Source of the DNA: Bryopsis sp. KO-2023
Taxonomy: Eukaryota; Chlorophyta; Ulvophyceae; Bryopsidales; Bryopsidaceae
Length of the DNA: 64,000 nt
Assembly (NCBI GenBank): GCA_030272585.1
Contig: BSYQ01000007.1
Span: 4,530,001 to 4,594,000, forward strand
Reading direction: 5' to 3'
The notes beneath the pieces are model-generated. The model was not told the DNA's origin, made no database searches, and saw nothing but the letters and a program-made list of their open reading frames with translations. Both the position numbers and the translations under genes were made by a program. Positions within the stretch are counted from its first letter, which is position 1, and every line of letters starts with the position of its first letter. Positions 1-64,000 of this stretch are shown here, in pieces.

Positions 1-13
1 TTTTGGTGTGTAG

Positions 14-546
14 GACATGGCTCGAACAAAGGCTTTCGAATCGCTGAAGGATCTCTATCGTGCCATGGACCTGTTGATTCGCCAAGTCGATGGAGCCATA
101 ACAGGAATCGTCATGAGCACCGACCCAGGGACAATGGTATGCATGCTTTGGTTATGTCAGCCAGAAAAAAAAACAACAAAAACAACAAAAAGAAGCAAAC
201 ACGAAGTGAAACGAAATTTTTACCGAATGTATGCGGTGTGGTTTTGTGTGCAGGAGAGATTTGAAGCACTGACATACCCCTTCAGTGGCGAGCTGCAATT
301 CGCAGCAGGTGTATCTCACACTGTGCAAGTAATTGTCGAGGAGCTGAACCATCTGCGAGCTAGACTTCCAGGTAACCTCCTAGGAGAACTGAAAGTTAAG
401 GCCTTAACTTTCAGTTATTGAATATCAAATTTTGACTTCTGTTGACTTCCTTTGGATATCTTCTTACAACAGAATGTGTGTTTTTTTCAGTGCTTTGTCA
501 GGAAAAAAGCTCATGCAGCAAACGAGCATCCCGGGAAGAAGACTGA
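14..546 (+). CDS. 3' end of an unrecognised gene (paralog A of a three-member family)
   Basis: Only the last three exons are in the window: 14-136 (after a tgtag acceptor), 254-371 and 491-546. Phases close perfectly (0, then 1) to a TGA at 544-546. The visible part is 98 residues of helical, charged protein with no domain I recognise. The exon pattern and sequence match two other loci here: the pseudogene at 47339-58214 (shared FESLK, DGAITG and VIVEEL blocks) and, more distantly, the intact gene at 60174-62040. Those suggest the missing 5' part encodes a membrane anchor, a coiled coil and an acidic segment. The same pyrimidine tract and acceptor precede the last exon in the pseudogene, which is why I end at 546. 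An alternative acceptor at 518 would give a lysine-rich tail ending at 640. The Met codon at 17 is internal, not a start. Confidence 0.6.
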
Positions 547-1341
547 GAAGGAAACTGCTTGGGAGGGTGCGGGTGGGGGGGCCAAAAAAAAACCGACGAA
601 AAAAGGGGGTCGTAAAGACCAAAATAGTTATTTTGCTTAAAAGGGAATCAAAGGGACAAAAAAAAAGAATGAAAAAAGAAAAAAAAAATACAGAAAATGT
701 TTACAAATGCGTAGTATATATAGGGTGATTTGAAACCATTACCACCATTATGAAACAGGGGAACCCCAGAAACAGAAACAAAAAAATGGGCTGAATATTA
801 ATATGGGGAACAAAAGCCAAGTGAAGAATTGTTTAGTGGGAATGAAATCTGGAAAGTGGGGATAGGGTTTGAAAAAAAGAAAAAAAAAAGACTGAATGTT
901 ACAGTCGAAAAGAAAGAGCTTGGGAGAAAGAAAAAAAAAAGAGATTGACTATGTGTTCGGGTTTAAACAAATATGGGGTGAATATATGAAGAAAAAAAAC
1001 AAACAGGGAGGTTTGTTGAGTGTCACCTTTCCATTTCAAAGCCAAAAAAACATGGGAAAAAATGGGTATTAATTAAAAAAAGAAAAAAAAAAGACTGAAT
1101 GTCAAAGTCTAAAAGAAAGAGCTTGGGAGAAAGAAAAAAAAATAGATTGACTATGTGTTCGGGTTTAAACAAATATGGGGTGAATACATGAAAAAAAACA
1201 AAAAAACAGGGAGGTTTGTTGAGTGTCAACTTTTCATTCCAAAGTCAAAAAAACATGGGGAAAAAATGGGTATTAATTAAAAAAAGAAAAAAAAAATAGA
1301 CCAGGTGTTATGGTATTGGAAAAAGAAAGGTTAGAATTTTA
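547..1341 (+). repeat. A-rich 3' region with two tandem ~203-bp units
   Basis: Downstream of paralog A the plus strand becomes very A-rich. Two tandem copies of a unit of about 203 bp lie at roughly 889-1091 and 1092-1290. Each starts with a short hairpin (GACTG/CAGTC at 890-906; AGACT/AGTCT at 1092-1110), then a shared purine-rich block, a TTTAAAC motif and an ATTAATT block. The stem bases differ between copies but stay paired. No coding potential is seen. It probably belongs to the 3' untranslated region or flank of paralog A and leads into the structured module at 1342-1430. Confidence 0.6.
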
Positions 1342-1430
1342 TGGTTTTTCCCGAAAGGGTTTTTTTCCAAAAAAAACAGGCACGGCCTGGATGGGGCCAA
1401 AAGAAACGGGGTTCGATTCCCCTTGTGTCT
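1342..1430 (+). ncRNA. Candidate triple-helix stem-loop, A tract and tRNA-like module, copy 1
   Basis: Seen directly: TGG-TTTTT-CCC-GAAA-GGG-TTTTTTT-CCA at 1342-1369. This folds as a lower stem (TGG/CCA), a U-rich internal loop (U5 opposite U7) and a CCC/GGG stem capped by a GNRA tetraloop. A run of eight A follows (1369-1376). A 53-nt tRNA-like element then runs 1378-1430, with a 7-bp acceptor stem (AGGCACG with TGTGTCT, G-U pairs allowed), one short middle arm and a T-arm GGGG-TTCGATT-CCCC. The U-rich stem-loop plus A tract is the layout of an ENE triple helix, and an A tract followed by a tRNA-like RNA is the layout of MALAT1/mascRNA. A T-rich stretch follows the element. Function is inferred, not shown. 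A decayed tRNA-derived SINE is the main alternative. Confidence 0.5.
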
Positions 1431-2495
1431 TTTTTTAAAGATCAAAGGTGTCAGGTAAGTGTTCCTTTCGTGAGCTTTTTTTTTTTTTGAGGTTTCTCCG
1501 AAAGTTGTGCCGAACAGGTGAATGCTCCTGAAAAAATTTTTGTTTGGGGAATTGATCATGCTTTTGAACTCCATTAATGAATACGGATATGAAAACCTGA
1601 ATGTGTGAATAAATCATACGATTTCAACAGCAATGATTCTTTTAAATCGCCATAATGGAGATGCGGGAGCAGGAACTCACATTTCTGGGATATTGATATT
1701 TTTCATTCTTTTGGTGCCATAGATTCGATGCTGGACAGATAACTGGGGTGTTGATTGGTGATAATTGATGCAGATTCTACATTACCGAAACCTTGGAACA
1801 TTTTTGGATGTGGATATTAGCCACACACATATTAGGATTTCACATATATGAGTGGATGAAGCTTAGCTCATTGATGTTGATGAAACCACAGTTTTCCCTT
1901 CTCTTTGTTGGAATGCAATTTTATATTTTACGACATTTTGGAAAGTCTCCATGGCTAGGCTGGGTCGCATCTTGTTTGTTACGTGACTGTCCAGCCCACA
2001 ATGATTTATCCATAATTTCTCAGGTGTGCTGCTACTGTTGGAGATTTTGGTTCCCACAGTGTTGTGAATTTTGTATCCCATGACTTCGTGGGAGGGGTGT
2101 GTCGGAAAACAACCAGACTCTTTGAATAGCACCACCACCCTTGCAAAAGAATAAACCGTTGTAGTTTACATCAATCAATGCACAAGACAAGGAAGAAATT
2201 ATAAATCAAATATCCACGGTCCATGACATCCTCACAAACCACCCAATCACCCCCCCCCCCCCAAATGGGGAAACAAAAATGTTTCAGTCCGCATCTCAGA
2301 AAAAAATCCCTTCTGGAAAAGATCATAATTCAGCAACCCATTTCTCATTTCCAAGCAAAATGGCATGAAGAGACGAGCCAACAGCTCATGAGGCGATGCG
2401 GACTTCGCCACAACCCCTCCAAAGTACCGATCGATGCTTTCCAAATGTCGAATTCTACGACGATTCAGACAGCATCAGCGGTTGCATTCAGAATT
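1431..2495. other. Intergenic DNA, no gene seen
   Basis: AT-rich spacer between the copy 1 module and the end of NDC1. It has poly-T and poly-C runs (for example near 2250). The short open frames show no splice logic or family resemblance. Confidence 0.6.
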
Positions 2496-5400
2496 TCATG
2501 TGGAGGAAGGAGACCTGCTGCTGGTGTCCAACCATTTCGATACATCGGCTGCCCCTTTCTTCAGCCAACTAGCCCCGACTCGAGCTCTGTGTTCGTTGGT
2601 GGGTTGACGGTACCAGTATGCTGCTCTCCTCACCAAAGCAGCAAGGGGTCCATCTATTGCCATCTTCTGAGGTCCACCTTCCCCCTATCAACACACACAA
2701 GCGCAAAAATCCCCACGATTTTTTACTCTTTTTTTTTCCGGGTTTTTTTGCTTTTCAAACCAAAACATCTACCTTCCAGACAGACTTGCCTTTCCCACAG
2801 AGAAAAGCAGATTTAAAAAAAAACATCTGTTGCTCAAGAAGCAGCAAACACTCAGGGATGGTCTTGAAATCATATGCAGGATTTTGCTTCTGACCAAATT
2901 TCCTCAAAAAAAAAAAGCTTACCAGCTTGATTCCAGCGAAATCCAAAATGGACTTCAATGGCGTTTGGGCGATTTGTTCGGGAATACCGAATGGCAAAGC
3001 TACGGCAGCATTCACAGCACCAAGCGACATCATATCACCCAAGTGCTGGTATCTGCAACCACAATTATCCCCCACCGAAAATAAGCACTCGGTCTTCTCA
3101 AAAGTAGACCCAAATATTGCATCTTCTTTCTTGCCCCCCAAAAACCATGACAATCAGGAAAGAAACTAAAAAAGTGAAAAGATATGAAAGCACATTTACA
3201 TTTACCTGAATGAGAGCAAGGATCTGCTGTTGATGGAAGCCCAAAGATTCCAGGCCACGTAGTCAGCTTGCTGGAAAGCAACTTGAGCAGTGGCAGGGAA
3301 GACTGGCTCGTCTGGGCTTTGGGTGGATACATCACCCAAAGCAAACACTCGAGTGTGGTTCACAACCTGGAGGGTATCTTCCTGGAAACAAAAAAGGAGA
3401 AAACATGAGTTTGTTTATATTCCATTGGGATTGATTCTCCACCCAACAGAAATTCACTCGACCCTCTTCCTCCTCCTCCTCTGTCAGCAGTCATTCAGGG
3501 AAAGCAATCAGCCAGATTAATCTTATAGAAGTCTGAACTCACTGTTTGCATGGCACCAGCACGGTTTCTGGGAAATGGGATTGATTTTTCCATCGCTTTG
3601 CTCTGTGTGACTGGGCTGGAGCCAGCCGTCCACATCGCAAGATCAGCAGTGAGAATTTCACGTGAACTTCCAGGTGCTGACGCTGGCGTCAAGATCACAT
3701 CCACCATGGAGTCGTTTTCGCTCGAGCGCTTAATTTTCTCGACATAACATCCTGCACACCACCAAACCTCCATCAGGTCAAAAACCTCAAACCCCCATCG
3801 ATTTCACATTTGCGTTTACACTGACAGGTCAAATAAACATACGAGCCCATTCACTTCCGATCGGGAGCTTATATCAGGAATCACCTGGTTTGATCTCCAC
3901 TCCTACGTCTGCCAGCATTTTCTCAGCTGCTTCCCTTTGGAGTTCGGGTGCTGATACAAGAATTTCGTTCAAATCGGTGACCAACGTGACCGCCCCTGCA
4001 TTTTTTTTGAATTTCTCAGCTACGACTGCTGCCAGCTCGACCCCAGCATACCCTCCTCCCACGACCACCGCTCTACCAAATTCCCCATTTTCCTCCAGCT
4101 GGTCCAAGGTTCCTCGAATCTGGCCAAAATAGAAATAATTGTAGCACTTCACATCAGCACTAAGAGCTAAAAATGAAACTCATACCACTGAGTTGGCACA
4201 AAAAATCTTTATTTAACGCATCTTCCCCCCCCCCCCAAAAGAAAAAAAAAACAAACAGAAAATGAATGTACACTCACCTCCACCCCATCTTGGTGTAAAA
4301 TTATACCACCACCGAACATATTTCTCTTTCCAAGTTTTTGAAACGAATTAAAACAACCATACCGATTCTCGAGGGAAAGGGACAGTATGTCAACGAGGTG
4401 GAGGAAAAGAGTGAAGGAGGAAGGGTGGGGGTGGGGGTGGGGGGGGCAAAAGGTAACATACACGAAACACTTCCTTTGAACACGGTCAAGCATGACCTTT
4501 TCTTTTCGTCTTTTTTATGGACCTTCTGAGCATCCTCCAGGCTGTTGAACGCCACCGCCAATTCCTTCACCCCTGGGACGTTGCGAGTGTTGCTTTCTGC
4601 CCCTAGGGCCACCACCAGCCAGTCATACTTCACTGTGGAGCCCCCCTCCAGCACCACGCTCCCTCCCCTAGAACTCCCTCCATCCTTGGTGGCTCCCTCC
4701 GGCTGGACAGCAGTAGCCCGACCCTGAAAATGTTGCAAGAAAACCAATCTCAGAAAGAAAGAAAGCAATCATGTTGCCTGAATGTATTGTACCGATCACA
4801 AGACGGCTCCTTGGCAAGCACACAGAATGTTCAAAACAAACTGTTGATTTTTTTTTGCTTCTCAATTTTTGTGAAGGGTGTGTGGTTGAACCTTGATAAA
4901 TGTGGTGGTGTAGGGCTCCAGAAGGTCGACGAAAGAGGGTGCGATCTCCCATGGCTCTGCCCCCCCATTCACGAGCTCGTACAGCATCGGTTTGAACACG
5001 AAATTGCTGTTTTGGTCGATCAGGGTTACCTTCAGAATCCAGTCAGACACGCATTCATTGCACTCAGACCAAACAAGAAAGCATGCACACTATGTGGATC
5101 ATTGGTATAGCTTCCATCAACCCCCCTTCCCAAAAAAAAACAAGGGAGAAAAATCAATGATTTGTTTTTTGGTTTTAAAAAAGTTTTTGTACATGAACAA
5201 TAAGAAAAGAAAAAATAGGCTGGACCTCATGATCAAGAAACTTTATTTATTCATTTCTTAATTTGTTATTTCCCAGCAAAGCAAGGTCACGGCCAACAGT
5301 TGGTGCAGTATAAACCACACAAAAATAACATAGCCAGTTTTTGCAACCTTATCAGCATACCTGAGGTTTCTTTCCTTCTGGCCACATCAGCGATTCCAAT

Positions 5401-5667
5401 CTTACGGCGGTGTATAGACCACCAAACCCCCCACCAAGAATGCATATCCGTGGAGGCCCAGAGTAGGGACCAGTTTCTAAAATTGACACAAAAAAACCGC
5501 GTTTGATTCTTTGTTATTATCTGCCTCTGTGCATCAACATAAAATGATAACAGCGATCAGGATAAAGCTACCTTCGCTAAGTGGGACATCGCTTGCAGGA
5601 GCTTCGGGACTGCCAGCCATAGCTGTCAAACTTCGACCCACAACACCTCCTGCCGCCCCAAATCCAC
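2496..5667 (-). CDS. NDC1: Type-II NAD(P)H dehydrogenase, NDC1-like (plastid type)
   Basis: Nine exons in consistent phase: 5572-5667, 5361-5476, 4892-5029, 4523-4723, 3885-4119, 3543-3751, 3206-3381, 2923-3052 and 2496-2666 (TGA at 2496-2498), about 490 residues. The first dinucleotide-binding fold is visible as CILGGGFGG in the second listed exon. The second NAD(P)H fold is VVVGGGYAGVELAA. The family blocks FKPMLYEL, VFALGDVS and TAQVAFQQADY are also present. Members are single-polypeptide flavoenzymes passing electrons from NAD(P)H to quinones; plant NDC1 acts in plastoglobules (plastoquinone and prenylquinone metabolism) and mitochondria. The N-terminus is unresolved: the first listed exon needs one base from an upstream exon, and an exon-like stretch near 5740-5860 does not close in phase. 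The donor at 4522 (GTCCAT) is non-optimal but preserves alignment to the family. A partial copy lies at 12021-12806. Confidence 0.88.
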
Positions 5668-6437
5668 CTGCAAAATAGAATAAGCATTAGCATTATCGAC
5701 CACCTCCATATCCAATCAGATGCTTTGTGACCTTATTGTAGGATTCGACGGTGGTTTCATTCAGGAGAGTTTTGACGGAGAAAATACATGTAATGAAACT
5801 GTGCAGGACACAGTGCCTCCGTGAAGGACGATCTGACCATGGTTGGGGTGACATCTTATCTGCGAAATTCACACAAATGTTGCAGAAAACATACAGCCAT
5901 GTATGTTTTCTACAAAGCTGGGTGATTTTCCACCCATCCACAACTCTTCACAGATGGTTTTGGAAGAGAGTCCCCAGATGTTGGGGGGGAGTCAGATCTG
6001 GATTCGGCTACAAAAACAAGAGGGACAGTTGCGAAGCAAAGTATGCGCCCGTCAGGCTTCCCCAACCTTGACGTCCGCCTTGACCAGGGGAAAAGGGTAT
6101 TCTGGTTCTCCATGCGACTCGAGCAACATTGCCGAGATGCGCGAGAGGCTTCCCCGACAGAACACGCATCGTGTGCATGCCGCAACAAGGTTTTCCAATC
6201 ATAGGGGGGCGTTTTAGCGACGATTTCTTCGTGGTGCAGTGTGTAGAACGGTTGATTAGTCTTCGGTTGCGTGTCGCCCCTGTCCGTCTCCTCAAAATGA
6301 GCGAAATCAGATCTGCAAATCCCCAGAAATTAGAATCTGTACAAGGGTGTGATGACCGACTTGGGCTCTTCCAACCGCCAGATTGCCAGGGCTCCACCTC
6401 GTTTCGTTTCAGCGTTTTTTTTCTTTCTCGAGTAAGG
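5668..6437. promoter_or_regulatory. Shared 5' region of NDC1 (-) and TraB gene (+)
   Basis: The two genes diverge here. The interval should hold the missing N-terminal exon(s) of NDC1 and both promoters. No clear TATA element is seen. On the minus strand a good donor (CTG then GTAAGG) lies near 6508, inside the plus-strand first exon, so the two 5' ends may overlap. Confidence 0.4.
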
Positions 6438-9400
6438 ATGGAGGTGGGCAACCTTCCTGGACCCACTGCCGTGCATCGGTGTTTCCTTACCAGAGTTCCA
6501 AGCCTCGGCTCCAAGACGTCTTTGGCGAGATCTCCTTTGGCGTCGCGAGTCCCCCTGCGCAGTTGCCCAGTTGCTTCAAGACGCACTGGGAAATGCTCCG
6601 CAGTAGCCGCCGAGGTGAAAACCCGATAGGGTCTATAGTTCGTTGATCGGTTTGTGGGGAAGGTGGACCCATCCTTTATCACACGGAAAGCTGTGAGGAA
6701 ACTGTTCAGTGGTTGTGTTGGGAGTGAAAGTCTGAAAAATATTTGCAGCACTTCTGCCACATCAAGAATGCTGATTCTCAAAATTTGAAAAAAAAATTAG
6801 TACACAGTGCATCATCCAATGGTGATGTGTGCAATTGGACTGATAGGAATCCCCTTCCCCGAGTCTTTTTGACCTGCCCAAGCATTTACGAGAGCCCGTT
6901 GCCATTGTGGAGGCCAAAAACCCTGATGCTCCAGGGGAAAAAACGACATGTTACATTTTGGGGATTTCCCATGTGTCGCAAAACTCATGCGATCAGGTGA
7001 GCAGAAACAGAGTGCAGTGGTTTTGTTTTATCGATTGTGAAATTCCTTTTTCGAAATGGATCCCCTGCTTGATGATCTTGCAGATCGAGGATTTGATAAA
7101 CGCTGTGGAGCCGGAGGTGGTTCTTGTTGAGCTCTGCAAAGATCGCGTCGGCCTCCTGACTGACAGAAATACCCAAGGGACGCAAACATGGCATGCCCGC
7201 AAGGTTTGTCTCGACACTAGCCCGTCCATCAGCAATACAAAAAGCGATATATATATATGTATGTATATGTATGTATGTAGGTATATAGATTAAAATAAAT
7301 ATGGCATCCATGGGGTAGAGAGCTGGATATGGACATTGGGATGAGCCAACGGTTTACTTCTGAGTCAGACTATTACGCATTTCCTTGAACGGGCTGCGCT
7401 CAGAGGTTTCGCCTTGTATGGAGTGATTTCAATTTCAATATGACATCCAGAGTGATCCAGTTTGAATCCAACCGAAACAAAATATATCCTGTGATGGCAT
7501 CTACAGTCCTAGAGGGTGGGATTAAATGGTGCGTCTAGAAAGCAGAAATCAATCAGAAAGAATAATTTTTTACGCATATTTTTCTGTGTTTTTGGGTGGT
7601 CGATGAAACTGTCTTGCAAAATATAGACACTCAATGCAGGCATTTTTCTTGATGTCCAGCTGAGGGGTTCTGATCGCGGAAAACAGGATGAACGAATGCT
7701 GTTTCTTAGGTTTCTATGACTGGCGCTTCCATGGGGGAAGGGTGGCCTTCCGAAAAGGAAATCCTATCTTTGTGCAAAGCCTGTCGAGGTAGACCCATCC
7801 AGGTGCAAGACATTGAGGATGATGTGTTCACTTTGCTTAGCACTGGTGAGGGGTTTTGACAGCTGCGCTGGCAATATGAAGGAAAAACGAGTTGTGCCCC
7901 CGAAAAAAATAAAAATAAAAACTTGAAAAAAAATGGAAAAATGAAATTTTATTTGTCCCGTAGAGAAGTGTTGCAGTGAGAAAGTAGCTGAACCAAAGCT
8001 TTTCACCCTGGCAGTGCAATACTTATTCTCAACGCAAATGCAATGCAAAAAAATGTGCTTTGCCTCAATTAACCAGAATAGGATATTCCATCCTTTTTCC
8101 TTGAGGTAAACCATCAGAACCGGACAAAAAAAAATCACTTCTTTTTTGCGTCGGTCTGGACAGAAAGGGAGAAAATGATCCTTCGAAGAATGAAATTTGA
8201 GTTCAGCCAATTTTCAATACTTCTGACTGAAACGTTCCTTGTTATTCTTTGTAGGGCTGTTCAGTAGGGGCAGGCCAATGTTCTCACGAGCAGAAGAGGA
8301 CGAGGCTCCAGCATTTTTGCCCAGAGTTGTGGGTGCGTATATCTTTCCCGCATATTCGTCTGTTTTATTTTACTTGAAAAAAAACATTGGATTAGGATGA
8401 TTGTTTTTTTTGGGCAGTATTGCTGTTGCTAACCCCCCCCCAAAAAAAAGAAAATTCAAAACAAAAGGGCAGGAGCATGCAGCTCTTCGTTTAACTTGGA
8501 TCAATCAATCGCTGGTTTCAGAAACACCCATTGAAACCAGGCGATGTGGAAAAAGCGAATCTGGACCATGAATTCACATTTAATAAAAGCAAGTCATATG
8601 GTCTACTGTATGCATTCTTTTTTTGAAGTGCATTTGGAAAAAAAATGGCTGATTCAATTATTGGCTGGGGGATGCAGGTGGCAAGCTGCAAGTACAAAGC
8701 GTCCCTCCGTTGGGAGTGGTTGAGTTTCAAATGAGGGATAGGTCACTGCCTCCGTTGATCACTATCGAACTCCGAGTAGACAGCAGTTTGCAAAGCCTTG
8801 AAATCACGGAGGAAGAAATTCAGGTATATATATATATATATACATTATCCTGAAAGCGTCAGCTTTTGTGGTTCCTGTTGATTCTACTGCTGAACTATTT
8901 TTATTTTTTTTGCTGAACTTTTTGAACCAGTCTTTCTTAAAACACATGGGTTTGTGAAATGAATACACGCTTGGTCGAACTGGGAGAAAGTGGAACACCG
9001 TTTTCTGTATATTTGATTTATTTTTTTTTTGAGATGAGATATCAATAATTTTTTGGGGGTTTCAGAATCTTTGTGCTGAAGCCCTGCAATCGTCCAAGGA
9101 TGGCACCCGGAGCTTGACAGTCTATTTGAAATTGAGACAGCAGTTGCTGGATCTATGTGAGGCCAAAGGTTTACAAGGGGTGGTGATTTTTCAAGGGGAG
9201 GAGAGGGGGCGAGCGGAGGTGGTTCTTAGAGCAAGACGACCTTCGGATCCCCCGCTTTTGACAGGTGCGAATTTGTACAGCAGCCGGTGTAGGGGAAAAC
9301 AAAAGGAGGACTATCACTCTTGCAGGAAAAAAAAAATATAATCAGGGTCAGACGCTTTCATTCTTGCTTTTTGGGTGTTGCAAAAAAAAAAAAATCCAGA

Positions 9401-11608
9401 AAAAATAGATGTACAGTATTTCATCTGTTACAGAAAAAATAGTGAATTTTGCACCCCCCCCCCCCCCCCCAACAAATGCAGTTTCGAGTTCTTTCTTTTT
9501 TTGTGATTGGGTTTTCACCTTGCATGATGTTCATGCGATAATTTTTTTATTTTTTTCGTCCTTGATAATAAATAAAAAGGGTTTGAAGAGGGGGCTGAAG
9601 GTGGAGCAGGATGGGGGATCGACGCATTCCGGCCTGCCAAGCGCCCATACAAGCTTTCGGAGAAAATGTCTATCCCTCAGGCTGCTCTGGACAAAATCAT
9701 TGGGAACGATAGGGTGGCCAAAATGCAGGGGGAATCCAGTGTCGAGGTTTTGAAAGAAAAATTGCTGATCAGGGCAAACGAATATCGGGAGTGGGAGGAA
9801 AACGAAAAACCCATCGCTTACGACAAAGACTCCAAGGTGATAAGAAAAGTCGAAGTCATGTGTGGAGAATCTAAATATATATGTAGATGCATAGGAGCAT
9901 TTCTGGTTTTTATTGTGTTGATGGAGAGGCCCCGTGATGGAAATATGGCAAGAATCGACAGATACGTAGATATTCTTGTTTTTGAGAGAATTAAATTTTT
10001 CTTAAGTTGATGTGTATGTTTTTTTGTTGGATATGGCATTGATTTTATTTTATTTTGATTTTTGCGCATGATTGCTGTCAGGGAGTTGCAGACTACTTTG
10101 GAGGTTTCATAACATCGATGTACGGAAAGTTCCAAAGTGATGCCGGAAGGAAAGTAGGAGTGGACCCTGGTAAGCACCCACAGATTCTTTCATTAGTTTT
10201 CCTTGATCATAAACAAAATATCCCCAAACCAAATTTGCAATTTTTTCCATGTCAAACGAAAGAAAACACATACTCTCTCCTTTGCTTCGTTGGGTTTTAC
10301 TACTTCGATGAATTGACGTTAAATTCGATAGCCTACTTACCATTGTTCTTGGTTTTTCATATCCCCGGGGGAAAAAGAATTAGAATTAGAAATTGTTGAG
10401 AATTAGTGTGTACGTGGTGTTGTGTTAACAGGGGCTGCATGGAGAACAGCAATGGAAACCTCCGTGAAGAAAGGTGTCCGGCAGCTTCTGCTGTTTGACA
10501 TGCCGACTTCGGAGAGTGCCAAACATCTTGCACAGAGCATCTTTGTGGGGATGGGAACTCGGTTCGCGCTGGCCTTCGCCTTTTCCCTCAGCGTGGCGGC
10601 AGCTCTGTCCGCTGGCGTACTCCCTGGTGAGTTCAGCTTAATTCCTTATTTTGGTAGCATAATTGGATGCCACACAGACCTTTTCAAAGCAAAGAAATGT
10701 GATCTGGAAACCAGAGGAGAGTCGAAAATTCCTTTCAAGGAGGTATAGTGAGTGAAACGATGGCTTCTTCTAACGAGTGCATGTCGTGATGGTTGGAACA
10801 GAGATGGATAACTTGGGGAGGAATGCGACCATAGCAACAGCTTTGGTGGATGCTGCCATCCTGTGGCCAATTTTCGTGCCCTATTTGGAGATCTATCGCC
10901 TGTCGACGATGTCCAAGGAGGAAATCGAGGATGCCGTGAAAGTGAAGGTGCCCATTCAGGAAGATTTGGACAATGTGCTGAAGTTGTTTGGAGAAGATGC
11001 TCTGCTGGACTGGCCCGGGGCGATGGTTCCCATCATAGATGAAAGGGACAAGTACATGGCCCGGAACCTGCATGCTGCTGCAAAAGGTAGATTTTCTGCT
11101 TTGTTATTCTCTGTTTCAGGCTGTGGTGCTATGGGTGTATTTTTAGTTCAGCCATCGCTTGGGAAATTCATATTGCTTGCTTGGGGGATTTCTTCAACCT
11201 TTTATGAAATGTATGCTCAAATCAAAAGCATAATTCCGAGATCAGATGTGCTTCTCAAGGTAAATGAACTATTAGCTATTGAATATCATTCAAAAAACGT
11301 ACATCAAAGGATTTATGTCTGCTGCCGATGGTCACTGTTTGCTGTGCTTTTGGTCAGGGGCGTGGGGTGCAAGCCCCGCCTTTATTCAGGATGTAATCGA
11401 GGACAAGGTGGTGCTGAGATACATGATGCCAGGGAATGGACCCCGGAAGGCAGCCCCCATGGGCAAAGGGGATGGGGAATACGTTCCCCTGCAAGGTCCC
11501 AAATCGGCAGTTGCAATTGTGGGCTCTGCTCATGTCCGAGGAATGGTCAAAGAATGGGAGCGGCTGGAAAACACGGGGGTGATGGGGGTGGAGGAGTTTT
11601 TGTATTGA
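6438..11608 (+). CDS. TraB/GxxH-domain protein with long insertion and predicted transit peptide
   Basis: Twelve exons, all phases closing: 6438-6614, 6847-6996, 7084-7203, 7710-7845, 8255-8332, 8678-8823 (start +/-1), 9066-9264, 9580-9836, 10082-10169, 10432-10626, 10802-11086, 11358-11608; about 693 residues. Exon 1 is a 59-residue Ser/Arg/Ala-rich segment ending CSAVAAE, typical of a plastid transit peptide. The TraB signature is complete: GISH (first GxxH, near residue 100), VVLVELCKDR, a hydrophobic span in exon 10 (FALAFAFSLSVAAAL), DERDKYMA and GSAHVRGM (second GxxH). TraB/Tiki-type proteins are membrane-associated and metalloprotease-like; the plant members are little studied. Family members known to me are about 270-400 residues. 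Exons 4 to early 8 here add roughly 230 residues between the ELCKDR block and the next conserved block, with no domain I recognise. Confidence 0.85.
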
Positions 11609-12020
11609 GAAGAGAATCGTAGCATTTTCGCAGGTGGTCCAGATTTTGGTAGCGTTTTTGTGAGTAGGAGTTGATGGGCGGGTCTTTTTCTCTGGCCGAT
11701 TTTGGGTATTTTGGTAGTAGCAGTTGAAAATCTTCGGGTCCGTTGTTGTTGAGATATTGTTGTTAATCAGCACAGTGCCATTTCATGGAGCTATAAATTC
11801 CATTCCTTTAATTTTTGTGGGATGGCAGCGGACTGATCGAAAAACCATCCATTTGCATGCTTGGGGGTGAGCTTCTTACCTTCGCTGAAAGTGATTCAAT
11901 TTCCAGCCTGTAGAAGTCACATCGACACATCAAAGCTCATTTAACACATCACATCACCCTGAGCAATTATTGCACTTGATGACCCTCCCACCTTTTGTGT
12001 GGTCAAGTGTTTTTTTTGCA
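11609..12020. other. Spacer after TraB gene
   Basis: TraB 3' flank. No gene or clear repeat is seen before the NDC1-derived fragment begins. Confidence 0.5.
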
Positions 12021-12806
12021 TCCCTCCGGCTGGACAGCAGTAGCCCGACCCTGAAAATGTTGCAAGAAAACCAATCTCAGAAAGAAAGCAATCATGTTGC
12101 CTGAATGCATTGTACTGATCACAAGACGGTTCCGTGGCAAGCACACAGAATGTAAAAAAACCCCTTTTGATTTTTTTTTGCTTCTCAATTTTTGTGAAGG
12201 GGGTGTGGTTGAAACCTTGATAAATGTGGTGGTGTAGGGCTCCAGAAGGTCGACGAAAGAGGGTGCGATTTCCCATGGCTCTGCCCCCCCATTCACGAGC
12301 TCGTACAGCATCGGTTTGAACACGAAATTGCTGTTTTGGTCGATCAGGGTTACCTTCAGAATCCAGTCAGACACGCATTCCTCGTACTCAGGCCAAACAA
12401 GAAAGCATGTACACTGTGTGGATCATTGGTATAACTTCCATCAATCCCCCTTCCAAGAAAAACAAGGGAGAAAAATCAACAATTTGTTTTTTTGGTTTTA
12501 AAAAAATTTGTCCACCGAACCCCCCACCAAGAATGCATATCCGTGGAGGCCGAGAGTAGGGACCAGTTTCTAAAAGTGTCACAAAAAAAATTTGTTTGAT
12601 TTTTTGTTATTATCTACATCTATGCATCAATATAAAATGATAACAGCGATCAGGATATGGCTACCTTCGCTAAGTGGGACATTGCTTGCAGGAGCTTCGG
12701 GACTGCCAGCCATAGCTGTCAAACTTCGACCCACAACACCCCTCCTCTAACCTTATTGTAGGATTCGATGGTGGTTGCATTCAGGAGAGTTTTGACGGGG
12801 AAATCC
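12021..12806 (-). pseudogene. Partial, internally deleted duplicate of NDC1
   Basis: This 0.8-kb stretch aligns with the 5' half of NDC1 on the same strand. It contains the 3' intron edge and the first codons of the GRATAV exon (12021-12056), a full copy of the VTLIDQ exon (12222-12359, same 46 residues as the parent), a truncated ETGPYS exon (12517-12573) that stops after ILGGGFGG and runs straight into intron sequence, and the following exon (near 12662-12750). About 245 bp covering the rest of the Rossmann exon and its intron are missing, and about 75 bp are missing near 12745. There is no start or downstream half, so it cannot encode an enzyme. Near-identity of the intact exon means the copy is young. 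Confidence 0.85.
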
Positions 12807-12897
12807 ACATGTAGTTTACGCCTCCTTGCGAACTCCACCACCGCGTCTCGCGTCGCCCCAGAGCGCGCAGACGAACAATGGCGAGTGAGAGGAACTT

Positions 12898-12914
12898 CTG
12901 GGAGTCGAACCCAG
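12898..12914 (-). other. tRNA T-arm-like motif (CTGGG stem)
   Basis: On the minus strand CTGGG-TTCGACT-CCCAG forms a perfect 5-bp stem with a tRNA T-loop (Pol III B-box). No convincing A-box, anticodon arm or acceptor stem is seen, so this is not called a tRNA gene. It may be a relic of a tRNA-derived SINE. Confidence 0.5.
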
Positions 12915-13184
12915 TTTTTTCCGATCGTTCCACAGCCATTTTAGACGCGTTCGATCCGGATCCGAAATTGCTCTTACATTTGTTTCTTTCTTTTCATTCA
13001 AGGCCTGCGCTAAAAAACTTCGCTAAAAAACTTCGCTAAAAAAATTGTACTCTTTCGCCGGACTTTGCTCTTGTCGAGTCTCGATTTCCTAAAGAAAAAA
13101 CAAAACGCTTACACCTTGAAGAAAAAAAGAAAAAAAAACTTGAAAAAAACCCTCAAGCACCCCCCCCCCCCCTCTACCTCTTTT

Positions 13185-13260
13185 TCTCTGGGCTGGTCGC
13201 CGTCGTGGCGGGTTTTTTCTCTTTCGCTGGGCTGGTCGTCGTCGTGGCGGGGTTTTTGTT
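13185..13260. repeat. Two imperfect copies of a ~38-bp GC-rich unit
   Basis: The block GGGCTGGTCGCCGTCGTGGC recurs about 40 bp later with GTCGTCGTC in place of GTCGCCGTC, between pyrimidine runs. It lies in a gene-free zone. Confidence 0.55.
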
Positions 13261-13490
13261 TTTCGGATGCCGCTGCCGCCGCCTTAGTCTTTTCTCCCTC
13301 GGGGTCCAAAAACCGCATTAATGTCCTCCAGCACGCCGGAGTGGTTCCACTTGCTTCTTTTTTTTCGGTGGCGGTAGAGGTGGCGGTTTTTTTTTTTTTA
13401 AGAAAGGGCTTTCTTTTCTTATAAGCTTGGGCGGTGGAACTTTGCCTAGACGCTTTTCGCTTCATTATAAAAAAAAAAAAAAAAAGACTG

Positions 13491-13547
13491 AAAAAAAGAC
13501 GTTCCAGCCGCAATTAAGTAGCGACGCTGGGGAACGTCTTTTTTTTT
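13491..13547. other. Long A/T-flanked hairpin
   Basis: GACGTTCC-AGC at 13498-13508 pairs with GCT-GG-GGAACGTC at 13526-13538. The seven flanking A and T residues extend the stem to about 18 bp with a 2-nt bulge and a 17-nt loop. A run of about 20 T follows. A run of A precedes it, so it is terminator-like on either strand. No gene is attached to it. Confidence 0.55.
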
Positions 13548-13789
13548 TTTTTTTTCGGGATTTCGAGATCCCAGGCAGTCTTGTCGAGTCGAATACGCAC
13601 CCGAAACATCGTGGACAGAAACAGACTCCCCCAGCACGCGATACTATTTGTCCACGATTAACATCGCGTAACGTCGGATAACATCGACGGTGTTAAGAGC
13701 GTCGTAACATCGATGTTAAGCTGAGAGGAGTTATTTAGACACCCAGCACATTTTTGCGACGCAGGCAACATGCAACTGGGGTTCTTATT

Positions 13790-14340
13790 CCTGGAAGTAA
13801 AGGCGTGCGGGGGTCGAACCCGCAGCCAGCAGCCGCGCCGCCCTTTTCTTTCGCAGCTCACGTCGACGGCAGGACGATTTCAGCGAGAGAATTCTCTATA
13901 CCTTCAAGCTTTCTTTGGACAAGGCGTGTTTGGCAACAGAGAAACGAAAACAAAACAAAAAATATAGAAACCGAAGGCTCGCCTGGCGGCGTCCTTACGA
14001 GCTCTTAGCAAACAACATACACAGAGAGACTTTCTGAAAAAACGCTATCGGGAATGAACGCAGTCGCAGTGGAAGCAAACCTCAACTCTTGTGGTCGTTA
14101 TGGATTTTTCCTTGCACTTTTTATGGTCCGTGCACGAAGCGTGATCAATCAATCGGCCGATCACCGCCGCCGATCGACCGCCGCTACGTTGCGGCTGCGT
14201 GCCCTCATAGTGTGTCCAGAATCGCTTGGTTGGTGCCTGTTTCTTTCTTCAAGCTCAGGTCGTCTCATCAAAAAGTTGCAAAAAACCTTGGCACAATTGT
14301 CCAAGGCTTGTACAAGCCTGGACGTTCCAACACAATTCCA
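13790..14340. repeat. Dispersed repeat with T-arm motif, copy 1
   Basis: The stretch from the T-arm motif at 13807-13823 (minus: GCGGG-TTCGACC-CCCGC) rightward through a block with GGAAGCAAAC and CGTTATGG is collinear with 58371-58690. Its right part (about 14140-14330, with GATCAA and CCTTGGCAC) matches 59435-59580. Copy 1 is therefore the same repeat as the spacer at 58215-60173, minus about 700 bp. The short open frame across it also occurs in part at the other copy and is repeat-derived. Confidence 0.6.
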
Positions 14341-14495
14341 CGCCCATTTCCTTAAACAAAATCGTGGGCCCACTTTCGCTTCCTTGAACCAGGAGGGAAG
14401 CGAGGCACGAATGTCACATCAAGCGCAACGGCCACACCATTCAAGAAGGTGTCTCGGATGTCGAGTCTACTGAGAAAGTTCGCGCGTTGGGATTC

Positions 14496-16174
14496 ATGAG
14501 GGCTCACTGCGTTGCCTTCTGTCTCTTTCTTGTGGAGGGCTTGGTGTGCGCGAGAATCGGGGTATGTGCGTTTCAAATGTCCGGTTCCACCAGCAATCGA
14601 AACATCTTGCGATCTCGGTTCTCTCCCCTGCAGGATGGCGAGACTGCTGCTCGAAGCTTGCTGACATCTGCACCGGTTGCTGAAGTACGTCCCCCCCCCG
14701 GCTCTTCGTGTGGCCACTTTTCAACTCGAAGGAGGCTTTTCAAAGCTTCAGTGGATTACATGTGATTTCATCTTTGTGTTTTAACCATCCACACTGGTTG
14801 GTGTGATCATTGCTGCAGGACGAATTAATGGCAAGATTTTCACTGGGTGTTCCAGCAGTGAAGGGCAGATATCCGTATGTTGTTTCTCTGGTGAATGATG
14901 GCGGCTCGCATTTCTGTGGAGGAGTGCTGGTTTCGAGGATCTTTGTAGCGACAGCAGCGGATTGCCTCCAGAATTCTGAAAAACCATCCATTCACATGGC
15001 CGGGGTTGAACTTTATGCCCCGAAAGAGGTGATGCTGAAATGCATGCGGTCCCTTGGAATTGTTTTGCTCCCAAAGTTAAAAAAGAAACTAGAAGAGATG
15101 AGTTGCAGTCTGGCACTTATTTTTTCAGTTCCTTTTTGTCCTTCAGTGCCAGCAATTTTTTCAGTTCCTTTTTGTCCTTCAGTGCCAGCATGTGTGCCTT
15201 TTCGTATACGTTGGGATGGAAATCCCCCCCAATTAGTCAGCCACAGTAAGTGGAATAAAGTGTTGTGTCAATTCGCACATCCGCAACGCTTCGTTTCAGG
15301 TCAGGAAAACATCAGAAGTCATGTATCATCCCGACTGGAAGGGCAACAGATGGTTTGGGAAGAATATTGCACTTCTGAAACTTGACAAAAGCACGACATT
15401 ACAACCTGCCCGCTTTCCTTCATCTAATGTTGGGATTCGGCCTGGGGAGTTTTTGTCTGGCATTGGCTGGGGCAGACAATCGTCGACTGGTGGCTATTCA
15501 AACTCCCTGCAGGTGTGAAAAAAAATGATCTTCCCAGTATGATCGTTGTGGTGACATGATATTTTGAATGGAAGAACAGGTCGTACGTACATGTCTTGGG
15601 GATATTTTGCAGGTGGCTGAAATGCCTTTCGTCCCAACAAGGGTCTGCAACAGAAAGGGTCTGATGAATGGAAATGTGATTCCAGACTATATGTGTGCTG
15701 GGGGTCAAGGGGTCGATATGTGTGAAGGTGTGCTGGAGCAATTCTTGGAACAATCGTTGCACTGCTGATGAGACTGCCTTCAATTTTCATCTTTGTCTCT
15801 ACTTCTGTGTGATCCCATATATATATATTTCTGTTCAGTGCACAGTTCCCAAACACTTGAGATTTTGATTGAAAATTTGCCCCACTTCCCCCCCTTCTCA
15901 GAAGAAACCTCGATCAACTCAGCCTTGATTTGGCATGATGACTGAAAGTTTTTCATTTCTCCCTTTCCAAAATCAGTTATATATATATATTGCAGGGGAC
16001 AAAGGGGCACCCTTGATTCGACCTGGTGCAAATCCAGCAGAGGATCTTTTGGTGGGGCTTGCTGCTTTCCATGACGGGACATGCGGGGACAGTGACAAAC
16101 CGTCCATTTATCTGAAAGTTGGATCGTTCGGATCATGGATATCTCAACAGATTAGACTTCATGATGCCCCATGA
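14496..16174 (+). CDS. Secreted trypsin-fold (S1A) pseudoprotease
   Basis: Six exons: 14496-14561, 14634-14684, 14819-15028, 15300-15512, 15613-15727 and 15996-16174; 278 codons including the stop, phases all closing. Exon 1 is a signal peptide (hydrophobic AFCLFLVEGLVC core). The chymotrypsin fold is clear: GRYPYVVSLV, HFCGGVLVS, the cysteine after the His site, IALLKL, GIGWG, DYMCAGG and a C-terminal SFGSWI helix. All three catalytic positions differ: AADC (His to Asp, residue 87), NIALLKL (Asp to Asn, residue 131) and GDKGAP (Ser to Lys, residue 221). The S1-pocket Asp before MCEG and several disulfide cysteines remain. Known S1 pseudoenzymes (azurocidin, haptoglobin) act by binding. S1A proteins of this kind are rare in the plant lineage. 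The signal exon's assignment is good but depends on the donor at 14562. Confidence 0.8.
15119..15192. repeat. 37-bp direct tandem duplication in an intron
   Basis: Two near-perfect copies of a unit containing TTTTCAGTTCCTTTTTGTCC and CAGTGCCAGCA sit in intron 3 of the trypsin-fold gene. Each carries pyrimidine-AG acceptor-like sites that could compete with the true acceptor at 15299. Confidence 0.7.
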
Positions 16175-16754
16175 ACGCCTTAAAAAATTCTAGTGACTGG
16201 GCTTTTTTTTCTGAGTTTTTTTCCCTCCCCCCGAGTGACAAAGTGGTTGGAATGATTTAGTGAAAAGGAAATGAAGGACAAGGCTGATATCATTCGCTGA
16301 CTGGAAGGTCAGACTGATGTGGCCATTTTCCAGCAAATGTTGAGAGCTGTGATCAATTTTCGGTGGCTTGCAACAATGTTTGTCGAGTCTATCTTTATTC
16401 AAGACTGTTGATGAAATGACACCCCTTTTTATTTTGGTGTAAATGCTGTACTTTATCAAAGAAAGGTGCTGCCGCAGATGGGATTTGGTAATGGGGTGGA
16501 ATTTACATATCAAATTTGATCTCGTCTGAATCTGCGATGAGCTCTGCACTGTGTCACTTCTTCTGGGACATGCACTGGATGATGATGATGAGGGTTTAAA
16601 AAAAATCCCATGATTTTACCCCAAATAAAAAGGCTGGCTGATCCCACCAATTCCTGCCGGCTAAGTCCTTCCCAGTTTCTATTTCCAGAGATAGGTTTTC
16701 AACAAGTCAATCGACCCACAAACTCTCTCACCTGCATGCTTTCACTACAAACTT
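16175..16754. other. Convergent 3' spacer
   Basis: Lies between the 3' ends of the trypsin-fold gene (+) and the WDR89-like gene (-). No further gene is seen. Confidence 0.5.
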
Positions 16755-19010
16755 TCAGCCCCACACAGCTAGCCTCCCGTCATCGCCCCCAGACACTCCG
16801 AAATCGCGAAACCCAGAATTGAACAAAGTCAATGACCTGACCACGTCGTTATGGGCACCCTCCAGGAGCAAAACTGGAGGGGCAAAGATTCTGTCTCTCT
16901 GTCGAGGTGTGGGGTTAGTTGGGAAACCGACCATCGCTCCACCATCTGTTCCCCCGATGGTCAGAAACTCACCGGACTGCTGATTGAAATGGCATCCCAG
17001 CACGTAATCCACCTGTCACCAAATTTGACAGAAAAAAAAAATGGAAGGAAAGCTACATCAGATAGGACATACTTAAGTACAATAAGCAGCTTTACTTCCA
17101 ATTCACCACCACAAGGGCAAAATTTTGGAATAGGATGCGGCATATTCCCATGCTGAATATGTTGCGAAGAAGTTTGAAGCATTTGTTTCCGGAATGTATA
17201 GAGCTATACATAAATATATTAGGCATTCAAGAAGAAAAAAAAAAAAAGGAGAGTGATGGTCCATATCGAAGAATGCATCCATGGGAAATTGAATGGTCGA
17301 TGTGCCAACCCGATTTTCAACACGCATGACCACACAATTCTCAGCAGGGTTAAAATGAAACATTGAAATTAGGGTACCTGTCCTTTCAATTCAGCACAAG
17401 CTTCATTCATCGACGGTCGAACATCCATCGAATTAAACATGGGCCCTGTTCCTTCATCAGATTCGATGTCGAGAAATTTTGCCCACTCCCACAATGCTAG
17501 ACCAGACGAAAGTTTGCACCAAATGCTCAACCCCCCTTGCCCATAGAATCCAAAATCCTCTATTGGCGACAAATTTTGCGCACCCTGCAAGTCATAACAC
17601 ACAAACATATTGTAAAACTATAGATGCTGCTTTCAACCCCACCATTTTCCACCCACAATGATGTTTTTTCTACCTTGCAGAAAAAAAAAAGTAATAAAAA
17701 AGCAGCGTTTCATATTATGATGTCATCTTTTCCTCGCTCCACGACACGAGTCTTTTTCTTTTGCTTTGAACGAGCATTGTTTCCTTAGCTATCGAAAATT
17801 TTATAAATAATATATGACTTATTACTTTTATTATGACGATGCTTTTCTACAGTTGTCACCCTGACAAAGGGTCCCTCAAGTAGATGTGCAATCATCCCCA
17901 GAAAGGCGAAATGTGACGCCCAAACAAATTAAATTTCAGGTTTTTTCCCCCGCACCTCAAACCCATCGTCTTCGTCCAGCCCGTTCGAGAAGTCAAACAC
18001 GCACAAGTGCCCATCCGACGAGGAGCTGAAAAACTTAGGCGCCCCAGATGGATGAAAAGCAACCTGAAACCGCCAAGCAAATCCATTCACACTTCAGCCC
18101 CACAATAAGCTGACTTACTGATGTGACAAATAAAAAACAATGAAACAAAATAACAACAGAGTGTTCAAATCAATCGGCATCTCAGAAGTGCAACTTTTCA
18201 TTTGTGACAACCATTTAAAGGATCCAAGTCCCAAATTTTGGAGGTGGATTCATTTTACTCTCTCTCTTTCTTCCTTTCATTTCGGAATGGCATGCTGACC
18301 TTCGTGACCTCCATCTCGTGCGTTTCTGGAAAGTCGGCCAGCTTTTGTTGAGTTCGCATGTCCCAAAAGTGAATGATGCCATTCCCCCCAGCAGCTATGA
18401 TGCTGTTCTTTACAGCCAGGCAAGTCAAACCTTCCATTTTTACCATAGCACCACCAAACCTACAAAATCCCATTCCTCATGATGTTGTGTACGTTTCCCT
18501 GAAAGCAGAGATGTGGATGCACCATCAAGACAAGCCAATTCTCGCGCGATTATGTCACATTAGTCATGCCGTGAACGCTCCTCCAGCCAACGCCACACGA
18601 GGATTGAACATCGACTTGGATGCAGCCCAGGGTTGACGCCGCCTCAGGGACGCAAGCAACACCAAAAGTCGACGTCTTTCTTACCTATTGACTTCTCGTC
18701 GGCTTCTGGGATCCCAAAACCTCACAGTTCCGTCCAACGAACACGAACATACCCCCACACCGTCCCCCTCTTCCACTATGGCCATCCCCGTAACCCGGTC
18801 GGTGTGACCTACAAGGCCAGAGACCTCCCGAAGACCGCTCTGGTCGCACGCATAGAGCTTGATCTGCTTGTTGGATAAACGCGCCGCCAGTCCTTCCCCG
18901 TCTGACGACGAAACCACGTCCAGCACAGAACAAGCCCCGTTCCCGGGATCAACGCGAGCAACGCTCCTCGCGGATCTTCTCGCTAAGGTGTCAGCTCCTT
19001 CACCTCGCAT
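16755..19010 (-). CDS. WD40-repeat protein, WDR89-like
   Basis: Five exons: 18685-19010, 18300-18459, 17956-18063, 17378-17584 and 16755-17012 (TGA at 16755-16757), about 351 residues with all phases closing. WD repeats are visible as GTVRFWDP, IIHFWDMR, GHLCVFDF, GGLSIW and SGGDDGRLAVW. The exon junction ETHEMEVTK then VAFHPSGAP, and the C-terminal order VDYVLGCHF, IGGTDGG, GAHNDVVRS, resemble animal WDR89 (HSDDVTQVRFHPS, DYLIGGLYH, GGHAATVRS). That points to a single seven-bladed propeller, presumably a scaffold; no specific role is established in plants. The ATG at 19010 is the first in frame and leaves 351 bp to the divergent ALIX gene. Confidence 0.82.
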
Positions 19011-19361
19011 CCTGCAGACGACTTGGTGACCACCAGAGCAGGGGTGCTGGCGTTCAATTTCTGGCCTCTGAAATCCACGTCATTCAGTTGCCAAATGAAG
19101 TTACACGATGGCGTAAGCGCGGCGACACGGTCAGGATTCCTCACACCTTCTTTCGCAACACGGCATTGCGCTCTGTTAGCGAGTCCACAGGCAAGCCGTG
19201 GCAGAAAGTTTTACAAACCAGTCAACGCACCAAATTCTTGATACCCAGTCGAAAGGGTTTTCAGATCCCCAGAAACTCTTGTTTCCCTTAATCGACTTGG
19301 AGCTAGGCAGGGGGAGGGGTGACGTCGAGCTCGCGAAGGTCTTTTCCTGTGAAGTTTCGGG
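19011..19361. promoter_or_regulatory. Bidirectional promoter interval WDR89-like / ALIX
   Basis: 351 bp separate two opposed ATGs, so this interval must hold both 5' UTRs and promoters. It is GC-richer than the surrounding DNA. No TATA element is evident. Confidence 0.5.
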
Positions 19362-22300
19362 ATGCCGGTTGGACAGGGGGGCTATCTATCGATCGGATGC
19401 AAACGCACCGATCACACTGAACTCAAGGATCCCATCTTGAGATACGTTCGGAAAGTATATGGCGACCAACAGGTGGAGGAAGTTTCGTCGGATCTCGACG
19501 AGGTCGTCCAGTTGCGATCTGAAGTGGTCGCCTTGAGTGGAGATGGCTCGAGCGACACGGCGAGGGACACCCTTCAACGGTATTGACTAGTGTTCCCCAC
19601 TCCAAAAACTCTTTTGCTTTGAACTCGACTGCGTTGGCGAACACCGGATTAATGAATCTCTGGGCGTCGTCAGGCCACGAATCGATTCCTCGCTGGCTGT
19701 CTGCTATCCAAACCAAAACCTTTGCGTCTCTCCGTTGAAACGTCTGAAAAGACTGTTGTGTTTTTCTCTGGGACGTTTCCCATCAACGCGTCTCGTTCTG
19801 CCGTCCAGATACTTTCGCGCGTTGTCGGTCATGGAGACACGGTTTCCCATCAGCCGCGAGAGGGACCACGTCCAAGTGACCTTCGTGTGGTTGGACGCCG
19901 TGCAGCTGAGGAAAAAATCGAAGCAGATTAATATTCACTTCGAAAAAGCAGCTGTCGCTTTCAACATAGCGGCGATTCTGTCCCAACAAGGCGTCGGGAA
20001 AGACAAAAATTCTCCCGAGGGCTGCAAGGAAGCTGCTCAAGCCTTTCAGGTGTGTTGGTGTTGCTCAACAAATTTGGTCAACATAGAGGGCAAATCATTG
20101 GATTGCTTAGACTATTTTGATATCAAAAAAAGAAGTGTTAATCGTCTTCTCCTCTGTTTTTTTTTTAAATATTGGCCCAGATGAGAACTAATCGTTGCAT
20201 GGCAAGATTGATAATCAACTGAAATTTAAAACGCACTGGGAAAGTGAAGTGCAGGCCTGGAATAATTGAGAGGGGGTAAACATCAGCGAAATCATACTGA
20301 AACTTTGAAAGCTCCTTTTCCACAGGAAGCTGCTGGTGCTTTCGTGCGGGTGAAAGATGTGGTTCTGAAGGTATGAGGAAGCTTCTGTCGGATAAATCAA
20401 CAAACCCGAATTGTTTTAAATATAATTTTGTTTACAACAAAAACATGCATGTTTGTTTCAGAGATGGTGAAACAAGTTCTGCATGATTCTGGGTTTCTCA
20501 GACATATTCAGAAAAATTGTGTGGCTGTGTTTTCTTAGATGGAGAATCCACGTCCAACTGATCTATCAGTAGAAGCTTTGAATTTTTTCGAGAAATTGAT
20601 GCTTGCGCAAGCCCAGGAGACAGCATATTGTAAAGCTGTGAAAGATAAGAAGACCCAAATGGTTTTGGCAAGATTGGCAAAACAAGCCTCCATACTCTAC
20701 TCCGAAGCTTTGGGTTTCCTGGCGGGTCCGCTTGGGAAAGATTACTTTGAGAAGGCTTGGCCGGTGAGCTTCTTTTTCTTAATTTGTTTCGACTTATGAT
20801 GAATGAGCTGATGGGTTTTTTCTTTTTTTTTTTTAAATCCACTTCACAGTTTTTGAGCTTGGCGCTTGCTGAGCCATGGAATTTTTTTTTTGGTGCCAAC
20901 GAGAGGAGCGTTAGAATTTCTGTTGGTGTCGGAATGCCGTGGAAAAATAACAATGAAGAAAAGAAAAATTCTGGAAAGAAGAATTGGACAGTGGCGTAGA
21001 GTTTTGCATGTACGTGTGCAAACCATGCAGTGTATTTATGCTTTGTTTATTTTTTGCGCAGACTCATGTTCAAGTGAAGAGCTGGATTCTGGAAGCTGAG
21101 GCCGAAAACCACGCAGCATCAACAGTCACAGATGGTGGGTAAAGAGAGATTGAGACTCTTTCAAGACAATTTTTTTTTTTTTTTTCCGCTTTTTGAAGTA
21201 CTAGCTCTTTTCTGACGCTGCAGTTTTTTTCCATCTCAGAACTGGATTGGCATTTGTCAATCTTTTTCCCCAAACTGGAGCTCTTAATTTTCGCTTCGTT
21301 TTGACCTACATCATACCAATCCATCCAGAGAAGATTGAACACATAGATTTTGAAAATGGAGCTGAATGCTTTGGTTATCGTTGTGTGCAGGCAAAGACAT
21401 CGCATTGGAAATTGCACGCCTCCGCCAAGCGTATAGTCTGGTCCAGAAAGTTAAGAAGTCGACAAAAGGCACAGGATTTGACACTTCCAGAATACGACCT
21501 CTGGAGGATATCATCAACGTTCGACTCACCAATGCAGAAAAGGTGGGCAGCAGACATTGCTTTGGGGACATTTTGGAAACGACAGCCCTTCAAATATGCA
21601 TCCCGTCAGATTTTTATCGCTTCACCATCGTCTTTCCACACTTCCTTTTTTGAGATTTCTTTTTGAAATTTTTTGTAATGTTGGTGGATCAATGGCGTAC
21701 AGTAAAGCATGTGTTGCATTTGTTTTTGCAGGATAATCAATCTGTGTACTTGGTTAAAGTTCCAACCATAAGTGAAGTTGCTGCAATCGAGGGCTACCAG
21801 TTGGTCAAGCCTTTGCCTCTGGACAAGTTGGATGCCTCCCAAGAACACCTGTTTTCAACATTAGTGCCGGAGTCCAGGTGAGAAACTTCTGGAAGAGTGT
21901 ATTCGAGAAAAAAACTTGCCTCTTAAGCTAAAACTCTATCGAAATTCCGCTATCAAAATTCTGCTCTATGCAAAATATCAACTGAAAAAATTGCCCATGT
22001 TGCAAGGCTCAATCTTGGACCTGGTGAATTTGGAGGCACCTCCGTTTTCAAAGGATCCAGTGAGTGTCTGACTTTCTGTTTTTCTTCGTATTTTTATCTC
22101 AGCGCTAAGGCGGTTTCTCGGTATTCCGAGTTGTTGGACGACCTTGTTCGTGAACAAATGTCTCAACTGGAGGGGGCTACGGATGATGCAAGAATCAAGC
22201 TGAAAGAATGGGAAATGCCAGAATTGCTGGATGCGGTCCACCAAGCTCCATTGTCCATGATACCAGAAGGCTTGTCGAAAGACTTGGATGAAATCGAGCA

Positions 22301-24984
22301 GATGGGCGGAGTGCAATACTTGCAAGAGGTGGGGAAGGGGCCTCTAATATATTGAAAAAAAAAAGCCAGAAGCCCCCTGGAGGGTCAGAATCACACTTCC
22401 AGTTCTACACATGCACAGTCATTCTTTCTATCTGAACCACCAAACTTTTTAAAAGGGGAAAAAAAGGACCGCGGGTGTTTTTGGAGAGCAGCTGGGTTTC
22501 GTTTCTCATTTTGAATATTTGCTTGAAATGCAGACGTCCAGTCAAGTGAAAGCTCTCCGAAGGACCACTGATGAAATTTTAACCAAGATTGAGGGGGAAC
22601 TGGATGCCGAAGCCCTCGAAGATGCCAATCACAGGGAAAAATACGGAAGTCAGTGGAGGCCCCAGCCATCCTCTGAGCTGAATGGACATTTCAGGCAACT
22701 CATTGCCAACTACAGGTGACCCTACTTTGAGTTGCACGCTTAATGAGTAACAATGGACACACGAAGAAGAGTGAGGTTAATTGAACAGAATAGAGAAATC
22801 CCTCTTGGGCGTGGCTGGACTTTCATATTTCTTGAGTTTTCTTTAGAGTGGCTTCTTTGGAGCCATCAATATCCAGAGTGAGTATTATTTTTTACGTGGA
22901 GTTCACCTGTGTCGATATATATTTTGTAGAGGCAATTTAGAGTCTGCGGGGAAGAGCGATGGCGTGGTTGAAGAGAAATTTAACGAAAACCTGAGTGCAC
23001 TCCACAACCTGACGCGCGAGATTGTGGGGTCGCAGCTGCCAAAACTCGAGGCACCCATCATCAATATGGGGTCCGCGGAACCAGCCGTCGTCATTGCTAA
23101 CATTCGAAGTGAGTGCACCACACTGTTTATTTGTGAACAAGTCCGAAAACAGCATTAGTGTTGGCCTTGATCTTTGTAGCTCTGCTGTCGATTGAATCAA
23201 TATAACACCAGGTAGAACACCATGATTTGCCCCTGCCACTCTTACCCTACCCGTCAAGGGTTTTCTTGATTCCTGCTGTTACCAATTAAAAGTCCATGTG
23301 CGTCTGTTTTCTTTGTTGCGGGTTAAGCCTTGTGCGATTTTTTTGAATTACCCATTTGCAGAAGCTCTGGATCAAATGAACGCGATGTCCGTGGAGAGGG
23401 CGGCCTTGGAGGACGCTTTGAAAGACAAAAAGCAAAAGGACAATTTGTTGCCAAAGCTGATGTCGAGCGGGGCGTCCAACCACGAAGACTTGTTCAAAAC
23501 ATCCCTCGCAGCATACGATGGACTGAAAGAGGAGATTAAACAGAACCTGGTCAATCATGAGGAGCTTTTGACGTACATGGGGCAAGCCGTCAGAACGTTC
23601 AGGGAAACTTTCAATGTGGAAGAGTGGCGTGTCAAGATTAACATGTACTCTAGGGAAGTCAAGGATAAGGTGGGTTGGAATTTGCATGCCCACTCTGCAT
23701 GATGTGCAATACGGCTCACAACTTTGGAAAGTTCCAAAACAACTGTTTTCTGGTACAATCCCTGCCGATTTCCCTTTTTTTTAATTCTTCAAGGTTCTTG
23801 TTTTGGCGACGTTTCAGGTCAAAGTGATGTACGAAGTGCGGGATAACCTAGGGGAGGGAATTCGATTTTACATGTCGCTCCAGGATGCTGTCTCGACATT
23901 GAAACAGCAGGTGTCCGATTTTGCAATGACACGGAGAATACAAAGCAACGACAATATGGAGGTGAGCCATCCCAAAAATTCCTCCAGAAACACATATATA
24001 TATATATATATATGAGACTGTCAGCTCTTCCTGTGGAGGTTCTTTCACATGCTTCTGAATGTCTCGTTTGATGTGGGGGGGAACGATAGTTGCTGAGTTT
24101 CGAGGGATTCTTTTCGTGTGTTTTTTTGAGTGCCGGTGTCTGTCTTTCTGCAGAGACTCAATAGGCCCAGAGGTGGAGGTCCTTTGGGGGCTGTAGCTGG
24201 CGCAATTGGGGTGTGTTTCTGGTCATCCCCTTGTTGGCGTTGAAAGTTCGCCAAGATACACCCGAGTTCTGAGATTCCCATGATTGTCATGTAGGGCATC
24301 AGTCGCCGGTTGTTCCCAGGTCAGCCAGAGCAGTCATCGCAGCCCAACACACCCCAGCAACCTCCTCCCCTGGAGCAGCCTCAGCACTTTCATCCTGCCC
24401 AGCCAAGTGGGCTAGCTGCAACTCCATCATGGGAAATGCAGCAGGCGTCATTTCGAAGTGATGAGGGAAGCCAACCAGCTCCCCCTCAGTCACCTGTCCC
24501 TCATGCACCTCCAGCAGCGCCCCAGCCACAGTATGCCCCTCCTCCACCAGCTGCTGCTCAGCACCAGATGCCCCCTCCTCCAACTCCGTATGGACATCAG
24601 CCTCAGCCCCAGCCCCAGCCCCCCGCCCCACCCAATCCAAACCCATCAGCACCTCAAGCACAACATCAGCAGCCACCGTCATTCCAGTACCAACAAACTT
24701 GGGGAGATCATCAGCAGCACCAGCAACCTCCTGTGCCGAGCTACTACCAGCAGCCTCCCCAGCAGCAGTACCAGCAGCAACCATACCAGCATCAGCCAGG
24801 ATATGGGCACCCTCAGCAACAGCAGCAAGGGTATCCTCCTCCTCAACCTCAACAAGGGTACCCTCCCCCCCTGCACGGATATGCCCAGCAGCCACCACCT
24901 CCGGGTCTTTATGGAAATCAAGCTCCACAGTCTCAAGCAGGGCTTTATGGGAATCCCCCCGCATCGTACCACCCACCCCAGTAG
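19362..24984 (+). CDS. ALIX: ALIX-type BRO1-domain protein (ESCRT adaptor)
   Basis: Fourteen exons: 19362-19579, 19809-20049, 20326-20370, 20539-20763, 21062-21134, 21391-21542, 21732-21877, 22103-22328, 22534-22715, 22930-23108, 23362-23669, 23818-23961, 24154-24210 and 24295-24984; about 961 residues, phases closing throughout. The BRO1 domain covers exons 1-7 (HFEKAAVAFNIAAI, LAQAQETAYCKA, LAKQASILYSEAL, DNQSVYLVKVPT). A coiled V-domain fills exons 8-12. The final exon is a Pro/Gln/Tyr-rich tail of about 225 residues ending LYGNPPASYHPPQ. ALIX links ESCRT-I and ESCRT-III in sorting of ubiquitinated cargo at multivesicular bodies; in plants it also acts in vacuole biogenesis and ABA-receptor turnover. 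The order of domains and total length match plant ALIX. It is divergently transcribed from the WD40 gene. Confidence 0.93.
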
Positions 24985-27900
24985 CAGTGATGGAGGGGAA
25001 ACAAAGAATTTTGTACATGTACTTGGTAGTTTTGTGGGTGTCAGGAAAGGGTGGGTAGAGGGTGAGGCGTGACGAGTTTTGCATGATATCTTTGTAACAA
25101 GATAGTGGATTGTTATTTAGTTCTTGGGGAGGTGTGTTTTAAATCTTTTTCGAGACTGCTGAATTGTGCAGGTTTGATGAGCCATCCACTTTATGCAATG
25201 CACATGCATTTGATCAATTGTTTTGTTTACAGAAGAGTTGCACTAAGCAGAGCAAAGGAATAATTACACAAGACCCATTCACGACGTTTCCTACATGCAC
25301 ACCAGCAAGAACACCCTGGCGTTCGCATTATTCACAGCCAGATCAACACTACGACGAAGGCCCGACACCTTATTCAAAACGCGAGGGAAAAACTATGTCT
25401 GATCGAGAAAGGATTGGGCAAAGTTGCTGCGGCTTCGGCACACGCCGCCCCACCCGCCCCGCTCACTCTTCTCACAGAGACACGAAAAAATAACGAAACA
25501 CACACATATCAATCCACACACACCCAGGATGACTCACTATGGACCCAATGCAAAAAAAAAAAAGCCCAAAGAAAAACAGCCAGCCCATCCATGTTTTGAG
25601 AATATCAATGTCTGTTAAATCAATTCATCCCATCTCACCGACCGAGGATTCTAACAAACTGGATTCATGTTTTTATTGGTGAAGCATGCATCCATTTGAT
25701 CCGCACAGATCTGTACAGATAGAACCCCCCACAACCCCCTCACCCCACTTTCCCCGTGCTATTTTACGTAGGAGTTTCCAGTTCCTCCCTGCCAAGACTT
25801 TTTTTTTCTTTTTTCTCTTTGTCTTTTTATGAATTTACAACTTTAAAAATGCATCTTCGGTACTGGATCCCTCTTCATTCAGAACTCATTTTTTTGTTCT
25901 TTTTTCCCTCTTTTTTTTTTTTTTTGATGTGAAAATCCACTCCCATGATTAAAGGGTGCCTTCTCTACTTCAAATACAAAACACGAATTAAAAAAAAAAA
26001 CGAAAAAAAAACATATCTGCATGTCGAGTGCATATGTAAAGATGCACACGGACAAGTCCTTTTTTTTTCTTCTTTATCCTTTTTTTTTGGAATTATTTTG
26101 GCAGTCCCAGGAGCTATCCGGTCTATTCTGCAATTTTTTTTTTCCTCTCTGTGAAAAGAAAAACGACTAAGAATTCTATCGTGTAAGGTGGCTTGCTATT
26201 ACCGGGATTCCTACTTTTTTTTCTTAGTTGTTGTCGTTTTCTCTTTTTTTTTCCCTACCAATATTTCTCTATCTCTCTTTTATATCCTTCTGTTCTTTTT
26301 TTTTTCTCTGAATGAAAATATAAAATGTCTGAGAATCGGCTAACCCCCCCCCCCTTTTCTTTCCCTGTTGGCAATTGGAGAGAGACTTAACAAATATGTT
26401 AGTAAATGTTTTTTTGTCAACCCGACTTCCATCATTGTAAGCTCTGTTCAATTTTTCTTTTTATCTTTTTTTTTAATCCCTAACCTTTGGTTCTACCGTT
26501 TGGACTTTTTTTTTCTTCCCGTTTCTTATTTAGGGTATCTCTTCTTCTTTAGAGATGCAACATCCCTCCTAAAAATATGTTCTCTCATAAATTTATGTCT
26601 CTTTTTTTTTGTTCTCCTTTTTATCTTCTGTAAGGGAACAATATATGGAAGGAACATACAAAGAAATGCAGTTGAATGATCACAAAAAAAAAACAAGCAA
26701 CTATGGCATGCAAAAAACGCACGAATTAAAAAGAAAAAAGCGCCGAAACAAAACAAAACCACCCATCAAAATAACAAAAAAAAAAAAAATCCAAAACAAA
26801 AATTTTTTCTTTTTCTTTTTTCCCCTCTTTTTTTTTTTTTTTTTTCTTTAAACCCCTCTTCCAATATGCTTTTTATTTTTTTCCTCGTTTATTCATTCAA
26901 TGCCAAAAAATAGGCGAAAAATTAAAAAAAAAAAAACCAAAACCAGCAAAATGAGAAACCGACCTCTTCCGAAAACAAAAAAAAGAAGCTGTGGAGGCGA
27001 TGCTGCACGGAGAAGATCAAGAGCGGGTGGTGGGGGAAAATCGATAGGTCGATGACACCACAAACCACCCAAACTCACTTCAGTTCTCTCCCTCTTTTAA
27101 TACATAAAACCGAGTGCTTCCTTCCTCACACCACCAACCTTTCCCCCAAAAATTTTTCGACATCCCCCATCGCTCGAAACCTCTCTCATCCTCCGCCGCC
27201 AGAAAAAGCCAAGAAAACGAAATCCCAATCAACACTGCGAAACTCCCTGGCAATACATTCAACCCGCACACGCTCCCTCAAGGTCGCTACTCCCATAATG
27301 CCTCTCTCCAATAGAAAAGGAAAAAAAAAAAAAAAAACTCAACCCTTGTTGGCTATCCTCTTTCTTTCTCTTTCTTTCTCTTTCTTTCTTTCTTTCTTTC
27401 ATTTTTTTTTTTTGGTTTTGAGAAATGCTCCTCCCAAAAAAAAAGAGCCTGTTCTCATAAAACGATCGCCACTCCCCCCCCCCCCCCCCCGTTGGAAATA
27501 AAACCTCAACCCCCAATAGATGGGCAACTGATTTAACAACTATTCGTTTTTTTTTTCTTCTTCTTCTTCTTCTTTTTACCTTGTTTCTTTCCATTGGGAT
27601 CACGAGAGAAGGCAACAAATCTTTCAACAAAAAAAAACATACACTCTGCTAAAAACACACCCTGCATATAGCCCAGCCGTTCTTTGTTTTGTTTAGTTTG
27701 TTCCAACGAGGTTTTTTTCCCCCCCATCAGGCATCGTGACCTTCCTTTTCTTTGTTTCGTTTCACCAAACCATTGTTCTTTTTTTTCTTTTTTTTTTTTT
27801 TTTAATCCCCTCCTTCCGGAAGAGAGCCGTGCATCGCGAACTGTAATGAATGTGCGTGCACCAACTCTCCTTACAATTAGAAAAAAAAAAAATCAAAAAA

Positions 27901-30900
27901 ACCCATAAAGATTGAAAAAAAAAAGTGTATATATATATATATAAATATCTCTGCTTTATATATAGCCATGTGAGGATTCGAGAAGTATAACTTTTCCCCT
28001 TATTCCCAGATTATTGCAAAAACGTCCGCCCAAGAAAAAAGAGCTCCGAGGAGCACACCCCTCTTCCCCTCCCCCCCCCCAAAAAAAAACCCACCAAAGT
28101 GTTTTTTGTTTTATCCTTTGTTTTTCTTCCTTTTTTTTCCCTGATACACCAGGCATGTCGAAAGAAAAGTAGCCAAAAAAAAACCCTTTTCCTTTTTTTT
28201 TCTTCCCCATTTAAGTATCAACTCTGGTGTCCCCCCTGGTTTCCCAACAGCCGTTTTTTAAACGACGAAGAAAAGGCCATTTTGAACCGGGGATAAAAAA
28301 AACAACATTTTTTTGATTGTTCCCCAAAGGGATGGGATGTTGCATACAACAAATCTCTAAAAAAAAACAAAAAAAACCCTCAGAAAAATCATAATCCTGC
28401 CACCATATAAACGTTTTGTTTGATTTTGTCTCCTTTTTTTTCCCTTCCGTCTCTTCCTTACCAATTTCCCCCCTTCCCTACTTTTGTGGTTTTCTTTTCT
28501 TTCTTTTTGGCTCCGACCCTCTAGTTTCTTTTTTGCTTGTTTTTGCTGTGTTCTCAAACCAACAACAGCACCTCTTGCAAGGCGACGTTGAAACATATAT
28601 TACCCATACAAACAGCCAGGAAAAAAAAGCCAACAAAAAAAAGCCAAAAAAGATGAACCAAAAATACGAAAAAGAGAAACTCCACTGCCACCGATTCCCT
28701 AACGAGTAATAATCTTCTTTTCAAAAAAAAATAAAAAAGAACGGATATATAAAAAGAGAAAAAAAAAAGAAAGATACAAGGGAAAAATAAACACACATAA
28801 GAACGGCCAATTGAAAAGAAAAAAAAAGCGCTACACACACACACACGAACATCCACAAAAAAAAAACACACGGTCGCATAGCAGACGCTCAAGTTTCCCC
28901 AAATGTGTATTTCTGCATCATTAACTTATTATTTTCTTCTTTTTTTTTTGCTTTGTTTAAAGATTTGGTCTACCAAAAATCTACTGCACTTATTTTCTTT
29001 TGACCTTTTTTTTCTTTGTTTGAACGGGCCTCTCGACCCGGCCTCGGGAAATGTTTTTCAAATTACCCCATCCACCCCCCCTTTTCACCCCACCCTTTTC
29101 CTGTGTATTTTTACCCTTTCCCTCTTTACATAACCACCCATTACCCCTCCCCCCCCCCCCCCGCCCGCCCCTACATCATTTGCAGGGCCCAACAATAGAT
29201 TTAACCCCTCATTTCCCTCCCATAAATGTTTAAAAAAAAACAACCTCCCTTCCCCTCCCTTTCTTTTCTCCTTTCAACTTTTGAAAATGAGCTCCTTTTG
29301 CATATCTAAAATCTGCGTGATTAAGTACCACCTCAATGCTGACGATCAATACACCCGCCACATTAAATGAATCTTCAGTTCCCCTCCCCCCAAAACGTCA
29401 CTTGGGCCAGCCACAATGCAAGGATCACAAAAAAAAAAAAAAAAGAAAGAAAGAAAGAAAGAAGAAAAGAGAGATACCCATAAAATCCAAAGCAATTAAT
29501 CAACCCCCCACCCCCACCCCCAATATGTGCCCTTCCCCCCCCCCTTCTTTCTTTTCCTTTCCAAGCACCCTGCAAAATAAGGTTGGCCTCATGGACCCAT
29601 CTCCTAATGCAAATCTGCTGAAAAATCCCCAAAATCAAACGCAACAGCTTGTAATGATACAAGGCTGGGGTAAGAGATGGGTCCCCACCCACTTTAATAT
29701 TTTCTGATTTTCCTTGTGCCGTTTTTTTTTTTTTTTTTGCTTCTTCACAACCCTTTGCCAGCAGCTTGCTTTGAGGATGGTACCACTTCCATTTTCCATT
29801 TTTGACTCCTGAATTCTTTCCTTCTTTTTTTTTTTAAACCTTTTCTTTGAGTGTCAACCCCCCTCCCCCCCATTTTCATCTTCATCGACGAATGTTTTTT
29901 CCTCCTCTGTTTTCATGTATCTATATAATTATATATCTGTATACATAAGTATATAGATCTCTTATCAATGCTCCTTTCAATCTGATACTCACATTTCAAC
30001 AAAACCCACCCATCAAAACCAACGCCACATGATATCGTTGCAATAAAAACGGCCCGGACTCCAAATATATAGATGTTTATATATCTGTTGTTTCTCTATC
30101 TTTTGTTTTTCTTTCCGAACGGTTTCGCCAATGCTTTTTTTTTCCCCCCTCTCTCTTTCTTTCTTTCCTTCAATACACCTCGATCGACCCTTTCCCCATT
30201 CGCCGTTTTTCACTCCATCAAAAACCCCGCTTTCCCCCAAAAAAAAGAAAGGCCAGTTTTTTGCAAACATTTCTTTCCCTTTCAATGAATTTTTTTTTTT
30301 TTTTTTGTTCTCCAAAAAGAAAATCAAATTGCCAAGCCTCTCTTTCTCAATCCCGACCAGCACTCCCTCATTCGAAAAGCGATTGACACCCACCATCCAT
30401 TTTTTTTTCTTTCTTTCCTTTTATCTTTTTGCACCATTTTTTTTTTCTGTACCATCCGGGCCCCCTCCTAAGTTTTCTTTTTTTTTCTTTTTTTTCTCCC
30501 CTTCGCTGCTTCCTTTCCGGTCGTGTTAGAATATGTCACGTCACGTCATGCGTCTCTTTTTTGTTTTGCGTTTTTTTTTTTTATACTCGAAGGCCATCCC
30601 AAGACAAGATAATCCCCCAACTCAAGATCCTCCCCCTTCTCCCCCAAAAAAACGAAGTGTCATATATTCTACCAGTCCCGAAAGCATGTGCAAAAAAACA
30701 TTAGGTGGCGTTCAAACGATTTTTTTCTTCCTTTTTTTACCCAAATCATCCAAACAACTTTGCGCAAGTGGCCATTGAGACTCACAGCAAAACACTCGGC
30801 CCCAAGTTCTCGGTCCCCCCCATGATAACCGATACAAAAAAAAGAGAAAAAAAAACAAAGTTAGTTAGTACATGACTTGACCATTATTCGAATCTCCATG

Positions 30901-31288
30901 TTTTTTTTTCTTTTTCCTTTTCCTTTCCTTTTTTTTTCCCTATTTTTCATCGTCTCCTATCGTAAGTTTAAAAAAAAAAAAACACCCAATCAAGAATCGG
31001 GCCTCCGTTACTTTTTTTTTCTCTCCATTTTACTTCTTTTTGTCGTAAATTCGCGTCCCTCCTTGAGAAAGGATGTCCACGAGCAGCACATCATCCCCTT
31101 TAATTCGCCACCCTCCTTTTTCTTTCCTTTTCGGATTTTGATCTTCCTCCATCATGTTTCTTTGTTTACCTTTTTTTTTTTGCGTCTTTTTTTTGATCCT
31201 TTCATCCCTGGGATATATATATTTGTTTCTTTGCTGTTTTCTAAAAAAAAAAAAAAGGCTTGAATTAAAAGGGGAGCACATCTAAAAG
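24985..31288. other. ~6.3-kb gene-free, pyrimidine-rich region
   Basis: After the ALIX 3' flank the plus strand is strongly T/C-rich. It has very many T8-T20 runs, poly-C runs up to 18 and a TTTC microsatellite at about 27357-27400. No spliced gene, RNA gene, terminal inverted repeat or LTR pair is seen. The strand bias means the minus strand is A/G-rich, like the tails behind the three family genes, but no copy of the structured module is found here. Long open frames are homopolymer artefacts. Confidence 0.6.
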
Positions 31289-34200
31289 TCAGCATACCAC
31301 CATCCTAATGGCAATTTCCACCATGGACATGACGGTCGCCCAAACAACAAGCGAGAAGATTGTTTTTGTCACAACGCTCGAAAACTCATATCTAAACTCC
31401 GACAGAGGCTTCTTCTTCGATATTGCTCTATTCTGGGCAGTCATTCGCCTAGTACCACCACCCTCCCTCAGCTTCGTCCACCGTAGTGAATCTTTTTCGG
31501 TCGACTCCGTTTCGGTGGGAACGCTCTCAAACGAAAGCGGCCTTCTGCACACTGCACCAATGACAAAATCGTTTGCAGGTTGTGTCACGACTTCCACTGT
31601 CACGGGAAAAACTTTGTTTGAATCGCTGCTAACAGTCGTCGGTTGGTTTTGGTTTGATTTCGGTCCGGACTGTCGAACGGCTGCCTCGCAAGGCAACACA
31701 CATCTTTGCTTGAAGGGGATCCTCGAGCTGGGGACGGGATCCCGTTTCACTACTCCCAGACCACTGGGGATAATATTCTGAACACCTGTCCTTTCAATTG
31801 CATTTTCATCATTATCGCTGTTGTGGTGGCAGTCATAGATATCCAGGTCATCTGCTGTGGGATGGGGGAGGGTGGCAATCAGTCTGGGGGACCCACCGTC
31901 CAGCAACTTTTCTCCTTCATTGACACGATTTCTCAACACACCAACATTGCATGCCGATACTTTGACGATGGCGTTTCGCACAATGCTCAGGCAATGCTCC
32001 CGGACCAGCGCAGCCACGCTCGCCGGGCATAATTTTGCCGAGACGTCCGATGGGGTCATACCCTGGATCGTCTTGACATCAAACCATGCCTTCGCATTGT
32101 TCGGATTTTCGCCTGGAAAACAGCGTCACACAGAAACCTGTCAGATATCGAACTCTGGAGTTGCAACACAAAGGGGAAGAAAACATGCATACGAATGCAT
32201 AGTAGATTTTGCATCAGGATGACAGTCACTCACCGATCAAAAATCTTGACATCACTCCTCGGTCATTTAAGCATGCACTGATGTGCAGTGGAGTGACGCC
32301 TCCAAAACTCATGTCAGTGACTTGGCATTGCACACCATATCGAGTTGACCAGCTCTGCACCAAGCGTACCTGCATAAACACCCCAGCCCAAAAAATCACA
32401 TATTTGACACCCGCCATCATGGATACGGAGACAGCAACAAGGTCCCAACTCACCATATCAAGTCTACCAGACTTCACAGCAAGGTGCAAGAGGCCAAAAC
32501 CATCAACTCTTTGCATCCCAACATTATTACTGAGCGCATCTGCCGACTGCGAACCCAAGATCGACACGGGCAACAGAAACTCCGCCACAGCTTTCCAACC
32601 CTTCTCGCAAGCAAATCCCAGCAGACGGTGGGACACCGAGATTATGGCTTGCATTTCTTCGCAACTGTACTCCCTGAGCATTTCCTCCCCGCAGCTTTCA
32701 CTCTTCTCGGAGCCATACTTCGACAAAACCCACTGACGGAACTCCACTACCATCCCCATATCCAGGATGAAGCCGTGTACGGAAGACTCTGCATCCCCAC
32801 CACCATCAAAGTTTGAATGAATTATCAGCTTGCACAAATATACTGAGGGCACTCAGATTTGAGTTTATTGAGGGGATTGTACTGACTTGATATGGACACC
32901 AAGGGTGGCTCTCCTACCAGGAAGACCTTCCTCCTCGAGCTGTCGGATCTCGGCAACAACATCTTTATCATCGACGGCCAGAACCGGCTATTCCACAGCA
33001 CAGCACAAATCAGAAAAAAACCGGGGGTGGAAGTTGGAGAAAAGTGAAAAACCTCTCTGTTTTGTGGTGCATGCTTTTGTTCGAGGCTAGTGCTCCTTTC
33101 ATGCAATCGAATATGGTATCTCCGTTGCAGTTTACGGGCGACTGATTCTGTTATCCTGAACCTCTTGGTATTGTCGATTTGGACAGCATGTGTTTTTCTT
33201 TTTTTTTTTTTTGGACCCTCAAATCATCAGCTTCTGGTTCAAAAGAGGCAGCTCACCACGACGCCACTTGTTAAGATATTCTGGTGTGCTGCTTCGATGC
33301 GAATCACACCACAGGGGCACTTGTCAGTGAGAACGCAGTCCACCTTCTCTTGAGAAATATCATCCGATGCATCATAATCAACCTCAGTAGGGAGATATCG
33401 ACCTGGCCCCCAAGAATCCAAATTCCATCAGTTAGGTCGAGGTCTTTTTTCGCACACACACCAACCTCCTCTTGTTTCTTTTTGGCAATTCGGGGAAACA
33501 TTGAGCTTACCTTGCACGCGGCAATGAATTATGTCTTGAAGGCCAGAAATGTGTTTTCCAGTCAATGAGAATTTCTCCCCAGCTTCGTTAAGAATGCACA
33601 GAGGTCGAGCGCGCTCAGCCGTTGGAAATATTTCTGGATCGGAAACTCGATCCAGACTTTGAATCACCTTGCCCTCGTTCACGATAGCCACAGCATCTCC
33701 CAATTGAACCTAGATTTTTGAACACACCCCCAGTAAGGCCGCAAAAAAACACAAAAAATCCATACGACAGCCTTTCCTGCCCTTTTTGTGTTCATGTTTT
33801 CTTGTTTTTCTCCGGGGTAAAGTTGATCCACGGGGGTTACTCTGTAGTTGTAGTTGTTGCGGAAAAAAAAGAGAGCCTGGACCAAATTGGGTTAAGAAAA
33901 TCTTACCAGGAAATGGCGAGACTTCCAAAAATTCCCGCTCTCAGTGTTCACAAGTTGCTTCACAACGTCCTCGATGGCCAAAATTTCCTGGGCATGGTGC
34001 CTCACGTCAAGAGTGAGCTGCACACACCCCGGCCTCATAAATCCCTCAGGCACCAGGCCCCCACGGACCGCATTCAGCAGCTCACGTCTGAGAGCGCCTG
34101 GCAAATTTGCTGGAGTACAGTTGAACACCTTGACCGACAAAGATGTCAGCTTCAGGAGACTGTCATACAGAGCCGCCGTCCCACCCTCATCGAACATGTC

Positions 34201-35259
34201 AGATTCTGGATGCCTGCGTTCTGCGAGGCCCATGCGATCCACGTCCCCACCCCGAAGTTGCGCCAAGACATTGGTGAACTGGGGCTCTGCATTGTGAACG
34301 TCATGTGTCTGCTGTCCCAACATGCCATGGCTGGGGAGAGCCCCCCCGGATGGAGGCAACATAGGAATCGGCTCGAGAACCGGCCGTCCAGGCAGGACTT
34401 CGCTGGAAGGGAAGAGAACTTGGTTCGCTTGCATTGATGATGAAGACTGGCTTTCATGCCTAACAGGACCTTGCATAACCTGCCACAGATCACGAGCTTC
34501 CGCACTCTGAGAAAAGTTTCGGAAGACTTGAGCGATGGGGTCGCCCTCTTCGCCGCTTCGGACGTCCCCCCTGGGGTCCACTTGCATGGTGTCGCTACCC
34601 TCCATTGCCGACGGAGATTGGCTTTGATCGATGTCCCCAGTGTCGTAAAAGATCTGCTCCAACTGCATCAGAGCTTCCTGATTGCTCCCATCCACGGATC
34701 GAGGCTCCTGGGAGGGAACCACCGATACGCTTGGGAAGATCGGGTCAACCATAGCCTCCGAGGGCTGAAACACGTCCTCCATTTCGTACTGAGACATCTC
34801 CACTTCGTACTGGGAGTCGCCTGAATCGGGGCCCTTGGACTCCTCCTTCGCCAATGTGCTGGGGGCGATGCTGGATGCCCGTCTATTGAGACTGCTTTTC
34901 CTCCTGCGAGCATTGTGCCTCTCCAATCGAGCCCGGCATGATCGTTTCACCCCATCAAACTCTGACAGCACATGGAATCTTCCACACTGCTGGCAAAACC
35001 TTTGCTGCACCGCATCCTTGATGATTGAGCTGACTTTGAGATGGTACTCGCAGATTTTGTACCGCTGGTGATATTCCTTAAGGCCAGTCAAGTCAGCCCC
35101 ACAACCCTCAACCTGGCAGACGACAGGGCCTCGCTGTCCCCTGCCACGAGAAGGCGCGGAGCGTTTTGCAGGTTCGGCTTCCATCTTAAAGGGGTCCCAG
35201 CGCCAATCCTGCAGATTCCAGTTCGTAGTTTCCTCGCTAGGCAGCAAGAGATTGTCCAT
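31289..35259 (-). CDS. SBP-box transcription factor with ankyrin repeats and C-terminal TM segment
   Basis: Seven exons: 33907-35259, 33511-33709, 33257-33402, 32918-32987, 32454-32788, 32234-32369 and 31289-32112; about 1020 residues. The start is the ATG at 35259, followed by the NWNLQDWRWDPF motif common in large SPL proteins. The SBP zinc domain lies near residues 45-125 (CQVEGC, YKICEYH, QQRFCQQCGRFH, KRSCRARLERHNARRRK), including the overlapping nuclear-localisation signal. Ankyrin-like repeats follow in exons 5-7 (DGFGLLHLAVKSGRLDM, GGVTPLHISACLNDRGV, GMTPSDVSAKL). A hydrophobic segment (TIFSLVVWATVMSMV) sits just before the stop. This is the architecture of Arabidopsis SPL1/12/14 and of Chlamydomonas CRR1, which bind GTAC-core sites. 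The SBP box is uninterrupted, whereas land-plant SBP boxes usually carry a conserved intron. Confidence 0.93.
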
Positions 35260-37059
35260 TAAGGTCTCGAAACTGCGCAACACAAACACTCACTTAACGA
35301 CCGCACGGCACTTCACGGAGCAGAAGTACGAAAACGAGGGAAACTACAGCGACCGCGTACTTTCGCACGTCAAGCGTTGAAGAGTTCCGAAACAGGGCGC
35401 AGTAGCGCGGGCAAAAAAAAAATACAGTTGAAGGTCAACGTTTTCCGAAGTGTATGTGGCGCTATTCTGGACCAGGAGCTCGTCACGGTGCCAACTAGGG
35501 AAGACAACCCGCTCTAATAATATAATCGGCCTCAGGTCGATCGCGTAAGCAAGCTCTTTCCGTTGCAGTACCATCCAGACAGTAAAACGAGCTTGTCACG
35601 ACACTTCCGTTGACGCGGCAAACAATACAGAGGAAGAAATACACCCTCCTCACTCCAGGAACACCTTTGGAGTACAGTCTCTTCACAAAAAAACTCTCAG
35701 GAGCTCCAATTCGACGCGCATTCAAGCTCCACGCTCCCTGGTCTGTTGCTTTTCCGTTCCGACGCGAGCAGTGCAAGTTTCGTGACTCGTCAACACCACC
35801 ACCCGAGCAACAAAACGCGAAAGGTCGTGAAAAGGATCTTGTTCGTCTGGCTGGACAGCGTGAGGTGGAAAAGAGGTGAACACAAAGTGACAGTGTGACG
35901 TGACGGCTACAGCAGTCACTCGTCAGTTACCTACCATATGCTTTTCAAAAGAGAACCAGGGGCCGTTGGCGCGGAGCTATTGCTTCTTTTTCCCCTTCCT
36001 CGACGTATGTGTCACGCTTCGCGCTGGAGAAAGCCAAACTGACCCCGAAAAAAAAAAAGCTTTAGATTGGAATAATCCTCTTGGCGCCTTGTGCGGTGGT
36101 TGGGTCAGAGACCGATCGCAACGAAACCAATTTTCGATTCGCGCTTTGTTCCCCGCTCACCCTGTTTCGACTCCCTTTGATGGAGACACGGCTCCTACAT
36201 GGCATGCCCAGTGACAGACATCGAGACCACCATCGTTGAGGAACGAACGACCCGACCAGTTGTGGAGACTTGGAAACGAACAGTCGGTGATTTACACACC
36301 CTGGCCGTGACAGAGCAGCGACGCCCCCCCCTGTTGGCACTTTTTGTATTCTCTGAGGGAAAGGAGGCGGGCAGCTGGACAGCCGATGTGTTGTTCTGTT
36401 GCAAGCTGCCTGCTTGGTAAAATGCACATAAGGCGATTGCTCACATGCTTTTTCATCTTTTCCAGGGAGCCACTTATTTTCTACAAACTAGGCTCCTGCT
36501 CCATGAGGTCTTGACTGTGAGGGGCAATGTTGCACTATAGTTTTGAATATTGATTGCTACTCCTCCCTGCTGTGAGGGGGTGCCTGAACCCCCCCTCCAA
36601 AAGAGCTGTCCATTGCCATTCTTGATGAAAAATACAGCCTTGGAAGTGGGATGAGTTTTTTTTTCAAGCTCTTTGTAGTGAGGAATACAACTGTCTTCTG
36701 CCATTCACTTCATAATTGCTTTCACTGTTTGTAGGATTGTTCATAGTTTGCCCCAGGAGGCAATCACGCTAGACTACCTTCTGCAGAAAGAAAGCAATAT
36801 TGACGACAATGATAGGACCTTCTCAACAGTAACCTTTGGAAAAGAAAAATTAAGCCCGCACTGTGGAAAAAGACTGTGCCGAAGAGTGGGTTCTCAGTGG
36901 GATGCTGCATTTCCAATAATCAAACAATCAGTCCACCCAGCAGTTAATTCCATCCAGCTTCTCTGTAACCTTGCCCTGACAAGTCACAGCTTTGCAGCAA
37001 CTCCCCAGAAGTTTGCAAAGTTGGACCTTGGTTGGATCCAAATGACAGATTGCGACCGA
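35260..37059. other. SPL upstream region and spacer
   Basis: About 1.8 kb with the SPL promoter and 5' UTR at its left end. The right part is the 3' flank of the coiled-coil gene. No further spliced gene is supported. Confidence 0.5.
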
Positions 37060-37784
37060 TCAACTCGACCGATCTTTTCTCATGTTTTCATGGTTTTCTA
37101 TGAGGTTGGCCGAAAAATTTTGTTTCCATTCCTCCAGCTCCAGCCACCTCGACTCCGCCGCCCTCATCAGTTCCTCCCCACGACTCTTGGCTTCCGCCAA
37201 ACTGTTGATGCTGTTTATGGCTGCGATGTTCTCGACATCCAAGTACTCATCGATGCTCTGGCGGGCCAACCTCGCTCTTTCCCGCACGCTGTCCGGAAAC
37301 GAAACGTCACTGGCGGCGGGGGAACTCTATTTGCCCACAAACAGATTCGTCCGTTACGATCGTTCGATACCGCTCGACTGGAAACGAGAGGGCGTGAGCA
37401 GCATTTACCTGCAGCATTTTCTGATTGCTGTGGATGCTGTCGAAAGCAGAAGAGCCGATGTTCCTCAGCTCTCTCAACGCTTGTTCCCTTTCTCTTTGGC
37501 AGTTTTCGAGCTGGCTGTCAGCGTTCTGCAACCGTTCCACGGCCAGTCGAACCGCATTGGTTTCGTCATCAGGGGAAGGCCCACCCTGAACGCCGAAATG
37601 CACACCAAAAAGCAGTTTCACAGGCTATGCCAAAGGCGCTGTACTTTTTGTTTCCCAAAAAAAAGATAAAGCGACAGACAAGGAGAGAGAGGGGGATTTC
37701 GCGGGAACATTTGGAGGGAGGTGCACTTCATTTTTTGGGAGGACAGTTTCTTACGACGTGGTGTTTGGTAATGCTCCCAGACAT
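37060..37784 (-). CDS. Small coiled-coil protein, family not recognised
   Basis: Three exons with closing phases: 37755-37784 (ATG, 10 codons), 37409-37585 and 37060-37326 (TGA), 157 residues. Exon 2 is a strong coiled coil (NADSQLENCQ, REREQALREL). Exon 3 has a second helical stretch (NIAAINSINSLAEAKS, WLELEEWKQNF). Length and an all-helical, charged composition resemble small subunits of vesicle- or cytoskeleton-associated complexes, but I cannot assign a family. It is transcribed away from the aldolase gene across 293 bp. A 399-codon open frame on the plus strand overlaps it; heptads and clean splice phases favour the minus-strand reading. Confidence 0.65.
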
Positions 37785-38077
37785 CGCTGCCGCTGCTGAA
37801 ACTGTCGAAGAAGACGGGGGCCTTCGAGTTTTTTGCAAGAGAGACAGAAACGCACCGCACTCGTGCCCGACATCAAGCGCGCGGAAGCACCACCATAATC
37901 GTACGACACTCCGTACGACAGCCAGACATCAGTCCGGTCCTGACTGATCCAAATGGTATTTTTTTCTGCGTTTCTGGGCTTCGGCTTCCCAATCTTGCTC
38001 GGTCTTCCAAACGCACCAGCTATTCACCACTCCCTGAACGCTTGATGGGTGTTGCCTGAGGGCGACTATTTTTCCCC
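37785..38077. promoter_or_regulatory. Bidirectional promoter interval coiled-coil gene / aldolase
   Basis: 293 bp lie between opposed ATGs. The interval is too short for two independent promoters, so a shared bidirectional one is likely. Confidence 0.5.
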
Positions 38078-40413
38078 ATGGAGAGTTTAGCAAATGTCGC
38101 GCAGAGTCTGGCTGCTCCCGGAAAGGGAATCTTGGCGTCGGATGAGAGCACTGGAACAGTTGGGAAACGGCTCGAGAAAGTGGGACTGGAGAACACCGAG
38201 GTTCGGGCAGAAGCCGCGAGTCGTCAATGCCTTCGTTATGGTGTCCAGCTTCTTCCTTTGCTTGCAGCACTGAACGCGCGTTTCGCTCGCAGGAAGTGCG
38301 TCGCGCATATCGGGAGATTCTGTATTCGTCTGATATTGGACACTCGGTGTCAGGTGCTATCTTGTTCAAAGAGACTCTCTTCCAGTCGACGAGTGACGGT
38401 GTTCCGTTCGTTGATATGCTGAAAAAGCAAAAAGTGTTGGTCGGCATCAAGGTCGACGAGGTGCGTTCACGTCACGCAACCGTACCACAGCGTCGATTCT
38501 GAAATCCTCGAATTTGTCACAGATCGACAAAGATCAATCATGTTCATGTTCAAGAAAGGAATCATTTGATGCATGCCTCTTTTTAAAAAGAGAAATCTGC
38601 ATTTCGAAAAAAATACATATTTTCATAAATATACACAAAAAACATACAAATAAACATTTTTAATTGCATCAAGGTCTAAGACCCCATTGTCCAAAACGGG
38701 TGGTGGGGTTCCCCTGCTTTAAATATATCCAGCGAAATCGTTTTCCGTTGACTTCTCAAGTGTTCATGTCCGACCAGGGACTGGTGAAACTCAAAGATTC
38801 AGAGGAGACAGAAACTCGAGGTCTGGACACTCTCGCTGACAGGTGTGGGGAATACACAAAGCAAGGAGCCGTTTTTGCTAAATGGAGAGGAGTGCTGAAA
38901 GTGAGGGCTGATGTGTTTGGTTTGAATAAAATATCAGGTCGTCTGACGATTGCAGTGAACAATTTTATATTGTATTGTTTTTAATTTCACGTAGAAAGTA
39001 TACGTTTTGTTTGTTGTCAGATCGGCGATGGTATGCCATCCGAAGCAGCCATCGAAAAAAATGCTGCTCAGTTGGCGGAGTATGCTGCAATTTGTCAGGT
39101 GAATTGAAATCACTCTAATTTTTATTTTCTGCTAGCTTCTACTAACAAGCATCGCTCCACATACCCATGAGAAAAAAGTGAGAAAAAAAAACAAATCGAC
39201 AATGGCACGTTCGAGAAGCAAACCAGAAGGAAAGCACTTTGTGACAGAAATTGAGAATAGGAATGGATGCGAGGTTGATTAAGGTGGAAGCATTTCGTAG
39301 GCAAGTGTGTTTTAGCGTGCGTTCTGAGACTGTATGGTTCGGGTAACACGTAATAGAAAAGGGTTTGAAAACGGCATGACTGACCCATGTGATGCTGTTC
39401 ATCGTTCAGTGCAGGCTAAAGAATTGGTTCCCATCGTCGAACCGGAAGTTTTGATCGACGGCAGTCATGGCATTGCCAAATTCTGCGACGTGCATGAGAG
39501 GGTGCTTTCCACTTGCGTTTCGCATATGTGGAAGCAAGGGGTGTGTCTGGAAGGTTGCTTGCTGAAGCCCCAAATGATGATCAACGGCACGGAGTTCGAG
39601 GGACCCCGAGCGTCGAAGGGGGAAGTCGCTGAATGTACACTCAGAGTGATGAGAAGGTATGGTGTGGGTGTAGAGAAATTCTCTGTCGATCTTCAATATC
39701 TGCTTATGTCGGGATATGGAGTAGAGTCTTGTTTGCCTCTGTCGTTAGGTGCATCCCACCAGCTCTTCCAGGTATTATGTTTTTGAGCGGAGGGCAGACC
39801 GAGTCTGAGGCGACTGTGAACTTGAACGAAATCAATCGAGTCGCACGGTTAGGTGGTGGGGCTCCGTGGAGCCTATCGTTTTCATTTGGGAGGGCGCTGC
39901 AAGCGAGTGTTCTGAAGGTAACCTGAAACATATGCATATTACCTTTTAGGGCACTCACCTGTAGCGTGCAGAAACGGTGGCTGCAATAGAAAGCGACATC
40001 ATTTCGTCATTTGAAATTGTGATGTCATTTAAGCCGGATACATGAATCGTTCAAACGCCACACCCACAATGTCAGTTTTTTTAAGTTTTTTTTTGGGGGG
40101 GAGGGGGTATGTAGGAGTGGATGACGATGCTGTTATCCTCTGGGCTCGCAGTGTTGAAATCTGTGAGGTGAATGGATGCTGATGTTTGTTTTTTTTGTTT
40201 TTTGATGGGGTTTTTTTTTTTTCTTTTTGGTCCCAGATTTGGAGCAACGATCAGAGCCGAGTGGAAGATGCAAAATCGATGGCATCTGCATTGGCCTACG
40301 TCAATGGGCTGGCATCTCGGGGCCATTACGCTGGATCACACCCATCCATAACATCACAGGAGTCTTTGCATGAGACTCACAGGGGGTGGCGGACCGATGT
40401 GCGCTCTAATTAA
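38078..40413 (+). CDS. FBA: Fructose-bisphosphate aldolase, class I
   Basis: Seven exons: 38078-38200, 38293-38460, 38778-38900, 39021-39098, 39415-39656, 39749-39917 and 40237-40413; about 359 residues. Class I blocks are all present: [52 protein letters not shown] (Schiff-base Lys near residue 215), [11 protein letters not shown] and [13 protein letters not shown]. It cleaves fructose-1,6-bisphosphate to triose phosphates. No transit peptide precedes the first block, so the enzyme is probably cytosolic. The C-terminus ends WRTDVRSN and lacks the terminal Tyr that many class I aldolases use in catalysis, which may lower activity or reflect lineage divergence. Confidence 0.95.
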
Positions 40414-41061
40414 AAGAGCCTTGATTATTACATTTTTTTATTGTTACATTTATGTGTTTCTTTTTTTTTTTGGTAATTGTGATGAGAGATCACTTCGTGT
40501 CGAAATGTTTTTTGGGAGGGTGGTGTGGTGCATCCGTTGATTGGTGCTTGTCTGTTTGTTTTCAGTTTCCCCGATTTTCCGATTTTTTTTTCTTCACATC
40601 TTTATGATTTGAGTCATGGGGGTATCCGGTGCGTTTCGGGAGATTTTGGGAGGACATCCAAAACACAGCGCCATTTTTTGTTCGATAATAAAGAGAATAG
40701 ATTGATTGATTTGATCTGACTGTGACTTCTGGGGTTCCCTGCTTCCAATCGAAGGTAGTGTCATCTTTTTTTTGGTCCACGTTTTGGCTCCCAATTGTGG
40801 ATTTTCTTGTGCAATATGGTCTTCTGTAATGTGGGGTTGAGACTTCTGTGGAATGTTTTGAGAATCAAAAACACCCACTTTTACTGCAAACATGACATTC
40901 GAAAAAAGATGCATCCCTGGAGGACTGGAGATTCTCTCTGCAGTCACGACCAACAGTGGAAAATCCGGGTTTGCCCGTGTCGATTTTTTGAAATCATGAT
41001 GGCGATCATCCAAACAACAAGAATTTTGGGGCGACGCATTTCGCATCTCGGGATCGTATCC
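40414..41061. other. Aldolase 3' flank
   Basis: T-rich spacer without a supported gene. An open minus-strand frame at 40944-41061 is discussed as a finding. Confidence 0.5.
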
Positions 41062-42358
41062 GCAGGCGTCTTTATTTGAGGACACGTGAGGACATTGTCC
41101 TCATTTAAGGTCTTCGACCTGTCCTCATTTCACAAAGTTAAATCCAGTCAGCCGCAGACAAACACGGCCGTTTTGCGGGAAGGCGACCCTGCCCACTCAC
41201 ACAGTTTTTGTCCCTGGCCCCCACAAGGAAAGGAAAGGTGTTTCGCCCGGCCTCGAAACTGTCTCTTTATTCTGTGGGCACTTCTCACGCCACACTGCGT
41301 CGAAAAAATGAGTCGAACGTCGGGGGTCACCAGCCACCAAAACGACCGTTATATGAAAGTGGAGGAGAATGTTCTGTGCTGTGCATTCTGACGCTGAGAC
41401 ATAGGTGGAGCCTTTGTGGACGAAAACGCCTTTCAAGGCTGTCGACCACATTCGTCCACCACAAATGAAGTGAACGAATGTGGTCGACAGTCTTCAAATA
41501 GGGGTGGTGGAAACAATCTGTAAGGTCGCTCTCGCTTCGTTTATGCTACTTGTTTACCGTCTCCACCAAATTGTCGAACAATGCCCCGAAGGAAGAAACC
41601 CCAGCGTGAGCACCCTTGGAATGACAACAACCTCTCGCGTTGAGGCAGATTTCTCCCTATGTTAAACTCGAGACACCATCGCCTACACATCACACTCACT
41701 CACACATCGTCAACCCGTCAACACGTCGTCCAAGACATCGGGAATGACAAATCAGTTAGAAAAGGGGGGACTTTTGACTTGTAATCATCTCGTTCTCACA
41801 CATTTTTTCGAGGTCACTCGCTCACAATAGCGCCTCTCACACGTTCGAAAGCGCAACACCTCCGACAAAGAGGTTACACCGACGACGAGATCTTTGGTGT
41901 AAAAAGTCCCATCAAACGGCCTAATTGGAAGCAGCGAGTTCTTTACCTAATGAACTACCGTCGAGATGAGTTCTGTAGTGGGCTCAGTGATTTTCTCTTG
42001 AAGGCGTGATGCATGCCAAGCAGTATGAAGCCGTCGCTAAAGCCTTGTAGTTTGGTAAAAGAACGTTTTTTGAGATGATATTTTGGGTGGCAGCTAGTGT
42101 TACGTCGAGAATTTGGGATATTTTGAGTGGACTATAACATGTAACGGGACGAAGTGGGTCACTTTGCACTCCTGTGAAAGCGCGCGAGTAGATCAAATAA
42201 GTCGCCTTGCGCCGAATGATACTTATGTTCGATTTTCTGTCGTTTTAGCGCCGTTTTTATCCGCTGTCCTCACACAACCCTCAAATAAGCCTCACAATGT
42301 GTCCTCAAATACCAGAATGAGGACAATGAGGACAGTGTCCTCGATTAAAGACGCCTGC
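41062..42358. mobile_element. Non-autonomous TIR DNA element with 6-bp target duplication
   Basis: The ends are inverted copies of GCAGGCGTCTTTA (41062-41074 and 42346-42358). They are flanked by a direct GTATCC on each side (41056-41061 and 42359-42364), a 6-bp target-site duplication. Sub-terminal motifs of GAGGAC/GTCCTC type recur at both ends. No transposase-like frame lies inside the 1297 bp. The superfamily is not certain. Confidence 0.75.
41439..41490. other. 17-bp perfect hairpin inside the TIR element
   Basis: CTGTCGACCACATTCGT at 41439-41455 is perfectly inverted at 41474-41490, with an 18-nt loop. It is too long to be chance. It may be a nested palindrome or small-RNA source. Confidence 0.65.
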
Positions 42359-42717
42359 GTATCCGTCTTTGGCCCTTTTTTTGTTTCGAGTGATGAGTTC
42401 CGTACAGCGATAATCGCACCGTCTGAGGTTTTGGAATGATACGCTGGAGAAGATATTGTCGTACTCGGTACGGACGTCAAGTCTTGAAGGTGTCGCCTGC
42501 TCTCCGTCAGCTTTCCTTTTTTTGGGAGCACCACGAAGGATACGCCTTCTGATTGCGGTTTGCCTCGGTCAGCGCTCCCTTCCACACCCCAATTGAGCGT
42601 GAACGCAACGCCCTCCTTTTCGCCTGCGAGCCCGGACTCCTTCCGCAGCGGCACGCTGCAGTTGCCTTTCGTTTGATTGTCTCCTTCTAGGGTCGAGAGG
42701 TTTCTTTGTTTCGCACC

Positions 42718-44956
42718 ATGATTGCTCCACCAGCGGCTCGCTGGGCGTCTGTTCGTCCTGGGTGTCCCGTCTCACCAAGTCGGCCTTCACTTCATGCCCC
42801 CCGAACGACGTCGGCCCGGCGAGTGGTTATCAGGTCGAAAGCGGACCTGGGCGTCGAGCGAACGCTTACCGACTTTCGGGGAGATGCTGCACGCAGAGCG
42901 CTCATGCGGTTGGATAATCTGCTTTCCGGTGTTGGGTAAGTCGATCTGTTCGCTGGGAAGCGCAGAGCTGCTGCGATGGCGCGTTTCGTGGTTTTCCCTT
43001 TGTTGAGAAAGTGCTGCGCACATAACTGGCAGGAGGCTGCGTTTTTTCGTTCCAATGTTGGGTTCCGAAAACACAGATGGGGTCTTAACGCTGTCCAGAA
43101 ACGCTTCAGTCAGTTTTCCTCGTCGGGGATTCAAATTGACTTTTATCGCGTGGGGTTTTGACCAGGGACGGCGAGGATGAACTTCTGAACAACGTACTCG
43201 CGTCGCAGCCTGCGCCAAGTAAACTGATGCTGTCCACTTGTGCGGGGGTGATCGTAATTACAGCGTGTACAGTTGCCTGTTGGCTGTGTGGAAATGACCC
43301 TTTGGGTAAGAGAGCTTTCGAGAGGCAAAACGACGTCTTATGTGACGTCTTTACAGTTGTACAGCCCATTGTCGGCGGAAATATAGACGTCAATGGCCAA
43401 ACGACAACGCCGTCGGAAAAATTTACGATGTGTTGAAACCAAAAAGTGGAGAATTTTGGGCACTCTAAAGAAAATCGATGCACTGTTGAAGGGATTTGCT
43501 CTTATTACAAAATTTTTAGGCCTATCCAATAAAATCTTTACTAATTTCGAAAGAGATGGGAAATAAGAGGGCATTATTGAAACCAATTGACTCCAAGTGG
43601 TTCAAACCTCCTTCCGTAATTATTTGTTTGAACCTTTTTTTTCACATGATTATCTCTTTTTTTTTTTTTCTAGAGGGGGGGGGTTTAGAGGGGAAATCTG
43701 AAAATGAGGTCAAGAAAAGCAATTTCACAGTGGGCACACTTGATCAAGTTTTGCCAGGGATTTTTTGCAAACGATTCAATGACTTTAGAAGATTTAAAAA
43801 AAAAAGAGTGTGCTTCTGATTAGAAAAACATTACATTCTTCAACAGACTTTTTTTTTTTTTTTTCCGATTTTTGCTTGTCACTCAGGCGGAGCGTCGTTT
43901 TCCACGGACTCTCTCTTTGCAGCGCTGCTGGGCGTGGGAGCTTCAGTTCCTCTCATCCTCCTTCGTCGAATGCTTTGGAACCCCAAACTCATCAGAGAAT
44001 CGCCCGTTCTGCAGCAATTGACCCTGCGGGAGGCCAAATACCTGGAACCTCTGATATCAGGACTCACCAAACCTCAGCAAGCTGTGATTTTGTTGACCGA
44101 TTCCCTCACCATAGTCATGATCATGCTCCCCACCCTCATGGGCTGCATCAAGTCGTCTCTGACGGTGTACTTCGACATAGTCCAGGAACAGACAGGGTTC
44201 CACATGCCCGGTTTCCTTCCGCTCGGAGTTGCTTTGGGTTTATCCTCGGTTATTTATGCGATTGGGCGATTCGGGAACACGAACCACACTGAGGATGAAG
44301 TGGTGAGACTGGAAATACCATCTTGAAACTGAAAGCAGAAAAAAAAGAAAAAGAAAGAAAGAAGAAGCCGGGGATGGGGCCTTCAGGAGAAACTCTGTTG
44401 CTGCAGGACTTGCCTATTCTGGCAATGCAGATAGAGTGCAGTCATCTTAATCCTGGGATTCCATTCTGTTTGATGAACCATCCACAAAAAAGTTTGCATT
44501 CCAGAAACACCGCTTCTTTCATGGCAAGCAGTCTCTTACGGCCTGACCGTGGAGGGAGAGTGTTTGTGTGCGTGTGTTTTCTTTTCAATTTTATTATTCG
44601 TTGGGCATGTTTGGCAAGGTTTGTTTGACTGTTGCCTGCGTATCCTGCAGTCTGTCGTGGTGGACGCCATCACCAATGCAGACCGCTACTACCGAGTGAT
44701 GTCAGTCACAGACGGGAACAGACAAGACCCCCTGTTGAACGCAACAGCTTTCAAGATGGTGGCTGCGGATTGGCTCACCCGGGCGCACTCAGCAGCGATG
44801 TTGACCGGAGTGATTGGATTTTTCGACATCATTTACCTGGGCATGTTATGGCAGATTACAGGGGACCTCACAGCCCCCGCCATGGTTGCGATTCTCTGTT
44901 CTGCAGTGGAGTATGACTGCATCACCAAAACGTACGGTTTGGGGCAGCAGGAGTGA
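42718..44956 (+). CDS. Plastid-targeted multipass membrane protein, family uncertain
   Basis: Four exons: 42718-42935, 43166-43305, 43887-44302 and 44651-44956; about 359 residues with closing phases. Exon 1 starts MIAPPAARW and is rich in Ser, Arg, Ala and Pro, like a plastid transit peptide. Membrane spans are seen as VIVITACTVACWLC (exon 2), FAALLGVGASVPLILL and TIVMIMLPTLMGC (exon 3), LPLGVALGLSSVIYAI, and LTGVIGFFDIIYLGMLW (exon 4). The last part, LWQITGDLTAPAMVAIL, loosely resembles the second motif of CPBP/CAAX-protease-like proteins (GDLTAPxxxH). The usual EExxxR and His residues are absent, so I give no enzymatic function. Confidence 0.7.
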
Positions 44957-46601
44957 AAGAGAATTTGCATCCATTCGGAAAGACCTTTTTTTTTAGTCTA
45001 GCGCGCTCTTTACCATTTGCTGACTCCTTCGAGAAGGGGTCGTCGCTTTGGCTTTTAGTGTTACAACCATTGAGAGTGGTTGCTTTGTTTGTTTGGGTTT
45101 TTTTTGTTCGAGTGGGGGGAGGGGGAGGAGGTCAAATTCCTTACCCAGGATTTGATTTCCGTAGAATTCTTTCCGGAAAACGTTGAGGCGAGCGGTCTTT
45201 CGTTAGCCGGGGTGGTTTGATGATCGGGGGCTAATTTTTGGGATGGTCGAATCGTTTTCTTAGATGGGACGGGTGTTTGGATTTTTTTTAAATGCGTTTC
45301 TTCTTGGGGGGCTGGTTGAGATTAAATCAGAACTGGCGAAAAGAAAAGAGAGTTGGCAGATCAAAATATGAAAAGAAAGATGTTGGAAAAAAAAGAAAAA
45401 GGGAAGAAAACCCAAAAAAAAAACTGTTGCACGTTCGAGTGGGGGGTGATGGGGTGGAACGGTCCGAAAAGAAACAGTGGCTCTCGTTTTTCATTTCGAT
45501 TTTTTTTTTCCGACGAAAAAAAGTTTTGGAAATTGAGCTGTCGGGGTCGAAGAGGTTCTCAGTGGACATTTCCCCCTCACTCCATCTACCCTTATGTTTT
45601 CTATTTTACTTTTGTTTTGTGGGGAAAAATATACTAGAATCGTTTGCAGATCTTCCAAGACGGTGCCCGTATATTAACTTCTGTAATTGGGAAGGCGAAA
45701 ACCAGACCGTCTTTTTTTTTTCTTTTTCTTTTTCGAGGGATCGTGTGTTTTTTTGGAAAAACTGTTTGGGGTTCAGTACTCGGACATGCGGTTTTGTTCT
45801 TATTGGAGAGATTTTTGCTATGTTAATGAAGCTACTGTTAATTCCTTTTTTTGGTGTAAAATGCAAGGAAAAACGCTCCCTTCACACATCGGAGTGGTGC
45901 AAAAACGCAAACGATTTGGTGCTGCCAATTATGTGTCATGTGAATGCCAGGATGCAAGTCTTTTTAACTGGTTTCAGGGGGAGTCCAGTGTGTCACTCCA
46001 TACCTGTTTTGATCGACCTCAGTGGGTTCAATCATGTCAATCGGTCATGATATCTACACAGTTAATCAATTGTTTGTGGCTGGAATGTACTACATAACCA
46101 ACCAGGGCAGGGAATTTCTAAGTCGCCTCCTGTTTGTGGGCGTGTAATTGAGGGCAGCACATGAGTTTTGAGTCACTTGCATCATCAGATCTTGCAGTTG
46201 TAATTCTTATTGCAGTGAACTTACAAAAGGCGAATAACAAACAACGTGGCCACTGTAATTTACTTGTCAAATAGGACCATTAAAAAAAAAATCATTCGCT
46301 CTTTCCATTATTCACACATTCAGAATTTCATATTTGTATTCATTGGTGTCGTTTGAAACCATGATCGATTTGACCATTAAAAGAAAAACTAAAGAAATTT
46401 AGAGATTTCTAAATTTTGGAAGGTTCACCAGTTTTTAAGGATACGATTCAATTTTTCCACAATTTTTGGAAAAGGTCTCCACATTTGATGCTTATCAAAG
46501 TCAAACTTACCTGACATGGGAAAAAACAACCTGAGAAAACATGAAGGGAAAAATTTCCATGGAACAAAATTGTTTTGATTCATTTCTGGTTTGGGATATT
46601 A
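44957..46601. other. Spacer, no supported gene
   Basis: AT-rich 3' flank. A 252-codon plus-strand frame here has the composition of translated A/T-rich DNA (Lys and Phe runs) and no splice or family support. Confidence 0.5.
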
Positions 46602-46681
46602 AGGCACAGGGGCCCCAGTCTTTCTTTTGGCCCCAGTCAGTCGTGCCTGTATTTTTGGAAAAACCCTTTCGGGAAAAACCA
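46602..46681 (-). ncRNA. Triple-helix stem-loop / A tract / tRNA-like module, degenerate copy 3
   Basis: On the minus strand TGG-TTTTT-CCC-GAAA-GGG-TTTTT-CCA (46681-46656) is intact with a symmetric U5/U5 loop. A shorter A tract (AAAAAT) follows. The tRNA-like part (46648-46602) keeps the 7-bp acceptor stem AGGCACG/TGTGCCT. However, the T-arm has collapsed: GGGG and CCCC are adjacent and the TTCGATT loop is gone, leaving 47 nt instead of 53. Upstream on this strand the GACT-GGTC hairpin and the A-rich tail are present as in the other copies. It follows the pseudogene at 47339-58214 by about 660 bp. Confidence 0.5.
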
Positions 46682-47338
46682 TAAGATTCTAACTTCTTTT
46701 TTTTTGGACCAAAACATTCAGTCGTTTTTTTCCTTTTATTTTTCTTTCTTTTTTTTCTCTACTATCCCATTTTTCCCCCCTGTTTTTCTCCCATACTTCA
46801 TTCCAAACATTAATAATTGCTAGTAAAGAAACTTTCACCGTTTTTTTTTCCATGTTAATGTTTACCCCTCCCCTTTTTTTTCTTTTTAATATTTTCACTG
46901 TATTTTTTGTATTTGTATGGACGCTCTTGCTGGATTGTGAGCTTTTTTTTCCCCTTCTCCTCCCCCGCTCCCCCCCTCCTTTTTGGAAGTGGTTCAGTTC
47001 ATGTATCTACTTATCAATACATTTTTTTTTCATTTTTCATTTTTTTTCATCCCCATTTTGATTCCCTGTCTATATATAATACACAGATGCAAACATTTTT
47101 TATTTTTTTTTGTCTTCTTCACTTTTTTTTCCCCTTTCGATGCCCTTCTAATCATTTTTATCCCCTGTCTTTTTGTAATATTTGTTTGTACACAATTTCT
47201 GTATATTTTTCTCCTTTTTCACTTTTTTTTGTTCCCCTCTTGATGCCCTCAAAATATTGAGAGGATCCTCTTTTCTTATGTCGTATGCCCTCCAACCCCC
47301 CAATTACCCCCTGACTCTTTCCTCCCCCCCCCCCTTCT
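46682..47338 (-). repeat. A-rich tail (T-rich on plus) behind the family pseudogene
   Basis: The minus strand is A/G-rich, with degenerate tandem units containing GAGGGCATCAAGAGGGGAAC-like and AGGGCATCGAAAGGGG-like blocks. It has the same position and character as 547-1341 and 62041-62631. Confidence 0.5.
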
Positions 47339-47824
47339 TCAAATTTCCTGATATGCATGGACTTCTTCTCCGCAAAGCACTGAAAAAAACCGTATGTTCA
47401 GTTGTAAGAAGGACAAATTCATCAATCTTGGGTCAAAATATGACAATTCAAAAACAACTCGAAGTATAGTAGATTACCCGGAAGCCTCTGAAGTCGCAGA
47501 TTGGTCAGCTCCTCGACAATCACACCCAATGAATGTGTAATGTCTCCAGCAAACTGGATGTCGTCGTCATACTCGAAGGTAAGTGCGTCAAACCGTCTCT
47601 ACACACAAAACCACATAGCACACAGTTGGTAATCCATCAGAAATTCCATTTCACACTGTTTTTGGTTTTATATTGTTTCTTGGCTGGTCCCCACATAAAA
47701 ACACAACCTCAGCGTGCGCACCATTGTCTCTGGATTGGTTGTCTCGATACTGCCGGTAATCGCTCCGTCGATGTCCTTAGCCAACGCGTCATATGCCCTG
47801 TATAGGCTTTTCAGCGACTCAAAT

Positions 47825-48079
47825 TGATACGAACATTTTATGTTCGTAGTGGTTGTCCGTGACTGGATTACTTCCGTACCATTTGGTCGGACGAGATCTT
47901 GTCCATCCCAGTTGACTCAGTTTGATCGACTGGGACGGGGACGAGATCCCTCGATCTCGCCCCGGACAGACCCTATAAGTACCGTCCCTAAACCACAAAC
48001 CTAACTCTCTTATTCTCCCTCAACAACCTCGTGATCCCTACAAAGGCACCCGGCCCTTTGGGGCCTCGACTTTGTATCA
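47825..48079 (+). repeat. Left LTR
   Basis: 255 bp with TG...CA ends and 6-bp terminal inversion TGATAC/GTATCA. It contains a TATA-like TATAAGT at 47974-47980 for the element promoter and a palindrome CGAACAT-TTT-ATGTTCG near the start. Confidence 0.95.
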
Positions 48080-49189
48080 ACTGGTTTCGGAGCAAACCTC
48101 CCGTTCACCTCCGTTTCCTTCCCGGACCAAGCAATCGGGACCGCGTGCTTCCTGGTCCTGGAAGAAACCTCTTCCCGTGATGTGTGCTAACACAAGCGCC
48201 TACCTTCTAGGCACTTTTGAAGCGAAGGGGGGACACCCAGACACGGTACGTCGAGAGGGTCACCTCTAACGACTATTCTCTCGACTTACAGGAACGTCAC
48301 TTCCGCCAATCTTTCGAAGAGCCATCGTCCACACCACCAGTCCGCAAGGAGCATCTACTTCGTCTCCCAGAGGGACGAGCAGGTCGAACACTACGAACCT
48401 CTGTGACTCGCCCGCGAGAAAGGAAAAGAGTGAACTCGGACGGGCGAGATAGGTCCGGAAGAGCTGTACCTCAAGGACCGAGCTTATGTTCGAGAAGGAG
48501 AAAAGACTGTACTCTTACGGGCCAAGCACGAAGGAGTTCCAGCTTCTACCAAGTTTGCGTGCGTATTTATCGGCCGAACTGGTGGGAGGCTGTACTGTGG
48601 ATCATGAGTTATGGGACGAGAACGAACTAAATTGAACGAGTGGAACAGTACAAGTGGGCAAGAAAGGAAGAAGTCCGAGTAGTTCCACCTCACACGGCTT
48701 CGTTCAGCGTAAAAAGCGGAACGGAACGTGTGCTCTGGTTCTCGTACCACAAAACCTCAGACGAAGATCTTCTTTACCCGGACTTGTCTTCCAGCGTCTG
48801 GAGTCGCCAGCTGAAAAGTTTAAAGAGGTCAGCGAGCAAGGCAAGTAGGCTGAGTGCGTCAGAGAGCTCAAAGCACAGATCGAAGATGAGCCGAGGAAAT
48901 CCGGACGAGAAGGAAGAAGAAAATGGGTCTGAAGAAAGTCCAAGGACCAATACCTAGTTCCGCGGAAAAGCACACGAGTCGGGCGAATTCTTCGAAGAAC
49001 GCCTCAAAAAGTACAGATGAAGCAGATCTTCTGAGAAGATGAAGAAAAGGAAGTCCCAGGAGAAATGAGGAACTGGTGGTCCATCAATGCGGACTGAAGG
49101 AAGAGAACAAGAGCACGGAGCGCCATGCAGCTCGGTCTGCGAAAACACGTCGCACCGGTACCAAAGGAGCAAGCAGGTCGGACCAGCAA

Positions 49190-49320
49190 GAAGAACCACG
49201 GACAGGACGAGACGATACCAAAAAGCCAACTCGTGCGCGGACCGTCCTGGAGCAAGTAGAACCACGGACAGGACGAGACGATACCAAAAAGCCGCGCGCG
49301 GACCGTTCAGTCCTGGAGCG
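49190..49320. repeat. Tandem ~63-bp duplication inside the LTR element
   Basis: ACCACGGACAGGACGAGACG followed by ATACCAAAAAGCC occurs twice, near 49194 and 49260. Confidence 0.7.
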
Positions 49321-52300
49321 CATCATGTGCTCGATGATTGTACTAACCAACTCGTCCAGACTGAAGGACCCCAAGTACCACAAGGACGCCGACTCCCAGG
49401 AGACATTTTGCCACTACAGTCAGCCTTTGCGTCCAGCCCTGTTGCAGCCGTGGATCTGTTTCAGGTTGCTACGACAAATGGAAAAGAAGATGGAACCAAT
49501 GCGGACCACCGGCGACGGAAAAGATGGTCTACGACAAAAAGTGACCTATACAGAGCCAGTAGTGACAGTGAAGGCGGACTCCTGGTAGCCTCCACAAGAT
49601 CAGCCTAAGGGGCGCAAGGGGTGCTCAAAGGAGATGTATCGAGTAGCCTCGAGCGGGGCCACTCAAAGCAGCCAAGGCGACTTGAATGAAGACGGGACGA
49701 AGACACCAGTCAAAGCGTACCAGTGCTAGTTGAACTATAGTGCACGAGTTTCGCTTGTTTGAAAAGAGAACGTTTACGTTCAGAGGTCGCCGAGTTGTGT
49801 ACAAGTATCTGAGGACATATACAGGAATCTTTGTTTTTGGGCGTGAAAATGCCAACACGGACCGTCAAGGTTTTGGTTGGTGCTGAACCGCATTGCTGGT
49901 AGACTACGTTGTTTTGTAGTGACGAACGTTTGGTTGACGATGGAATTTTCTGTGAGGTCGCTATGACGAAGAGAAAAGAAAAGAAAAAGTGGTTGGCCGA
50001 AAAGAAAGAGTTTTGGCTGAGAAAATGTTGCTCTGCGGAAAAGAACAGAACAGAAGGACGATACATCGTTACTCACAGAATGTGAGGACGTTTTGGTTTT
50101 GTCTGGCATTGTCTGTTGCCCTTGTTATTGGAGTAAGGTTTTTCTGGTCGTTTCAACTCGGCCGTGAAAAAGAAGGCCGATGAGAAAAAAAAGAAGTTTG
50201 TCCAAGGGGAACAAGCCAGTCTACCATAGGAAAAAAGCCAGCCGAGTCTTATTCTGGAGGCGCACGGACTATTCAAGCCAAAACAAGGCTCATGTACCAC
50301 GGACGTGGACAACCCAGGACGAGAACGACCCAGGAGACCTCGTCCAGGCTTCAAGGACGTCGATGACCAGCGACACACGGACGTACACGTGACCAGAGGA
50401 ACGAGGACGGGAATATTTGAACGTCGGACCAATTACCTCGGACCGTGCCTCATGACGATTCTCGTTGTAAGCACGAGCAGCCAGAAAACTGTGCGTGCGT
50501 TAAGGGGTACAGGTCCACGGCCGGAAACATCAAAACGGCCAGGGCCACTGCAAAAAGAGGACCGTGTTATGTGCATGCTGACACCACCCCAAGCAAGCGG
50601 ACGAAGTTGCTCCAGCCATGAACGAAGCGCCGAGGAGTTCTGTATATTTCTGTACTGTGCTGCAAACGTCACAGTGGACCACTGTCGATACCACTGGAAA
50701 TAATGGTCGAGCTATCAAAATGAGCGACGAGACAACGCTGTACAAAGAAGGGTACTTGTCTCTGAAGCGGACGGACCGCCTGAAGAACTACACTACCTGG
50801 ACGCACTGAAGCAGGCACCTCCAAGAAACGATGTCCATGCGACACCATCCTCCATTAACGAGCTCATTGCGGCCAAAAGACAAAGGACCATCGACATATC
50901 ATTACACCAATGGGCCATGGCCGCAATAACAAAGACAAAGAACTCAGGGAAGATGAGGTCGGAACTTGGTGGCGTGGAAGGTAAAAAGAGTTCTCTCAGC
51001 GACAAATGGCGGTACACTATGCAACGATGCCTGAAGCTTGAAGAGCCTTGCGTGCAATCCATGGAACAAGAAATGCGCATGCAAAAAGGACGATGCACAG
51101 TGACTGAGAGGACAAAGCAAGGAGGAACGGAGACCGGGAGGACGACAAGGGAAAAACAACAAAAAGGTTAGGAGGGTGACCTGGGGAAAGTTATCACGAG
51201 AGAGAGAGAGAGACCTTCGCACCGCGAGACGATCCCACGTATGGGACGCGGCTGGACGAGCATGAACGCCGTCCTTAATGACGAAGTTAGCATTCGAGGG
51301 GAATGCAAGGTGCCTGCCTGCATGCAACGGGAGCGACGTCACAGACGCCCGGGGCGCACCTAGGAGAATACTCGTCCGAATAGGGTCGGACGAAGGTTGT
51401 GTTCAAAGGAGCGAATGCAACAGAGAGCTATCCAGTTCGAAAGGTCGAACGTGGATACAGCCATGTTGAGGAAAACAAGGCAGCGTTCTTTTGGGGCCTA
51501 GCCAAGGGGCAGGCAGAACGTGTTCCTTCACAGTGTGGGCTGTGAAGAGGGCCGACGCTCCTGAAGTCTGAAACTTCGTCTAGTAGGACGGTCAGGTGGT
51601 CGAGCGTAGCGTTTATTTTGGTTCGAAAAGGTTTTAGATAGTTAAGAGTTCTGGTACAGAACGAAAGATTTTGGGTTCTTTTGGGGTTTACAATTTTTTA
51701 TTCGATATGGAGTTTTCGACTCAACGACAAATGGCAGGTTTCTTTTGAACGAATAGGTTTTGGTTGCAAAAGAAAACGGACTGTCATACATTTGGGGTTG
51801 CATGTTCGAAAAAAAAAGAATACCTCTGGAAAGAGGAAGGCTGCTTTGACAAAAGGAAAAAAAAAAAAAAGAAAGAAGCTATTGTGAGATTTTCACAGAT
51901 ATGTTAGCCTTGGGGTCGATTTTGAACGATAAACAGGACAGACCTCGACCTTATTCTGATTTTGGACGATTATATCCCCATGCGTTTACGTCACTGACTA
52001 GTTATATTTCTGCTAAGAGGCAATTGGAATACTATTGAGTTGGAGTCACCGAGCAGGATGCTCAGGGACATGTGTTCATGCACTCGAGAAAGAGCTTCGA
52101 GTCGGACGACATGAAGACAGAAGTTCGTTTCGACGACGCATGAACCAGGACCAACATGGAGTGTGTGGAGACCGTTCAACGAGGACAGGACGCTTGCTGC
52201 CAAACGAGTATTGACAGGACACTGCAGGAATAGCATTGAGTACACCATTGAGCTGAGACGACGCCTACACCTCATGTGAACGAAGACCAGGGCCAGGGCC

Positions 52301-55300
52301 AATGGCTCAGGGGGCGTGCTTTGAGCAGGATTCATGCTTTGGCCAGGGAGCGTTTGGGGCGTGCTTTGAACGTGTTTTGGACGTGGAGGGCGAACTTACC
52401 TACCACCCAAACGAGTCTCAAGAAAAACACAACAGTCGTCAGTGGAGTTCTCAGCAACACTGGATCTGCGGAGTTGACCTGTTTCTTCGATGAGAAGAGG
52501 CTGCTTGTGATCCTGCTCACTCCTCTTCGGACGCTACACATCCTGTGGCCAAAACAAATCTGCTGGCCATTTGGCTTACCAACGTTTTGGAGGGCCAAAA
52601 CTCGTTGGGGGAGGAGGCACAAGTGGATGCAGAAGTGGAACGACATGCGATAAAAAGGGAACCAGCCCATTGAACAAAGTAATTATACTGGTGGGATCGT
52701 CCCAACGGAGCCGGACGCATTTCCTTCTCCACCAGTTCGAACCAACATGCGGACCTAAAGAGGTTTGCATTGCGCTAAGTGGCCAACGAGCCACACCAGA
52801 GGCTAGCAACACCAAGGACAGTTGTTGAGCCGACTTGATCACGCCGAACACAAGAGGTATCACGGCAGAGGAAGGACCGTGGACCATCTTGCTCGGGCAA
52901 TCGCAATGGACTGGGTGATGGTATGAGGATACGCCAGGACGCCGGCGGAAAGGTTGCTGAACCGACCTCGCTTCACCAAGCAAGGAGGAGCACATCACCA
53001 TGAGTCTCAAGAAGAACTAAACACAGTTCATGAGATTCGCGGCCGTTGCTGATTGCGGACGATAGGAGGATCAAGGATGCACAAGTTTGTACCAAGTATA
53101 AATACGGCCGGAAAAGGAATTTCCTAAGGCTCGAATACATGGCTACACTTGAGGCACAATAAAGGATTATCCACACGCATCACCAAGCTATCTCAGCTCA
53201 AGAACAGGGAGTACATATCAACGAGTACGATCACTGAATCTAGAAGTGATTGTGGACGAGGAGCTCGATTGAAATTGGAGCTCGAAGAAAGCGTAAAGGG
53301 AATTCTGTACACGAGCTAAGCTCTACAAGATGTGGACCATCGAGGGGAAGCAAAAGCTCGAAGAATTCATATTCTAGTGACGTTTAGGCTTGGGCCTGGA
53401 ATCAAGATATCTTGGAACATAAGCTTGTCTTGTGCTTTGGACGAAAGTCAAGACTATTCAGGAAGACCCGTACGAGGAGGGTGGAGACGGAGTGAGTGTA
53501 AAGTCAAACTCGTCCCAGTGGAGGGCCGGAATGGGACGGATCGAGTCCGCTGCCACGAGTTTGGTGAGGTGTCTCCAGCTCGTACGAACTGGATAGATTG
53601 ACCCGAGAGAAGAGCAAGACAAAGCTTATTGATGTGAAGAAGAGTTCGATGATATGACGATCGAGCGAGACAGTTTGAGTCCATTAATGGAACCAGGAGA
53701 AAGTCTTTTGATGGAAGAAGGTCGGCGAAAACAGTGACCTCTAAAAAGGACGACCAAGACGACGAAAAGGAACGGGACAGAATGGTCGTGATACCAGCGG
53801 GAATTAAGCAATGGATGAAGATCTATTGGCTGGACTAAAACGAAAGGAAATTGGAAATGGCCCAAGGAGAAGGACCCTTGGACGAAGAAACTCACAGATG
53901 CAGAAGAAGTGGTAAAGACTTGAAGTAACAAGCTGTTGACAAAAGAACTGTGGAAGTCAGGGACTGAAGGTCTGGTTCAGGAAGACAGGGTACGAGCAGG
54001 ACTTGAACCAACGCCACTGAAACAAAAGCCATGTGAAGCGTGACAATAGTTGTCGTCAGTGAAGGAAAGAAGTTTATCGAACGGGCAAAGAAGTCGTCAC
54101 ACAACAAGAGTTCGTCGGTCGGGGACAAGACTTCACTGTCCGAACAAAAGAGTTCGTCGAACGAAGACAAGAGTTCGCTGGCCGGGCAGAGGAGACCTTT
54201 GAACGGGGACAGGAGTGAGCTGACCGGAAAAGAACAGTTTGTTGGACGAGAGTCCGTCAGGCTGGGAACGTCGGCCAAGTTGAACCCCCACTGTCCCAGT
54301 CGAACGAATGACACTTCAAAGTGTGCCATGCTCGTACCAAACGGGTGATCGAGTCAGCTATGGACGAAGGTGGAAACGCTTCGCCAATAGGCACACGCAC
54401 CAGCACTCGTCCGAGTCGATAATGTAGCCTTGGGCACGATGCAACTGAGAAATCAACAGGACCAGCACCTGGACAGCGCAGAAGCGAGCGGACGAGGTGA
54501 CTGGCGCAAGGCACGAGCTTTTACGAGTGTGGACGAACGGTACAGTGCACTGGCGTTGAGGACGAGTCGTCACTGAGCACCTCTCGACGCGACTGGTGCA
54601 GAGGCCAGTGGACGAAGTAGACCAAAGGCGCGCCTGAACGAAGAAGCTGACGCACACTTCGGACATGGTAGACGAGACTTTTGACGACCACGTACCACCC
54701 TGCAGCAAAACGCTACCACCAAAGGAGACAACCCTGACTTCACAATGATCATCATCACCACATCACCAAGGAGAGGAACAAATCCTCAGACACCATGTGA
54801 GAGAAATCAGCGTGAGAAGATGTTGCGGACGAACACTTCTGGCAACACGGACGACACTCCGGATGACCAAGGACCAACAGAAGGGCAAACCTTGAACTCG
54901 GACGACTACGTCCGAGAAGGCATAACTAAGCGACTATTGATCCAAATGACTTGTACAAGGTACCGTTGGATGCGAAATTAAACAGGCTATCCACCGAAGG
55001 TTGTTTCAGAGTAGTCGAAAAAGTACTGAAGCAGTTCTGCCTGAAAAAGTGAGTCGAGGTCACAGGTATTCGGCCAAGTCTTTTTGGACAAACCGAGTTT
55101 ATGCGGGACAGTTGAGTTTACTTGTTCCCTTTGATTTTTGTGGTTCCGGTGGTCGGGAACTTTATATTTGTGTTTATGGTTGATTGTTTTATCGGCATTA
55201 TGCCAGTCGAAGTGTCGAGATATTTTTCGCTGCAAGCCAATAGGTACAGCGCCCAGTATCGACCTGGATATTTCGACTGTGGTTGGATAATGCACTGAGT

Positions 55301-55614
55301 AAGGAATTGTAGGATGAACGACCACACTTGTGGAAAGCACTGTGGGGTATAAATGTTCAGTTGATTTCAAGAGGAACGACACTAGTCGTCAGGATATTGT
55401 TTCGGATGTGAAAGAACGGTTGTGGACTTCACAGAGTGGAGTACAAACGGAATTTGTTTTTGAGAGACGTGAAGGAGGGAAGTGAATATTGAACGAGGGA
55501 CAAGTTTTGGACTATATTATTGTTCAGTGATATTCCTTTAAGAAAACACAGGGAAGGTTTTGGTCTAACCCCCCACATTCACGAGGGCGTGAACTCGTGG
55601 GGGGAGGGAGTAGT

Positions 55615-55869
55615 TGATACGAACATTTTATGTTCGTAGTGGTTGTCCGTGACTGGATTACTTCCGTACCATTTGGTCGGACGAGATCTTGTCCATCCCA
55701 GTTGACTCAGTTTGATCGACTGGGACGGGGACGAGATCCCTCGATCTCGCCCCGGACAGACCCTATAAGTACCGTCCCTAAACCACAAACCTAACTCTCT
55801 TATTCTCCCTCAACAACCTCGTGATCCCTACAAAGGCACCCGGCCCTTTGGGGCCTCGACTTTGTATCA
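55615..55869 (+). repeat. Right LTR
   Basis: Appears identical to the left LTR by eye over its whole length, so insertion was very recent relative to the substitution rate. Confidence 0.95.
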
Positions 55870-56026
55870 CAAATGCTCTTTTTCTGGCCATATCCTGCAC
55901 ACCAAAAAGCAACACAACATTATAAATAATTTCCAATGGATCAATCAGCCCAGCCACAAAATCAACAAATTCCCTGGGCCAGCCAACATTTATTTGTCGG
56001 AATTGTCCAGATCAAATCATCTATTA

Positions 56027-56755
56027 CAGTATAAACGCGTTTGTAAGGAACGCCGACGATTGGGCAGCCTGGCACGTTCCTTGTAATGCTACCCACGTGT
56101 TCGCTCATCCAGCCTTGTTGCTTGTGGGAGCGTTCCTTGTAGTACTAATAGCACCTTTCCCAGCCTTCGTTCCTTGTTCTCAACGCGATTTTCTGTGAGA
56201 CCCTTACATAATGATGATTCACTTTTCGTCACTCTCTGATCGCATTCACGCTTCCCAACTCATCCACGCTGACCCACACCGGCTCAAGACAACGCACCGC
56301 GAAGCGTGAGCAGTGGGAAAGGTACGAGGCCGACTCGTCGCGCTATGAAGGTCTCTGAAGCCTTAAGCGAGCTGGGGGTCTTGTACGAAAAGGGGGTCTT
56401 GTCGAAGGAATTTGAAAATGGAAGTGATCAAATCGAAAGTGAGAGTGATCACGAAAAGAGTGACACTGGAAGCGATGAGGGGGAGGTTTGGTCTGTGCTC
56501 TCCGATAGTGGTGACTCGAGTGGTGAAGATAATAGCAATTTGCCCAGGGGAGAGAGCGTGAATGGATGAGGATATGTAATGTTTCTTTGGATTAGTTCCT
56601 TAACTTATCGTTCCTTAACTTATCGTTCCTTATTTAGTTAATAAACGAAATTCTAGCCGTTCGTTCCTTGCAATGGTATTCCTTCTGCAATCACTAAGCC
56701 TTTTTTCTAGCCTAGCGTTGCTTCCAGGGTGTTCCTTACAAACGCGTTTATACTG
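56027..56755. mobile_element. pogo/Tc1-mariner-like MITE
   Basis: Perfect 25-bp terminal inverted repeats start CAGTATAAACGCGTTTG (56027) and end at 56755 in inverse, flanked by TA on both sides. CAGT termini and a TA target are typical of Tc1-mariner, and CAGTATAA resembles pogo. Many GTTCCTT motifs lie inside. An 87-codon acidic frame (56306-56569, ESESDHEKSDTGSDEGE) could be the acidic C-terminus left from a pogo-type transposase. No DDE core is seen. It sits in an intron of the pseudogene. Confidence 0.8.
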
Positions 56756-58214
56756 TACCTATTTTCATACCTTTATTTCTTTTCCTGTCAGTCTGAAAAA
56801 GTATATATGTCCACTAAATTCACAACGGGATTTATAAAGTTGTGATGCCAATTTTTGTCCAGCGGATTAAGAATTCATGACAAAATCAAGAGAGGATTTC
56901 GGTATGTGGAAAAATTGAAGTGAGAATTGTATGGAAAAGAACAAAAAAGAGATCTTTTGGCTTTTCAGGGGGGCCTGATTGCTAAGTGATTTCATACCTC
57001 TTGCTGGTGCTGCTCGTCAGTTTTTTTCCACCTCTGATGAATATTTTTCTCCTTTTCCGTTGCTGTTTTCTTCCTCAGATTCAACGGGCAGCGTATCAGA
57101 CTCGATCTGAATTTCATGGCACAGGTATTTTTATCAAAGGTCTGTCATAACTTAACAAACCTCATACGAATTCTTTTCAACGAAATCATTTTTTTCACAC
57201 GCTCTTACTATCTCCGAGTAGTAGTCATCCGTCCCGAAAGCTTCTTCTTCATTCGCAATCGCTTACACCAGAGCTGACGCTATTATCCCCAGTATACCCA
57301 TCGGCACTAGCATTTCCTTGTATTCAAGAAACACATTTTGGTTTTTGTGGGGAAACGGGTGCTGATGCCCGATCATCATATCAAAGTCACTCATCCAACA
57401 CATCAATGTATTCCACAATAACATCCTTGAAGAGAAGGGAGGTCGCTGGAAGATGCATGTATGACACAAGAGTTTTAAAAAAGAGAGATCAGTTTCCTTG
57501 AGTCACCAGATGCGAAGAACCAACTCACCTTTTGTTCATCGCCATCTTGTTGAAGCTGTCCAAGTTCTTCAAGGCTTCCAATATCTTCTCTCTCTCCTGC
57601 AAGTAACAACAACATACACACAAATATTATCAACTCCCAATCTTAAACCCAGGAAAATGTTACAAACATGAAAGAAAACGATGGTGATTTTCTGGCAGCC
57701 CATCTTGTCGATGGTTGCATGAGATTTTCAGGCGCAGAAAAGTAAAAACAGAAATCCATTCCCCCCCCCCCCCCTTTTGGGGAACAGGTCTGCTGATATG
57801 GATCTGATTCCTTAGCATAAACCACTGGGGGCATCCATTGCCCCCCCCCCCCCAAAAAAAAAAAAGAAAGGAAAGGAAAATGAAACAGAAATTCCTCAGA
57901 TATTTGCATGCTTTTGAACAAAAGAACTTGATTTTCTTGAAGACAAAAGAAGGACAGCATTTCTCACCTCCGAGGTCTGTACCCTCCTGTCATGACTGGT
58001 CACCTGTGGAAATTGGCACATTGATCTTCACTCAACATCACATCCATCCAAAAATCCTGACACTCTGATGCACGACGTCTAATTGACGATTTTACTTGAC
58101 GTCTTTGAAGTGACGACTGAAAGAAACAACGCCCAAGCCTACCTTTCGCCAAACGTTGCCCAGTATCCACTCCAGAAGCGCCAGAGTCAGAGCCGCCACA
58201 GCGTAGGACAACAT

Positions 58215-60173
58215 ATCGCCAAGATAGAAAGAACGATGCGTATGCAAAGAACTTCTTTGAAAGCGGGTAAGACCAGAAAAGACGTCAGCTGGCTATATAC
58301 TGAAACTGTTCTACGGTTATGGAGTTTTTGTAAGTTCACCTGAACTTCTTGGTTCTGACAGAAAGAGCGTGCGGGAGTCGAACCCGCTGCCAGCAGCCGC
58401 GCCGCCTTTCTTCCTTGCCCCTGGTCGAGGCAGAGTGACTTCAGCGTGGCAGCAGACGAAATAATACTCTTAAGCACCTTCGACAAAGCGTGTTTTTTCA
58501 CTGAGAAACGAAATAGACAAAGGCTCACATGGTGTGCGAAGGGAGACTTCCTGCAAAGATCGAGCGGCGGCTCTATTCCTTCCAGTGAAACTTCAAAAAC
58601 ACGAGCTAGCCCCTATCGGGATCGGGAATGAACACAGGCTTGCAGTGGAAGCAAACTCAACGTTACGTTAACTTGGCGTTATGGCTTTTTTCTTCTCCTC
58701 TGCTGGTGCTGTAACGCGCGCGCACATTGACAAGCACAACTGAAGCTGTTTCGATTCCAGGAAACTGGGCTGCTCACCAAACAAGCTTTGCAAGACAATG
58801 CCCTTATAGCGCCATCGTACAAAAAGAGAGCCTGGTGGTAACTGATGGTCCGCCTGCTCGCCATGTTTCCCTTGCAAATGCAAAATATATGACCTGCACA
58901 TCGACGTGTCAATACCACTGCAGTGATGGGTTATTGCCAATTCAACAATCTGAATCTGATCTGATTCAGGCCTTTACATATCAAATTGAAAGAAAGTGTG
59001 CCCACCAAAAAAAAGTGAAAAAAAAGCGATCAGGTTTATTGATTTATTCTGTATTGAGTGTTCTGGGGAGGTTCTTTTATTTCCCTTGTTTGTGTTGTCA
59101 GCTTTCAAGTTTCCCTTCAAAAACTAGTTGTAAAAAATTGGACACTCTTCTTGATCCCATCCTCGATCATAGAGATACAGTACTCCTGGGTGGTTCATCA
59201 TCATCCAACCTCAATTCTTTTGCTGACAATCATGATCATGATGCATTGCCATTCCTTCAGTTTCTGCTCAGCCGAAGCCGACTTAAGTCGACAAGCTTGT
59301 TATTTCAAAAACAACACAGCCTTTACCAGATTTCATCCTGCTGCCCAGTACTAACCGACAAGACGCCGGGCTCAGAAGCTGGGCTTGTTGCGCTCTTTAA
59401 GTCCCCGCCTCACGCATGGTTCATGCATAAAGCATGATCAAGCAAAATGGCTGCTCAGCGCCGCCGGTCGATCGGCTTTTTGTTGCAGCGGAGCGGCCTC
59501 GCATCTCCGCAATCCTGCGTTTGTTTGTTTTCTACAAGCTCAGGTCACCTCATTAAGGAACCCCAAGAAACCTTGGCACAAACTTGCCACTCTTTTTGGC
59601 CATTATGCCACGGACTTTCATCTCGACTGCTTCAGTTTCCAAACCATCGACGCATCCCGACTGAACTCTGAAATGAGAAGCACAGGCACAGCCCCTGGGA
59701 TGCAAAATTCCATTGGCATCCACCATCAACGCGGGAGCGTTAAGGTTTGCTACCAGTGCTTCCATGCGTTGTGTGGACTCCCAACACAGCAGGAGCGAGC
59801 TAGTGTTTATGAAGTTGTACGGGAGAATAAATCTCGCCACTCGTTCTTTTTGGGAAGTCTCCCTGCACATACTCCTGCTCGTCAGGAAGTTGCCAGGGGA
59901 GCCTTGGGTTTCCTTGTTTCTCTGCTGCTTTCTTTCGTCTGCCGCCACGCTGAAGTCACTCTGCCTCGACCTAAGGCGGAAAAGAAGGGCGGCGCGGCTG
60001 CTTGCTGTGGGTTCGACTCCCGCACGCTCTTTCTGGCAGAAACGCGAAGTTCAGGTGATCTTACAGAAACTCCATAACCGTAGAACAATTTCAGGATATA
60101 GCCAGCGGACGTCTTTCCTGGTGTTACCCACCGAGTCGTAAGGTTCTGGTTTGTTTGTTCCGGTTCTTTGACG
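58215..60173. repeat. Head-to-head spacer with inverted T-arm-bearing promoter repeats
   Basis: The 5' flank of paralog B (58215-58700, read on minus) and of paralog C (about 59700-60173, plus) are inverted copies. Shared blocks include TTTCGTCTGC, CACGCTGAAGTCACTCTGCC, GGCGGCGCGGCTGCT, the T-arm motif and CCATAACCGTAGAAC. T-arm motifs are at 58371-58387 (minus GCGGG-TTCGACT-CCCGC) and 60007-60023 (plus GTGGG-TTCGACT-CCCGC). The middle and edges also match 13790-14340. Confidence 0.65.
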
Positions 60174-62040
60174 ATGATGATCTCAGTGGATGAGTGCGTG
60201 CGACTGGTTTTGGGGAGCTTTATGCTTTCGTTGGCGAATTGGATATGGCCACTGGTGTGGGAAAAGGTAGACTCAGGGTGGTGGTCGCCATGTCCCGTTG
60301 CAGCAACTTTCCAGACGTCACAAAGACGTCACATTCTAACCCAACCTGAAATGAATGTTCTGATTTCCGCAGATGAGGAGTATTATGTCCAGAGCGAACC
60401 GGCTTCAGGTGAGAAAGAGCCACCACCATCTGATTAATCAGTTTGGGTCAATCTACTGCTTCAAAAATCAGTAACCAAATTAGTTTAATTTTATTGATTT
60501 AAACAAGAAACTCACTGGCTACTTCAATAATTGATCCAAGTTTCAGTTCTTCGAATCGTCCCACGTGGGATTGTCGAAATAGAGGGGTTGGGAAAAAAAA
60601 CCTCATGTGTGCATGATTTACATACGTATGTAAACAGTTTACCCTTGAATGGTGCAGCATGCATTGCTCTTTGCATTGGAACTCAGTTTCTACAGAGGTT
60701 GCCGATTCACAAACCGTTTTGGATAACAATCACACAAGACGATGGGCTGCCAGAAAGTTTCCTTCATATTTTTCTTCCTTGCTGGTGAAACTTCCCTGGG
60801 TTTCAGATTGTTGGAGTCACTTTTCACGAGCTTTGTGTATCAATGTTTTCAGATCAGGGAAAAACTGGTCGAAGCTCGGGAAGAAAAGCTGATCAAGGAC
60901 TTGGCAGACCTTCAGCGGCGAGAGGAAGCTCTGGAGAAAAGGCTGCAACAGCAGGTGCACATTGGTTTCCTGGAGGAAAGCCCTCCTGTTTTTGATAACT
61001 TTTGTGGGACTTTTGATCTGTTCCGACACATGATGGAGCAGCACCGCCTGTTTTCCCCAAGCCAACATCCAATTAATTTTTTTCAATGTGTTTTTTTCAG
61101 GCAATTTCTGACTCGGACACCACTGCGAACGAGGAAGACGGGGAAGAAGGACTCAAAACGGAGGACTATTATTCGGAGGTGAAAGCGTTTGGGAGCACTT
61201 TTGAAAAGGATTCATGTTTGATTGTAACTGCCCGTCATTAAAAATTTTAATTTAAAATACCTGTTGAAAAGGATTCGTGTTTGATTGTAACTGCCCATCA
61301 TATTAAAACACCTGTGGAATTCAGACTGAGGCGGTTAGCTCGACTGAAACTGGGGAACAAGACGAGGAAATAGGAGAACAAACACAAGAAGAGGAGGAGG
61401 AGCAAACTGTATGACCCCCCCCCCTCTCTTGAAAATCCTCCCCCAATGAAGCAGCCAAAAACCAGATCCTATTGTGAATCATTTGTGGAAAACTTGAGAA
61501 TTGCGTGATGCTTGTGAAAAACATGAAAGTAAATGGCGAGGGTTCAGTGTTACTTTACGTTACTTTAGGTTGTGTGTTTTTTGTAGGAGCTGGACTATGA
61601 TGCCATTGTCAGGTCCTTTCTCAACATGATCAACTTGCTGACCTGGCTGCGAGATGATGTCTGGAGAATCAAGCAAATTGCAAACACAAGCACAGCAGAA
61701 ATTCTTGTAGGTTCTCTGATGCAATCACTCACTCCCCTTAAAAAAAGAAACAACAGCAACATGGCAACAAAAACTTATGATATTGTGCAAAATGAAATGT
61801 TGAAAATGTGTGTGGTATGTATGCAGAGAAAAAATGGGGAAATGCAAATCTTGATGGAAAATGATGCTGACCTGGAAACGTTTGTCGTCCGGAGCTGTAA
61901 CGACATGGGGCGGGAGTTGGAATCTATCAGGAAGGACCTCCGAAAGGTGATTGCATTCCTTTTTGTCAAAACAGTGAACCCCTGGCCATGACTGATCATA
62001 TGTTTCCTTGCAGCCCCCCAAGAAATGCCCATTTTATTGA
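60174..62040 (+). CDS. Paralog C: intact member of the unrecognised family
   Basis: Eight exons, all phase 0: 60174-60266, 60373-60408, 60853-60954, 61101-61178, 61325-61408, 61587-61706, 61827-61946 and 62014-62040 (TGA); 219 residues. Exon 1 holds an N-terminal membrane anchor (LVLGSFMLSLANWIWPLV). Exon 3 is a coiled coil (REKLVEAREEKLIKDL). Exons 4-5 are very acidic (ANEEDGEEG, QEEEEEQ). Exons 6-7 are helical (LNMINLLTWLRDDVW, GRELESIRKDL), and the tail is PPKKCPFY. Exon lengths (36 nt for exon 2; 120 versus 123 and 118-121 nt for exons 6 and 7) and order match paralogs A and B, but residue identity is low, so the family evolves fast. Function is unknown; an anchored coiled-coil tether is the most one can say. 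The A-rich tail and module at 62632-62719 follow. Confidence 0.7.
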
Positions 62041-62631
62041 TTTCCAGTAGGATTATCAGTGACTTTGTTTGTTTTCTTTGTTTCCAGTGATTCGAACAAA
62101 ATGAAGGGAGGGAGGGGAGCCGAACGAAAGAAAAAAAAGTAAGATTTAGGTTTTAAAAAGTGAAAAGAGAAAAAAAAGGGGGTATGAAGGGGAAAAAAAA
62201 AAGGAGAAAAAAAAAAAAAAAGGAGAAAAACTTCTACAATCTCAATGAAGATTTTTTTTGTCAAAAATAGAAAAAAGCACTAAAATTAATAGGCCTTCGA
62301 GCCAGGGGATAAAAAGGGATAATTAATATTAAGAAAAAAGGGTTAACAAACAGGGGATGGTTTGTTTTGATAAAAAAAGGGGAGTGAAAAAAAAAAAAAA
62401 GGAGAAAAAAACTTCTACAATCTCAATGAAGATTGTTTTTGTCAAAAAAAGAAAAAAGCACTAAGATTAATAGGCCTTCGAGCCAGGGGATAAAAAGGGA
62501 TAATTAATATTAAGAAAAAAGGGTTAACAAACAGGGGATGGTTCGTTTTGATAAAAAAAAGGGGAGTGAAAAAAAAAAAAAAAAAAAAGACTGATGTTCA
62601 TGGTCTTGAAAAAAGAAAGGTTAGAATTCTA
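62041..62631 (+). repeat. A-rich tail with two tandem ~181-bp units
   Basis: Two tandem units (about 62213-62393 and 62394-62575) share an AATCT-caatga-AGATT hairpin, GGCCTTCGAGCC, an ATTAATATTAAG block and AAACAGGGGATGGTT. The sequence differs from the tandem units at 889-1290, but size, position and A-richness are alike. An AGACT...GGTCT hairpin at 62588-62606 leads into the module. Confidence 0.65.
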
Positions 62632-62719
62632 TGGTTTTTCCCGAAAGGGGTTTTTCCAAAAAAAACAGGCACGGCCTGGATGGGGCCAGAAGAAAAGGGG
62701 TTCGATTCCCCCTGTGCCT
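62632..62719 (+). ncRNA. Triple-helix stem-loop / A tract / tRNA-like module, copy 2
   Basis: TGG-TTTTT-CCC-GAAA-GGGG-TTTTT-CCA at 62632-62658 is followed by eight A (62658-62665) and a 53-nt tRNA-like fold at 62667-62719. The acceptor stem AGGCACG/TGTGCCT is fully paired and the T-arm is GGGG-TTCGATT-CCCC. Relative to copy 1 the acceptor changes one G-U pair to G-C, keeping the helix. The middle arm (GCC...GGC) is too short for a normal D arm plus anticodon arm, as in mascRNA. Confidence 0.52.
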
Positions 62720-64000
62720 TATTGTAAAATCATAAGTGTCAAGTAAGTTTCACTTAACTTTCAAATGAGGTAACAGGTGAACCTTGTGCAAATTTTGAGC
62801 CCTATCTTTGAAAACAGGTGATAATGACATTGATGAAACCATATACTCTAAAAGAAAAAAATTGCTTGATCCAACTTTTTTATTGGTTAGCTTGTGACCC
62901 ACTTGTGATAGTTATCTGCTTCAGAAAAGCCTCATCCGCTACACAATCATGAGCGATGGCGAAACAAATTTCCATTAGTTACGAATCCTCATTGCTGTAT
63001 CGACACAAAGAAAAATCAAGAAATAATCTCTGATGAATGGCCCCTATTCGAGACCAGCCCCAGCACTCCCAAAACAGGACTACATAAGAACTCCTCAAGA
63101 AAATTTTGACTAGCATGACACTGATACACAATCGAAACAAGCAGGTGTAACGATCGAATCCTCTCGTTGCATTTGGAACATGCAAGAGAGGAAAAAAGTC
63201 GATTGATATTCGCTGAGGATGACGATCGGTTGCAACTCACCAAGACTACTCCACCTTCCATATACACTCTGTAGAATGGGGTCGAAGTCAAACAGCAAGG
63301 CAAATATCCAACCAGCACAAAAAAGGTTGAAACAATAGAATTGTTTTTCCTACTTTCTGTTTTGATATTTTTTGCTCCAATTTCAGAAAATTCCAAAACC
63401 AATGCTGTGAAACACCGAAATTTCCTGTTGCACAACTCCCCCCCCCCCCCCCGAGTATACTCATCAAATTGCATTTTGTTTTTCGAAACGGTGCCCTCTT
63501 CCCCCTTTTTGAAAAATTGGAAATCACAATACATTGTATCAAGCAACATAGCCGGCCAGCCTTATTTTTGATTTTAAAGTGAGTGGAACAGAGGCCACAA
63601 TTTTTATTTTTTTTTAATTAATTGATTTTGATGAAAAGGTTTCCGATGTTTGGAACAAAAGAATGAAGCTTTTTTCGTGAAACATACCCCCGCGAGGGTA
63701 ACGATCGTGCAATTTCCAACCATGAATTTTTTGTCAGAGGCACTCTCATCAGGCCCTGCTCTAACTTTTAGCCTCCTTCCCTACACTTACAAAAAACATA
63801 CAACAAATCACGGAACTTGTGAAAATAATAATTTTCATGATAACTTTTTTCGAGATGAAGCATTTTTCTAAACCCGAGCTTTGTGAAAAAATTGAATTTT
63901 TTGTAAGGATTCACCCTACCAGTTGCACTTTTGAAATCCAAACCAGCAAGAAATTGTCAAAAATCCAAACCTATCTAAACTAATTTGGGTTTGGTTGCAC
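62720..64000. other. Right-edge spacer, no supported gene
   Basis: AT-rich DNA with a poly-C run near 63441. A minus-strand open frame (63016-63549) contains a Gly run from that homopolymer and shows no splice logic or known motif. Confidence 0.5.

Follow-up and report, generated by a model that had tools for sequence, protein, structure and literature searches.

How does an mRNA end when its gene closes with a U-rich hairpin, an encoded A tract and a tRNA-like structure? Eukaryotic mRNA ends without poly(A) are rare, and the textbook case is that of the metazoan replication-dependent histone mRNAs. The question is raised by a locus of the green alga Bryopsis sp. KO-2023, found in a stretch of 64,000 nucleotides that was analysed as a whole (hereafter, the window). 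Positions 62632-62720 of the window read GG-U5-CCC-GAAA-GGGG-U5-CC, eight encoded A residues, C, and then a 53-nt tRNA-like structure (TLS). In full, the ENE part of this copy is UGG-UUUUU-CCC-GAAA-GGGG-UUUUU-CCA, in which the first A of the A8 is shared with the lower stem. The TLS (AGGCACG-GCC-UGGAUGG-GGCC...GGGG-UUCGAUU-CCCC-UGUGCCU) has the acceptor, D and T arms and lacks the anticodon arm; its acceptor, AGGCACG/UGUGCCU, consists of six Watson-Crick pairs and one G.U pair, and its T-loop is TTCGATT.

A preliminary description of this DNA had read these parts as a MALAT1-like 3′-end module behind a protein-coding gene. Its anatomy can be seen directly in the sequence: the U5/U5 internal loop lies between the UGG/CCA stem and the GAAA-capped CCC/GGG stem, and the eight encoded A residues are followed by the 53-nt fold with the TTCGATT T-loop. 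Among the three copies that it had counted in the window, two, both on the plus strand, are intact, while the third has a decayed T arm and a broken A tract. The RNA 3′ end that it had placed near the A tract is kept, with the predicted RNase P cut at 62666/62667, one base off the earlier 62665/62666 (Table 1).

Table 1. Features of the window (position 1 is its first letter), with the strand and the basis of each assignment
Feature	Position	Strand	Basis
ENE-like hairpin (UGG/CCA lower stem, U5/U5 loop, CCC-GAAA-GGG upper stem)	62632..62658	+	sequence, fold, 24/24 parse
Lower stem pairs	U62632/A62658; G62633-G62634 with C62656-C62657	+	sequence
U tract 1; C residues; GAAA loop	U62635-62639; C62640-62642; 62643-62646	+	sequence
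G residues; U tract 2	G62647-62649 (+G62650); U62651-62655	+	sequence
Encoded A tract (A62658-62665) and C62666	62658..62666	+	A6 or longer, then C, in 24/24 copies
Predicted mature RNA 3′ end	after C62666	+	predicted
TLS (A62667-U62719, 53 nt) and U62720 at the discriminator position	62667..62720	+	fold, pair counts, T-loop and D-loop GG counts
Copy A, intact module, end of a family-A gene starting left of the window	1343..1431	+	model R1, 105.7 bits
Copy B, decayed module (T-loop lost, A tract interrupted)	46601..46680	-	model R1, 49.4 bits
Third window copy, intact module	62633-62720	+	covariance model
Family-A conserved coding exon E1 (AARLLAVGSTPARS...)	59989..60105	+	tblastn; 16 genome places at E < 1e-6
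Family-A coding exon E2, coiled-coil-like by eye	60853..60954	+	tblastn
Family-A coding exon E3	61101..61187	+	tblastn
Family-A coding exon E4	61587..61706	+	tblastn
Family-A last long coding exon E5, donor GT at 61947	61827..61946	+	tblastn, sequence
Stop codon TGA, start of last exon	62088..62090	+	acceptor CAG then TGA; exon boundary inferred
3′UTR of the window family-A gene	from 62091 to module	+	inferred exon boundary

Folding of single sequences is not striking. RNAfold recovers the ENE of the window copy with one extra U.G pair; in the TLS of this copy it draws an acceptor of 6 bp, both the D and T stems, and a T-loop of 8 nt. The folding z-scores are unimpressive (-0.80 for the ENE, -2.15 for the TLS and -1.35 for both). 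When copies L015, L018, L024, L027 and L034 are folded at full length, the fold of minimum energy closes the ENE loop in 5/5 cases by pairing the A tract with a U tract, and L018 and L027 do not form the acceptor in the expected way. Since the energies are unimpressive and a triple helix is beyond the modelling of RNAfold, the case rests on comparison. ARAGORN finds no canonical tRNA gene in the window, and a scan of the window with Rfam, which includes the mascRNA-menRNA family, gave 0 matches at the gathering score.

It is by its recurrence throughout the genome that the module is beyond chance. In the assembly (91.1 Mb, 28 contigs), a DNA query found 25 places, a pattern search added four copies, three of them with GCAA loops, and two further DNA queries added a single decayed copy, L046 (C5:185852-185901), in which a short GCACU/AGUGC hairpin replaces the TLS right after the A tract. 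The copy count rests on these DNA and pattern searches, and the covariance model R1, built from 19 copies, was run on the located loci. On 23 chosen sources (of 33), the model gave 24 copies at E <= 1e-11, of which 23 look intact; on all 33 sources, it gave 28 matches above 40 bits, one locus being counted twice. Copies L033-L036, which were outside model building, score 73-81 bits. An alignment (A3) left out the decayed L020, L028, L032, L037 and L046 and the unrelated L038-L041. Two extra patterns suggest that the copy count is near complete. The one combining the A tract with the start of the TLS has 35 genome matches, 18 of which are modules, all with an ENE and none of them new, and the one for the TLS 3′-half, allowing two mismatches, has 27 matches, consisting of 23 modules, two truncated module fragments (L021 and L022) and two other places. 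A chance origin was rejected, as the pattern search had 38 matches (including overlapping duplicates) against 8 in a reversed control, and the TLS 3′-half pattern 27 against 2. A search of the viral collection with the ENE pattern gave 0 exact matches, and therefore no relatives outside the Bryopsis sp. KO-2023 genome were found there.

All of the 24 copies follow one grammar, GG-U5..8-CCC-loop-GGG-(G)-U tract-CC-linker(0-4)-A6..9-C, then [AT][AG]GCA, the last of these being preceded by one extra A in four copies. Thus two U-rich motifs around a stem and an encoded A-rich tract are present in 24/24 copies, and the TLS directly after the A tract is intact in 23/24, being damaged in L016. U tract 2 is uninterrupted in 22/24 copies (a C interrupts it in L019 and L030), and the ENE loop occurs as GAAA, GCAA, AAAA, UUGAC, UUCAAA or GUUACA. 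The T-loop is TTCRANY in every copy, and the D-loop GG is found in all except L033, which has no D-loop. The base preceding the predicted cut is C in 20 copies and A in 4, U is found at the discriminator position in 22, and the 7th pair of the acceptor is unpaired in 14/24.

The stems of the module covary, as judged from the structural alignment. Standard pairs make up 91.6% of its cells against 87.2% after shuffling, and 95.8% against 89.6% in the TLS alone; two-sided changes fill 19 cells, against 5.8 in shuffled (reached in 0/500) and 0-6 in slid controls, where cells are sequences and not events, the copies are related and the alignment is fitted to the model, so that the covariation is taken as support and not as a probability. 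For instance, the third pair of the lower stem, formed in 21/24 copies, occurs both as U-A and as A-U, each in its own set of copies, and in the T stem one pair is found as G-C 13 times and as U-A 10 times.

The module is an island of conservation, most of its flanks being near random. Its mean identity is 0.92 within family A, the main host gene family (66 pairs), 0.81 between family A and a second family, family B (48 pairs), 0.82 between families A/B and the eight other loci (128 pairs), and 0.82 among seven of these others (21 pairs). In 90-nt windows flanking the module, identity is 0.54-0.72, compared with 0.59 for composition-matched random sequences, and the highest of these values, 0.72, is found just upstream of the module within family A. 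By DNA comparison, most loci outside the two families resemble one another in the module and in little else, among the matches listed, in which further shared stretches join L015 with L016, L023 with L027, and L024 with L026. Furthermore, the TLS and the ENE with its A tract occur and decay as a unit. An intact ENE and A tract accompany the TLS in 23/23 loci where it is intact and in 1/6 where it is broken, the only exception being L016 (Fisher p 5e-5 over 29 loci with a recognisable module, fragments L021/L022 set aside, with patterns for "intact" written after inspection of the copies and loci that are only partly independent).

Which genes carry the module? Family A accounts for 12/24 copies. 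In the window gene, the stop codon lies 545 nt before the start of the covariance-model match. Exon E1 is found in sense upstream of all 11 family-A module loci that reach far enough and, in a separate search, at C7:4528523-4528627 for copy A; E5 is found in 6/12. A search with E1 gave 19 places, of which 16 at E < 1e-6 were counted as family A and three with E above 1e-6 were left out. Twelve of the 16 have a module about 1.8-3.3 kb downstream and four have none (window 58405-58289 on the minus strand, L049, L050 and L051); the module is therefore not obligatory. In L049, the stretch with E5, 3′UTR and module is missing. The paralogue on the minus strand of the window, at 58405-57209, has exons E1 and E3. 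Some other features of this family were noted. The 3′UTR of the window gene contains tandem purine-rich units of ~200 nt (62194-62400 and 62372-62582), about 95% alike, and L030/L031 have similar internal repeats before the module, among the matches listed. A CAGGTAAGT-like 5′ splice-site word is seen by eye ~20-30 nt past the TLS in several, not all, family-A copies (window 62740-62750). Near the start of family-A genes, at their 5′ end, the word GGGTTCGACTCCC resembles a tRNA; it was discarded as a second tRNA-like element, being codons of a conserved coding exon (GSTPARS).

There are more varied hosts. The module stands behind at least four recognised kinds of gene, in about seven unlike contexts. 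Four copies, L033-L036, are located behind the second family, which also looks coiled-coil-like by eye. The L015 module follows a UbiA prenyltransferase (Pfam, two exons, E 5e-17 and 8e-8), and the L024 module a protein kinase (PF00069, three pieces, E 3e-26, 4e-14 and 6e-14). The last exon of this kinase has no Pfam match; against the PDB, it best matches the ends of AGC kinase domains (S6 kinase alpha-6 at E 1e-4, followed by PKG and SGK1), and it closes with a TGA stop followed by the module 27 nt later. Coiled-coil-like ORFs are found at L019 and ankyrin exons about 2.2 kb upstream at L023; L026 has an upstream stretch in common with L024, and L027 another with L023. No Pfam family reached the cut-off for the ORFs chosen from L026 (four), L027 (two), L019 (two), L033 (one) and family A (two). 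The recognised coding sequences are all in sense, Pfam having been run on sense-strand ORFs. With coding exons, UbiA and kinase upstream in sense, the transcripts would span coding exons, unlike the non-coding transcripts of MALAT1/NEAT1, and hosts such as UbiA, the kinase and family A are not the viral or transposable-element RNAs of the PAN and transposon ENEs.

Some of these loci have peculiarities of their own. At L016, which otherwise resembles L015, a reverse-transcriptase/RNase H-like ORF (by eye) lies 2.1-3.5 kb upstream of the damaged module, and at L018 a long trinucleotide-like repeat (EEA/Gly-rich frames) follows a signal-peptide-like start 1.6-2.5 kb upstream. Short hairpins such as GACCA/TGGTC, CACTG/CAGTG and GGATTT/AAATCC are seen by eye 15-60 nt before many modules (e.g., L009, L015, L033 and L034); as an extra element they were dropped, their z-scores ranging from -2.8 to +1.2 over 23 loci, not clearly better than shuffles.

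If the module forms the 3′ end, what of the poly(A) signal? The word UGUAA is confined to late-branching Chlorophyta according to PMC1868727, and TGTAA is apparently the poly(A) signal of this genome. It occurs within 250 nt of the stop codon in 10/10 resolved light-harvesting genes, controls that are one gene family with some close paralogues (3.3 on average after shuffling, at most 8), and no other pentamer is as enriched in their 3′UTRs. The light-harvesting genes gave 107 exon-level matches to PF00504, and their proteins read by eye like green-lineage LHCII, which together with the signal word points to a core chlorophyte; the ten-gene control left out L055 (last exon not resolved, stop codon overlapping TGTAA) and L045, the gene for the protein-only RNase P (PRORP), and L050 was told apart.

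Before the module, by contrast, TGTAA is scarce: it is found within 250 nt in 0/23 intact loci (shuffled mean 9.2; as low in 0/300), within 400 nt in 2/23 (shuffled 12.4) and within 600 nt in 3/23 (shuffled 13.9). It is the rarest of 30 anagrams at 250 nt, while GTAAT is rarer at 400 and 600 nt. When each close group is represented by a single locus, TGTAA occurs in 0/14 loci at 250, 400 and 600 nt, with shuffles as low in 2/500 at 250 nt and 0/500 at 400 nt; these 14 were picked after the 23-locus result and omit L011, L012 and L029, the three loci with TGTAA within 600 nt. In L011 and L012 the word lies about 262 nt before the module, inside the 3′UTR, and in L029 inside coding exon E5. As a signal the word is not strict, because L011 and L012 carry it in the 3′UTR and the first 700 nt after the stop of the PRORP gene contain none. 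Nature itself allows the two kinds of 3′ end to be compared at L050 (C6:3061500-3069500, minus strand), a family-A gene with E1-E5 and no module, in which TGTAA is located 69 nt after the inferred stop. Since TGTAA is absent from the 250 nt before intact modules and present in this module-less gene, module and poly(A) signal look like alternatives, and the module seems to take the place of the signal word. TGTAA is also scarce downstream of the module (2/23 in 250 nt; shuffled 7.0), which a simple swap of module for signal does not predict.

We hold with good confidence, on the strength of the sequence comparison, that the module would be a complete poly(A)-independent 3′-end-forming element of Pol II mRNAs, combining an RNase P cut with a U.A-U triple helix. 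RNA polymerase II would transcribe through the module, and the TLS would fold as a minimal RNase P substrate and be cleaved away at 62666/62667, the likeliest enzyme being the protein-only RNase P of plant type that the genome encodes. The exposed end, ...AAAAAAAAC, would then fold back on the ENE, where U tract 2 would pair with the A tract in the Watson-Crick manner (antiparallel) and U tract 1 would serve as the Hoogsteen strand, parallel to the A strand. About five U.A-U triples may form in this way, with the CCC/GGG stem as their cap and the GG/CC lower stem closing them off at the other end. PMC12501189 reports that a plant ENE cannot do without the G-C pairs next to its U tracts. By analogy with MALAT1 and PAN, the triple helix would protect the 3′ end from exonucleases and deadenylation, and such mRNAs would probably be stable, exported and translated.

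A candidate enzyme is at hand. The genome encodes a single protein-only RNase P of plant type (PF16953), whose best match in the PDB is Arabidopsis PRORP1 (E 1e-59). The RNase P RNA model RF00009 has no match in the Bryopsis sp. KO-2023 genome, nor in control genomes, so that this negative carries no weight. According to PMC4975455, which draws partly on earlier work, a substrate that lacks the anticodon arm is cleaved very efficiently by PRORP1, no cleavage occurs once the D-loop is taken away, D-loop positions 18/19 and T-loop positions 56-58 matter, and small hairpin substrates that have no D arm react at least 1000-fold more slowly. With a 6-7 bp acceptor and a 5 bp T stem, a T-loop, a D-loop GG and no anticodon arm, the TLS fits these published rules as a putative PRORP substrate.

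Other explanations have to be weighed against an RNase P-made end. The mRNAs could be polyadenylated further downstream, with the U-rich hairpin binding the encoded A residues or the poly(A) tail and the TLS serving as a 3′UTR structure in localisation, translation or regulated decay. Such a role has a parallel in the Evade ENE of an Arabidopsis transposon, which acts on its poly(A) tail (PMC12501189), and AATAAA-like or TGTAA words are found downstream of some copies. However, the scarcity of TGTAA extends downstream as well, six or more A residues plus C are encoded before the TLS in 24/24 copies, and the TLS keeps the elbow features for RNase P, all of which make this explanation unlikely. 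Or the module may end separate non-coding RNAs that start in the 3′ regions of the host genes, as with MALAT1 itself. The distance from stop codon to module, about 0.4-0.55 kb in family A and about 0.9 kb in L015, speaks for this, while the mere 27 nt at the kinase locus and the absence of the poly(A) signal word before the module speak against it; we give it little chance. Slightly less credible still to us is that the small tRNA-like RNA is the main product and the mRNA end a by-product: in mammals, mascRNA and menRNA are set free and reach the cytosol (PMC9777231), yet the ENE and A tract, which are useless to a small RNA, have stayed intact at each of the 23 loci where the TLS is intact.

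The least probable explanation of all, to our judgement, is a tRNA-derived SINE or Pol III element that landed by chance in 3′UTRs. The T arm does match the B box consensus GGTTCGANTCC, and the flanks are unlike at several loci among the matches listed. Against this, only about two dozen copies were found in 91 Mb; they stand in sense orientation behind recognised coding genes; no clear target-site duplications are seen at 14 loci, where the best, 8 nt and A-rich, was reached by 11/200 shuffles; no consistent T run follows the TLS by eye; and the tRNA part has the ENE on its 5′ side, the two being conserved together. A scattered SINE with no link to genes was the outcome that the preliminary description had named as fatal to its reading, and the few copies, the coding genes upstream in sense and the lack of clear target-site duplications point the other way. 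Its MALAT1-like reading is instead supported by the unit behaviour, the conservation island, the compensatory changes and the apparent stand-in for the poly(A) signal word.

It is thus reasonably probable, in our view, that mRNA 3′ ends come in a second class in this core-chlorophyte alga, free of poly(A) and owed to protein-only RNase P and an encoded triple helix; at least four recognised kinds of gene would use it, and it would have arisen independently of MALAT1/NEAT1. If so, the MALAT1-type solution has evolved more than once and also serves RNAs meant for translation, and a natural, compact module for tail replacement (about 88 nt) is at hand. The export and translation of mRNAs without poly(A) would become testable, as would the reason why the module replaces a poly(A) signal in some genes and the reverse is seen in the paralogue L050. 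To our knowledge, no natural protein-coding use of a MALAT1-type ending has been known before. A literature search, with subscription papers mostly outside it, found no natural protein-coding or algal MALAT1-type end.

How does the module compare with known systems? With the ENEs of KSHV PAN and of plant and fungal transposons, it shares the U-rich internal loop between G-C stems, found in the algal copies. The PAN and transposon ENEs (e.g., that of Arabidopsis Evade, PMC12501189) work on a poly(A) tail and those of plants and fungi are tied to LTR retrotransposons, whereas the algal A tract is encoded and followed by a TLS, and the recognised algal hosts are cellular genes. The t-elements of plant mitochondria are likewise tRNA-like structures at mRNA termini and proposed PRORP1 substrates, although two mRNAs with t-elements (cox1 and nad6) were unaffected by PRORP1 knock-down (PMC4368725); t-elements are organellar, while the algal module lies in a nuclear contig (C7, 6,213,746 bases) and comes with an ENE and an A tract. 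With MALAT1 and NEAT1 (MEN-beta), it has in common the order of U motif 1, stem-loop, U motif 2, A-rich tract and tRNA-like RNA, as well as the predicted RNase P cut, MALAT1-type ends being processed by RNase P and RNase Z. MALAT1 and NEAT1 are reported to be the only lncRNAs that use the tRNA-processing machinery (PMC12941219), and MALAT1-type elements occur in dozens of transcripts of the anole lizard and in some fish (PMC10869381, citing Zhang 2017a). The vertebrate RNAs are non-coding, whereas the algal module stands behind protein-coding genes, and compared with the MALAT1 sequence, the U5-6 tracts are mostly uninterrupted, the short hairpin is often GNRA-capped, the linker is 0-4 nt and the TLS has no anticodon arm. 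The best reading is that the algal module works like a MALAT1-type end, a likeness for which membership by descent is not claimed and which we infer to be convergent with MALAT1/NEAT1.
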